Assembly: GCA_021904315.1 (NCBI GenBank)
Contig: CM038916.1
Coordinates: 7,591,065 to 7,655,064, forward strand
DNA from: Sphagnum magellanicum
Lineage: Eukaryota; Streptophyta; Sphagnopsida; Sphagnales; Sphagnaceae
Direction of reading: 5' to 3'
DNA: 64,000 nt
Part shown: positions 1 to 64,000 of the stretch, piece after piece
Position numbering within the stretch: position 1 is the stretch's first letter
Layout: the number at the start of each line of letters is the position of its first letter
Notes under the pieces: generated by a model
Database searches by the model: none
Told to the model about the DNA's origin: nothing
What the model saw: only the letters and a program-made list of their open reading frames with translations
Program-made: the position numbers and the translations under genes

Positions 1-3000
1 GTGGTAAAGGACTCTTGAAAATTTGAAAAATACTTTGAATTTTTTTTAAACATAATTTTGTATCTTTTAAATTGTGAATGTTTTTTGAACTTGGGTAGTA
101 GGTTACTATCATCTAAATTTTTTTACCATTAAAATTATGTTATTACAATAGTCCTTTACCTAGTCCTTTGTAAAATTAACCACATATGATGCAAGACCTA
201 TTCAAGTTCAAGTGTCCTCTTTAAAAACCAAAACCCAAAATTTAATTTAATGAATTTTTAATTTGAATTCCTAAACTTTCATATTAGTCATTTAGCACAA
301 TTTGAAATGATTAACGTGATTTTAAAATGTCAAAAAAAAAACACAATTTTCACCATTTTCAACATGGTTTTTGGCTCCTATCTCTATACTATCACCCATT
401 TTGCTTCACATAATTAAAAGAATTACTATGGCATGTAGATGCGATCATGATTTAAAATTAATTGTTGCATCTAGTAAAGATGGAAAAAATTAATATATTA
501 TATAACAAAAACAACCATATACACATTGGATATGTCTTCATTATTACATATTCCAATTTTAAAGTCAAATAACTTATGATATAATTATTTCCAAATATTC
601 CATTTATAAAACCAACAATTTTTTATTTTTTATTTCAACACAATTGGATCAAAATAAGAAATATTTGTAACATGCGTGATTAATTACCTTTTTAGATACC
701 CTAAGCACTTCACATCTTATTGATATGGTTACATCCCTTGGTGTAGTTTATCTTTTGGGATGATTGAACAATAAAATTTGTCAACATTGATTATGATAGA
801 AGATCAAAATCAACAAATTAGTGGATTTGAAACATTCAATGTGCATGCAAAAAAAAACAATGAAAAAATTGTCTTGCATAATTTTAATGGATTACCAATT
901 TCCTTCTCAAGAATTTGACAAGTTTTCACCTTATGAATTATCTAGAAAACTTTGCAAAAGATTTAACCCACTTTTTAGTAAATTGTTAATGGGCCATACA
1001 CAATTTAAAACATATATAGTGTCTTTATGTATATAAAACACCTAAAGTACATATCTTACAAAGATTTTAAATAACATTTGCAAAAAATGATTTAGAAGTT
1101 TGTTGCAAAATAATATGCATATTATTCACACCTCAGAGATCATACAATGATTTATAACCTAATGAACAAATTAGATGGGAAGCCACATACTTCACAAAAC
1201 TTCTTGACATTAAACTTTTCAACAAAAATATAATTCCAATGACAAGAATTTTCAAGGAATTGGTATATGGGAGATTTTTCATAATCTTTCATGTGGTTGT
1301 CCCTAGACAATTCTAGAGATGATTTCAATAGAAATTTAATTATCAAATCAGACTTTTTTTCAAAAAAAATTATATTGCATTCCCCCATATGGCTCCAAGG
1401 ATAGAGAGAGGCAAAAGATGACCAATGGAAGTGCACAAGTTGTTTTTAGCTCAACAAATGGAAGGGGGCAAAAGCTTGTGACAACAACCACTTTGTCACT
1501 ATTTTTTTCTCCTTTTTTCTATTTGTCATCATAATTAGATTGTTGATGTATGTTGTGCATAGAGTTTTCATTGAACTGGAAATGTGAAGTGCACACATGC
1601 ATATGGAATGTTTCATCAACCTCACTAACCTTTTTTTATAAAGGTACATCCTCTTCAACCAATATGATTTTTTTTCATTTATTCCATATGTGTTGGGTAA
1701 CTCACAAAACTTCATGACATTACATTTTTTGACAAAAACATAATTAATAATGTAAACGTGTTGCATGAATGTAAAGAAATGAGAAGTGTTAGACTATTGT
1801 ACTAAGGACTATAATCTTTGATGTCAATGATGTAGATGATTGGTCACACAAATTTACAAAATAAAAAGGTTATACATGTGTATGATGAAGATTACAAATA
1901 ACACTTTAGAAATATTGATGACATATGTAGTAATCACAATACAAATCATGCAAATGAAAACATTACAAATAAAAAATTATAACTTGAATATCAAATGTGT
2001 AATAAAATTGACCAAAAAATTTCCAAATGTCATTGCCATGTTTGACACCATTTGCACCATGTTTTTGCATAATTTAGATGAAGAATGAAATTTTTGTAAT
2101 AATTTCATCAACTTAATAACCAAATGGAGAAAATACTTAAATCAATCACATAATAACATTCACACAATTTAGACAACAAACATGCAAATGAACAACTCAT
2201 TCATTTATCCCCATGGAACACCTAAATTATGATCCATGCCATTAGATTTCTCAACCAAATGCACAAAATTTTTTAATTTGGACATAAAACATTTGGTAAA
2301 GTGAATGTGCAAGATAAAATACTTTTTAATATGACAAAATTTCAAGTCTCAAATATGTTCAAGTGAAATGAACTTCAACATCAAGCCTTTCAACAATTCA
2401 CAACAAATATAAACTAACAAGACCACAATAGAAATATGATTATATATGTTGGTGGCACAACAAGAACTAAAAAAACATAAATGATTAAAATTGTCAAAGA
2501 ATATTTCAATAAAATGGGCTAGAATCTACATTAAAAGTTGGTGCATAGTACTATGTTGTTTGGGTATATTGTTTTTGGTATATCTTTGGGTAAAGGTGTA
2601 GAATTTTTTTCAATTTTTTTAACCATTAGGTATGAGTATATTAGCTCTCAAAAAATTCCTTTAGATTAAGGTTCAAGTATACAAAAATTATTTTTTTGGA
2701 AATGGGTAGGGTTCAAGTACCCCTTATCGTCTACCCCTTTTTGGGGTAAAAAATGGGTACACGTTTTTGTATTTAATTAAAAATGAAGGAAGAAATTTAC
2801 ATTTTGAAAATTTTAAATAGTTTCAAAGTTCAAATCTAATGTTAAAATGCAAGAATCAAATTGTTTAATTCATGTTGAACTAACATAAACTTGCCTACAA
2901 ATGAACACTTAATGTATCAAAAGACAATGGCATCATGGTCAAAAATCGATTGATGATGGAGTCTAAAGGTAATTTAATAAGCTTTTGAATCACCTAATTC

Positions 3001-3520
3001 CATTAAGTAATGTGAAAGTTATGGCCGTCCAAAATAGGTGGGTCTTCCATTTGAATTATATCCTTACCACACACCTATCACTCCTAACATGCGCACTTTC
3101 ACATGCTAACAATCCTCAATTTTATCGTGTATGGTTTGCCTAAAGTTCTCACCTTTTCACTTATATAGTTGGGCCAAAGGGAAGGCATTACATTTTCACA
3201 TAAAAATATATTTTGGGGAGCTCTTGAAGTTTCAATTTTTAAGAAATTTCCTTGTGATGGGCCAATCAAATTTGTTACTTGCTAGAAAAAAAGGAACTTG
3301 GAGGCATCCCATTATTACTAAAATAGCAAAGTTTAGGGTTTAAGTCATTTAGTGCAATTTTTTTTACTCAAATGCCAAAACATATTCAATTTTGGGTATG
3401 AGTATTTATTGCATATATCTAGGTTTATGGACAGGGTGTAATTTTTCAAATTTATATACCCTTCAATATGTGCTCCATTAGGGTATGTTCATTTGAAAAT
3501 AATATGTTAGGGTAAATAAT
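1..3520. other. AT-rich intergenic DNA, no gene recognised
   Basis: This stretch is strongly AT-rich, with many short homopolymer runs. Both strands give only short open frames without recognisable motifs. It may be decayed transposon sequence, since a helicase relic starts just downstream, but I could not identify a family here. Confidence 0.6.
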
Positions 3521-3559
3521 ATACCCTATCTATACCCAAAAATTTTATCCAAATAAAAA

Positions 3560-4450
3560 ATACATCCACACAACATTGGTGCATACAAATTAAGGAATGT
3601 AATGTTAATAAATGGTTCAACAATCTTTTCATTAATTGGATTTCCAATTGACAAATCAATCAACCCACATAAGATAAAACCATCCCACACTAATTGGACA
3701 AACATTAACCATCTAATTATAGATGAGGTATCAATGGTAGGTTGCAATATGCTTGTTGACATTCACTTAAAATTACAAACATTGAAAGAAAACATTCTTC
3801 TCTTTGGAGGTTTAAATATTATTTTCATGGTAGGTTTTCTATGGTTTCCATTAATCAATGATTGTCCCTTATGTTTTAACAATATAAAATTGGTTTTTTC
3901 ATTCACAAAACAAACCCCAAAAGAAGTGATAGGAAAAAATCTATGGGAAAACTATGTGTGTTTCAACAAAATAATATTGCCAAAGCAAATGAGGCAAGTT
4001 GAAGATGTGCATATTTTAACCTATTTGTAACAAGAAATTCAAAGGGGATGATTATAATTTTTTTCAAATGTGTTTTTTTGTCAACTTTGAAAATTAATTC
4101 CTTTTTAACACTTCATGGGATACAATTACATACATTATACCCCATAACAAATTAAGAAATGCAATGAAGCATTACATAATTAATCAAATTTTAACTAAAT
4201 AAAACCATGAATGCTACTCTATTTTAGCAAAAGAAATATATTAAAAAAACCTATTAGAGTTGATGTTGAATTCATGGTTAGACAAACCATTTCAAGGAAC
4301 AAAAATCATAATCTAGTTGCATTTAAAATTTGTACAAAAGCATGTGAGTAATATTAAAGAAAAACATATATATCCATTACTGAAATTGGTTAATGGTGTT
4401 GTTAGTGAAGTGCTTCAAATTGTGACCCCCATGGATGATCCAATAGGACA
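3560..4450 (+). pseudogene. PIF1/Helitron-type helicase relic
   Basis: A 142-codon open stretch (3602-4030) reads like the middle of a PIF1-family DNA helicase. It has a Walker B-like segment, IIDEVSMVG, then FGGLN where the family normally has an FGGD motif, and then LPKQMRQVEDVHI, which matches the conserved L-x-x-x-x-R segment that follows. Weak similarity seems to continue to about 4450. The Walker A part, the C-terminal helicase motifs and any Rep domain are not visible, so this is a fragment. PIF1-like helicases of this kind are carried by Helitrons in plants; a broken host PIF1 gene is less likely given the surroundings. Confidence 0.6.
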
Positions 4451-4559
4451 AAAACATCAATCCATTCCCCAAGTTAATCTACTTATATAAAAAAATGGGT
4501 GTCCACATGCTTGATTCGGTAATTCAAGATTGGTGAATCCTCCGGAATGTTTGTTCTCA

Positions 4560-5990
4560 TCAACAAACTGTGCCAAAATTCTGGGCCAAAACCAATTTGA
4601 TTAGTCCATTGCTCCTAAAAAAAAGAAACTATGGAGGCTGCTCAAAGTAGAAGGTTTTGTTTTGATGTATATAGTTCCTCCCCTCGGGCCCACCTATATA
4701 GGTGAAAGTGCCAAAACATATGCGCTAAAAGTGAGGTGCTTATATATGGAGAACATGTTGGGGAACACATTGTGAACTTGGGAAACATTGTGGGAACCCA
4801 TTAGGAACTTAAAAGGAACATCATGGGAACACATTAGGAAATAGGGAAAACTGAAAAAAAAAAATCTTCCCTATCCCCCCTTAACTTGGGCCCTCCTATT
4901 AGCTGAAAGGAAAATAAATCCTCTCCTCCCACCCCCCTGATCACCCCCAATAAAACTTGCATGGAAAGTCTAGTGTCCACTCTGGATAGTCCACTCTCCA
5001 CACCACATACACTTGAAAAAAAAAAACCTCCCCTCCAACCTGCAACCTCCCAACCCTAAACCCAAAACTTAAAAGGAAAAATCCAAGGCACTCTGAAAGC
5101 ATGATTGCATTTCCCATTGATTGGATGAAATTTCTCTCCTCAAAAAGGTTCATCATAATTTTTCGCTTGGGCTATTACCCCTCGCAACGAACACCTCGGC
5201 TATATAGGTGAGAAGGGGAGGATTTTGGGCAAAACATATGGGTTTGATATTAGGTGTTATTGGGAACACCATTGGGGAACACATTGAGAACTTGGGGAAC
5301 AACTTGGGAACATGGTAGGAACACATCAACAATTCATGAATAAAAAAACCTCTCCCCCCTCCCCCCTCCCCCCAAAACCCAAATTGAAAAGCTAGGGTGC
5401 ATGAGTGGATGCTGCACCTTCCCATTAGCTGCATTTAATTTCTATTTCCAAAATTGTTAGTTACATTTTTGACCTAAGCTAATGGCAGGGAAATAAATTT
5501 GGGGAATAATCACCTCCCTTATTAATTAAATCAGGTGCCTCCCAAGTTTTTTTTTGGGGCAACATGCCAATTTGATTGGCCCATCACTCTAAAAAAAAAG
5601 AAATAATGGAGACTCCGCAAAACAGACGGTTCTATTTTAAACTGTACAGGTCCTCCCCTTTGGCCCACCTATATAGGTGAAAGGAGGACACCATTTTCCA
5701 AGGCATATAAAAATGAGGAGGTATGGAGAAAATGTTGGGGAAAATATTGGGAACCCATCAGGAACTTGAAAGGAACATAGTGCGAACACATTAGGAAGTC
5801 GGGAAAAATGAAAAAAAATCTGTCCTTCCCCCCCCCCTCACACCCAAAACATAAAAGGAAAAAAAACAAGGCACCTTGAGTGCATGTTTGGGGCTTCCCA
5901 TTGGTTGCATGAAATTTCTCTTTCTAAAAGACTTCATCACCATTTTTGGCATGGGCTAACGCCCCTTGCAAAGAACACCCCACTTATTCA
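4560..5990. repeat. Degenerate direct repeats with a TATATAGG core
   Basis: Three imperfect copies of one unit occur at about 4565-5215, 5215-5510 (partial) and 5545-5990. Shared landmarks are a CTATATAGGTGA core (near 4693, 5200 and 5670), runs of GGGAACACATT-type words, a C-rich tract, and a block containing TTCCCATTGGTTGCATGAAA. There is no coding potential. The origin is unknown; it may be the inside of a non-autonomous transposon, because a Helitron 3' end follows at 6118. Confidence 0.6.
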
Positions 5991-6061
5991 GTGTTGGGGC
6001 ACATTTGATTTTTAAAAATAATTGATGGGTAAAAGTGGACAAAATGGATTTTGATACATAA

Positions 6062-6118
6062 CACTTTAGTTTTTTGCTTATTTGATCATTTTGCTTGCAA
6101 AATGGGTTTACCGACTAG
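6062..6118 (+). mobile_element. Helitron 3' terminus (plus orientation)
   Basis: A 7-bp stem (CATTTTG / CAAAATG, 6087-6104, 4-nt loop) is followed 10 nt later by CTAG and a T. That is the standard Helitron 3' end: a hairpin, then CTRR, next to a target T. The preceding 55 bp nearly match the terminus at 11843, so both belong to one subfamily. The 5' end of this element was not found. Confidence 0.7.
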
Positions 6119-7289
6119 TTGGTAAACCCATTTTGCAAACAAAATGTTCAAGAGAAAGGATTGATAGGACCTTGAGAATTGTTTAATCAACAATTTTAAG
6201 TTGGGATAATTTTCGTTTGATGAGACAATAAGAATTTAGGAAGCATTTTATTTTCAACAGCCACACATCATGAACTTAGCTTTCGTTATAGCCATTTTTG
6301 CATCCAATGCAGGGAATTTCAACCCCGTGATTTGGATGTGGGAATTTCGACCCATCGAGAAAGAAAAACAAGCAAGAGATAGAGAAGAAAGATCATCGCA
6401 ACAATTCCATATAAACAACATTGGTCGTCATCATACCATTCAGGCAGAAAACAAAGATGTCATTCACACACATTGTTCGTGACAGAGTTACATACAATTG
6501 GCCATGGGTGAAGATAGGTTCAGGCAAGTAAATGCCAACAATTTTCATGGTTTGACCCTGCGCCTAGTTAATGGTCATAGCGAATGCCAATTGCAAGGGG
6601 AATTGGCGCCTTTGTAGGGTGAATGGCCACTTTAAATGGTTTGTTGTTATGGTGATGTACGGTATGTTGACAATATTCCCTGCATGCGCGCCACCAATGA
6701 TCTGCACGACAATCAATCTCCGTGCTAGGCACCAAATGATTAAACGGGTCCCATTACAAAGTTCTGAGGCCACATCGAGATTTCTTAGTAAGATAACAAG
6801 GACGCTAACTTTGAAAGCTAGGTGATGTGGTGGCATACCTGCCAGAGTAATGGTGTTGAGAAATTCTGTGCCAATCACCATAGCCTGGTCATCCCCCGTT
6901 TCCACCAAATCTGTGGACAAAAATACGTGCTCTTGCCCGGGCACAACCTCGACAATTTGAGTGTTGAAAGAGTTCACGACTATATTTTTTGTTGTCAGAA
7001 TAGCTCGATCGTCCATGTATCCTTGGTTTGTGTAATTGATTGTTAGGGCCGGGAAAACATCGTGGATGAGGGTCTCTAAAGATGGCGCTTCATGGATTTT
7101 CGAGTATAAGGCGATCTTGACTTCGATTGAAGGTTCTACGTCAACTTCCAGTGGAAAATGATCAATGATGGAAGATTCTTAGTCATTGTCGACTCTCAAA
7201 AGGTACTCAGCATACGGCCTGGAGAGGGGATCGGTGTGCAATCTCATGTTTTCTGTGAGAGTCAAGACGTGCATTTGACACCACAAAAC
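6115..7289 (-). mobile_element. Helitron 3' half, left arm of inverted pair
   Basis: Read on the minus strand, this segment carries the C-terminal half of a Helitron PIF1-like helicase, then a 3' tail ending in a hairpin (6129-6146) and CTAG (6115-6118). It is a close inverted copy of 9803-10976, about 90% identical by eye and almost equal in length. The inner edge stops exactly where the terminal-inverted-repeat element begins at 7290. The rolling-circle Rep domain and the 5' TC end are absent. Confidence 0.8.
6540..7280 (-). pseudogene. Helitron helicase C-terminal fragment
   Basis: An open stretch at 6564-7016 encodes the end of a PIF1-like helicase. LCNGTRLIIWCLARRLI and FPLQLAFAMTIN match the conserved N-G-T-R and F-x-L-x-x-A-x-A-x-T-I-N-K segments. 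The matching plus-strand copy at 10318-10698 carries on into KAQGQT and the Y-V-x-L-S-R motif, whereas this copy loses frame after TIN. Translation of 7016-7280 shows related but interrupted sequence. It is non-functional. Confidence 0.75.
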
Positions 7290-8161
7290 TTGTCACAACC
7301 CCACTTTGAGGGAAATGTGAGGTCGCCACTCACACTCCCGAAAATGGGACTTGGGAGTCCTCCAAGACTCTTGAAAATGTAGAGCGTGATTGCAAGGGTC
7401 AAAACACCTCACATTGAAGCGTTCTTTGTACCGTTGAAAAGGTCTTGAAGTGTAGATGTCTAAAATGGCCTCGCATGAGCCATTTGGACATTTGCAGCAT
7501 AAGTTATGGTCGAAAGAAGGGCCAGGAGTTAAATTGTCAATTTGACTCCCGACCACTAAAAGTCAAGAATCGACTCGATTCTGGTGCGTGTAGAAGGAGT
7601 GTGACACACCGTTGGAAAGCTCTTGAGGATAGCTACAACTTTGGTTGAGACCTCGTCCCGATCCGACCTTGGGGCAAAAAGTTATGAATGCCCAAAGTCC
7701 CAGGAGTCCAAACTGGGATAGTTTCGAGACTCCACTTTGGGAGTCCCGGGAAAAAGAGCCATTTGGATGCACGTGCGACAAAGAGCTGCAGAGAATACTA
7801 TATGGGGGAAGGTGGTGGCTTCCCTTGAGTCCGAGCCGTGGTGAGTCAAGTGAGTCCAAGGTTGCCCGTGGCTTGTCTCAACACTAAAAATGTGCAGAAT
7901 GAATTCTAACCAACTTGTTGGTTGGATTTGGATGCAGGACCGAATAACTAAGTAGCTTGTCCCTCTTCCTAGTCTAAATCCCGGAGCTTTCAACACACCC
8001 CTCTCACCCCCTTTAATACTGGAAACTGGGAGCGTGCCCCAAGTCCTTCACATTTTCGCAACTTGAGTGAATTAAGGACTTGGGTGTGCGTCAATTCCCA
8101 AATCCCATTTTCGGGAATGTGAGTGGTGACCTCACACTTCCCTCAAAGTGGGGTTGTGACA
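7290..8161. mobile_element. Terminal-inverted-repeat element, copy 1
   Basis: The segment starts TGTCACAACCCCACTTTGAG and ends with its exact reverse complement. The inverted ends run about 65-70 bp (7290-7356 and 8095-8161) with only a few differences. The interior has no convincing transposase, so this is probably a non-autonomous DNA transposon. A related copy lies at about 21493-22345. No clear target-site duplication was seen. It abuts the left Helitron arm precisely. Confidence 0.7.
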
Positions 8162-9052
8162 TTAACGATGTATCTACAGGTGCTTGATTTTACTTTATGC
8201 TGGTTTTAAGTTTTTGCAAGACATTCTTTTCAGCTTTACATGATGAAAGAGAATATGGAAAACCAAGAGATTGATGAAGAGTCTTACAATGGGAGCTATA
8301 AGGCCACCAAAAAGAATGATTCCAGCCACCAGTGAAAGACAGCTTGCAAAATATTGCTGCAAAGTCTCTTTCTAACCTAATTCCACCAGACTTTTGTTTA
8401 TGTGTTCCTAAATCACAAAATGCCCCAAATCATCATCATCATCATCATCATCATCTTCTTCTTCTTCTTCAAATTCTAGTTTTGGGGATGACTACTAAAA
8501 ATCTCTCTCCAACCGAATTCCTCCACACTTTTGTTTGTGTGTTCTTGAATCACAAAATGCTCCAAATCTTCTTCATATGTTTTTATTTTGTGGGACCACA
8601 TATTGAGCAACGGTGAAAGTGCTCTGAGTCATTCACATTCATCACTCTCAAAAGTTCTGGTCTATTTTGGGGGGTGGGGTATCCTAGAAAAAATCTACCT
8701 ATTCAAAGTTTTTTTCAAATTTCTTTGCCATCTCATTCATGCTTACCGTCTCATCATTGCCAATATTCAGTGGCTCCTAGAAGTTTGATTTTGTCAACCT
8801 GCGAATGGAACTAAGGATCTCATAAACCGAAAGAGACATTATTTTTTCCCATATGAATCATTAACTGATTCAAACAAAAAAATTGCAAAAATCTCCACTC
8901 AACCCTATGTCTACATACATACTTTCCTGCCATGACCACATGAAAAACAATAGAGGAGAGAATTGGGACATTGTTGAAGTAGTTCACAACTGGCTGTACA
9001 ACTAATTGTACAAACCTTATCTCCATGAGTCTTATCACCCCCAACTTCAGAG
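8162..9052. other. Helitron spacer, no clear gene
   Basis: This is the inner spacer of the inverted Helitron pair. It has a CAT/CTT microsatellite at about 8430-8470. On the minus strand at 8820-9052 there is a cysteine-rich stretch that may continue the fragment annotated next, in a different frame. No complete gene was seen. Confidence 0.5.
8430..8470. repeat. (CAT)n/(CTT)n microsatellite
   Basis: About eight CAT units run directly into about six CTT units. Confidence 0.9.
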
Positions 9053-9335
9053 TCAAGGGAACCCATCATTGTACTCAGAATTTCCCACAAACATCAACAT
9101 GCTTTGATCCAGATAATCATTTGGTGAAACGTCCAAACTACTATAGTTGTTCTCAGCATCAAGTTGCGTGAGTGCTTCATACACCCCAACACCTGCTAAC
9201 ACTAAAAGATTCAAGGAGTGCACAAATGTGTCATTCATTAGAAGTCGCACAGTACCCCCTGCATACGGCCCACAATGGCACTCCTCTAGTGATGTAGGAA
9301 GAAGGCCATCAACTTCAGATCGAAACAAAAGCTAG
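9053..9335 (-). pseudogene. Unidentified coding-like fragment, possibly captured exon
   Basis: The minus strand keeps an open frame of 91 codons with protein-like composition, including SLEECHCGPYAGGTVRLL and HSLNLLVLAGVGVYEAL. A plausible acceptor (GACTAG) lies just before it, near 9332. Downstream the likely continuation (SEVGGDKTHGDKVC) is in another frame. It lies antisense to, and just upstream of, the Helitron helicase relic. I do not recognise the family. A host gene piece captured by the Helitron would fit, since Helitrons are known for this, but chance cannot be excluded. Confidence 0.35.
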
Positions 9336-9429
9336 TCACCTGGCCTATACTTAATATCTTGCACCCACTCAACCCTTTATCTTGACGTTGTATATAACGT
9401 TGTATATAACGTGTTATTGGCATTGATTC

Positions 9430-10698
9430 GATGAGATGGACATGTCGCCATCGGGGTTGCATTTTCCGGCATAGTAGCTCTCCTATTGGAAGGTGGACGA
9501 ACCGCACATTCAGTTTTCAAGATCCCAATTGCCCTTGGTAGGGATTCAATGTGTTCAATACATGTGCAAAGTGATTTTGCTGAGCTACTTCGGGAAGCAA
9601 AGTTGATCGTTTGGGATGAGGCTCCAACACAACACTGACATTGTGCCGAGGCAGTAGACCGAACTTTGCATGACATCATGTAGCGCCCAGATTCGCCCTT
9701 TGGCGATACAGTGGTTGTCTTTGGGGGTGATTTTTGACAATGTCCACTAGTGGTGTCCAAAAGCTCTCAGGCAACAATCGTTTCTGTAGCCCTTTCGCTT
9801 TCGGTTTTGTGGCGTCAAGTGCGCGTCTTGATTCTCACAGAAAAATGAGATTGCGCACCAATCCCCTTTCTAGGCCATATGCTAAGTACCTTCTAAAAGT
9901 CAGCAATGGCCAAGAGTCATTGATCATTGATCATTTTCCATCGAAAGTCGACGCAGAGCCTTCAATCGGAGTCGAGATCGCCTTATACCCGAAAATCCAT
10001 GAAGCGCCATCTTTAGAGACCCTCATCCACAATGTTTTCCCGACCCTAGCAATCAATTACACAAACCAAGGATACATGGATGGTCGAGCTATTCTAAAAA
10101 TAAAAAATACAGTCGTGAACTCTTTCAACACCCAAATTATCAAAGATGTGCTCGAGCAAGAGCATGTATTTTTGTTAGCAGACTTGGTGGAAACGGGGGA
10201 TGACTAGGCTATGGTGATTGGCACAGAATTTCTCAACGCCATTACTTTGGTAGGTATGCCACCACATCGTTTGGCCCTCAAAGTTGGCATCTTGTTATCT
10301 TATTAAGAAATCTCGATGTGGCCTCAGGACTTTGTAATGGGACCCGTCTAATCATTTGGCGCCTAGCACGGAGATTGATCATCGCGCAGATCATTGGTGG
10401 CGTGCATGCGGGGAATATTGTCAACATACCGCACATCACCACAACAATAAACCGTTTAAAGTGGCCATTCACCTTACAAAGGCGCCAATTCCCTTTGCAA
10501 TTGGCATTCGCTATGACCATTAACAAGGCGCAGGGTCAGACCATGAAAACTGTTAGCATTTACTTGCCTGATTCTGTCTTCACCCATGGCCAATTGTATG
10601 TAGTTCTGTCACGAACTATGCGTGTGAATGACATCTTTGTTTTCTGCTTGAATGGGAGGACGACGACCAATGTTGTTTATATGGAATTGTTGCGATGA
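9430..10698 (+). pseudogene. Helitron PIF1-like helicase relic
   Basis: Plus-strand frames together cover much of a Helitron helicase. LLLEGGRTAHSVFKIPI is the region after Walker A; AKLIVWDEAP is Walker B; VVVFGGDF follows; then comes a long central region; finally LCNGTRLIIW, FAMTINKAQGQTMKTVSIYL and HGQLYVVLSR form the C-terminal motifs. The frame changes at least twice and in-frame stops are present, so it is not functional. Walker A and the Rep domain are not seen. The 3' end of the element follows 278 bp downstream. Confidence 0.85.
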
Positions 10699-10976
10699 TC
10701 TCTCTTCTCTATTTCTTGCTTGCTTTTCTCTCTCGATGGGTCGAAATTCCCACATCCAAATCATGGGGTTGAAATTCCTTGCATTAGATGCAAAAATGGC
10801 TACAACGAAAGTTACATTCATGATGTGCGACTATTGAAAATTGAATGTTTCCTAAATTCTTACTGTCTCATCAAACGAAAATTATCCCAACTTAAAATTG
10901 TTGATTAAACAATTCTCAAGGTCCTATCAATCCTTTCTCTTGAACATTTTGTTTGCAAAATGGGTTTACCAACTAG
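9803..10976 (+). mobile_element. Helitron 3' half, right arm of inverted pair
   Basis: This is the mirror copy of 6115-7289. It ends with a hairpin (CATTTTG / CAAAATG at 10945-10962), a 10-nt spacer and CTAG (10973-10976) before a T, a canonical Helitron 3' terminus. The sequence continues coherently upstream to about 9430 in helicase coding, so this arm belongs to the longer original element and the left arm is the shorter copy. Confidence 0.85.
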
Positions 10977-11170
10977 TCATACATATACAAAAATGAAATC
11001 CCCTTTTATAAGTTACCTATTTGATAACTTGAAAATGTCAAAAATAGGCAAACTAATGATGGAATCTTTTCAACAGTCACACAAAATGGGATTAAATTAT
11101 GGAACCCACCCATGAAATCCCCAAAAATAAATAAACAAGGGGTGTGTCACATAGTGGCCTTCACATTTAC

Positions 11171-11707
11171 AACAAAAAGTATCTAAAGGCAAAAGAAGAA
11201 TTATGAAAATTCAAATATTTCACCATGCAAAAAATACAATCTTCAAAAAAATCCCCTAAAAGAAACCACAATCCTTCAAAATGTCATAACTTTATAACTA
11301 ATCTCAAGTTTCAACACAAGTTAAAATATCATCTTTCAAAAATCATCATATAAAAATAAGCCTATTACATAGGGGCCAAAATCCATTAAGCTAGTATACT
11401 CTATAATGAATCTAGACACAATATCCTTGCCTTGGTAGGCAAGGCCAACAAAAAGTATCTTAAGGCAAAAGAAGAATTATGGAAATTTAAATATTTCACC
11501 AATGCAAAAATTATAATCTTCAAAAAAATCCTCTAACAGAAACTAAAAAATTGTTCAAGATGTCATGAATTCTATAACCACCTCAAGTTTCAACACCAAC
11601 CAAAATATCATCTTTCAAAAATCCTCATATAAAAATAGACCTACTACCTACCTAGGGGCCAAAATCCCATAAGCTATTATACTCTATAATGAATATCCAA
11701 GGCCAAT
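11171..11707. repeat. Tandem duplication, 276-bp unit
   Basis: Two adjacent copies start at 11171 and 11447 with AACAAAAAGTATCT. Both contain GGCAAAAGAAGAATTATG, a TCAAGTTTCAACAC segment and CTCTATAATGAAT near the end. No coding potential. They lie upstream of another Helitron 3' end and may be inside that element. Confidence 0.8.
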
Positions 11708-11784
11708 AAATAAAGACTTATGTCTTATTATATACTCTGATCAATCTCCTCATTTGAAGACTTCAAAGTTTGACTGGAAAGTTT

Positions 11785-11843
11785 GACACTTTAGTCTTTT
11801 GCTTATTTGATCATTTTGCTTGCAAAATGGGTTTACAAACTAG
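11785..11843 (+). mobile_element. Helitron 3' terminus (third copy)
   Basis: The hairpin CATTTTG / CAAAATG (11812-11829) is followed by 10 nt and then CTAG (11840-11843) and T. The 55 bp upstream match the terminus ending at 6118. Its 5' end was not located; the 276-bp tandem duplication may be internal to it. Confidence 0.7.
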
Positions 11844-12856
11844 TCTATATATAAAAGAACACATAGCAGTATTCAACATTATTTTGGATGAACTTCCAAA
11901 AAATGTTGTTGCTATTTTACCAATTTCAAAAACAATTTTATATCAACATCAAACAAATCAATACAAACACACCAAAAACATTCAAAATCCAAAGGTATCA
12001 ACTTTCATTAAAACCAACTTACTATTTAACTAATTATAAAGGACAAGATCAAACATTCAACTACCAAATCATATACATTCAAAACCATCACGTGGGAGAA
12101 TTTTAAATATGCACAACATTTATGTAACACTCTTTTGCCTATGTAATTATAAGGATTAATAATGTTACGAGATGTACAATTTTAAGACTTTCAAAAATCC
12201 ATATTACATAAAGTTAATTGAAGCTTGACAAGATTTAAATCACTTGACACACAATCACAACTAACAAAGAATTAGTGCAAATTAACCATTTTCCTATTGT
12301 ATTGATCCTTTCAAAATTATTGTATTAATTATTGTTGCTCCTTATACATTTCAACAAAATAAAAATGCTAATATAAAGGTCTACATTCATCAAGGTGTAG
12401 GCCATAAACATTATATGGTCAAATATTTTTTTATAATTATAAATCAATTAAATAATTTTGACTAACTTATATTGTCAAAAAATGAAAATATTAGTTTTTG
12501 TCAATATAAGTTTCAAAACAATGAACCCTTATTATTAGTTTTGTAAGCAACTCCATGTGAATAGAATTTGGAATAATACATAGAATGCATATAAACAATC
12601 CCACTTTATAGATAGTAAAAATAAATAATTTAGCATAATAATAATCTTAATCCTTAACTAGGTCAGCTCTAATGTAAGACAAGAATCAAATAATGCACAT
12701 CACTAAAAATCATATAAAAATCGATTGTCAAATTTGTTTTGGTACCATATCTGAAACAATGAACATGCTTATTAATCCTTTCTAAAGAAATTCATTTGGA
12801 CCAATTTAGATCAAATACAGAGAATGCATTTGACCAATATCACATCATATATTTGC

Positions 12857-12888
<32 letters not shown>

Positions 12889-13200
12889 AATAAATTAATC
12901 TTAACTAGATCAGCTCTAATATTCTTAGAAAAAAGAGTTAATGTACATCTATAATCTTAAAATGTTATAATGCCATAACTTGTATAGATCCCTCAACCCT
13001 ACAACATTATTAAACAAATAAATAATTAAATAAATAACACTCGGCAAGGGAACATTGAAGAAAAAAGAAAGGAACAATTTTGCTAATTTTTGGGTAAAAA
13101 TCGCCAAAGTTTTCGATATCATACAATTTTAGAGAGAGGGGAAAAAAAATTATAATTTTTTTAAAAGAAAAAAAAAGAAAAAGAAAAAAGACCGCCCTAA
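11844..13200. other. AT-rich intergenic DNA with (AT)n tract
   Basis: No gene is recognisable. There is an (AT)n microsatellite at about 12857-12882 and a purine-rich tract at 13135-13190 before composition shifts to the GC-richer CURT1 promoter region. Confidence 0.7.
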
Positions 13201-14048
13201 CTTCAACTGGTCTGCTTATTCTTATTCTTATTTTCTCTCTATTTCTTGCAATTTTGCAAATTTGGTATTATCCGAGAATCCCGTGCAGGACGCTTGCAAC
13301 TCAGATGTGGCACTTAGTGGGGCTGCCACCGTGGCGTACCTGTCATCCGGTTCCCAATAAATTTGGGCACTCTTGGGAACAGTCTACTTGGGAACTCCGA
13401 AAAGAGCCTGACACGAGTGGATAAGGTGCACAGCCATTCGCTAGACCGATTGGCACCTCACTTTTTTCTCAATTGGACGATCCAGATCTTCACTCTCCAT
13501 ATCGTGCGGCCCCTACCACCCACCTCTGGCAGCCCTTCCGCTAAACGGGCTGCAACTCGGTAGAAGCCGGCCCAGTGTGTCCTGTTCTCATCCACGTGTA
13601 TGAAATAATTTCATCTATGAGTGGTGCAATCCAACTCTTTGCCCAACTACATACCTTTATTCATCCGTAATTACTGGATGCAAAATCCAGTCTGGAGCGG
13701 CACGGGCTCCCTGTACCCGTTCTTGTACTAGCGCCGATGAACGGACGTGGCCGGTCTGACGGCTAGGATTGCGCCGGTCTTCAGATGGTAACTGGCGGTA
13801 GCCGGTTAGGAGGTTACAATTATTCCTCTTTCACACCGTAGACCGAGGTTTTTACGTCTCCTCCCTTCGGCTACAGTCCCGCCGGAGAGAGAGGGAGAGT
13901 GAGACGAGAGCTCTTGGAGACTGTTGTGGAGCTTGGAGACTGTTGTGGAGTTTGCTACAGCCTTTCTCTGCGGCACCTACACGCGGCGATCGATTTCACT
14001 CCATTATCTCTCTCCAGTTTTGAGATCACTTGCGGTGGTGAAGAAGCG
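13200..14048 (+). promoter_or_regulatory. CURT1 upstream region and 5' leader
   Basis: Composition changes sharply from AT-rich intergenic DNA to balanced, CpG-containing sequence up to the CURT1 start codon, as expected for an unmethylated promoter and leader. A purine-rich stretch (13884-13910) and a 19-bp direct repeat (13913-13931 and 13932-13950) lie in the probable leader. An ATG at about 13899 opens a 116-codon frame overlapping the CURT1 start in another phase; it could act as an upstream ORF if transcribed. No clear TATA box was found. Confidence 0.5.
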
Positions 14049-15632
14049 ATGGCTAGTATCGCGGCAATAGCTGGTGCATCGGTTTCAATTGGAGCACCTC
14101 GGGCGTCTTTGTCGCCTGCGGCATCATCTGCTATTTGTTCCTCATCTTCTTCTTCTTGCCCTGTTTTTGTCAGGAGGAGGAGGAGCTTCCACGGCGGGGC
14201 TGTGCGATTTGGTGCCAGAAGATCAGGTTATCTTTCTTGCTTCTTGTAAACGTCGTGAGCCTGTGAGCCGGGCAGAGGTGATAGCGTTCTTGGGGGAGCA
14301 GCAACGGTGGGTGCTGTATTATACAGCGTTCATTAGTGCGCAATGTTTTTCCGTTTTAGTTTCGAATTCCGTAGGATTTTCTCAGCAGGCATTGATAATA
14401 TTGAACCGATATCGCACTTTTGCTTCAAGTCTTCCTCTCCCCTGACATCTGGGCGATTTTGACCCCACCGCCAGAACGGTTTGCAAGCATCCGAGTTGTG
14501 GAAATGTTGTAGGATAGTGTTGTCGCCTGTGGCTGTACAAGCTTCATAGTGCTGTATTGATGAAGCAACGTAAGGTCCTGAATCTCTGTAAGAACGGAGA
14601 TGCTGGCTGTTCCTAGATTCAATCCGAGGTTGCCTTACCTCTCGGCGGTGTGATGAGCGAAAACACCTCTAGTTAAAGCATAGCTACATACTCCGGAATC
14701 TGAGGGCACATCCAAATTTTAGTAAGAAACTAACCGCTAGTACCATTGATTTTGCCATGTAATACTGCAGAATCAGGAAGATTCGCCCCTCTCCCAGTAA
14801 GGGCAGTATCATCAGACGATTCCACACCAGATGCCACGAAACAATTGGAGGAATTGTATGCAGACCTAAAGGCTAAGGTCAGCAGTTGTCAAAAATCTTT
14901 TTCCTTAACTTTGCAAGTGCAGTCTTAACCAGCAGGCTGTAAATGTTGTGGTTCATGATGACCAGAAAGATGTTTAGCTTCTGCACTAATTTAAATGTGT
15001 ATCCAATGCCTTAGTGGGATGGTCTGGAGAACAAGTCGACTGTTCTAGTGTATGGTGGAGGTGCTCTGGTGGCCTTGTGGCTATCCTCCACAATTGTTGG
15101 AGCAATCAACTCTGTTCCAGTGGTATGTCATGTTTTCCCAATGAGTCACAAAATTGGATCTTCACATGCTTCTTCACACAGATACCTAAGTTGAGAATAG
15201 GACAAGAATCATCCATTCCCATCCACTTGATGTCTTCATTGTGGTTGGAAGTAGTTATGACTTCAGGTCCCTGGTGTGACATTGCAGCTTCCAAAGCTCC
15301 TGGAGTTGATTGGCCTTGGCTACACTGGGTGGTTTGTTTACCGTTACTTGCTCTTCAAGGTACACTCTTTGATAGAAATTCCACCTCCACACTATACTAT
15401 GTCAAGTAGTCAAACAAGTTCTATTTTTTGAGTTGGTGTCAACTAGAGCTGTTCTTGCTTGGCCATCTGACAGTATGCAAATTGTGCACCAAATTGATGC
15501 ATTGTTTGATGCAAGTAGTGGATTGAACTATGCACTTTGCATGTGCTGCAGTCAAACCGAAAGGAGCTTGTTGCTGACATTGAGGAGTTGAAGGGAAAAG
15601 TCACAGGAGCTTCAAAAGAGGAGGTTTTTTGA
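14049..15632 (+). CDS. CURT1: CURVATURE THYLAKOID 1 family protein
   Basis: Five exons join in phase: 14049-14226, 14771-14877, 15015-15122, 15288-15359 and 15552-15632, all with GT-AG introns, giving 181 residues. Exon 1 encodes a Ser/Ala/Arg-rich chloroplast transit peptide. The mature part has an acidic helix (KQLEELYADLKAKWDGLENK), a first membrane segment (STVLVYGGGALVALWLSS), a short loop, a second (LLELIGLGYTGWFVYRYLLF) and a final amphipathic, charged helix ending in KEEVF. This helix-TM-TM-helix layout and the GYTGWF motif are typical of CURT1, which oligomerises at grana margins and curves thylakoid membranes. I cannot assign the A/B/C/D subtype; the wording of exons 3-4 is closest to my memory of CURT1B/C. 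The frame is intact. The gene converges on the minus-strand EF-hand-like gene 386 bp downstream. Confidence 0.92.
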
Positions 15633-16018
15633 AGGAGATAGGCAAGGAGAAAGGACACTTGCAAATCGTCCATCCATGTATTGTGTAGTTGGCTCATGTT
15701 AATGAGAAGGTTGGGTGTGTGCTCATGAGAAGGAAAGGTAACAATGTGTTCAAGTGTTGAAGTTTGTCCTAGTTTCCAGCCACTAGAGAGAGAAGCTTCT
15801 TAGGAGGGGAGAAAGGCTGCCAAAGGTTGTTGCCTTGAAGCAATTAAAAAAAGTGTTTGCAGTTTGTTTGTTTAAGCTGGAGTTAATGAGCTGCATTGTG
15901 TGATAGTAGTGTTCACACTTTGTTAGACTGCGATGAAAGGGGTGTTTGACTGTGTAGCACCGTACAGTGGTGCAGATTCCTGTATAGTGATGAGCAACCA
16001 GAGTAGCGGAACATGATG
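15633..16018. other. Shared 3' region of convergent genes
   Basis: This 386-bp interval separates the stop codons of two genes transcribed towards each other, so it should hold both 3' UTRs. No strong canonical poly(A) signal stands out, and overlap of the two transcripts is possible. Confidence 0.5.
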
Positions 16019-17814
16019 TCACAGAAGTATGCCATAATGATTGTTGAGGCAGATTCCTTCAGAGGTCGTGACATCAGTCCTGTTCCTTCCATGCCAGTCT
16101 TTCCCTGATTTATCGTGTTCTTTCTTCATAGTGCCAAGTCCTTGGTTCCAGCCCAGATCATGATTGCCAGTCAGTGCTCTCTGGTAATGATCAGTTGGCC
16201 CATAGTTTGTGCGCCTATGCCTTGCTATGTCTTCTTGCATCTGCAACATCAATCCATACCATGCCTTCAGATGAAATGGAGCCAGCGATTCATGCGTTGC
16301 AAAGAGGTTACACATATCTTAACAAAACCTTCCTACATTCTACCTTTGCATCTGCCACCAATGAGTTTTTACACTGATGTTGGAGGCACACAGTGCAGGT
16401 GGGATTTTGCCTGTTCCTTCGCCTGCAGTGAATGATGAACAGCAGTCAGTGTGATCCGGTCCCTTGATGTCTTTGTATGTTGTGTAGAATGTCATTTGGA
16501 TTTGTATGTTGTTTAGAATGTCATTTGGAGCATCATTGGCAAAAGTAGCACCAATTTGCTAAGTTATTGGGCTTTGTCAGTAGGGGTGCTTTGTGCCCGT
16601 TAGCAGAAACTATGTTGCAGTGGAAGAAAGAAATAGAGGCTTACCATCTCCAAATACATGGCTTGCCGGTCTGTCACAACTAGCTGCACACAGAGTACAG
16701 TGACCTAAGAGTCAGATATTACACATTGGTATGTAACTAAAATCTCTGTTCCAAACAGCTATTATCTCTGTGTGACTTGGAAAAAACACACGGAATGCTA
16801 ATCAAAAGTAGAATCCAACAAACTTTCCATTTCAAATATGAAAATTTTCTGTGTCAGATTGTATACTTGTGCCTGCAATTCACATGTTAAAGTAGCTTGT
16901 AATCCAATGTGAAGAAAACTAGCATGGGACATCTTGCCCTGTGAAGTTACTTAAATGACCATCTTTGGTTTTCAAGCTGATGCAAAACAAGTCTTACCTT
17001 TCATGTTTTTTATGCCATCCTTGAATTCCTCATAGCTTATGATTCCTGGTTGATGATCAATGAACCTGCACAAACAAAAGCCATTCTTCATTCTATCTGT
17101 AATTTGATGGCTTTAGACAGGTATGTCCAAGCGAGTAACCTACTGGCTATGTTTCTTTGAATACTTTTTGAAGAAAGCAAATGCACCTTACTGCACCAAC
17201 TACAAATGAAGTATAGTTCTCTGGATGTGTCAATCTTCAATTCTCATGTATGATCTCACGTTTTCTAAGTTCCACAGACAAACATTATCTGTCATTTCTG
17301 CATGTAATTGTAATGCTTCAACTGCAATCCTCTAACCCTCAACTGATCTGATGGTTTGTCAGTTCTGCTCACAGAAGAGTTTACAAGTTTTCCTGGTATT
17401 TGCTGGATGCTGTTTATCTGTTTCGGGTTCAGTTCATGTCATGTTAGTAGTGGTTATGTGTTCTCTGCTCTTGAAGGACAATACTTAAGCTGGGAGAGAA
17501 CAGTGAAGAGTTCATTGCACTTCATTAGAGACGCACACAGACAGACAAGACACGCACCTGAGAACAAATTCGAGTTCATGAGACTCGAGCTGCCGCGTCA
17601 AGGCCATGGCGAATATCTGCGGCAGAAGCGCTCTCCTTACAGCGTTGGGGTTCTTGTGAATGGTTGCAACCTCAGTGAAGGCTTTCAAGAAAGTGATGGT
17701 CGGAACGTCATGGAGTTCTACAACCGGCAATCTCCGGGCGTTCGTCTTGAAATACGCAGGATCTCCGAGATATGTCATGCCGAAGTACATACCTGGAAGG
17801 TTCTGCTCTACCAT
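16019..17814 (-). CDS. EF-hand-like protein, axonemal-like C-terminus
   Basis: Five minus-strand exons join in phase: 17814-17558, 17065-16998, 16683-16645, 16422-16344 and 16220-16019, all GT-AG, giving 214 residues from the ATG at 17814. Residues 66-108 form a helix-loop-helix: a helix (LLPQIFAMALTRQLESHELE), then RFIDHQPGIISYEEFKDGI, which resembles an EF-hand with a weak loop that probably does not bind calcium. The C-terminal exon has YGPTDHYQRALTGNHDLGWN and RNRTDVTTSEG, a style seen in small ciliary microtubule inner proteins; I cannot name the family. Exon 5 could instead begin at 16239, but that would break phase. An upstream ATG at 18141 in good context may be the true start if more 5' exons exist. 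Function unknown. Confidence 0.6.
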
Positions 17815-18253
17815 AGCTGTGTCCAAGGTTTACCGAATCCCGGAAAACAAAATTGCATCAAACTGATTACGATTCTTTTCTTGTACAGTCACGAAGAATG
17901 TTTTGTTACGTTAATTCAGTGTTCAGCTTGGCAGTGTTTCGGTAGCTTTGTCATTCGCTTCTGAGGACTCTCTCCATGGTATACCTTCGTCCTCATCTTG
18001 TGACTCTCGCCATAGCGTGTGCTCCGTGATTTGATATGTGTGCATCTCTTTGACATGTCTCCTCATATCTAGTCATGGAAGGAACATTCCAAAGGTGAAG
18101 AGACAGGACCGAGGAGAAAAAGACGCGTAATTAGCCGCCATCTTCGTAGAGATGATATCTTCTCTTTCCTGCACTACTGCGAGAGGCCTGATCACTTGAA
18201 ACTCATGCACACACAACCTTTTGGTATCTCTCAGACTGCCACAAGTATTTCCA
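17815..18253 (-). promoter_or_regulatory. Upstream region of the EF-hand-like gene
   Basis: Composition is balanced and low-repeat, unlike the flanks. It contains possible untranslated or short coding exons, including an ATG with context AAGATGGCG at 18141-18139 that reads MAANYASFSPR before a possible donor. I could not join this in phase to the 17814 exon. No TATA box was identified. Confidence 0.35.
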
Positions 18254-18520
18254 CGTTAGCAGCCATCAACTTTTGGACTGGGACCGCCGGCAACTTGGTG
18301 TAGGAGCTAGGAGCTGGTGACCACCGGCGACTTGGAGTCACAGCAAGGAGATGGTGTTAGCACACAAGTGTGCAGACGTAGATAGTTTAGGAGATCCTTG
18401 TACATGCACGGGGAGAGCAGGAGGGACAAAAAGAAGAAGAAAAGGGGAGAAGGAACAACTCTCTGTTGCGGGGGAGACTAGAGAAAAGATTAGGAAGTTG
18501 TACAAACCCCAAATAGTCAA
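18254..18520 (+). repeat. LTR fragment, inverted relative to Gypsy LTR
   Basis: The segment starts GTTAGCAGCCATCAAC and shares ordered landmarks (AGCAAGGAG, CACAAGTGTGCA, GTACATGCA) with the reverse complement of the Gypsy 3' LTR at about 18780-18995. It is therefore a related LTR piece in the opposite orientation, now an old fragment. Confidence 0.6.
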
Positions 18521-18779
18521 TTAAATGATCTTTTTTAAAAAGCAAGATTAGACTTTAATGAATTGGCTGTTTTTTCACAAAGACACTTTTTATAAACACA
18601 ACCCAATTTGGTGGTTATTTTAGCTCATTTTTAATAAACTAACCTAACATCATTTTTTATTTTTATATCCATTTGCCATTCCTCAAACAAGATGCTTAGG
18701 TAGCCAATTTTTTTTTTAAATGCTTACAACTCAATTTACTAAATTTTATAATAGCACGGTACTCCACCCAACCAAGTGC

Positions 18780-18995
18780 ACAATAGGGGTTTCCTACTCT
18801 CTTTTACAACCTCTAATCTTCTCTATAGTTTCCCCAAAAAGCTTTTTCTTTTTCTTTTTTTCATTGTGTTTTCCCCATGCATGTACAAAGATTTCTTAAA
18901 CCATCTACATTTGCACACTTGTGTCAATGTCAGCTCCTTGCTATGACACCAAGTCATCAGTGGTTGCCCATCCAAAATATCAATGGCTGCTAACA
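18780..18995 (-). repeat. Gypsy 3' LTR (5' portion)
   Basis: Immediately after a purine-rich tract on the minus strand, the sequence begins TGTTAGCAGCC, the expected LTR start. The far end of the LTR is not clear and may extend toward 18600. Confidence 0.55.
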
Positions 18996-20559
18996 TGCTC
19001 CCCCTCCTAAAGTAGGTCATTCATTGTCTTCAATGACAAAAATTAGGAAAGTTAGCTTTAAATTTAGATTTTTTTTCCCCCATGTAACATCATATCATCC
19101 ATAGAATAATGCTCTCATTTTATCAAAAATTATTTCCATGTTTTATTTGAAAAGTGTTGGATTCTTGTGCTTAAAATGTTTTTTGGTTCGGTTATAGCGC
19201 CTCCTTCATCTAATGTTTCTGGTAATAATTCAGGCGATAGATGGCTAGGGTTAGACACATTTCTTAAGTAAGCTGACATGGAAAACATCCTGGATTTTCC
19301 ATTTTTTTTGGGAGACCCAATTGATAGGCCATTTTGCCCCTTATTTTTTTTCTTTCTGAGTATGGCAAATGGGCCACAATATCAAGGGGGCAATTTTGGG
19401 CATTTCCCCAATCTCAAGTCATTCTTGACAGGTTTGATTTTCAATAACACTTTGTGAATAATTTCAAAAAAATTAGGGTTTTGATTTATGTTAGCATAAA
19501 ATTTGGCCCGTTTCTGGGCATTTTGCATATTTTTCTTGATCAATTTCAAAATATATTGCACAACAATCATTTCATTTACACCTTCTATCTTGGAAGTAGG
19601 TGTTGAAACGAAAATGGGATTTAAATATTCCTATCTATATAAGGCATGAAACAAGCTTGTTTTAATGGAAGAATGCCAACTCCCATTATAAGCAAATTCC
19701 ACCAATTATGAATATTATTCCCAAATTCCTTGCCAATGGCCAACATACATTGTTAACAAATGTTCTAAGGTATGATTAGCCCTCTCTTTTTGTCCATTTG
19801 TTTTTGGACGATAGGCATTATTCATTTTGAATTTAGTGCCAACCATTTTTAGTACAATACTCCAAAATTGATTCACAAATTTTCAATCTCAATCACCCGC
19901 AATTCTTTAGGTAATCCATGTAACTACAAAATTTCTTATAAAAATAATCTAATCACATCCATGGTTGACATTGTGGATTTGGCAACTAAAAAATAAACAT
20001 GTTTTGCAAATTTATCCACAACCACAAAAATGTTGCAATGTCCCCATTTGTTCCTAGGTAATCCCACAATGAAGTCCATACTTATGGACTCTCACTTATT
20101 GTTGGTAACTCCGAAGGGTTCTAATAATTATGGAGTTTTAACTTGTTCAACTTTGGATATTTGACATAAGTAACATTTTTCAACATATTCATGTATATTT
20201 CATGTCAAGTCGAACCTAATTTTTCTTTACAACCATATAAGTTTTTGAAACTTTGGATGGCTTGCAATGCAAATGTTATGACAATCATAAAGGACGTGAA
20301 CATGAAAATGTTCAAAATTAGGGCTACATACAAACCGCATTGTCCAAAATATAAGCCATTTACTTTTGGATTTCTTCATAGGTTTTGCCATCTTTTTGTA
20401 GGTTTTCATAAGGTTATTTAAACCATTCATCTTGGACATAACATTTTTTTATGTCCTCTATCATGGTATTTCTTACCATGAAGACGACATTGGCCAAAGG
20501 TTGGCAAAACAAGGCATTGTCACGAATGGCAACATTATGGAGTTCATTTATGTGAATAT

Positions 20560-20770
20560 TCATTATAATTAACTTGTATTTAATTCTTAATGGAATTTTA
20601 ATTCTCTTTTAGTTGGTTCTCAATTAGCTTCTAGTTAACTTATAATTCATGTGTAGTTATTTCTTAATTCACTTCTAATTCATTTTTAATTAAATCTCAA
20701 TTAAATTTTAGTTCATTTCCAATTAATTTCATAGTTAAATATTAGTTCATTTATAATTCATTATTAGTTT
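20560..20770. repeat. Degenerate short-word array (TTAATT/TTAGTT)
   Basis: The sequence is a run of 10-13 bp variants of TTCTAATTCATTTT and TTAGTTAACT. Its reverse complement resembles the array at 39780-40110. No coding. Confidence 0.6.
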
Positions 20771-21492
20771 CCACGTGGATGGACAAGGGCTACACATGGG
20801 TGAACATGAGTCACATGTAGGTTGAAAGTTTTTTGAAATTTTCTTTTGAATTAGGTGCCCAATGGGTATAATTAAAAATAGAATCCCACATTACTTCAAT
20901 TTATTCAACATGAATTTTGAGTACATATATTTGCAATGATCTTATTTCATTTTTGAAATAAAGTAATTTTGCATTCACATCGATTTTGTGTTTTTGCTTT
21001 TGATTTTTTTATTCCATGATTTGGATTTAGAATTAAGTTTACCTTTGTTCATGTGGTTTAGAAATTTTGTTGTTTAATTTTTTTGGTGCCCATGACAAAC
21101 ATCAACTACAATATTTTCCTTGCTTTTTATATAATCCATTGTTGGCCCATAATCAAACTCATGGAACCTTTCCACCCACCTACATTGTGTTTTATTTAAA
21201 TTTGGTTGGGTGGTTAGATATTTCAAATTTTTCATGGTCTATTTCAATGGTAAAAGGTCTTCTAACAGATAATGGTTTTAAATTTTTAAAGCATGTATCA
21301 CCAATTATTCCTCCTCATGGGTGGGGTAATTTGTTTTTACAAGATTCAATTTTTTTAATTCATACACAATGATTCACCCCTCTTACATCAATATAGGACC
21401 TATGGCCAAATTTGTGCATTGGTGCATAAAACTAAATTATGGCCAAATTATTTATGCACAAATGCAAAAATTATTTGGTCATGCACCAAAAT

Positions 21493-22345
21493 TGTCACAA
21501 CCTTACCCTTGGGTTCGTGACTAAGGCAAAGGTTTACAAAGGTGTGGGCCAAGATTGAAACTCAGAAGTCACATTTCATTTTCCTAAAAGTGTAGGAAAA
21601 TGTGACGGAATGAACCTCCACACTCCCAAGTGAACTCCCACTTTGGGAATTAGACTCCCAATGGACTCTCAAATTTTCAAAGGGCGATTGTAAGGGTCAA
21701 AATTCATTGGATTGAAAAGTTCATTATACCATTGAAAAGCTCTTGGAACGAAAATGTTTAAAATAGGTTTGTATGACTCATTTGGGTACTTAAAACATAA
21801 ATTATGGCCAAAAGAAGGGTTAGGAATCAAATTGTCAATTTGACTCCTAACCACTAAAAATCAATGATCACCTTGAATTATTTGTGTGCAGGTGGTGTGC
21901 CACATATTGTTGAAAAACTCTAAAAAAGGGTTACAATTTTTTTTAAACCTCACCTCAATTAAAGGTCTGCACAAGAAGTTATGGGCCTCCAAATTTGCAA
22001 AAGTCCCAATTTCGAAAATTACAGGACTCCCAACTTGGGAATCCTGGTACAAAAGGACATTTGGGTGTTAACCCTATGGCTAAACATAGAAAATATTATA
22101 AGGGGGAAGGTGGTGCATTCCCTCAAATTTGGGCCATGGTGAGTTTTGTGAGTCTGTGTTTGCTCATGGTTCATCCTTGCACTAATAGTGCTTGAATTAT
22201 GCACTAACCAACTTGTTGTTTGATTTGTGCAAGTCTGTGTGAATAATTAACCCACTTGCCAAGGAGCATACCCAATTCTTCATCATTTCATTATTTTCAC
22301 CTTGGACTCATAGTTGAATTTATCAAAGAGCTTGGGAGTGTGTCA
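21493..22345. mobile_element. Terminal-inverted-repeat element, copy 2
   Basis: It starts TGTCACAACCTTACCC and shares internal landmarks with 7290-8161 in the same order, for example GTAAGGGTCAAAA followed by ACCATTGAAAAGCTCTTG and later TGGTGCATTCCC. It ends near CTTGGGAGTGTGTCA. It is more diverged than copy 1 and sits inside the Gypsy fossil, so it inserted after that element. Confidence 0.6.
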
Positions 22346-23810
22346 AAATTATGGCATCAATGTATAAAATTGATTCTTCTATTTTTGGGTCACGACTTTT
22401 AGCATAGGAGAGAATGTCAATGCCTTTTTCAAGGTTTTAAAACTTTCTTGACATCTTGGACTCCATTAAATTTTTTGGGAACTATTTTTTTAATAATAAA
22501 TTAGTTAGAGGCATTGCCATTTGGGCAAAATTCTTCACAAATCACCTATGATAACTAGCTAAACCTAGGAAGTTTTTCACTTTTATTTTATCCTTAAAAA
22601 TTGGCCATTCAACTACAACTTTGATCTTTCTAAAATTTGCTACCACTCCTTTATTTAAGACTACATGTCCAAGGTAATATATTTGGATAACACCAAAATT
22701 GTATTTGCTTTTTTAAACAAATAGCTTATTGGTTTTTAGGATTTCAAATATAACCTTCTAGTGTTCCATGTGTTTTTCTGTGAATTTAGTACATATTAAT
22801 ATATCATATAAAAACAAAAACAAAAATTTACCCAAGTAGTATGAGTCCATAAGGTTCATAAAGGTGGTTGGGGCATTTGTGAGCCCAAATGGCAATACAA
22901 TTAATTCATAGTGCCCATAATTGGTTTTTTTAGTAAATTTTGTTTTTCCACACAAATTTGGCAATAGGAACTTCTCAAATCTATTTTGGAAAATATCTTA
23001 GCACCATGAAAATAATATAGGGGATCATTTATCCTTGGTAGGTGATATTTATTTTTGAACATGACCTTATTTAAACCCCTATAATCCACACAAAGTCTAA
23101 GGGTGTCATCTTTATTTTTAACAAAAAATATAGGGGCACCCCAAAGGGACTTATTAAGCTTTATGTATCCTTTTCTAAAAGGTCATTACTCGTTCCAATT
23201 TTTTGTTTTCCATATAGGAATGATGATATGGAGTTTAACAAATGGTTTCGCATTAGGGTCTAGGTCAATGGTATGATCCACTTCCCTAGTTGGTAGAATT
23301 CTTGATAAGTTCATTGAAAAAATATCAAAATATTCTTCCAATAAATTATTCAACAAAGCGTTTGATTCATTTTCCTTTTCATGACCTTTGATTGATTCAT
23401 ACATGTATGCCAAAAACAATTTCATGTATGTATTTTTTCAATTGAATTGTCAAAAGCAAAAAGGTATTAGGTAGGGTTTGTGAAGTTCAAAAGATGTACC
23501 ATCCAGTTTGGTGCCACAAACTAATCGACATTTACATACCACACAAGCATCTATTGAATCTAGCGACTGCATCCCCAAAATTCTATCATAGATGGCTCCA
23601 AAGCCAAATTTTTAAATTGGTGCATATCTCCAAACTTGGAAACTAAACTAGAACATCCTCCAAGTAAAGGTTAGTGTTATAAATTTGTCCATTAAGTAGC
23701 AAGATCTTACAAAGGGTTCATGGTTCCCAAAGGTAAACCTAGGGTGGCTGCAAAGGTTTCTGGCATTAAATTATGGATGTTATTTGAATCCACCCTAATA
23801 GGTCCTTTGT

Positions 23811-23990
23811 TGGGCCCTGCCCCCACAGGGACAGGTACTATCACATTGAATCCAATTTTTGTAAGTTTTACTTTATTAAAGCCGGTTTCACATTAGATGA
23901 ATTGGTTTCTTTTGTGAAAGTGTTTAGACTGTTTAAATTGGAACAGATTATTTTGGTGTTTAGAGTGTGTACACAGTAGGTAAATGTACA
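23811..23990 (+). repeat. Repeat matching the LINE leader region
   Basis: From TTGGGCCCTGCCCCCA to TTTAGAGTGTG it aligns with the reverse complement of 36670-36850, directly upstream of the LINE ORF, at roughly 75-80% identity by eye. It interrupts the Gypsy fossil. It may be a 5' fragment of a related LINE or a separate short element. Confidence 0.6.
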
Positions 23991-25099
23991 ACATCTTTTC
24001 TATTGGCAGGGCCAGTGTGTTTGTGATGCCTTGTTTCTTATTCCACTATTACCTCCTTCCTAATTCTCCTTTGGGGTAGTTAACAGAAGGGCTATTGTTT
24101 GTTGAACGTTTATGAAATTGGAAACAACAATGACCAGCCTCATGACAAGTAAAAACATGGTCTTATTTTTTTGTTTATTTTCCTCATGTTCTTCCTCACT
24201 CAACTTTTAAGTACCTTTGTGGTTAGTCCAACTCATTGTCTAAGCTTCCAAGTCTTTTGGATTTTTTTTCATTTTTCTTTACAAATCCAAGTTCCATAGA
24301 GCTCAATGTCCATTTTGGGGCCATCTTTTATTTTCCTAAAAGGTTTCTTATTGGTCTTCTCTCGATTCTCAAAGTTTATGGCCAATTGATAAGCTTCCAA
24401 CACGATTTTAGGGTTATAAATTTTGACCATATACTTTATATGGTCATCTAATCCATTCATAAAAACAAAAATACAGTCCAATTCCACCAAGGGCAAAAAG
24501 TAGAAGATATGTACGTCAAACCAACACTTGTATTTGGTTAAGGTCATCCGCTCTTGGCATAATTGTATCAATTCCTCTTTGATTCTAATGAAATAATTTT
24601 TTAGCATATATTAAGCCATGAACAACTTGCTAAATTCCATCCAAATTTCAACTTGGGGTTTGTCACATGTTTTTTTGATCCACCTTGAACCACCACATTT
24701 GGGCCTTACCATGCAACATCAAAGTTACAAGCTTAATCTATTTCGCTTCATTGTAAATTTCACTATATAATTCTTTTAGAATTTTCAGAAGAAAATAACT
24801 TCCTCTAGGGTTGTGTTGCTTTTGCCATGAAAGTCTAAAGGCTTAGACAACTTACAAACACTTATATTGAAATTCCTCTTCACTTAAACTCTCATCACTC
24901 TATAGAGTCCACTAAATTACGGGTTGATTCCAAGTCTGGTTCATGAGGACAACACTTAAGGCAATTAACTCAACCTTGATCAACAAAAACTCTACATATT
25001 TCTTCCTATTCCATCATAGCCAAGGCATTTCAAGTGACTTCATCAATACCTAACATAGAAGCCTTTGCAAATATAACTTTTGAGGTTATATAAAAATGA

Positions 25100-26150
25100 T
25101 AAGTTTGACCCCCCAACCCCTATGAATAGTTAAACTCTTTTCACCCCCCCCTGAAAACAACTCCTTTGCAATGTGAAAAAATCATTACCCCTCTAGCAAA
25201 AACATTCTCCAAATCTTTAAAAACAATCCCTTAAGGAAGTGAAAATCCCAAACCTCACTTCCCATCCCACCCCAAGCTACCAATTTAACCCAACCTAGCA
25301 TTGCAAAAAGAAAAACTTACACTTGGACAAGCTTATCCATTCCGCCTCTTTTAGATTCTTGGTCCCCTATACCCATCCAAAATGAGTTCCCCCCAATGCT
25401 CCTATCCCAAGTTTGGGGCACAGCCAATAAATTTCATTATAAGATATACACTTAAACAGAGTGTAAGTCCTAAACCATTTACATGCACAACACTGGTGTG
25501 TTCTTGGCAGGTACCTAGTCCATAACCGACCATTAAAAGGTCCTCAAACATGGATCAGTCCTCCTCTAGTCACTCCCCATCTATATAACCTCTGGCTCTT
25601 CTTTTTTCTTGTGTACATCATCTAGACAAATGCCACTATGGGTATGAATTCTCATCCATTGAGAGAAGGGTTACATGTTTTTTTCATCCAACTATAAGAG
25701 AGTTACATCACCATTCTCAAACCTCTGCGCAGTACCTTATGTTTGGTAACCAGTTCAAGCATGTTGGTTATCATGGATAGTGTTGATACCCACACACCTG
25801 GACTATTATTCATAGTAACTCGCACGTTCTCATTGAATTACCTAGTCTATCATTGATTAATGAGAGTGTTTTTTTTGGTCAATTTTGTGATGTATCCAAA
25901 GTAACAATGATCCATATGAAAATTTAGCCAAATGTGGTTACAAGCTAAATATGAAAGTAGAATTTTCGAAACATCCTTCAATATTTTTGGCCACATACTT
26001 GAATCATGTAAAAAAATCTGGCAAAATTTCCCTTTTTTTTTCAAATTCTGGCTATTGAAAATCTCAAAAAGAACTTGATTTTAGCAGGTGCAATTTTTAA
26101 TATAGCTTTTTGGCTATATATCGATAGTTAGCAAAAAAGAAGGCTGCAAG
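25100..26150. other. Intergenic DNA upstream of 14-3-3
   Basis: No gene was recognised. It may include the decayed 5' leader of the Gypsy fossil near 25100-25400. Confidence 0.5.
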
Positions 26151-26154
26151 TCAG

Positions 26155-26235
26155 TGAAGAATTGAACCGACAACCACATGCAAAAGGTGGCCATGAACCC
26201 CCAACTAACTTTACTAAGGCCATTTGCTAAATTCA
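26155..26235 (-). repeat. tRNA-like head, possible SINE relic
   Basis: On the minus strand, a B-box-like GGTTCAATTCT (26168-26158) lies about 40-50 nt after an A-box-like TTAGTAAAGTTAGTTGG. This spacing resembles a tRNA-derived Pol III promoter. No cloverleaf or anticodon stem could be confirmed, so a functional tRNA is unlikely. Confidence 0.35.
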
Positions 26236-26280
26236 TGTTTTTAACAAATAATAGTTAATTAGGTGTCCATTTTCAGTTTT

Positions 26281-26287
26281 CACGTGG
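26281..26287 (+). promoter_or_regulatory. G-box (CACGTGG)
   Basis: A CACGTGG element lies 252 bp upstream of the 14-3-3 start codon, followed by a pyrimidine-rich leader. G-box/ABRE-type cores are bound by plant bZIP and bHLH factors. A functional role here is inferred from position only. Confidence 0.5.
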
Positions 26288-26532
26288 GTTTTCAACTTTT
26301 TTTTACTTCTTCTCCCTCGTCTCCTCGTCTCCTCCCTCTTGCAAATTTTTCTCTATTGCTTCTGCTGATGCTGCTGCTCCTTCTGTGTCTTCTTTTTGTC
26401 TGCGCTTTATGGGTCTTCTTCCTTCTTCGTCTTGAGCTTCGCCTGTTGTAATCTGCTTGCCTTCGTGGTGTTTGGTGGGGCTCTTCTTTTCTTTTCCTTT
26501 CTTTCCCTTACGTGCTAAGGTGGTGAGGAAGA

Positions 26533-27815
26533 ATGGCGGTGGAGACTCGAGAACAGAATGTGTACATGGCGAAGCTTGCGGAGCAGGCGGAGCGTTACGA
26601 TGAAATGGTGGAGGCCATGGAAAAGGTGGTGAAAACCGTGGACGTTGGGGAGCTTACTGTGGAGGAGCGGAATCTGCTCTCTGTGGCGTACAAGAATGTG
26701 ATCGGGGCCCGGAGGGCTTCTTGGAGGATCGTTTCGTCCATTGAACAGAAGGAGGAGAGTAAAGGGAACGAAGAGCATGTGGTGGCCATCAAAGAATACC
26801 GGAGCAAGGTGGAGCAGGAGTTGAGCGCCATCTGCGACAGTATTTTAAAGCTGCTTGATACGCATCTCATTCCGACCTCAACCACAGGGGAGTCCAAGGT
26901 TTTCTACTTGAAGATGAAGGGAGACTACCACCGATACCTTGCAGAGTTTAGGACCGGCGCTGAGAGAAAAGAGGCAGCGGAGAGCACATTAGTGGCGTAC
27001 AAGGCGGCTCAAGTAAGTTCCATTATCGTTTTTGTGCTTGCACATCAGATGCAAAGGGACATGATAAATAATGTAACTGTTCTTTCTGAACATCGGCTGT
27101 GAACCCTGCCTGCTATGCTGTTGCACTTAAGGTTGTGGAAAGTTGTGATCTTCTTCTTCAAATGCAGGATATTGCACTTACAGAATTGACTCCCACTCAC
27201 CCCATCAGATTGGGGTTGGCACTGAATTTCTCAGTATTCTACTATGAAATTCTGAACTCACCTGACCGGGCCTGCACTCTTGCAAAGCAGGTGTGTTGTC
27301 CAGACCTCCTTTTTTTCCTGTTCCTTGAGCAAGTTGGAAAAAACAAATTTGTATTGTGGTTAGTCTTGCAATCTCATGTTTCTTTCTTCAGACCAGCTTT
27401 GTAATAGCAACAGAAACTCTTGGTGTTTTTTCCTTCTTCAAGAAGATGCCCCTTTAGGAGGCATGTTAAAACAGGACACTCCTTGGGAATACAGGCATTC
27501 GATGAGGCTATTGCAGAGCTTGACACATTAGGGGAAGAATCTTACAAGGACAGCACTCTTATCATGCAATTGCTTCGGGATAACCTTACACTTTGGACGT
27601 CAGATATGCAGGTAAGCAGATGCTGCTGTACAGATATGTCTATTTGAACAATTCTGGATGTTCACTGATTAACAATTCCCTTCAATTTTGAAGCATTTTA
27701 GTAAAAAGAATGACAAATTTATTTTGTGGCTTCTGATTCTATCAAAAACTAGGAGGAGGCTGCTGAAGAACCAAGAGAGGGAGTGAGAGCTGAAGATGCA
27801 GCAGGTCAAAGCTGA
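26533..27815 (+). CDS. 14-3-3: 14-3-3 protein, 260 aa
   Basis: Four exons join in phase 0: 26533-27012, 27168-27290, 27495-27611 and 27753-27815, all GT-AG. The product is a phosphoserine/threonine-binding dimeric adaptor of the cytosol and nucleus that modulates H+-ATPase, nitrate reductase, transcription factors and other clients. Both family signatures are present: [20 protein letters not shown] near residue 46 and [20 protein letters not shown] near residue 217. The phosphopeptide pocket residues appear intact (K54, R61, R134, Y135). The short acidic tail ([20 protein letters not shown]) is variable, as usual. Length and exon layout fit a non-epsilon plant isoform; the paralogue cannot be named from here. 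It looks functional. Confidence 0.97.
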
Positions 27816-28420
27816 AAGTGCAAGAGGACATGTGATTTAGCAGGCCGGATGGACCCTGGGGGTGACAGGATGGGAATTGGGTTTATTTTGTTCTTGAAAA
27901 TTGCACCAACACCTTTGTCCCAACTGCTGGTAGTAGATTCCTTGCATTTGCAGCCATGTCTTCTCCCAAGACATGATAGAGAATCACTGCACATTCAATC
28001 CGCTTTTTGCATGTACCTGCAGCTTGACTGGATCTTGCATTTCTCCAGCTACACTATAATGTGCAGATACTCTGTTTCTGTAATAGATAGGAAGGAGGAT
28101 GTCTGCATTGTGTGTGGTGGCTGAACTTGGTGTTGAGCTGTGTGGGGGATTTGACTATTTTTTGTTAGGCTATGTGCATTTAAGCAATGCTTTCACACGG
28201 TGTAGTGACACTTCTCCTCATCCTCGCTAGAGTTAGAATGGCAGGTCTCTTCACATGGTGGTCATTGTTCTCACATTTGTTGCTGATTATTTGTGAAGTG
28301 AGTGCCAATCTCTGATACTCTCTGGAACAATACTGAGAACTTGTATCCCTCTCTCAAGAGCATTGGTACTGTATGTGTCAGTAACAGTTTTTAGAAATTG
28401 AGTTTGTGAGACCTGTTTAC
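27816..28420 (+). other. Probable 14-3-3 3' UTR and flank
   Basis: Balanced, low-repeat sequence continues for several hundred bases past the stop codon, consistent with a 3' UTR. No single poly(A) site is certain. Confidence 0.4.
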
Positions 28421-31060
28421 AACTGCATGCATGCCTGATGATTCTGGAAAACAAAGGGAGATTGTTGATCAGCAGGCAAGGTTTCCTTTTGCCTCTAGTA
28501 CGTCAAAGTTGGGGGATCAAACAAAGCTGCTTGACTTAGGAGCTCACCTGCTGATAGTAGATGTTAAAGTGCATCTCTTACAGGTTTGTGCACTCTAATT
28601 AAAATGCTGGAGATGTCAACACTGAAGAAGATTTACTATAAGTACAAAGTAAGTGTACCATGCAGTGGATATCTTGATACCTTTGATTAGCTGAGACAAG
28701 AATCTCTGAATGGTGAAGCAAGTAGTTATGTTGGAATATTTAAAGCTTACACCTTTTGTTTGCAAGCCTTTACCCACAAAACAAAAGCTACAACTTATGA
28801 GAACACCTTCACGATTATTATGACCAATGCAAAAAAAAAAAGCACACAAACTTGAATTGACACAATTTGAAGAAGCATAGCTACCATGGCCAATGTGAAA
28901 AAGAACAAAAACTAAGCTTTTAGGTTGGAGTAGATTTGTCAAACACAACAGCTGCTGAAATGGACAGTAACAAAACCACAAGTAATGAAAAATGATCTTT
29001 TACAACTACTTCATAAAGATCGCATACTCACCTCTTCTTCAATCATAGAAATTTTGTGTGTCATATTTTTTTGGTTTCGATTCACTAGAAAAGAATACCT
29101 CTCAAGCTTGCAAAGTTTAATGCTTATAATATGTCATCATGAACTTATGACCAGTGAGGTTCTCTCCTGCCTTTATCTTTTTGCGTTCCAAGTGTTCTAT
29201 TGTCACTTACGAACATTTCAAGAATTCAAAAAGAAATGAACTTCACAAGGTGTCTTCTAGTGTTTAGACACAAGAATGGGTTTGTGATCTTGTACCTCAA
29301 TTGCTTCAATGGACCGAAAACCTCATCTATGTTTAACTGAATGACATGCTCACTTGTTATATATATTCAATGGTTCATCCCCATGTTTTTCAATTCCCTC
29401 ATAGTCACAAAATAATCCTTTGTTTGCAAACTATAATCTACAAATTCCCATGGAGGAAACTCTAGGATTCCCCTTTCCCTAGACTTTGTTTTTATTTCCT
29501 TCTTTTCTTTCATTATGTACAGTAGGCAGGGACAAGCAAATCTATCTTTGTATAGGTCAAAAAACTAAACTAAAATCACACAACCACAAATGCACTTGAT
29601 TAATTTGCAACACAAACTAAAGCTCCATACAACCAAAGTCAAACAATGCAAAGTTCATTGAACACAAGATGTCCTAGCTTGAATGGCCCTTGAGGCTCGT
29701 AAAGAAAAATATGATGTGTTGTTTGTAAGATTGGATGTGCTTAATTATGCACACCCTATGCGTTCCATTTTTGGATTTTGAAAAATTCCTGCCTTGTCCA
29801 TATAATTATTTTAATTACTAACCACATCAGCACATTTTTTTCCGTGAGCCCTTGGTAAGGACTAACCAAGTGGCCACATTTGGCTCTTTTTATCTAAAAT
29901 GCACCCAATAACATTAAAACTATGTGGCATTTAACATAAAAATGGATGTTAAAGCAATGTTATGCAAAGTGGTACAAGTCATCAACAAATGTTAATTTAT
30001 CATTCAAAATCCACAACAATGCACTACAAGTGTGATGTTAAATTGGGGAGCCCAAAAATGGCTAGATTAATAAATGGTAAATTACAATTTGAAAAAATGT
30101 TGTCATGCATTTTGTTGTGCGTAATCATTTATTTGAAAATTGTTAACCTTTGATGAATTTTACATTGCAAGTTTATCGCATCAAGTATTTACAACTTTGA
30201 TGAGCATCAAAAATGTTGATTGCACAACAACACATTTTGGGTTTTACAACTGGTTAATAAAATGACTATCGTTTTTTTTTACTACAATTTCATGTATATG
30301 ATTGTGTTGTCGTAAAAGACATTATGGTGCCACATGGTATTATTGTTTTGTGACTATAACCAATATCATGACTTGATGATTTTTACACAAATATATTAAA
30401 AAATTAAATGTATTTAATCTATTTTTAATCATAAAAAATTTCATTCATTCTTGTAACTTTTGGTGAATAATAACATTTTATGATTGTGCGCTGTTGATGT
30501 GGCAAGGTGCAATCACAATAAAATGAGCCAAAAAGGATGTTAAATGGGCCCTAAAACAGTCAAGATTGTAGAAATATTTATGTTTTACCATTTAAAACCA
30601 TGGCAATCATAGCAAATTAGTTTTTTTTCATTCATATGAATGTCGACGAATTCAAACCAAAAATCCATTTGATAAAATTTTAAATTTCAATTTCAATTTA
30701 AAACCTTTGAAAATGAACACCTATTGCATCATATCAAATCAATTGTGCAAAGGATTATTAAAAATATTCATATAATTTTTAAAAATTGATGGGGAAAAAA
30801 CTAAGAAGATGAAATAATTAAATTAATTATTATATAAAATTAAATTAATTATTGTATAATTTAATTTTTAAAATTAAATTAATATTTAATTTAAAAACCC
30901 AATTTGTGAGAATTGGCAAAAGATAACTAGCTATTCTCAAATTTCTAAGAATTAGGATTGTGAAAACCGGTTAATTTTTTTTTTTTTAATTGTTGATACC
31001 CTTGCCAAAGCTAGAAAGTTTAAATTTTTTATTTTTAGAGAACTAGACCTTTTTGTAAAT
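28420..31060. other. Intergenic DNA, no gene recognised
   Basis: AT-rich with scattered short frames that lack motifs. A TA-rich block of TTAAATTAATTATT words lies at 30805-30895. Confidence 0.6.
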
Positions 31061-31089
31061 TACTTTGTAAAACCTGAACCCAATGGGCA

Positions 31090-31350
31090 TAATAAAATTG
31101 TGATACCCACCCAACAATGGTATCTATCTACCTACTAGTCACCTAGGTTTCATGTAATTACCTACCTACATAACAACCACTTACATTCCATATACACTTA
31201 CCTATACATAGTGGTTACATACGTAGTATGAGGGCGATGTAGGATGGTCTAAAGGATAGGTATATACAAGGCAACTCAATTGTGGTTCATCACAACCAGG
31301 TCATAACTGGTTTCTAATTGACGGTGCACCGGTGGCTGTTGGGTCACATA
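31090..31350 (+). repeat. Dispersed inverted-end family, copy
   Basis: It carries the family landmarks in order: repeated CTACCTAC words, a GGTCTAAAGGATAGG segment, CAATTGTGGTTCATC and the right end ACGGTGCACCGGTGGCTGTTG. The same order is seen at 51230-51430. No coding potential. Confidence 0.6.
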
Positions 31351-33290
31351 CCCAATGTTTGTTGAACTTTCTTTTCTTGGTATTCAATGGTTAATAATGT
31401 ATTTTCCGTTGACACATTGTGTTGTTTTTCCACAATAAATTGGGAGTTTTGGGGAATTTTTTAGTTATATTCCACTAAATTTGCTACTTTTTGGGGAAAA
31501 AATCACCAAATGTTCAACAACAAAACATTGAAAAGAGAAACATTAATGACTAGAGGTGGGAAGCAGACAAGATTGGAGAGTAAATAAACAAGGAGCTGAA
31601 CCCTCACAACGAAGACACAAAGACGAGCCAAAATACTCACAATGATGAGCAAAAAGTATACTTGGACTAGTTGTCACTTCAACTTTTAAAAAATTTGGCC
31701 AATTGTTTTTGAAGAATGCAAAAATATGTCTTTTTTGAGGTGTTTGATTGCCAAATTTCACATGAAAATACAATTAATGAAATTGCTATATTCTACATCA
31801 AGTTCCAGGAGGTAGCCAACAATGGAAAAGGATGCTTAAATGATTTTTTTTTAAAATTGTTGGTTTCTTTTCTACAATGGATCTTGTCCATTTGTTTCCC
31901 AATAAATCAATGTTAACTAAATGGAAGTTTGAACACACCTTTTGTAGCAATCTTGGAAAAACTTGTTTTTTCAGTTTTTTCAGGTTTAAAAAAAAGCCCA
32001 GGTTAAAAATTCAATTAAATTATGAAAAATGGTTTTGAAAGGAAAAATAGTTGAGTAACCATTTCACACTTTGGCCAACAGCAAAAGCTACTTAATTTTA
32101 CAGTTAAAAAGCAAGTTTTTGTGTCAAATTTTCCCAAATGTCCTATGTGTATAGATTGTCCCATTACCTTAAGTCCATTCATTGTTCTACTTTTCAAGAT
32201 TGTTTATAAATTGGTTAACTTCCCCAAATTGTCTCATTATCTAACTTCTTCAAATTCATTTGTTGTCCAATTTACTTACATTCATCCATTACCAATGAGC
32301 CCAAGTTCATTCATTGGCTCTATTTCTCAGATGTCCAACTTTCCCAAGTATATTCATTTGTCCCATTGAAATCCAATCTCCTGAAGTTCCTCGATTGCCC
32401 CACTTCCCCAAAGTAGGTGGATGGGCTTAACGGAATCTGGATACCTTAGTACCTTGACCAATTTGACACTAATTATATTATTTTCAGAAATGTTGAAATT
32501 TTCAAAAATAAATTCTTCCAAATCAAAAAATATTGTGAAGGATAATAGTGAATATTTTGGAATATTTTATTTGTTGAAATGAAAATTTCAAAATTAATTC
32601 ATTATTCGGCGGACAAGTGTTGAAATGGCCAAGGTACTATGACACATGTCAGACAAAAAAGTAGAAATTTTCTGAAACCTTGTATTGGCAACTTGCAAGA
32701 ACCTATAGTCTAAAATGACGATTTTGAAATATGGTGAATTTGGAGGATTTTTTTCTCAGAAAATACTTTGTAGAAATAGAAGGGCCTTTTTCCTGGTTAC
32801 CAAGTGGTGAAACTTTGCCACAAAAAATAAAAAGCTGGAACCAAGCCTTCTTATTCATTCTTTTTGTTCCTGTGATGCAAGTGTCCTTGGCAAGGTTTTT
32901 CTTCATTTTAATTTTGTGATGTAGCCAGACAGGCTATCATCCACAAAACGTAGTTGACATAATTTGGCTACAGGGTGCAGAGGAAAGTAAGAAATTTTAA
33001 GAACTGCTGGAACCCATTGTCCAAATATGGTGATTTCAAAAATTTATTCCTTGAACCTCTTTGCAATGAGTTTTTTCATTTGTGTCTCTTGAAAATATAT
33101 ATATATATATTCCTTCCCCAAAGTCCATCAACTTTGGCACATTTTTTTCACATAAATCCTTTGTGAGAGTCATACTGAATTTTTTTGGTTGCAGAGTGAT
33201 GAACATTTGCCTCACCCAAAATAAACAAAGGCATCACAAACACGCTGACCCTGCCAATAAATAAGATGTTGTACATCTACCTACTGTATC
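31351..33290. other. Intergenic DNA, no gene recognised
   Basis: AT-rich, with short frames only. A TA microsatellite is at about 33097-33111, and (TTTC)n at 33291-33310 is the probable tail of the neighbouring LINE. Confidence 0.6.
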
Positions 33291-36200
33291 TTTCTTTCTT
33301 TCTTTCTTTTAATTTAACGTCAATACCCGGACCAGAGAGATCCACTTGACGACAATTACAAAGTTGACTTGAGCAAAACACTCCTGTTGTCTAGGCAAGA
33401 AACTAAGTACAAAGCTACCGCTTTCTGATTAGCCGAATGCATCAATTCAGGAAGTAAGCTGCACGGTGTCAATTGTTTCCCTAATTGTTGACTAAACTTG
33501 CAACGAATGTCATGGTGAGCTGGGCACACTAATAACAAGTGGTCTTCATCCTCAACAGCTCCTAGGGAACATAGACGACAAATCCTATCTCTCCTCGGGA
33601 CACTCTCAGGCTTTGCATGCCTGCCACACTCTACCTCCAAACGATGGTTTGAACATCTGAACCTTGACAAAGATTGCCTAAGCTGAACATTTGTGATCAC
33701 TTGCAAATACCTCTGATGTGCATATGAGTATCCAGATTCTATTGTACAGCTTGTGTTCATCAGCTGGTATGTACGTAATTTGCTACTTTTGGTTCTGGCC
33801 TGTTCACCATAAGTGGATTCTAGGTAAGAAGCCTGTGCCCTTGCTATAGCACACTTGATATTAGCATAGAGAACTTCAACACCTTGGTCTTTAAGCCACA
33901 ACTGCACGTTCCGGAGCCAACATTGTTGGTTATCATTGAGCATGCTGAGCATCTGGATCTGGGTCTGGTAGGCACAGTACAACAGACGATCTGCTGTGGA
34001 TTTCCGTAATCTATCATAATACTTGAGAGTTTGTTGCCACCAAAAATATTCTAATGGATACCTTCCAAACTCCCCCAACACAACAAAAGTGCTTGTTGTT
34101 TTATTGACCCCTAATATTCCTCTCAGGAACATTCTATGTACTTGTTCTGCTTGTTGCAACCCTTTCGCCCCTGTACAACCTGTCCACACCTCGCATGCAT
34201 AGCTCAGTACTGGGCATACCAGTGAGTCGAACAACTGACACATTACTTCCGGATCTGTTATGCTCAGATCATTGCATCTGCGGCGTAATGCAAACAGTGC
34301 CTTCTTCCCAGCAGCAGTCAATTTGGCTATGGCTACTGTCATGCCTGTTGTACTATGTAACTCTAAGCCCAAGTATCTGAATGATTGAACCCGCTCAATG
34401 GTTGTCCTTGTGTATGTGAACTCTGGCGCTACACTGCGGTGTTTCTCAAACACCACCACCTTGGTCTTGCTCACATTGATGACCAATTGTCGGTCAACAC
34501 AAAACTCAGACAAAGCATTTATTTGTTTCTGCAACCCTTGTGGGGTTTCTGACATCAATGCCAGATCATTGGCATACAACAGTAATTTGACTATTATGTC
34601 TGCCAGCTGTGGCGGGCTGTCGCCCTCAAGTGCATCTAGATGTTTCTCAAGTCCATCAAGGTAGAGTCCAAAAAGCAGTGAACTCAGTGGACAGCCTTGT
34701 TTGACCCCAATGCCACATGGGAACCGGGCTGATAGCCCTTCTGTTGGATGCATAACTCTAACGTTATCCTGGCTATACATGCTCTGTAGACACTGCATGA
34801 AGCGACCCACAATTCCCATCTCATCTAACACTTGCCATAGCAGATCACGGGGCACTGTATCAAAAGCTTTGCGGAAGTCCACAAAACAGCAGTACACCTT
34901 TTTGCGTTTGTGAATGCTTTGTTCAATGAGTGTTCGCAAAATGTACAGGTTATCCGTGGTGCGGAAATCTTTCCTAAAACCAGCCTGTCCCCTGGCACGT
35001 AGGCCCCTCTCTTCTGCCCAGCTGCTCAACCGTGCCTCAAGAATCATGGCAAACACCTTAGCCAATACAGGACCCACTGTGAATCCCCTGTAGTTTTCAA
35101 ATTGCAAGGTATCACCACCCTTGTGCAATGCATGAATGACTCCAGTAGACAAGCTTGCTGAGTAACCTTGTTGCAACAACTTGTTGAATACAATCTGTAG
35201 TGGCACGTGTAACATATCACCAGCATCAAGTAGAAACTCTGCTTTGATGCCATCTAAGCCAGCAGACTTGTTACGTTTGAGTCTCCTCATCACTTGTGCA
35301 ATCTCATCCAAGGTTATGTCATAGTTTAACGTGCTGCAAGCATCACTCGCAAAAGGGTGTGACAAGTTCAAGACCACCTGATTTGTAGAGCTACCCTGTG
35401 CCCCAGCTGGATTACTGGGGCATTGTCCTTCCAGTAGCTTCTGGAAGCCAGTAACCAAGTCTGTTTTGCTGATAGCAATGGATCGCTCCTTGGTCTTGGA
35501 GTATTGCCTCCAGAAGCTGGCTGGATTTGTCTTTGCTAGTGCACACAACTGTCGCCCTTGCAGCTTCTTGTACGTGCGTTTCTTACAACGCAGTAGTTGT
35601 TTAAGTTGCTTCCTCCATTCGCGTGCTAGATGGCTATTAGGATGAAGCTTTGCATATGTAGATACTTCCTTGTGCTTGCTACGACATTCAGTGTCAAACC
35701 ATGGTTGATGACGATGTTGTGTTGTACTAGTGCGTGCCACAGGGCAGCCATGCACATCTGTAGCGACGTTACAAATGAAATCATGCAACAACTGCACGGC
35801 CATGTCCACATTGTTTGTGTCACTCATCTGTGCTGTGCACTGGGCAATCTGTTGCTGTAAGTGTTGACAAGATTGTGTGCACTTGCTAGCATCATATTTG
35901 AAACGACGGATGTCTGCACGAGAGTCTGAAATTGTGGGTGACACATGTTGCCAAGGTAACTGTAAGTTGAGTGAAAGTGGCCTGTGGTCGGAATCACCCC
36001 CTTTTCCACAGAATAGAGGGCATTTATGTACCACAAGTGATGTGGCACAATCAAACAGAGCAGGTGATGCGACCATATAATCCACAAGGCTGGAGCCGCC
36101 ATTGGCAAGGCAAGTGCATTCCCCTGATACATCGCCTGTGATCCTGCCATTGAGAATGAACAATCCCGAGGAGCTACAAAGGTCTAAGAACTCATTGTGC

Positions 36201-36850
36201 CAACCTTTCAACCCCCCCTTGTCCGAGTTATGTCGCTTAGGCAAAACCTCCGGGAAGTCATTCCCTAATGGCAGTGTGTCAGGTATGTGCTCTGTAAAGT
36301 AACGACAATCAACATAGTCGTCAGCTGCACTAGTCCTTGCATTGAAATCACCAGTGAGTAAAATACTGCCCCCAAGGTCCTGAATCATGCCGACCTCTGC
36401 AGCAATGTTATCAAACAAGCCTTCATTAGCATATGGGGATCCTTTGGGTGGAGCATATACTACAGCCAAAAACAACGGTGCAGCCCCCGAACGTTGGAAC
36501 TGTAGCCACAATCTGGTGCCATCTGTGCTCTGTTTCCATAAGGATACACAATCTGACCAAGAGTCATTTACAAATACTACAACACCACCACTATGCTTCA
36601 CTATTGCTCTGACTGAGCTCATGTCAAATACAGGGCGTGGATTGTGTAAACACTGAAAACCAGGCATCTGCAGTATCCACACTCTGAACACGAAAACAAA
36701 TCAATCAGTTCCAATCTAAACAGTCTAGACACTTTCACCAAAGAAACTGGTTCACCTAATATGAAACTGGTTTTGAGAAGGTAAAACTTCCAAAAGTTGG
36801 ATCCAATGCGATAGTCCTTGCCCCTATGGGGGTAGGGCCCAATAAACTAA
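33291..36850 (-). mobile_element. LINE retrotransposon with long open ORF
   Basis: The element reads on the minus strand. A leader of about 160 bp (36850-36692) is followed by a 3.3 kb ORF, a short 3' UTR (33355-33320) and a (GAAA)n tail (33310-33291). A very short 3' UTR with a simple-repeat tail is typical of RTE-like LINEs, but the clade cannot be settled by eye. No ORF1 is present, and the endonuclease lacks its first strands, so the element is probably 5'-truncated or rearranged. Its composition is richer in GC than its surroundings, suggesting recent insertion. No target-site duplication was identified. Confidence 0.85.
33356..36691 (-). CDS. LINE endonuclease/reverse transcriptase, 1,111 aa
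   Basis: One uninterrupted frame encodes three parts. Residues ~1-245 are an AP-type endonuclease lacking its N-terminal WN and E motifs but retaining LTGDFNART, SLVDYMVAS and GGDSDHRPL. Residues ~440-760 are a reverse transcriptase: SAGLDGIKAEFL, NYRGFTVGPVLAKVF, AGFRKDFRTTDNL, CCFVDFRKAFDTV, GVKQGCPLSSLLFGL, SKTKVVVF and FRYLGLEL. The C-terminus has a CCHC-type knuckle (RICRLCSLGAVEDEDHLLLVC). The catalytic Y-A-D-D box reads LLLYANDLAL: the first Asp is Asn (codon AAT), consistent with a C-to-T change at a methylated CpG. That residue binds catalytic metal, so the enzyme is probably inactive although the frame is open. The first in-frame Met used here may lie inside an originally longer ORF. 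Confidence 0.9.
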   Translation of the reverse strand: MFRVWILQMPGFQCLHNPRPVFDMSSVRAIVKHSGGVVVFVNDSWSDCVSLWKQSTDGTRLWLQFQRSGAAPLFLAVVYAPPKGSPYANEGLFDNIAAEVGMIQDLGGSILLTGDFNARTSAADDYVDCRYFTEHIPDTLPLGNDFPEVLPKRHNSDKGGLKGWHNEFLDLCSSSGLFILNGRITGDVSGECTCLANGGSSLVDYMVASPALFDCATSLVVHKCPLFCGKGGDSDHRPLSLNLQLPWQHVSPTISDSRADIRRFKYDASKCTQSCQHLQQQIAQCTAQMSDTNNVDMAVQLLHDFICNVATDVHGCPVARTSTTQHRHQPWFDTECRSKHKEVSTYAKLHPNSHLAREWRKQLKQLLRCKKRTYKKLQGRQLCALAKTNPASFWRQYSKTKERSIAISKTDLVTGFQKLLEGQCPSNPAGAQGSSTNQVVLNLSHPFASDACSTLNYDITLDEIAQVMRRLKRNKSAGLDGIKAEFLLDAGDMLHVPLQIVFNKLLQQGYSASLSTGVIHALHKGGDTLQFENYRGFTVGPVLAKVFAMILEARLSSWAEERGLRARGQAGFRKDFRTTDNLYILRTLIEQSIHKRKKVYCCFVDFRKAFDTVPRDLLWQVLDEMGIVGRFMQCLQSMYSQDNVRVMHPTEGLSARFPCGIGVKQGCPLSSLLFGLYLDGLEKHLDALEGDSPPQLADIIVKLLLYANDLALMSETPQGLQKQINALSEFCVDRQLVINVSKTKVVVFEKHRSVAPEFTYTRTTIERVQSFRYLGLELHSTTGMTVAIAKLTAAGKKALFALRRRCNDLSITDPEVMCQLFDSLVCPVLSYACEVWTGCTGAKGLQQAEQVHRMFLRGILGVNKTTSTFVVLGEFGRYPLEYFWWQQTLKYYDRLRKSTADRLLYCAYQTQIQMLSMLNDNQQCWLRNVQLWLKDQGVEVLYANIKCAIARAQASYLESTYGEQARTKSSKLRTYQLMNTSCTIESGYSYAHQRYLQVITNVQLRQSLSRFRCSNHRLEVECGRHAKPESVPRRDRICRLCSLGAVEDEDHLLLVCPAHHDIRCKFSQQLGKQLTPCSLLPELMHSANQKAVALYLVSCLDNRSVLLKSTL

Positions 36851-36962
36851 AACTAAACTAAACTGCTCCTTCATAATGTTTCACAGGGTTGGTTTCAGGG
36901 AGCTCACATCAATTTTCTTGCTATCTTTTCTATGCTATCTGTTTACTGTTTACAATTTTACG

Positions 36963-36998
36963 TCCGTTTGGGACCAGAGAGTCCATTAGACGAAAGGT
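36963..36998 (-). repeat. Second copy of LINE 3'-end motif
   Basis: The minus strand reads GTCTAATGGACTCTCTGGTC followed by an A-rich stretch. It resembles the LINE 3' UTR at 33355-33320 (CAAGTGGATCTCTCTGGTCC). It is either the 3' end of another LINE copy lying just upstream, or a motif shared by both ends of the element. Confidence 0.5.
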
Positions 36999-37309
36999 AG
37001 ATCATGGAGGACAGATTGTCCTCTATCACAGCATTGGAATTGATTGCTTGGAAACCTAGTCCATGCAACAGGTTATGATTGGTCCCCAGGTACAATCAGA
37101 AGTTATGTACACTTTGAGCTAAAGCTGGTATGATTTCAAGCCTTTGAAAAACGTTCATCCCCATGTCACTAAGTTATTTAACTGATGGAAAGGAGATCAC
37201 AACATATTAAAAAACCAATCTCTTCTTCTTCAACTTCCTTGTCAGGTACTGGACCTTTACCTCATGATGGTATGAACTTCTTGCAATCATGTGCCAAATG
37301 TATTATTTA

Positions 37310-37470
37310 CCTTCTGTTGCACTAGCAGATTGCTTCCAACCAACACCCACCATGCACAATGGATGATATGTGAACTGCAAACACTTTTTTATTGTATTCC
37401 TGTCCAATACATAAACCTACCTAGTAGCCAGCCAGACTGAACCAGCACCCACCGATGCAACAGTTGCGAA
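37310..37470 (-). repeat. Dispersed inverted-end family, partial copies
   Basis: Two left-end sequences occur: CAACACCCACCATGCACAAT near 37340 and GAACCAGCACCCACCGATGC near 37440. Between them are ATTCCTGTCCAATAC and CCTACCTAGTAG. They match the family end seen at 50735. Confidence 0.55.
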
Positions 37471-37499
37471 AAACCCTAAACCCTAAACCAACTGAAGAT

Positions 37500-38520
37500 T
37501 GGTTCTGGGTTGATTTAGAAAGAAAAAAAGAAAAAACACTCCCCTCCTTTGAATTTTTTTCCTGTTTTTTCCCTTTCTTTTTCCTCCTTTTTTCTTCTTT
37601 CTTCTATTTTTCTCTTCTTCCTTGTTTTTGTTTTGCTTTAATTCTTTGCTTGCTTGTTGGTTTTTTACCATTTGTTCATGGGCAGCAACAAGCTCAAGTT
37701 TTTTTTTGGGTTGTTGTGCAGGCTACCATCTTCAATTGTTGTCATCTCTACTTCCTATCATCATCTAGAAAGGTACTCCCTTTTCTTTTTCCTAGGATTT
37801 GATTTTTTATCCCATTTTTTTGTGTGCTTGCGAAAGGAAGAAGAAAAAAAAACATGAGAGGAGGAAGAAGAAAATCAGAGAAGGAGATGAAGAAGGACAA
37901 AAAAACAAAGGAGGGAAAAAAAAAAGTCAAAGAAAAAGGAAGGAAAATAACAAAAGAGAAGAAGGGAAAAAAAAAAAAAAAGGAAGAAGAAGAAGATTGG
38001 ATTTCTTTTTGCATTTTCTTTTTTTTTAAACACTTGTGCAACGTTGCTTGTTGCTTGGTTTTTTTTTTTAAAATTCTTCCTTTTTGTAAAAAACACAAGA
38101 GTGCTACATGGAACTTGGTTGCAAGCCATTGATCATCCACCATTGTTGCGCTTGCCCAGTTATAGCCACATCGTCATGCCTATCACCATTACTTGTCACA
38201 CCATCAATTAATTACAACATTCAATTGCAAGTCATGCCAAGTATGTTTTGCCCATTTCCTTGTTTTTTGGTTTCTTTTTGTTTATGAAACAAAACAAAAA
38301 GTAAAAAAAAAGGAAAACAAGGAAGAAGGAGAAAGAAATAAATAAATAAAAGGAGAAAAAACTCAAAAGAAGATTTTTTTTTTTTACTTTCAAGTTTTAT
38401 TCTGTTTTTTGAATTTTAAAAGAAGGATTTTTTTTCTTTTTTTTATATTTCTTTTTTCCCCTTTATTTAAATTTTTTTTCAAGTTTTTTCAATTTTCAAT
38501 TGTAGGAAGAAAAAGAAGTT
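37500..38520. repeat. Long pyrimidine tract, then purine tract
   Basis: On the plus strand, 37540-37640 is almost all C/T with long T runs, and 37830-38000 is almost all A/G with long A runs. Further T-rich and A-rich blocks extend to 38500. The apparent open frames here are low-complexity (poly-Lys or poly-Phe) and not genes. Confidence 0.7.
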
Positions 38521-39779
38521 AGATTCTTTAAAGGTTTTTTATTAAAATAGTTATAAGATTTTAGGTTGCTTTGGTTTTTCGTGAGTGTGTAAGATTTGTG
38601 GTAACATGGCTTGTGGGAAAATGTGCCATTTACACCAAGTTGGGGAAGGAAGCTTAAAAGGAATTGTGATTAAAGTTCAACATATTGTTTCATCAAATGC
38701 AACTTGAGTTAGCCCACAAATAAATGTTGGCTCCAATGATATACTTTAGTTAACATTGTTTACTTTCATTGTGAATTTGAATGTGCTTTCACACTAAATC
38801 AATGAGTCCAATTCAACTGAAGCAAATAATGGTTTGGGTGTACAAAAAAAAAAATGATAATATAATTTTCATTTTAACTTGTACATTTAGTAAACCTCTT
38901 TGTGAAAGATCATTTGTCTTGTAGTGTTTTTCACTTTTATGAAAAGTTCTTTGAAATAAAATGTGAACATTTGGGTTGAATTTCTTAATTTCATGTATGT
39001 GTTGTTTCTTCTTGTAAATTATGATAAAATTATAAGAAAAGAACCAATCCCAAACCCAACTTCCTTATTCTATTGTTGCATTATGATTTCACATCTACAT
39101 TGCTAAAGTTCAAAATTTTTAAGCATTATTTACATAATGTTTTGTAAAATCCCCATGATGCAAGGAAAAATCTACAATACTCACATATGGCCACTTAATA
39201 CACATAGGGTTTTTGGAATCATATGTAATACTTGCATATGGGTCATGAAAACATTCATTAATGAACAATTTTTGTTGAATTGTTTTTTTTTTTGGGTAGA
39301 CAATTGAAAGTAAATTTCAACTAATGGGTCTACAATTGAATTATAGTCAAGACATCAACTAGGAAAATGACATAGCCTATAGTCATGCCTCTAAAGGTGG
39401 TGTGTTAACTTCTAAGTCTTGTGCTCATTATTTTGGTGAGTCACAAAACATAAAAATGGATGATAAATGCATGTTGGTGTTAAGGACACGAAAAAATGCA
39501 AGAACAAAGGCTAAAGGAAGGGTCTAAGTTTAATTTTCAAACAAGGAACAAGACAAGATTACATGATTCAAAAACAAAAACACAAGAACTAAAAATAAGA
39601 ACATGAGATGTGTAAGATAAATGTGAAAACGAAACTTTATTATGCTAACATATGCAAACATGAACATGACAAGGTTATGGTGCAAGATTGTGCATAAGAC
39701 TGATGTCAAACAAACTAAAGGAAATGAAGAGCCCTACTCCTATTTATACCTATTTATGTGTGCATCAAGTAGGAAAGCT

Positions 39780-40110
39780 TCTTAAAAACCTTCTTAATTA
39801 AAAGTTTACTATGAATTAATTGAAATTTAACTAAAAGTTAATTCGAACTTAATTAAAAGCCAACTAAGAGTTAATTAAGACTTAATTGAACTTAATTTAA
39901 TTAGGACTTAACTAAAAGTTAACTAAAACTTAATTAAGACTTAATTTAACTAGGACTTGACTAAAAATTAACTAAGAATTAACTCAGATTGAACTAGAAG
40001 TTAATTGAAACTTATTAATAATTAACTAAGACTTAATTCGGATTTAATTAAAGGTTAACTATGATGTAACTAAAAATTAATTGAAATTTAATTAAGATTT
40101 AATTAGGAGT
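39780..40110. repeat. Degenerate short-word array (TTAATTAAGACT)
   Basis: About 25 diverged copies of a 10-13 bp word built on TTAATTAAGACTTAACTAAAAG. It resembles the reverse complement of 20560-20770. Confidence 0.65.
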
Positions 40111-40192
40111 TATGGATGAACATTAAGGATGAATTTCATCCATTGGAATATGGTGTTTAATGTTCGCATCCATCACACCTAGATTATGTTAC

Positions 40193-40301
40193 CTAACCTA
40201 AGCCAAGTGGCTAAGTATCATAGGTTACAATAGTGAAAATTTGGACCCTTCACCTTCAATTTGGGGTTCAAGTCTTCATCCATGGCACTACCACTTTTTT
40301 T
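40193..40301 (+). repeat. tRNA-like head, possible SINE or tRNA relic
   Basis: An A-box-like AGCCAAGTGGCTAAG (40201-40215) and a B-box-like GGTTCAAGTCT (40264-40274) are correctly spaced and oriented for a Leu/Ser-type tRNA promoter, followed by a T run at about 40294. The stems do not pair well enough for an active tRNA. A tRNA-derived SINE head or a tRNA pseudogene fits best. Confidence 0.45.
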
Positions 40302-42089
40302 TATACTAATTATATTAAATAAAAATTTATAAAGTACAAAAGTTTTAACTTTGAATTAACCTTGGCCACCTTAAGTTGACCTAAGTCAACTTATTTATTA
40401 CCTACTAACTTAGCTTAGACCTCTATAGGTTTTCAAATGAACTACTTTGTTAACCTATATTATTATTCAATTTATTTTAGATTAATGTATGCATTTTTAA
40501 GCTAAAAAAAAACCCAAGATAATTATGTCGTATCTAGTTGCATCATAGTTGCATCTAATTGCACAAACTTGAAGTGGTTACAAACTTCATAAAATATCTT
40601 GTAATGACATTACTTAGGTTGATTGGGTAAAAAACCTAAAGTTAAGAACCTAGGCAAACCTACCTAAGTAAACTTATTAGTAAGGTATCCTATTTTAAAT
40701 ATATTTAAACATACTAGATGTAATAAATTTATTATGTATAATTAAGTAACTTATAAGGTAACTTATATTATGAAGTAGGTTTTTATTAAGTAGCCTACAT
40801 ACATAGGTTAACTTAATAGATATGTTAACCTAAGTGTGCCAAGTAGTTAAAAAGTCAAGGAATTATGTGTCACCTTTTTCAAAATGACTATTAATATTGT
40901 AATCATAATTATGATTAACAATATATTGTTTAGTACACATACACATGCATGTGAATTCATGACTTCAAAAACTTCATGGCACACAAAAGAATATGGCATG
41001 CCATGACAAATATTGTTGCCATAAATTCAAAACACACAAAAATTTATTGTGTCACAAAAAATCATGGATTGCCATGAAAATTTGTGACACCTTGTTGCTA
41101 AACGACATGCCATGTCATCATCACATGAAAGATTAAATCATTATTAATCGCAAAGAACAACAATATTTTCAACTAACTAATAGATGAGATTAAATCATCA
41201 ACTCAATGACATGAATCATGATGTGACATTAGTGTCACAAACCATGAGGTGTTATGACTATTCGTCAACCTCATTGCCATGTGGCATGTCAGGCACAAAT
41301 GAAATAAAATGTTAACCAATGGTGTTACTTTAAAAATGAACTACATGTCCTTTTGTCCAAAAACAAATTTTTCATACAAATGGATTTTTGAATTATTGTT
41401 TTTGCAAATTGTTATGAAAAATGCATATAATTGTTTAGGTGGATGATATTCTATTTTTTTGTATTTTTTTACTTTTGAATAAATATGAAGTTTTGAAAAT
41501 GTGTCAATTCTTTGTAAATTCCGTGTTTCATCTTTAAAAATGATAACAATTTCAAATCATAACCAATAATTGATTTTAATTTTTTTAATGTTTTCTTATA
41601 TAATAAATTATAATTTTTAAAAAAAATCATGTACATTATACCCCATTTATATGTGGTAAAAGACTTTTGAAGTTTTAAAATTTTGGATCAATTTTGGAAA
41701 GTTCTTTTAAATTTGTTAAGTTTTTGAATTTCACATATTTTAAGGTATGAGTGTTTTTTGAATATGGTTAATAGGTTTATAAAATAAAATTTTATACTCA
41801 ATGTTACAAAAATAATTTCTAAAATAACCAACAATTTATTTATTGAACTTTTACATTTCAACTACTTCATCGTTTTCAAATTCCCCTTCAAACTTTTCAA
41901 ACTCCTTTTTAAAGTCTATATCCCTTTCAAAGAATTCTACAAAATTAAATGGAATTTACATCCTATTTGAGAATCATTAGGCCGATTTTTGTTGACAAAA
42001 ATCAACTTTTAAAATTTTTTTGTTTGCAAATGACATCTCCTAAGGTTAATAGAAATTCCAACCAAATAACATATATATTTTCTTTTTAT
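40302..42089. other. AT-rich intergenic DNA, no gene recognised
   Basis: No motif-bearing frame was seen. Repeated ATGCCATG-type words at 40970-41110 give weak local repetition. Confidence 0.6.
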
Positions 42090-44083
42090 TTAGGATTCAA
42101 CAATCTTAAAAATATGTCGAACTAAAAATCCAACTATAAGAAACATTACTTCATGTTTCTGCCAACAATGAAGAAGACATTTGATGTCTTTAACATCCAA
42201 TTGATATCTCTTTAAAATTAGTAGTTCCTTCTTAACATGTTCTTTTACTGGTTCATTTATGCTTGTAATCAGTTCAAATATATCCAAATTGTAATCATGA
42301 TAAAAAATATCTTGGTCAACAAAAAAAAAATTTGACCTCACCAAAGGATGCAAATGTTCATGACATTTGACCAACATAGGATATAAGGATTTATTATCAT
42401 ATTCCTCAACAAGAACAACACCTTGTTCCTTTCCAACAAATGAGGAAACTATACAAAGGTTCTTATACCTAAGGTTTAGCATTAAAAAAATCATATTATG
42501 GGTTTTTCTCTTATCATAAACCTTTAAGAATGAGAGGAAAAAATCGAGCACATTGATTAATGTTAGAAAACAACAAAAATAACTCATCACTAACAACTGA
42601 ATCATCATCCATGAGGCTTTCAATTGAAAGAAAAACTCGATTTTCTTCCTTAAGTTTCATATTCATGGAAATGACAAAGTGTAAAACATCACTAAGGAGC
42701 CAATGTCCATGCAATTGGTTAAAAACATAAGTAAAAACAACTAGGGAAATATAGTCAATAATAATCTAAGTAATTTGCCATGTTAGAGGTGGAAGCACTT
42801 GACTAGTGACTCTCACAACAATCTGTTTGTTTTAATAAAACACAATGGTAAATTGAAATTGTAAAGCCTTTTGAAACATCATGATTTTATAATCAAACTT
42901 GTAAAACAATCAATAATAACTTGATTAATTATCTTATCAAATTTTAAACAATAAAAACTGTAAAAAGTTGAAACAATAATGAATAAACTAACTTATTTTG
43001 ATTGGAGTGTTTAATTTTTTGGTTTGAATTTTAATTCCAATTCAAGCCTTATTCCATTCCCTTCTACTTTTCTAAACTTCTTAGGCCAAGTGATGTACTT
43101 CTACAAATCTATGTAGGCAAACTTGATGGAAACATATTTTAGATTTTCATAGACTTTTTCCTTTGCAATGTTACAATAACATGCTTTTGAAAAAGCATGT
43201 CCAAAACAAGTGCTTTGAAAGGTCTTTTCTAATTCGAAAGATTCACAACTTACAATAGACTTCAACACAATAGTCATGGAATTGAAATTAGATCCTTCAT
43301 CTTTGACATAACCAATAATTTTTTTTCTTAAACCATATTTGTCCAACATTTTTTTCAAACTTTTGGCCAAGGCTTGCCTTAATATTTTTATCGCCTCAAA
43401 TAAATTAATAGTCAAATTTTGGCTACTAATCATTGTTCAAAAAATTAATCACCAATGCAAACACATTGTAAGCTCCTTTAGACATCTAAAGGTCAAAGCT
43501 AATTATTGTAGAATAACATTTTGCCAAGGTAGGAACAACATATAATTGATTTGTCTTCTCGACTAACCTTGGTAGTATGTTTTGTGAAAACTACCTTTTG
43601 GAAGGGAAATTTAATTTTGGACAAGACACAAAACTGAATGTTTGAGCCAAATACTCTCCACAAATTGGATAGGTAAATTGCTTTTGATAACTAACAAACC
43701 AAGGTCCTCTAATTTATTTTTTATGGCACATCTTCTTTTCTAAAAGAATCCTTAACAAAAAGAATTTTGAAATTGACCCTCAAAATGGATTTACTCTTTC
43801 TTCAAAAACCTTTGTGCAATAAAAAAATGATATGCATCCACATGTTTTTTAAGAGAAATTATTTCATTGGTTTTGTAATAAAAAATCAATCCTTTCTCGC
43901 TTGAATTCTTGGATTTATTCCAATTATTAGATTTTGATAACAAAGTATGCAACACATTATTTGTGTGTTTTCCAAATCAACTTCATTATCATTCACACAA
44001 TAAAATCTCCAACATAAAGAGGTTATTCCTTGTGGCTTGTAGTTTTTTTTTTTAACATGAAATTTTTTCAATTTTCCTTTCAT
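42090..44083 (-). pseudogene. hAT-like transposase relic
   Basis: In minus-strand order: a short Cys-pair segment (MCCILCYQNLI, about 43970-43930) that may be part of a BED zinc finger, then a DUF659-like core (43433-43101) with IIGYVKDEGSNFNSMTIVLK and FGHAFSKAC, then a C-terminal region (42623-42090) including LVKCHEHLHPLVR. This order matches plant hAT-family transposases. At least two frame changes separate the parts, so it is inactive. Terminal inverted repeats were not located, and the dimerisation domain is not clear. Confidence 0.65.
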
Positions 44084-44399
44084 TATATTTTCACCGTTTT
44101 TCTAGATTAATATTTGCTTATGTTTGGACACTTGGGGTTTTCCTCAAATATGTCTCCCAAAACTACATCACTCATACAAATTTCAATTGTTTCAATGTTA
44201 CCACTTATCATATTTTCATTTGTAGAAAATTGTTTAATTAGTAGTTTTCACAAGATTATGTTCAAAGATAATGCAAAATACAATTGTTTTTCAATAGACA
44301 CACTTTACTTACAAGTTTTAACAAAATCCCAATCAAAGGGGAAAAAAAAAACACTTTTTATAAGCAAATGGGTTTAAAGGTTTTAAAATATATATTTAT

Positions 44400-45314
44400 A
44401 AACAATGGGGTTTAAGGTGTAGAAAAATTATCAAAAAATCACCCATTTTTTTCTTTCATCTCATGATGGAAAAAAGGTTTAGGTCTAAGGGTAATTATCT
44501 ATCAAAGGTCTAAGTTTTAATCTTGTGCATAAACAAGCAAAAAAAAAAATTTAACATATTAAAACTACATAAATTAAACTAAAAAAAAATCAATTCAAAA
44601 CAAAATGGCAAACAAAAATGAAACAAACAAAACAAATACAACAAAATACAAAGGAAAAAAAAATTCAAAAAATTTGGAAAACAAATTTACCTTAGCTTGT
44701 TGAATGAAGCTTGTTGCTATTGTTCCAAGCTCGCCCACTTGCACAAGAGAGTGGGGAAGGAATACTAACTGACATAAAAAGGCATAACAACAAGGAGCAA
44801 AGGCGAGCAACAATGGGGGAGAGGTACTTGAAAAAAAAAAAGGGCGAATAACAAGGCGCAAAAACAAGTAGTTAGGTGTGACAACGAGCATCAAGGTGAA
44901 AAGGTGAATGACAAGGCACAACGATGAATAACAAGGCGTGGTGAACAACAAGATGTGACAACAAGCAACAAGGTGTGACAACAAGTAACAAGGCAAAGTA
45001 GCAAGGCGCAACGACACAACAACAAGGTGTGAAGGTAGAGCACATGGCAAGGCACGAAAACAAAACAAAGACAACGAAACACAAAGAAAAACAAAACTCT
45101 AACTAAATGTAAAAATCCACAACATAAATGCAAATGAAAACATGTAAATCGATGTGCAAAAATGCAAAACTCAAAGTGCAAAAAGTGCAAGAAGATGAAC
45201 AAAGAAAACATAATTGTTAGAATGTTGTGCTTCCAACCTAACCCTAATATTTCATGGCAGCTAAACCCGAAGACCCTGACCCGGGTAAGGGGTCAAACAT
45301 TACCCGATTTTCAG
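44400..45314. other. Intergenic DNA with CAAGG-rich words
   Basis: No gene was recognised. 44880-45050 is built from short diverged repeats of the ACAAGGCG/ACAACAAG type; the long frames across it on the minus strand are products of this low complexity. Confidence 0.55.
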
Positions 45315-45342
45315 ATTATTATTATTATTATTATTATTATTA
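45315..45342. repeat. (ATT)n microsatellite
   Basis: About nine uninterrupted ATT units. Confidence 0.9.
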
Positions 45343-45479
45343 AAAACTGGTTCTCATATCTGGTTCTCAACAGAAGTGAGAACTGGTAGTTTGGTTTTCA
45401 GTCAGGTTACCACTCAGGATGATACCCTGAGGAGGTCAGACCGAGATGCCCAAGGTATTTGTGATACCCGGCCGACACT

Positions 45480-45620
45480 GATAAATACATGTGGGTGGTT
45501 AGTACATTGCTAACCAACATGGCTAGCTATGGGACAGGAATAGAATGAGAAAATGTTTTCCTGTCCATCCATATACCATCCATCTTAAATGGTGTGCTGT
45601 TGGGTGCTGGTGCAGTATGG
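45480..45620 (+). repeat. Dispersed inverted-end family, partial copy
   Basis: Contains GGGACAGGAATAGAATGAGA, TTTTCCTGTCC, ACCATCCATCTTAAATGG and the right end TGTGCTGTTGGGTGCTGGTG, in the family order. Confidence 0.6.
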
Positions 45621-45644
45621 CCAAAATAAGTAACAGAAGAAATC

Positions 45645-45797
45645 CCCATTTGTGTCCTTCCTAGTTCCTTAAGAGTTAACCATACTCTCATATCACCCAT
45701 TTGTGTCCTTCCCAGTTCCTTAAGAGTTAACCCTACTCTCATATCACCCATTTGTGTCCTTCCCAGTTCCTTTAGAGTTAACCCTACTCTCATATCA
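45645..45797. repeat. Tandem repeat, 51 bp x 3
   Basis: Units start at 45645, 45696 and 45747 with CCCATTTGTGTCCTTCC and end with CTCTCATATCA. They differ at a few positions. Since 51 is a multiple of three, the minus strand shows a repeated open frame, which is not taken as a gene. Confidence 0.95.
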
Positions 45798-45799
45798 CC

Positions 45800-47150
45800 C
45801 AATTTTGTGTGCTAATTAATTAAGAGCATTCCTTCCATTAAGAGTGTTAATTAGGGGTGTCCTAACTCTCACTTCACAATTGTACTTTTGTCAGTTGAGG
45901 TTCAATGTCTCATTGCTTGGGGGAGGGGGGAGCTTGGCTTCTCACATGCAAGAATGTAGTCAGAATTTTTCTGTGTATTGACTCTTCTTATGACAACTCC
46001 GGAACCAAAGTGTAAGTGAAGTAATAAGGGGTTATAGAGAAGTGTGGGATGGTGGGTGTTGGGGTGTGTTTTTACTTACACACACCCAGTTAGTTTTATT
46101 GGTGCTTATTAATTTGTTGTGCTGCAGTAAATGACAGAAGCTTTTATTGCCCATATCAAAAGGTACAGAAAAGGAGTAAAGATTAGGTTTTAGAATTTGG
46201 TGATCATTGAAGAATGTGAGTGACGGTTACATGTCCATTACGAATTTGTGCAGCAAAAACACGAGGCCCGTACAAGGCTTTGATAGCTTTAATTTAATTC
46301 ATTGTTGTAGTATTAAGTTCAACTATCAATCATCGTGGCGGGCAACTACTGCAGCTGGACATGATGATTCACATTGTACTGTGGAATGAACAATGAACCA
46401 CTAAGCAGCTGCCCATTATGTGTTACATAGGAGAAGGCTACAGCCTGAGGTCCTTCCTTGTTTCGAGGTGCGAATGCACAAGAATGGTAACCGGACTGAT
46501 GGGTGCACCAAAAAACAAGGAAAAGCCAACTGCCGTACCCTTCTGCAGTGTAAAAACCTGCCCTAATTTTCATAGGATGTTGCCTTCCACGGTGGAAGAG
46601 TTCTCTCATTTTGTAAGATCTTGGAAGATCGTTGCTGAGTTCTTCCTCCTTACAATGGTTATCAGAATACAAGAACTGGGGCAGGTTTTCATGGTAGGGA
46701 GAAACGGGTGATGCATCCAGCATGATGGGCAGTCAGGAGGGTATTCCGTAATGTGGAGTCGTGAGCCTATTCCATTAAGCTAACACCTTAGAGAATGATT
46801 ATGAGGCACCATGAAATGACTATGGGAATCACTTGGGACTAAATGGGAATGATAAGGGAACAACGTGGGCATGTCATATGAACATCATGAGAATGTTGTT
46901 GGAACATGAGAACATGTGAAGAATGTGAAAACAAAATATGAGAACATTTTTTGTAATATGTCATCCTCTAGTTTGGAAGATTATACAACATAATTTATCG
47001 TTTGAAACATCATGGAATATAATCTTCCTGTCTGGAAAATTATGAATTGTCATCCGAATGACACATGGTAGGCTAAGCTATAGGGTAATGGTTTATTGCT
47101 GGGGTGCTAGCCGACATAAAACTCAACTCACCTTTAATTGTTTTCTTTTT
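45800..47150. other. Intergenic DNA, no gene recognised
   Basis: A minus-strand frame at 46346-46723 has mixed, protein-like composition but no recognisable motif. 46790-46940 holds GGGAACA/GAACATG words like those in the 4.6-6.0 kb block. Confidence 0.5.
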
Positions 47151-47158
47151 AAAAAATT

Positions 47159-47179
47159 GTGATACCCACTGGGTATCAC
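47159..47179. repeat. Perfect 10-bp palindrome
   Basis: GTGATACCCA and TGGGTATCAC are exact reverse complements around one central C. The half-site GTGATACCCA also occurs at about 31100 within a dispersed family copy. Confidence 0.8.
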
Positions 47180-48900
47180 AGAAAGAAAAAAAACACAAGC
47201 ATTGTCAAATGTGAAGAGCTTGCATTTGCACGCATTTCACTTTTGAAAATGCCCATTCCCTGCTGGAGCCTGATTGGGGCATACAAGGTACCTCTATTTA
47301 CACTCCTACAAAATGTGGAAGGTTTTCTGATTACCAACATTATCTAGCCTACTATGCTTTTGAACCTGAACAAAAAAATGGCACAACAACCGTTCATCAA
47401 AGATGTTACCAAGTGTGTTATGTTAGTCACAATGAAATTAAATAGGAATTGTCTTCTCTCTTAGGACATAAAAGTTTTTTAACAACATGCTGTATGGAGA
47501 GAGTAGTGGTACATTTTTATGTCAAAAGTTTCATTATGAGCTCATCTTTACATGACCTAAGAGGATTAGGTTTTCATTGCTAATGTGATGATTATTGACT
47601 TGACACAAAAAACAATAGTTTCAAATGTCACTAATTGATTAGCAAGTATAACTATGAAATTTAGTGTCACTATTAAAATCTACAAGTATAAAGGGCGTCA
47701 TGAAAAACATCATTTTATTTTAATGGCCATAAAAGTGCATGGCATACCTGGGTGAAATATGGATCATTTCATTAAGGAGTGTGCTTATTTTTTTCATGAT
47801 AGATGATCGAAAGGTCATTTATCCTTTTTTTTTGCATTCAACTTTTCAAGTGATGTGTTAATATTATTTTTTAGCATGATTTAACCTTTATTATAGAGAG
47901 AAAGATTACGTTGACAAGTGATGCTTGTTTTAGACCTCTCATTAATATTAAATCTCACAATTTGCATGCAGATGACATTAGAAGGGCTGTGGGTGAGATT
48001 GCCTCCTACCACAAGAAGGACTAGCTTTTACCTTTTTCTTGGGTCCTGTGGGTTGTGCGTGTTTTAGGCTTCCTTTTTGTCTCCTCTTTGATGGTTCTGG
48101 CCATCGATCTTTTTTGGATTTTTGTGTTTTTAAATTTTTTTTAAAGGTCTTTGATGTCAAACCCAAAGTTGCAACTTGCTTGACATAAGACACATGCAAG
48201 GACACAAGTAATAAGAGGCAGAAGGCTCCACAACCCATAAAGCTGAAGTTTGTCCCTCCTTCCAAAACCAGTAAACAGCAGCAAATGTCTCATAACTGTA
48301 GTCAATGTCAGTTTTATGTTCGAGGTTGTTCTGTTGCATGTCAGAACATGGTCAACAGTTGTGAGTTTGTGTCAATAGGTTGCACCTCTTTGGCACAACT
48401 CACGTACACTGTTGCTTCCAATAGAAAGTATTGCTAGTCAGTTGGGTGGCAAATAGTAGAACATTTACAAAATGTCATTCAGAAAGCACTCTGCCTCAAG
48501 CACTCTCTGCCTCTGTTCTTCCTGACTGTTTCTGTCCTAGAGAATGTGCTATCAGTGTCACCTTAGTAAGGTGACAAACTAGGAGGCAGCATGCACACCT
48601 GAGAACGCCTCAAGTATCATAGGCATGTAAGTGGGCAGAAATCAGCCATTTAAACTGCCTGAAAACCTGCTGAATTGGGAGGTACAGATTACAGACCTGT
48701 GTTTGGGTGGTTCTTTACTTTTATGAAGCACCTTCAGTTCTGGTTCTAAAAAATAAATTGGAACTATCTTGATTTGGGTTCCGCACATAAATGGAACCCC
48801 AAATCCAAGTCCAGTTCCTTAAATATATAGAAAGTTCTGGTTTGAAACTCAGACCCAGTTCGGGTCTAATTCTGATTAACTTTTAGGTGTGCACCCTGGA
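47180..48900. other. Intergenic DNA, no gene recognised
   Basis: No convincing coding exon. From 48720 onward, words of the GGTTCTGGTTCC type recur in a low-complexity way. Confidence 0.5.
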
Positions 48901-49079
48901 AACAGAACCAAACCAGTTAACCTAAAAGCTAATAAGAATCAGAACTGGAACCTTGATTCCCGTTCTGGTTCTAGGTCCTGTTCTCAAAACAAAATTCTGG
49001 TTCCAAAAATCAGACCATTCCAATTTGTTTTGCACTAATCAGAATCAAAATTAAAGATTCTTAAACACCAAAGCAGGTA

Positions 49080-49530
49080 CCTACCCAACATTGGTATAGC
49101 TTTTTCCACAATGTAAAAATGTAGAAGTTTTGGGTCACATTGAACCTGCACCCACCAGTTTACCATGAAGGATGGGTTATAAATGATCTAAAGCAGCTTC
49201 CTGTTCTGTTCCAGTTCCTTAGTTGCTAACCATGGTGGTTAGCTCAGTTGCTTTTTTTTTTCCCTACCTACCTACTGACAACCTGCTTGTGGGTTGTTAG
49301 TAGGTAGGTACTAGGAAAAACAGCCCTTACATATGTATAAACCATCTACTTACCAAATAGTGACCTAATTTCCTACCTACTTACCTATGTATGAGACCTA
49401 TTTCCTACAGAACTGGTTACCAAGGCGAAACCAAATATGAACTCAGTTTAGGTTCATCTACAACTGAGTAACAATGGGCATCCAGTGGATGGTGCACTGG
49501 TGGGTGCTGGTTCACTGTGGCCAAGGTTTT
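49080..49530 (+). repeat. Dispersed inverted-end family, copy with hairpin
   Basis: It includes a foldback at about 49263-49312 (CCTACCTACTGACAACC against GGTTGTTAGTAGGTAGG), CTACCTAC words, ACTCAGTTTAGGTTCATC and the right end GGATGGTGCACTGGTGGGTG followed by CTGGTTCACTGTGGCC. Confidence 0.6.
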
Positions 49531-50700
49531 GGTTTTGTTGCTACTCACACAGGTCTTGTCTTTTAAGTTCAACTTAGGATCTTGGAGATGATTTCCCAAG
49601 CACAAGAGGATTTGCTAATAATTTTGTACAAGGAGAGCTATAAATGGTGCAGATATTTTCACATTAAGTTAGAATCTCAATTTGAAAAGTAATTAGGTTT
49701 TTATCAGTAGTCACTGGGTATCCAATTTTGAGGGAAAACAATACGAGGCATTTCAAAAAAAATGAAAAAGCCACTCTGAAGTTGCCAAATTTAGACAATA
49801 ATTTCTGGTATGTCACCAAAATACAACAGGATTCCTAAAATTCCCTACTTTCCTGACTGACTTATAGCCAAATTTGATTAAGTCTGTATTTTTTTTACTT
49901 GGTTTTTCTCATTCCCCCTCTTTTAACAATTCCTATACTAGGGTTAGATTGATTAGTGCTAGATCGAATGTACTGGAAAAGTATTGATTTCATGTAGAAT
50001 TTGCAAAATCTAGATGAAAAAGGTATTGGATTGGAAAAAAAAAAAGAGGTTTATGAATTTTTCAGAAAAACTAAGTCCTCTTGTGGATGATCACCATACC
50101 ACCTACCTCACAAATTCAAGAAAAAGCCAGTACACTCTATATGTTATATGATGTAATTTGCTTCAAAATGTCTTTCCATGCAAATAAAGAATGGACGTTC
50201 AAATGGAATCACCTAAGCTGAAATATTGAGGACACAGGCATCGATAAGGTAACCGTTGTACCTAGTCACACACATTGAAAGGAGAAGCAAATAAAATAAA
50301 ATCCAGCTTGGGAAGTTCTGTTTTAGTTGGTGGTGCTTTAGGTACATTTCATGACTTCTAATGAGTGGCACCCATGGGGGGGTGGAGGGGGCGGCGAGGT
50401 TGTTGTTGGGCGTTCAATCGATGATGGTTTTGGGCACAAGACAACTAAAAATCGGATGACTCCCATGTGAAGACATGCAATGAGTCCACAATAAAAGGTA
50501 CTTGGGACTCCCCAAAACAAAAAAACAAAAGAGAAAAACACTCAGAAATTCAAGATGGAAGCTAATCAAGATGATTTACTCCCAGGATATATTGTCTACA
50601 CATTGGAATTTAGAAATTCAAGGCAAATCACCTAACAGTTCACCTGCACAGGTCTTTCCTATTGTCATACTTGCTGGCAATTAGAAAGGATACAATGGGT
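49531..50700. other. Intergenic DNA, no gene recognised
   Basis: Mixed composition with no motif-bearing frame. Confidence 0.55.
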
Positions 50701-50734
50701 AAACCAGTCAGTGATTTGCATTTTCACAATGGCC

Positions 50735-51430
50735 AGAGTGAACCAGCAACCATTAGTGCACAATTCAGGATGGATGATGTGTGGATAGGAAACACTTTCC
50801 AATTGTGTTCCTGCCCCCCAATATAAGCTAACCACGGTGATCAAAAATGTGCTAACCATCCACATCCATATACCTAGTTAGTAGTAGTCATAGTGCCTTA
50901 CCTACAGACTTCCCTACATTGTAACTACTTAGATTAACCATCAACTTATCTGTGTTACTTACCTACTTATGAAGGTAATTACATATGTAGGCGAAAGGAG
51001 ATTTAGGTGGGTTTAAAGTTGTATGTGGGGGGGGGGGGGTTGTGTAAGAGTGGGTTCCCCTGAGGGTATGAGCCTGAAGGTGTTCTTGAAACTCAGGAGA
51101 ACTGATGTGCAAGATGGATGGTATGTGAATAGGAAATATTTTTTGGTGTCCCACAGTTAACCATTGTGGTTAGCTCTGTAGTAAGGATTCATATGTATCT
51201 ACATATAGCCTATTATGCACCAATTGCCTTACCTACTTACCAACATATATAGTAACATTACCTACCTATTTACTTATGATACATACTCATCTCCATAGGT
51301 TGTTACCTCGGTGTGAGAAGTAGGTTGGTCTACAGGATAGATTCCCAAGATGGAACTCAGTTGTGATTCATCCCAAACCCATAACGGGGTTCTGGTGGAT
51401 GATGCACTGGTGGGTGTGAGTTGCATAATC
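50735..51430. mobile_element. Inverted-end dispersed element, fullest copy
   Basis: The left end (GTGAACCAGCAACCATTAGTG, then GGATGGATGATG) and the right end (GGTGGATGATGCACTGGTGG, then GTGTGAGTTGC) are approximate reverse complements over about 35 bp. The interior is full of CTACCTAC words and has a poly-G run (about 51027-51039). A related left end at about 51090 suggests that two copies may be nested. No coding potential; a MITE-like non-autonomous DNA transposon is likely. Confidence 0.5.
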
Positions 51431-52029
51431 CTTTCACAATGGGGTTGCCTCTTCACAATACTCAGCAGCCATAACTGGGCTTCACAATACCAGTTGTTGG
51501 AACCATGATTATTTTACATTGAAGCTGCAGTTGCTCATCAATGGATCTACCAAGTACTTGCTCCAAGGACCAATAGGGCCATCTGTCATTCCATAGTAAG
51601 CATTGGACTCCTAGCTGCTTGTTATTGGTTGCTTGCAAACCTTAAAGTGGTGAGATAAAATATGGCAAAATATTGGGGCTTTCAAGACATCACTAGGGAC
51701 AACCTTGGGAACCACAGAGACTGAAGAAAAGGGAAGTGATCTCTTAAGTGATGATAGGTTGAGAGGGTATTTCAACCGAACAAGATTCCAAGTCATGAGA
51801 AGGGATTCCTTCAAGCCACAAAATATACCAACAGATGAAATCTACACCCCCAAAAAAAAAAAATCAACTCGGGGGGACATATTGGGATTTGGGAAGAATC
51901 AAATTGGAAACACCCTAAGCACAAGGTTCTAATGGCAAAGCCCTCAATCATCACTTACCAACTCTCATGTCTCAAGTGCAAATGATAATTCTTGGGCAAT
52001 TTTATAACATCATGTTATAAATGGCACAC

Positions 52030-52250
52030 CTAATCTAGGTAAAGGCTGCTTTTACTACCTTCCTACTAAGAACCTGCTAGCAGCAAGTGGCAGGTTCTTA
52101 GTAGGTAGGTAGTAAAAAGACCAACTGAGCTAACCACCATGGTTAGCTTAGGGAACTGGAACCCAGAAGAAGACCCTTGCAGCCTGAGCACTAACTACCA
52201 TCCATCTTCATGGTGCACTAGTGCGTGCTGCTGCACTCTGTCCCTGTTCA
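52030..52250 (+). repeat. Dispersed inverted-end family, copy with hairpin
   Basis: A foldback at about 52044-52112 pairs TTTTACTACCTTCCTACTAA with TTAGTAGGTAGGTAGTAAAA. It is followed by CTAACCACCATGGTTAGC, ACCATCCATCTTCATGG and the right end TGCACTAGTGCGTGCTGCTG. Confidence 0.6.
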
Positions 52251-52740
52251 GTAAGTGCAAATTAGGGAAACCCAGTTGCAATAATAAGCTTTATGGTTGC
52301 ATGGATTTTCCTTCCGTTGCATAAAACTCCCAGCTCCCCCTGTGAGGTTCAGAGTGTTTTTTTAGGAATTTTTGTTTGTAGGCAAAGCGGCTATCTTCCA
52401 TAGGAAGCTGTACAAAAAGTGGCAATCATCCCTAGGAAGATTTAGCCAAATATGAAATGAAAATTCTTTAATCATCCTTCTATATTTGGCTACACTGAAA
52501 ACCAAATCACATAAATCTGGAGATTTTTATTCTAATTTTTTTTTCACTTCCGGAGATTGAAAAAAACTCCACTTGACTTCTGAATTTTGAATTTCGCCAG
52601 TAAAAAAAAATTGCTGATGAGGTCCTGCCTGGGTACTTACCCACTTCCTTAGGAGTTAACTTAGTTCAACAGAGTCCATGGGACTCAAGAATAAATTTAG
52701 TTTACTTAATTAGTAGTTGTAGTACTTTCTGTGCCTGGCA
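52251..52740. other. Intergenic DNA, no gene recognised
   Basis: Nothing recognisable; short T- and A-runs only. Confidence 0.5.
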
Positions 52741-52904
52741 CTGTCCATAAATAACGGGCTGTGATCCAGCAGCAGCGTAGGTAATGTTTTTGTTACGTAA
52801 TAAAAGTAAGTACTTCCAAGGCCACAGCTCCTGTATCTATCCCGCCCGCCTTGCCTAGTCCCTATTTCCCTTTTCTGGACGCACTAGAGAAGCGCCACCA
52901 ATTG

Positions 52905-52914
52905 CTATTTATAC
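52905..52914 (+). promoter_or_regulatory. TATA-like box
   Basis: CTATTTATAC stands in otherwise GC-balanced sequence, about 360 bp upstream of the miRNA-like hairpin. Confidence 0.4.
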
Positions 52915-53267
52915 GCTACTTCTAGCTCAATATCCTCATCATTCGGTGTTGCATGTCATTGTATGTCTGCTGCGCTCTCATGTTCTGCCTTCCTTTTCGT
53001 CTTCTGCATACTGTGCTTGTATTTCATGTTAGGCTGCTGTGATTACAACACATTGTGCAACTTGAACTCAGTACATCTGCTAGTGTCTCGAAGTTGGTAT
53101 TGGGTAGAAGTGGCGTTGAGAGTTCGGGAATCTCCATGAGTGTTTTTGCTGATCGTCTGTGGACGTTTGTGATCTAGTTTGTGAGTCGATGGACTTGAAT
53201 AGGCATGCGGATTTGCAAGATATATCATTTGAGGACAGGTGTTCGGTCCGTTGTTTTGGCGTAAGGC

Positions 53268-53341
53268 GGTGGGAATGCCTATAACGGCCTGTCAACACTT
53301 ACTATTGTATGTGTTGACGGGTCGTGATGGGCACTCCCAAC
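53268..53341 (+). ncRNA. miRNA-precursor-like hairpin
   Basis: The arm 53268-53301 pairs with 53308-53341 around a 6-nt loop (CTATTG). I count 30 of 34 positions paired, including three G-U pairs, with four isolated mismatches and no bulges. A weaker stem extends outward by about 15 bp with wobble pairs. Few scattered mismatches in a stem longer than 30 bp fit plant MIR rules. Either arm could yield a 21-nt product; I do not recognise the sequence as a known family. A young foldback from an inverted duplication is the main alternative. Confidence 0.45.
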
Positions 53342-54670
53342 GTCTAGCGTTATGGTCATCTTCCGGGCCTCGGGTTGCCTGCCTTCTATCAGGCCCTGAT
53401 AACGCAGGAAAGTGTTCGAAGAACGTTGGCCACTGAGGTGTTTGTAGTCCTTCTGCTTCTGAAGGGAATTCTGTCGCCAGTAGAAATGCATCTTTCCGCT
53501 AGCTGAATCATTTATCAGACTTCCGTTCAAGTATTGTTCTTGCTTTCCAACTTCGTGCTATAGTCTATCTCACCCACTAGATTTACCGATGCTGGGTGTT
53601 GTAGTGTGCTCGAGGAATCGTTTGGTGCGTGTTGCCTTGCTTTGTTGACTCCTTGATAGAAGCTATCCAGATTCTGAATGATTACCAGGAATGTGCGGTC
53701 GTAGGGATACCACTTGTATAGTTAAGCGGTGGGATTGGTAATTGAATCTTAATATTCGTGAAGATTGGATCTAAACATCAATTGAATTGTAGTTTCATAT
53801 GCAGCTGACAGTGGGCATTGTTCGTATATGTTAGGGAAAATTGGATCGTACAAAAATGTCCTAATTTGGGTTGTCAACGGCCTCTAATCTAAGTAGTTTA
53901 GTGGGAGCCACTGACGTATTGTCTCGTTTTGTGCTACAGTTATAGTCGCTGTCCATTGGTCGATTTTTACTCTCAGCTCTTTCAGCTCCTGCAATAGTTG
54001 AAAGCTTGACCGGTGAGTGCAGCGAGGTGGAGAGACGTCCAAAGCAGCTGTGAAAGACCGATCACAGCGGCCTGATGGAAGGATGTCTTTTAGCTTTTTT
54101 TCTGCATGACGGTTATGTAATTTACTTGGGCCTTGATTACAGGTTCATCTGCCTGGTTTTTCATAACAATGTTATTGAGCTCCAGCTATAATGTATGCTC
54201 CAGCTATATCTTTTCTCTTCTAGACTGCATCAAATTATTACCGCATTTTATCACTTAACCACTGACGTAAGGGACGATCTTAATGGTAAACCGAACATTA
54301 AAATGTGTCATTTCACGTTCATTGTTATTACGACTACTGCCATCTGATTATTTAGCTGTTGTGACGTAACTCATTGGTCAAGACTAGTGTGTTTAAAACA
54401 TTGGATGTTTACTGATAGAATTTATAACGATAATAATTATGATTATGCTCTTTAACATCAACCATTGTCAGTTGATTATTGCAAACATTCATGAAATCAT
54501 CAATTGTAATCTTCGATGTCCATGTAATTGAAACACCGTTTTCAACATCAGGTTAAAAGTAGAACTTAAAAGAAAAGGATCCGATTTGATTTTTCCAACA
54601 AAATGTTTTCTATTTAATGTTTTTTTTTCAATTGTTTCGTTACATTAAAAGTAACGATTTGAAAATGTCG

Positions 54671-54826
54671 TTGAACCAGATTAAATGAAGACAGATTAGA
54701 AAAGAAATCGGTTATTTTGGACATCTACAAAGCAAATTGCATTTGTTGAATTGAACCAGATTAAATGAAGGCAGATTAGAAAAGTAATCAATTATTTCGG
54801 ACATCTACAAAGCAAATTGCATCCAT
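54671..54826. repeat. Tandem duplication, 80-bp unit
   Basis: Units start at 54671 and 54751 with TTGAACCAGATTAAATGAAG and share ACATCTACAAAGCAAATTGC. They differ at several sites. Confidence 0.9.
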
Positions 54827-54829
54827 TAA

Positions 54830-55560
54830 TTCTCACAATAAGTTACATGTTTTGTAATACTTCAAAAGCAAAAAATACAATTACAATAATCTACGCAATT
54901 TTATATCATTCAAAAAAAATTTATACCGGCAACCTTTAAACCGTTAGTTCAAACAGAAAAGTTTCTAAAACACTGAACTATTGCATAGAATTTTTTATTA
55001 GTGGCCACTAATGGATAAAGGAGTTCTATATATCTCACCAACTTATTGTATTTCAAACTTATTGTATGGTACTGTTGGCTTAAAAGCTACTAAAGCATTG
55101 ACAAATTCAAAAACTGTTTCTAGTGGTCCACCTAGCGGGACATTAGATGTATAGAAACATAATTTATACGTTCCACATGTGATCTTGAATAGAAAGAATT
55201 TGCTTACAATGTGAAAGAAGCATTCATTCATTGAATCTGACAACAAAATAACTGAGTGTACGAAAAATAATGATTTATCAATTTATTAATTTCATACAAA
55301 TGCAATAATGAATCTCGCCATCCCTGTAGAATTTTGAAATATTAAATATTAAAATTGAAATGGCATTTTATAAACAAACAAAAATTGAGAAATTATTGAA
55401 CTTTTGATATCAACAATCAAATATGCAACTATATTTCTCACGTCTTTAAAAAGAAAACATAATCAACAACAGAATTTTCTACCAACTAGAATTGCAAATG
55501 CTTTCGTATAGTTTGTGAACAAAGACCAAAATTCACTACAAACATAAATGAATAATTAAA
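54830..55560. other. AT-rich intergenic DNA, no gene recognised
   Basis: No motif-bearing frame seen. Confidence 0.55.
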
Positions 55561-55569
55561 AATTTCCCA

Positions 55570-56060
55570 AAATTACAAACATTGGACAAAATATACACAA
55601 CTTCATGTTTCGTCTTCACTCCCTCATTTGAGGCTCCTTTTTCCTCAACTCTATTCTTCCTTTTAAGAACACTTTTTGGAGCATTTGTTGCAATTTTCTT
55701 TTTGTTCTTTAGTGTTATTTACATCTCTTCTCTAGTTCTTTTAACCTTGGCCGGTGGTTTTTGTAGATTGTCCTTTTGATGCACAAACAAATATTGAAAG
55801 AATTTTGCCAATACCAAGATAGATTCATAAGTATTTTTCATATCCCCTTTATTCTGCTTAACATATTTATACCACCTATCCAACTCACTACACAAACTAA
55901 TTTGTGTCTAATCTACTTTTTGCCCCTTCTTTGCTCTCACCAATGTAATAGCATTTTTGTTGCTAAAATATTGTACTTTTTCCCTCTAATAATTGACAAA
56001 TATAATGGTAGGATATTTGACAAAATATGGTAGATCTAGATTCTTTGCATTCCATTAATT
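55570..56060 (-). repeat. Coding-like repeat segment, copy 1
   Basis: The minus strand reads coding-like sequence such as SNKNAITLVRAKKGQK and LCSELDRWYKYVKQNKGDM. A diverged copy lies at about 57200-57480 in the same orientation. The family is unknown to me; it is probably part of a mobile element protein. Confidence 0.4.
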
Positions 56061-56616
56061 TGTAAAAGAATTTGCAAGTGCAAGTATACAACTTTGTAAT
56101 GCCTAAATTGCTAGTGATTTAGTGACTTGTCCTTTCAGTTTCTTTACATACCCTTCCACACACATTCCAAAAACATTTAATGTTGTGTGAATTGAAAGGT
56201 TCTAGTGTTGTGTGGACATGAAAATGTTTCTTTTTTTCAAAAGTTTGTCCCATATTGTTTGTCATCCAAATGATGAGCAATATAAATAACTGCACCATAA
56301 GCATCCAAGACATAAAAAATATTTTAAAAAGCACAACCACTTGGGATGAGCCAATTGAAAAGGTTCAACTTTAAAGGCCAAATTCAAAATGAACTAGGAT
56401 TTTCCTACCTTGGTCATCTAGGTGGTACACATTTAAGCCTAGTAAAGGTCATAGTTTAGGTTGCCTTAGCCTACTTTAAGATTTTATACGTAATTGCTAA
56501 TTATAAGCTCCTAGACCTAGACCTAAGAGTTTAGGTTATAAGTTCCTAAACATAAAGACCTTAGGAATAGGTATTTAATTTTAAGTCTAACTTAGGTTAT
56601 TTATGTTTTATCCATA

Positions 56617-56760
56617 TGGCATAGCCTAGATGGTTAATGTTTAAATGCCACAAGGCATAGTTCAGATGACCAATGTTTAAATGTAATGTGGCATAGTTTA
56701 GTTGGACAATGTTTAGATGCCACGTGGTTTAACTTGGGCAGCCATTGTTTAAATGCCACA
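56617..56760. repeat. Tandem repeat, 36 bp x 4
   Basis: Units start at 56617, 56653, 56689 and 56725 with TGGCATAG-like sequence and contain CAATGTTTAAATGCCAC. The spacing is exactly 36 bp each time, though the units have diverged. Confidence 0.9.
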
Positions 56761-57199
56761 TGGCATTTACTTAGTCAAAATGATGTTTGACCAATCAAAA
56801 ATCATTTGACTGTTATATTGACTAGTCAAAAGTACCAATCAAAATGACTAATCAAAAATGTCAATTTAAGCTTGGTAAAAAAATACATGGCCCAATCACA
56901 ATGGACAGGTTCAAAATGACTTGTCCAAAATGGGTCTTTTTCAACCAAAATTTCTAGTAAAAAAAAAAGGAATTATAATAGTGTTTAATACTTCTGCACA
57001 TGACTTTCTAAGGTCTAACATCCTCTCTTAACTTCCTCCATTGCTTTGAGCCTTCTCCAACTTCATATGTGTTTTTTCTTTTCTACATAAATCTTGGAGA
57101 TCCCCTTGATATTCCCCTCCTACTGTCCAAAACTTGATGTAACTCCTCCTTAAACATCTTGGACTTTTTCTAAATATATGTTATCTTTTTTTATGTACC

Positions 57200-57480
57200 C
57201 TCTAAATCCTCCTAAAACATATACCTAAACAATCTTCCCAAAACCAATGTTGAATGATAAAATTCTTTCTTTTCTTCATGCTTTCACTTGTTTGCATTTT
57301 CTCTTGCATCTTTGTCCATCTATTTAATTCACTACATAGATTATTGAACAAAATCTATGCCTAATCTACCTTAATTCCCTCCTTTACTTTCATGAATGTC
57401 AGGGCATTTTTATTGTTCATGTAATTTATTTTTTCCCTCTGGTAAATCACATATATCATTCCAATTCACACTTTTAAATT
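57200..57480 (-). repeat. Coding-like repeat segment, copy 2
   Basis: It aligns in order with 55790-56010. Shared landmarks on the plus strand are AACTCACTACA/AATTCACTACA, TCTAATCTAC, GCATTTTTNTTG and TTTTTCCCTCT. Interrupted and non-functional. Confidence 0.4.
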
Positions 57481-57599
57481 TGTTCCATTAATCCACATTG
57501 GTATATAGAGGTTTGATGTCATGTTTGAACAACAATTCTTTTGCAAATCTTTTGATTACATGTCCTTTGGGATCTTTAATATAACCACTCTAATAGACA

Positions 57600-59795
57600 T
57601 CGAATGCATTAGCTATTAATTATTTGCTAATGAAATACACTATATTTCTCCTACCAAAATAGATTTCTAGTCCTTTGATCACAAATGTATTCAAGAATTT
57701 TACCAGTGCATCATGATCAAGTTCCTTTTAGTCAACGGCCAGCAATGTGACCAACCCCACCTTACTAGCCTAGGCTTCTTCTGTCTCTCCCCTCTTCTTC
57801 CACATCTCCAATCTCTCCACCTACTTAAAATAATTCTATTTGGTTAGAGTAAAAAAATACTTGTTTTCATTTGGAATCTTAATTCCTCTTTTTGCTAAAG
57901 TCTTCCGGTCCATCTTCCATCAAAGGTTTTTTCTATCTTTTGGTACAAATACTAGTAAGTTTTCCAAACCCTATTGAATGATGATGGAAACATGAATTGT
58001 TATGACCTACCATCTATGGCTACACCTCCTTTTGTGTGATTTTGGTGGTTTCACCAACTTCTATTGTTACTTCAATGAATTTGTGGACTACACCAACACT
58101 TTCTTTGTTTTCATTGTTGGAATCTTGGATCTCTACGAGTTCATTCATTATTGCACCAAGTCTCGTTGCCATTCTCACTTTTCTTTTGAAAACTTCTTTT
58201 TGCAACCTTTCCAACAATGGTCTTGTGGTCTCCTCAAGATCATTTGCACATATAATTGTTTCACTAATTTCTTTCATGAATTATTTCCCTTCCTCACATT
58301 CCAATGATGATGGTGATGCCAATGGTGAAATTGCTTTCAATGGCACAATGTTGTAAATCGGTCCTCTAGTCTATCTCTGTAACTTTGCCTATAATTCCCT
58401 TTGCTTTGCAAGAACTTTTTCCATGTAATGATCTTTTTCAAGTTTCTACACACTCTCTCTCACTTTACAACTATGTGTGCTTATGCTTCTCTTGTAAGTT
58501 TCTACAATTTTTCAAGAGCATTCACTCATGTTGCCACACAAATTGCAAAACACAAAATCCTTTTGGAACAACTTCAAATGCGAAAAAGTTCAACTTTCGT
58601 TCCCTCCTCCCATTTTTTTGTTTAGGGCAACCTACTATTTTTGCATTAAATGTTTTTTTTAAAAAAGCACCTTGTTCATTTCATGATGGCCTTGTTCCTT
58701 TACATCCATGTGGAAGGAATTACTATCCCTTAATGGTTTGGATGCACTTTAATCTTCTTCATTCGTCCATATACCATTGTCATCCATCATTGTCTCCACC
58801 ATGTCTGTTGAAATATGTTCCACCTAAATAGTAGAGTCGTCAACCATTTAATTATTGCATCAATTGATTCTACTAACGAATCATCAAATTTATCTATGGT
58901 TTTGATCACTAATTTTTCATTGTTAATCTATGGTTGTCATGGTGTTCTTTCATCATCTTCATCTTCATCCATATCATTGTCTTCCTAGACTCCTCTCCAT
59001 GGTTGATCTATGGTCTGTAGTTCCTCCCAATAAACTAGTTTCTATGCCTCAAAATTTTGCACCTCAAATGTAATAAATTAGTATGGTTTTAACTTGTATA
59101 TATTTTCCAACATAGGATTAGGTTCAAAGTTCGTTAGTGTCACTAGTAATACTGTATTGTTAGGCAACATGTAATGTAATTTGTATAGTCTAAACCATTT
59201 TTTAATGAACTTCCCCAAATGTGACTTATTCCCCTTTGGAAACCACAAAACAAAATCATCGAATTTGAACTGTTTTATTGTATTTTTTTATTTGACTCCA
59301 CAAAGCCCTATTCTAATGCTAAATTCCTAGATTCACTTCATATTGCAATATGTATTCATGTAGCTTCCCTAATTTTAACACCCTACTTGTTAAAACCATC
59401 AAATTTCATTTTTTGTGGTTACTACCAATTACTGGTAAAATGTATTTTCCAGGCATTAAAGGATCTAACCCATAAACAAGTTGGTATGGTGTATACCCTT
59501 TAGCTAGCTTATATGTTGTTTTGTAAAAAAATAAGACTATGGGTAAATGGTCATCCCAATCTATTTTATTCTCATTAACCAATTTAATCAATGATGTTCC
59601 CAAAACCTTATTAGTGGATTACGCCTAACCATTTTCCTATGGGTAATAAGTAATGGAATTGGCATGTTTTAATAAAATATGATATGTTTGTTTTATAACA
59701 TCATTTATAAAATGCACTCCTTGATCTATGACTATAGTTAGTGGACACCCAAACTTGGTAAAAATGCATTCATACAGAAACTTTATTGTGACCAT
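57600..59795 (-). mobile_element. Ty3/Gypsy retrotransposon fossil, pol 3' part
   Basis: The minus strand shows an integrase core segment (about 59790-59620) followed by the integrase C-terminal region (59603-59406). Further left is decayed coding-like sequence (including 58277-58020) that probably belongs to the same or a related element. The fossil is old and broken many times. A Copia element has inserted into its integrase region at 59796. LTRs were not identified. Confidence 0.65.
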
Positions 59796-60105
59796 TGTTA
59801 ACAAATAGGAGATCTATTCAAGTGCAAACCTAAATCTTTATTGAAAGGAAACTACAACATGATGTTCACAACACGAAACATAACATTAATAACTCCTCAA
59901 GGTTCTTGTCACATGAAATACACAAACTTGTGTAATGAAGAAAAGAGAGCCAAACCATCAACATCAAGGTATTTAACTAAAAGACCAAACCGCAAATAAC
60001 CTAAATATAAGTAAAGAAAGTAATTCAACCTTGTGAAAGTAACCTAGTTATTTTCCTATTCCAGTAACTAATGAAACCTAACTAGTTGAGCTTGAATTCT
60101 CAACA
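59796..60105 (-). repeat. Copia 3' LTR, 310 bp
   Basis: On the minus strand the LTR starts TGTTGAGAATTC directly after a GAAGGGGAG tract and ends TTAACA. It has an AATAAAG poly(A)-type signal near its end. The flanking plus-strand bases at 59791-59795 (ACCAT) are the candidate target-site duplication; the partner is outside the window. Confidence 0.8.
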
Positions 60106-63100
60106 CTCCCCTTCAAGCTCAAATCCACTTCTAGTACACCAAGCATTTTTCTAAACTTCCTTAACTTGTCTATACCTAAAGCCTTTGTGAAAATGTCAAC
60201 AACTTGATATTCGGTATTAACATAAATAAAGTCAATTTCTTTTGCTAGAATTTTTTCATTAATAAAGTGGTAGTGCACCTCAATGTGTTTTGTCCTAACA
60301 TGATAGACCGAGTTGTTAGCAAATAGTATGCTACTGATGTTATCACAATAAATGACAATAGGAGCATCCATTGATTGTCCCAAATTTGATAGTAATTTTT
60401 GTAACCAAAATACTTCACATGTAACAATTGTTGCACCTTTGTATTATGCCTCCGTGTTTGATAGTGCAACTGTTGGTTGTTTCTTACTGCTCCAACTAAC
60501 AACACCACTTCCAGAAGAAAACATGAAACCACTATTCGATCTTTTATCTGAAACATTACTAGCCCAATTAGCATCCGTGTATCCATGTACTTGTAACTGG
60601 CTTTTGGTTTCATAAAAAATTCCACACTATAATGTATGTTTTATGTTCCTCAATATGCGCCTCACTACATCTAAATGTCGCTTTCGTGGTGTTTACATGA
60701 ATTGACTCACCACTCCAACAACATAACTCAAATCTGGCCTTGTGATGGTCATGTAAATCAAATTCCCCACTATGCGTTTGTACATAGTGGTATCTTCCAC
60801 AAGATCTCCTTCATCTGCATTTAACTTCACATTTTGCTCCAATGGAATTGAAATGGGTTTGTAACCCGTCATCCCATATTCGGTCAATTTGTTCAAGGCA
60901 TATTGCCTTTGTAGTAACCATATCCCTTTAGGGGACTGGATTACTTCAATGCTGAGGAAGTAATGCAACTCTCCCAAATATTTCATCTTAAACTTTTGCT
61001 TCAAAAGCTTCTTCAAATCAAAGATGTCTGCATCACTATCTCATGTGATAATCAAATCATCAACATAGATGACTATGACTACAATCCCATGATTTGTCTT
61101 TTTCACATATAGTGAAAAATCTGCATTGGATGTTTGAAATCCACTTGTGACAAGATATTAACCTATCTTGTCTGACCAAATTCTAAGTGCTTGCTTCAAG
61201 CCATACAAAGTTTTTTCAACCTACAAACCAAATTAAGATGTGTTTGGTCCACATAACCTGGTGGTTGTTCCATGTACACTTCTTCTTGTAAATATCCATG
61301 AAGAAAAACATTTTTTACATCCATTTGATGTAAAGACCATCCTTTTGTTGTTGCCATAGCAATGATTGCTCTTATAGTTGTCATTTTGGCAACTGGACTA
61401 TAGGTCTCTTCACAGTTTATGCCATAAGTTTGGGCATAACCTTTGGCAACCAATCTTGTTTTGTATCTACTCACAGATCCATCTACATTGTGTTTGACTT
61501 TGTACACCCATTTGCACCCAATTGTTTTCTTGTCCTCTAGTAAAACTACCAATTCCTAAGTAGCATTAACATCCAAAGCCGTCATCTTTTCATCCATGGC
61601 ATTGTCCCACTTAAGGTTTCCAACCGCTTATTCAAAAAAAGTGGGTTCAACCTCCTATATAACTTTCACCATGTGTGTATAATGATGAGCTACAAAGCCA
61701 TCATATGTGAGTCTTTGTACAAGGTACTTGACTTGTGTGGATCTTCGTACTCCACTATTGCTATCAGGTGTTTTCAAAACTTTCTTGGCCATCCGAGCTC
61801 CATGAGTAATAACTGAAGGGATTCTTGATTCTTCACCCATACTCTTCTCTAAATCATTTGACTCATCATCTACATGAGGATTTATAGATGATGTTTGAAA
61901 ACTACCATGTACAATGTTTGAATATCTTAATCTTCCTTTCCATGGAGTGCTATTCGACCCACTAATTGAAGACTCTTGTGGTCCACTGATTAATTGTGAT
62001 TCTTATTCCACATTTGATCAAACATCACCATTTCTAGCTTCTCCATCTTTTGCTACCTTTAGTGGTGAGTACTAGCTAACCACCTCATCAAACACAACAT
62101 CTCTAATCACTTGCAACTTTTGAATGGAAGGATTGAAACATCTATATCCTTTTTGTTCTAAGGAATATCCAATGAAAATACATTTTTCAACTTTTGGGTC
62201 TAGTTTTGATCTTTTCTCATCAGGAACATGCATGTATGCAATGCAACCAAACATTCTAAGGTGTGAGACATCTGGTTTCTTGCTTGTGAATTTTTCTTCA
62301 GGTGTCATGCCATGAACTGTTGTTGTGGGTGTTTGATTCATGATATAGACTGCAGTTGTTACCACTTTAGCCCAAAAGTAATTTGACAAATTATTCTCAT
62401 TCAACATGGCACGTGTTATTTCTATAATGTGCCTATTTTTCCTTTCAGCAACTCCATTCTACTATGGGGAATAACTACATGAGTACTTCCTTTGAATTCC
62501 ATGTTCCTTCAAGTACTTGCTGAATTCATTTGAAAAATATTTTCCCCCACCATCGAACCTTAAGCACTTGATGTTCACACCCTTCTCCTTCTCCACCATT
62601 GCTTTGAAATTCAAAAAATGTTGGAACACTTCACCTTTGTGTTTCATGAAGTAGACCCACACCTTCCTTGTGTGGTCATTAATGAAATTCACGTAGTACA
62701 TGCATCCTCTAATGGATTTTGTCTTCGTGGTCCACACATCTGAATGGATCATTTCCAAAGGTTTGGAACTTACATGAGTTGTTTGTGCTAGGAATGGATG
62801 TTTAGCTTACTTCCCCAATTGGCATGTTTCACAAACTTCTAACATCACCTCTTCTGTTCCAAATTTGGGAAGGCCTCCAACAAGATTATATTTCTCCATC
62901 AGCTTAAGACGTTGAAGATTAACATGGCCAACCCACTTGTGCCAAATTCCAATGTTTCCAGCTCCTTTTCCATGTGTGAATAACATGGAATTCACCTCAG
63001 GCATGTTCACGTCTAAGGTGAACATTCATCCATTCCTTTCCCCTTTTGCAATCAATTTGCCTTGGTTCTTCATGTCTTCCACAAAACATCCATTTGGGTT

Positions 63101-64000
63101 GAATGTCATTTATAAACCTTGTTCCACCATTTGGCCTACGGAAACCAAATTTTTTGTTATGGTTGGAACATGAAGTACATCTTTCAAGTACTTTGTTTGC
63201 CCATCTTGCATGGACAATGGCACCTTGCCAATTTTTGTGATGGGATGTGTAGTGTCATCACCAGTTTCCACAAACCCCAATGTCTTCAAATCCTTTGTGT
63301 CTCTAAACCATTCTCCATGACTAGTCATGTGGTTTGAAGCTCCAGATCCACATACCAGACATTGTTGTTTGATACATCTCCTATCATTGAATTTGCCATG
63401 TGCTGCATCACAAATAGTTGTTCATCACCTTGATTGCTAGTTGATGCATAATTCCCTTGTTGTAACTTTGCATTTTGTGCATCATGCTCCCTTTGATAAC
63501 AATTCTTCGCCATGTGCCCAGGTTTCTCGCAATGGTAGCAATTTGAATCACTATTTGGTTGGTGACCTCAATGACTTCCACCACAACCTCCACGACTTCC
63601 TCGACTTCCTTTTCCTCCAAAGTTTCCTCATCCACCTCCATGAGCTTGACCTTCATGTTAATGATGTCCACCATGCGAACTTCCGTGTCGACCTCGAAAT
63701 GAAATTTTACCATTTCTACCTCTACCTCTATTAGTATTTGAGTAGAAAACACTTTCTTGTGCTCCTCCATTGGATAAAGTACCAACAATTCTCATCTCTT
63801 CACTTATAAGTAGTGTTATTTAATCTTGGAAATTGGGAAATGTTTCTCAAAGTGCAATTGAAGTACGAAATTGGTTATAGTCTTTTCCAAGTCCATTCAA
63901 GGTGATGGCCACTAAATCTTCATCATCTATAAGAACTCCTATAGATGCAAAAGCATCTGCAAGGTTTTTCACCTTTATAGAATAGTCATTGATGTTCATC
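59796..64000 (-). mobile_element. Ty1/Copia retrotransposon fossil (3' part)
   Basis: Read on the minus strand from the right edge of the window: a gag zinc knuckle (near 63530), protease-like region, integrase zinc-binding (about 63025) and core (62760-62070), reverse transcriptase (about 61550-60700), RNase H (about 60380-60080), polypurine tract (60106-60116) and 3' LTR (59796-60105). The domain order is that of Copia. It is broken, with several breaks in pol, but much better preserved than the Gypsy fossils, so it is younger. The 5' LTR lies beyond the window. It sits inside a Gypsy integrase region. Confidence 0.92.

What the first reader, a model, noticed from the sequence alone, without database searches (positions are those of the whole stretch)
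53268..53341. Possible undescribed miRNA precursor
A 34-bp stem with a 6-nt loop and only four isolated mismatches lies in a low-copy region, behind a TATA-like box and without an ORF. The few scattered mismatches resemble a plant MIR stem. I do not recognise the arm sequences as a conserved miRNA family.
Basis: partly seen in the sequence, partly recalled or inferred. Interest (0 to 1): 0.7.

Follow-up and report, generated by a model that had tools for sequence, protein, structure and literature searches.

The report
Peat-moss copy of microRNA gene MIR1033
The hairpin is very probably a microRNA gene, but of a family already known from another moss; this moss, probably a peat moss, carries three copies with nearly unchanged arms and a shared promoter-like block, which suggests an old regulatory job whose target is still unknown.

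Summary
The hairpin is real and is more than chance: 34 opposed positions with exactly four mismatches, z = -8.9 as + strand RNA. It does not belong to an unknown family. All 82 positions of Rfam RF03297 (MIR1033, whose named members are from Physcomitrella) match at 65.7 bits, E 5e-14, just under the curated cut-off of 70. The 3' arm agrees with the consensus at 33 of 34 bases. Three other foldbacks of this window reach at best 24.5-42.6 bits against any family. In the genome, probably Sphagnum divinum, searches found three copies, on contigs 10, 11 and 15. Their 34-nt 3' arms are identical, the 5' arms vary at two positions, the loops have diverged, and no flank similarity extends past the stem. 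A TATA block starts 359, 396 and 618 nt upstream on the sense strand (0 of 300 shuffles as good). This fits a conserved MIR gene, perhaps kept after genome duplication, and speaks against a MITE. Expression, mature RNA and target are untested; I found no convincing target site.

The parts
53257..53352 (+). Whole foldback (pre-miRNA hairpin), homologue of MIR1033
   Evidence: MFE structure of the 105-nt segment, -63.6 kcal/mol; Rfam RF03297 1-82/82 at 53262-53347 +, 65.7 bits, E 5e-14, gathering 70
53264..53297 (+). 5' arm (34 nt); two positions vary among the three paralogues, both remaining opposite G on the sense strand as C-G or U-G
53298..53311 (+). Terminal part with the loop, diverged among the paralogues (14, 16 and 14 nt)
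53312..53345 (+). 3' arm (34 nt), identical in the three paralogues and 33/34 identical to the Rfam MIR1033 consensus; probable mature-miRNA arm (inferred)
53315..53335 (+). Candidate mature 21-mer UGACGGGUCGUGAUGGGCACU (register inferred, not shown)
   Evidence: 5' U, and 2-nt 3' overhangs with the candidate star below (pairing); exact copies found only in the three hairpins
53276..53296 (+). Candidate star strand UGCCUAUAACGGCCUGUCAAC (inferred)
   Evidence: 2-nt offset partner of the above; one mismatch in each of the two paralogues
52905..52928 (+). Conserved TATA core-promoter-like block CTATTTATACGCTACTTCTAGCTC upstream of the hairpin
   Evidence: 16 of 24 columns invariant in the three paralogues, 0 of 300 shuffles as good; its degenerate form is rare genome-wide
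52940..53352 (+). Inferred minimum extent of the primary transcript, from about 30 nt after TATA through the hairpin; 3' end unknown
   Evidence: inference from the TATA position; no transcript data

Best explanation
This is a MIR gene homologous to the moss MIR1033 family, one of three paralogues found in a peat-moss (probably Sphagnum divinum) genome. RNA polymerase II would start about 30 nt downstream of the TATA block at 52905-52928 and make a non-coding primary transcript (inferred). That transcript folds into the 53257-53352 hairpin (fold computed). A DCL1-type enzyme would cut it into a duplex of about 21 nt, with the 3' arm loaded as the miRNA; my guess is 53315-53335, but the register is not shown. 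It would silence mRNAs by pairing (inferred; target unknown). The three copies most likely descend from the Sphagnum genome duplications (partly supported). Selection appears to have kept both arms while loop, flanks and transcript body drifted (inferred from the pattern of identity).
For: Full-length Rfam RF03297 match in 3 of 3 copies (65.7, 66.5, 61.7 bits); no other locus at E <= 10 in the genome among the 56 of 41,410 first-look candidates that were scored. 3' arm 33/34 identical to the family consensus in each copy. Internal controls: three other near-perfect foldbacks of the window score at best 42.6, 31.7 and 24.5 bits against any Rfam family, and unrelated families score at most 39.9 on this hairpin, so about 40 bits can come from hairpin shape. 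Paralogues: 3' arm 0 differences of 34 in three pairs, 5' arm 1, 1 and 2 of 34, loop diverged, flank similarity not extending past the stem. Both variable 5'-arm positions pair in all copies only if the + strand is the RNA (U-G or C-G), and the sense strand folds better in all three (-63.6/-64.2/-64.4 against -44.4/-39.3/-57.7 kcal/mol). A TATA block is conserved on the same strand, 0 of 300 shuffles as good. Copies lie on C10, C11 and C15; chromosomes 4, 10, 11 and 15 of Sphagnum are assigned to one ancestral chromosome (PMC9946827, passages), and a 14-3-3 paralogue lies about 40 kb from the C11 hairpin against about 26 kb in the window.
Against: Score is below Rfam's gathering cut-off (65.7 against 70), so a standard gathering scan misses it; at E <= 10 the same model also rings weakly, under the cut-off, in 3 of 14 control genomes, all three bacterial. 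No small-RNA or transcript data. No covariation with changes on both sides (0 pairs, shuffles equal the observed score), so conservation of sequence carries the argument. No convincing target: at up to 3 mismatches, two registers of the 3' arm give 2 and 1 places outside the hairpins against 4 and 7 for reversed controls. A third register gives 15 against 3, but 12 of the 15 have one repeat-like form; a 5'-arm register gives 1 against 0. Synteny is only partial: the 14-3-3 gene lies on the other side of the hairpin on C11 and 1.8 Mb away on C15, and a chalcone-synthase-type gene 81 kb downstream has no close relative near the other two hairpins. The invariant stretch of 34 nt is longer than one 21-mer explains.
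Confidence: 0.87

Rival explanations
1. A low-copy MITE or other foldback DNA transposon remnant: three insertions of a short palindromic element, its arms being terminal inverted repeats.
For: Sharp similarity borders at the stem ends; the region does hold a MITE-like foldback 1.2 kb upstream with at least 40 places in the genome.
Against: Only three copies found; loops diverged while arms are nearly identical, whereas neutral MITE copies diverge evenly; no target-site duplication above chance (best flanking direct repeats 4, 3 and 4 nt; 371, 490 and 346 of 500 random places are as good); TATA block conserved outside the palindrome on the sense strand; arm sequence shared with a moss MIR family in Rfam.
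Confidence: 0.05
2. An inverted-repeat siRNA locus: the long stem is diced into mixed small RNAs by DCL3/DCL4-like enzymes rather than into one miRNA. Rfam's MIR1033 would be the same kind of locus in Physcomitrella.
For: Both arms are conserved over 34 nt, not only over 21 nt; long stem with few mismatches.
Against: The 3' arm is more conserved than the 5' arm (0 against 2 variable positions), as expected for one functional strand, though the numbers are small; the family is filed as miRNA in Rfam.
Confidence: 0.07
3. A chance palindrome or pseudogenised hairpin with no present function.
For: No expression data; below the Rfam gathering cut-off.
Against: Fold z-score -8.9; three paralogues with near-identical arms beside diverged loops; 33/34 arm identity to a described family.
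Confidence: 0.01

Closest known systems
Rfam RF03297, MIR1033 microRNA precursor family (members ppt-miR1033a-e of Physcomitrella patens are named in PMC10094499, passage)
   Same: Full-length match 1-82/82, better on the sense strand (65.7 against 49.4 bits), 3' arm 33/34 identical to the consensus
   Different: 5' arm only 28 of 40 identical to the consensus in the window copy; score below the curated cut-off; another moss; three loci found, against five member names in that paper
Short foldback DNA elements (MITEs), e.g. the foldback at 52035-52135 in this window
   Same: Short palindrome, similarity ends at the stem
   Different: The MITE-like element has at least 40 places, the 39 others 78-82% identical; this hairpin has 3 found, with arms held and loops diverged, and no target-site duplication above chance

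Membership tests
MIR1033 (Rfam RF03297) | Same hairpin over the full model length | tested here: met
   1-82/82 in 3 of 3 copies
MIR1033 (Rfam RF03297) | Near-identical sequence of the conserved 3' arm | tested here: met
   33 of 34 bases identical to the consensus in each of 3 copies
MIR1033 (Rfam RF03297) | Rfam curated gathering score of 70 bits (a curators' annotation threshold, not a biological trait) | tested here: not met
   65.7, 66.5 and 61.7 bits; three other foldbacks of this window reach at most 42.6. I therefore call it a homologue of MIR1033 by arm sequence, not an Rfam-listed member
MIR1033 (Rfam RF03297) | Same mature small RNA excised from the same arm | not testable with these tools
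   No small-RNA reads and no miRBase here; which stretch is the mature miR1033 was not seen in any call
Plant MIRNA gene (criteria as recalled: Axtell and Meyers 2018) | Stem-loop with a miRNA/star duplex of at most 5 mismatches and no large bulge | tested here: met
   Four mismatches, all single and symmetric, in 34 positions
Plant MIRNA gene (criteria as recalled: Axtell and Meyers 2018) | Precise excision of a 20-22-nt miRNA and its star shown by small-RNA sequencing | not testable with these tools
   Needs small-RNA libraries
Plant MIRNA gene (criteria as recalled: Axtell and Meyers 2018) | Independent transcription unit (usual, not required) | tested here: inconclusive
   Conserved TATA block upstream on the sense strand; no transcript seen
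MITE | Many dispersed copies | tested here: not met
   3 places found in 439 Mb
MITE | Target-site duplication at the ends | tested here: not met
   Best flanking direct repeats of 4, 3 and 4 nt within 8 nt of the stem ends; 371, 490 and 346 of 500 random places are as good

The most novel reading that the evidence does not exclude
miR1033 is not a Physcomitrella oddity but an old moss regulator, present in both Sphagnopsida and Bryopsida. Its whole 34-nt 3' arm, longer than one miRNA, is under selection, for example because overlapping or phase-shifted small RNAs are made from it, or because it pairs with a target over more than 21 nt.
Probability: 0.3. Interest if true: 0.55.

Novelty: new member of a known kind. 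Interest (0 to 1): 0.38.

Why it matters
If Sphagnum and Physcomitrella share MIR1033, the family was probably present before two deeply separated moss lineages parted, and it was kept in three copies. Both point to an important but unknown target. The invariant 34-nt arm and the TATA block conserved between paralogues make function, register and promoter directly testable. The case also shows that a gathering-threshold Rfam scan can miss a moss miRNA gene, while lowering the threshold lets a MITE-like hairpin in at about 40 bits.

Tried and rejected
Rfam at gathering score found nothing in the window; only the relaxed search showed MIR1033. Other families that matched the hairpin (mir-3927 39.9 bits, MIR5274 34.3, MIR4371 27.3; mir-433 17) were rejected, because three other foldbacks of the window score 24.5-42.6 bits against unrelated families.

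MITE: rejected on copy number, on the arm/loop contrast and on the absence of a target-site duplication. Coding origin: all 5 frames of 60 aa or more overlapping the hairpin, and one just upstream (52888-53139), gave no Pfam match; searches with the 3' arm (E <= 10) and the whole hairpin (E <= 0.001) found no founder gene with extended similarity.

Targets: four patterns of 21 nt and one of 27 nt at up to 3 mismatches. Places outside the three hairpins against reversed controls: 2 against 4 (its sixth row is the C15 hairpin's own other arm), 15 against 3, 1 against 0, 1 against 7, 0 against 0. Of the 15, 12 have the form TGARGGGCRCTCCCRACTTCY. I read 4 of these 12: they share flanks and lie outside open frames over 90 aa. 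Of the other three, one (L019) overlaps a 113-aa frame on the strand that would not carry the target site. G-U-tolerant target searches were not run; I judged them too unspecific.

Covariation: none with changes on both sides, so not used as support. Synteny with sequence around the other two copies could be examined over only 9.8 kb each (L004, L005). Apart from the hairpin itself they gave only weak matches to 194 kb of C10 that look like dispersed repeats.

Literature: ten searches. PMC10094499 (passages) names ppt-miR1033a-e as predicted regulators of one C2H2 gene of Syntrichia. PMC4618736 (passage) counts MIR1033 among families with one conserved member in Panax notoginseng roots, by comparison with miRBase; I did not see the sequence and could not check this claim of a flowering-plant member. 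PMC9946827, PMC11333200, PMC5569507, PMC3565333 and PMC13120521 were seen as passages only; PMC1838911 was searched for terms and held none.

Full report
Observation. The computed stem continues outwards to 53257-53352. The surrounding 171 nt fold at -84.2 kcal/mol as + strand RNA, z -8.88, 0 of 200 shuffles as good; the - strand gives -57.6, z -5.63. Three other 34-position foldbacks with four or fewer mismatches exist on the + strand of the window, at 6081-6152, 49252-49323 and 52047-52120. The shape alone is therefore uncommon but not decisive. The 5 frames of 60 aa or more that overlap the hairpin match nothing in Pfam.

Which genome. The window lies on contig 10 of a 438,994,042-base assembly of 31 contigs. 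S. divinum was reported at 439 Mb with 20 chromosomes (PMC9946827, passages). Here contig 20 has 4.72 Mb and contig 21 only 0.23 Mb. The paper gives 5.4 Mb for chromosome 20 of S. divinum, which does not fit exactly. I take S. divinum (or a near relative) as likely, not shown; that contig numbers equal chromosome numbers is an assumption.

Copies. The whole hairpin has three places in the genome: the window, C11:5936772-5936855 (-) and C15:8685242-8685323 (-), at 93% over about 82 nt. A covariance search with RF03297 finds the same three and no other locus at E <= 10, with 56 of 41,410 first-look candidates scored; such counts are lower bounds. At that loose limit the model also rings, under its cut-off, in 3 of 14 control genomes, all three bacterial. 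The 34-nt 3' arm is identical in all three copies. The 5' arm differs at one, one and two positions of 34, the terminal part (14, 16, 14 nt) has diverged, and similarity does not extend past the stem. Such a contrast is expected of an old gene family held by selection on the arms, not of recent mobile copies. The foldback at 52035-52135, only 1.2 kb away, is the opposite case: at least 40 places, the 39 others 78-82% identical over nearly the whole element. The three hairpins also lack a target-site duplication above chance.

Family. A relaxed Rfam search gave RF03297, MIR1033, over all 82 model positions: 65.7 bits, E 1.4e-13 in 301 bases and 5e-14 in 111 bases, against a gathering score of 70. 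The other two copies score 66.5 and 61.7 bits. The 3' arm matches the consensus at 33 of 34 bases in each copy; the 5' arm matches at 27-29 of 40. As a control, the best scores of the other three window foldbacks against any Rfam family are 42.6, 31.7 and 24.5 bits. About 40 bits can thus come from hairpin shape alone, and the remaining 20 or so come from sequence. I conclude homology with MIR1033. Members ppt-miR1033a-e are named in PMC10094499 (passage); that the family was thought to be Physcomitrella-specific is recall. One paper lists a MIR1033 member in Panax roots (PMC4618736, passage), which I could not check.

Strand and promoter. The sense strand folds better in all three copies (-63.6, -64.2, -64.4 against -44.4, -39.3, -57.7 kcal/mol), and the two variable arm positions pair in every copy only in sense RNA (C-G or U-G). 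Comparing the flanks showed a second shared block on the sense strand. A script that looked for the best three-way 24-mer in 800 nt upstream returned it: CTATTTATACGCTACTTCTAGCTC (window 52905-52928), TCATTTATACCCTATTCGAAGCAC and TTATTTATACCCTACTTGAAGCTC, starting 359, 396 and 618 nt before the hairpin arm. It has 16 of 24 invariant columns; 300 shuffles gave at most 14. A degenerate form made from the three has only three other genomic places within 2 mismatches, as many as its reversed control, so it does not look like a general promoter motif. I read it as the TATA core promoter of the primary transcript (inference). One search found no pair changed on both sides, and its shuffles equal the observed covariation, so covariation adds nothing.

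Origin of the copies. In Sphagnum, chromosomes 4, 10, 11 and 15 are assigned to one ancestral chromosome, and two genome duplications are dated 189-247 and 102-122 Ma (PMC9946827, passages). The three hairpins are on C10, C11 and C15. A 14-3-3 gene of the window (26533-27102) has relatives on C15 (90% identity), C11 (86%) and C4 (88%), and also on C6, C18 and C12; the C11 one lies about 40 kb from the C11 hairpin, against about 26 kb in the window. Against a simple picture: it lies on the other side of that hairpin, the C15 one is 1.8 Mb away, and a chalcone-synthase-type gene 81 kb downstream (Pfam) has its closest relatives on C4 and at C11:10.12 Mb, 4.2 Mb from the C11 hairpin. Genome duplication with later rearrangement is likely, not proved.

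How it works. By analogy with plant MIR genes (established knowledge): Pol II transcript, DCL1-type cutting, one strand in AGO1, cleavage of target mRNAs. My best guess for the duplex is UGACGGGUCGUGAUGGGCACU (53315-53335) with UGCCUAUAACGGCCUGUCAAC (53276-53296), which have 5' U and 2-nt 3' overhangs. The register is not shown, and conservation of 34 nt rather than 21 leaves room for other or several products. Target searches at up to 3 mismatches gave nothing convincing (counts in Tried and rejected). The only target statement I saw is a prediction for a C2H2 gene in Syntrichia (PMC10094499, passage).

Verdict. A very probable miRNA precursor, homologous to a known moss family, in a moss for which my ten paper searches listed no report of it. 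It is a new member of a known kind. Interest is moderate: deep conservation, three copies and an unknown target.

Noticed in passing
window 52035-52135: MITE-like foldback (arms 28 nt, 96% complementary) with at least 40 genomic places; it scores 42.6 bits against the animal family mir-3116, a false lead for relaxed Rfam scans.
   Followed up: yes
window 6081-6152 and 49252-49323: Two more near-perfect foldbacks with only weak Rfam scores (best 31.7 and 24.5 bits); copy number not checked.
   Followed up: partly
window 33356-36700 (-): Open LINE-type ORF of 1114 aa with an RVT_1 domain; parts of a similar copy appear in the ORF list near C10:7718207-7720314 (by eye).
   Followed up: no
window 3557-4030, 6564-7178, 9731-10698: Fragments that look Helitron-like by eye; the first matches PIF1 helicase in Pfam just below cut-off, part of the last (9737-10207) had no Pfam match, the second was not scanned.
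   Followed up: no
window about 60080-63790 (-): Run of minus-strand ORFs that look like a Ty1/copia-type element (recognised by eye; not scanned).
   Followed up: no
window 54671-54742 and 54751-54822: 72-nt direct repeat at 80-nt spacing, 93% identical, 1.3 kb downstream of the hairpin.
   Followed up: no
L018, L020, L022, L024 (centre): Repeat carrying TGARGGGCRCTCCCRACTTCY, 12 places, resembling the outer 3' arm at 3 mismatches; 4 of the 12 were read; its relation to the hairpin is unexplained, probably chance.
   Followed up: partly
window 26527-27102 (+): 14-3-3 protein gene with close relatives on contigs 15, 11, 6, 4, 18 and 12.
   Followed up: partly
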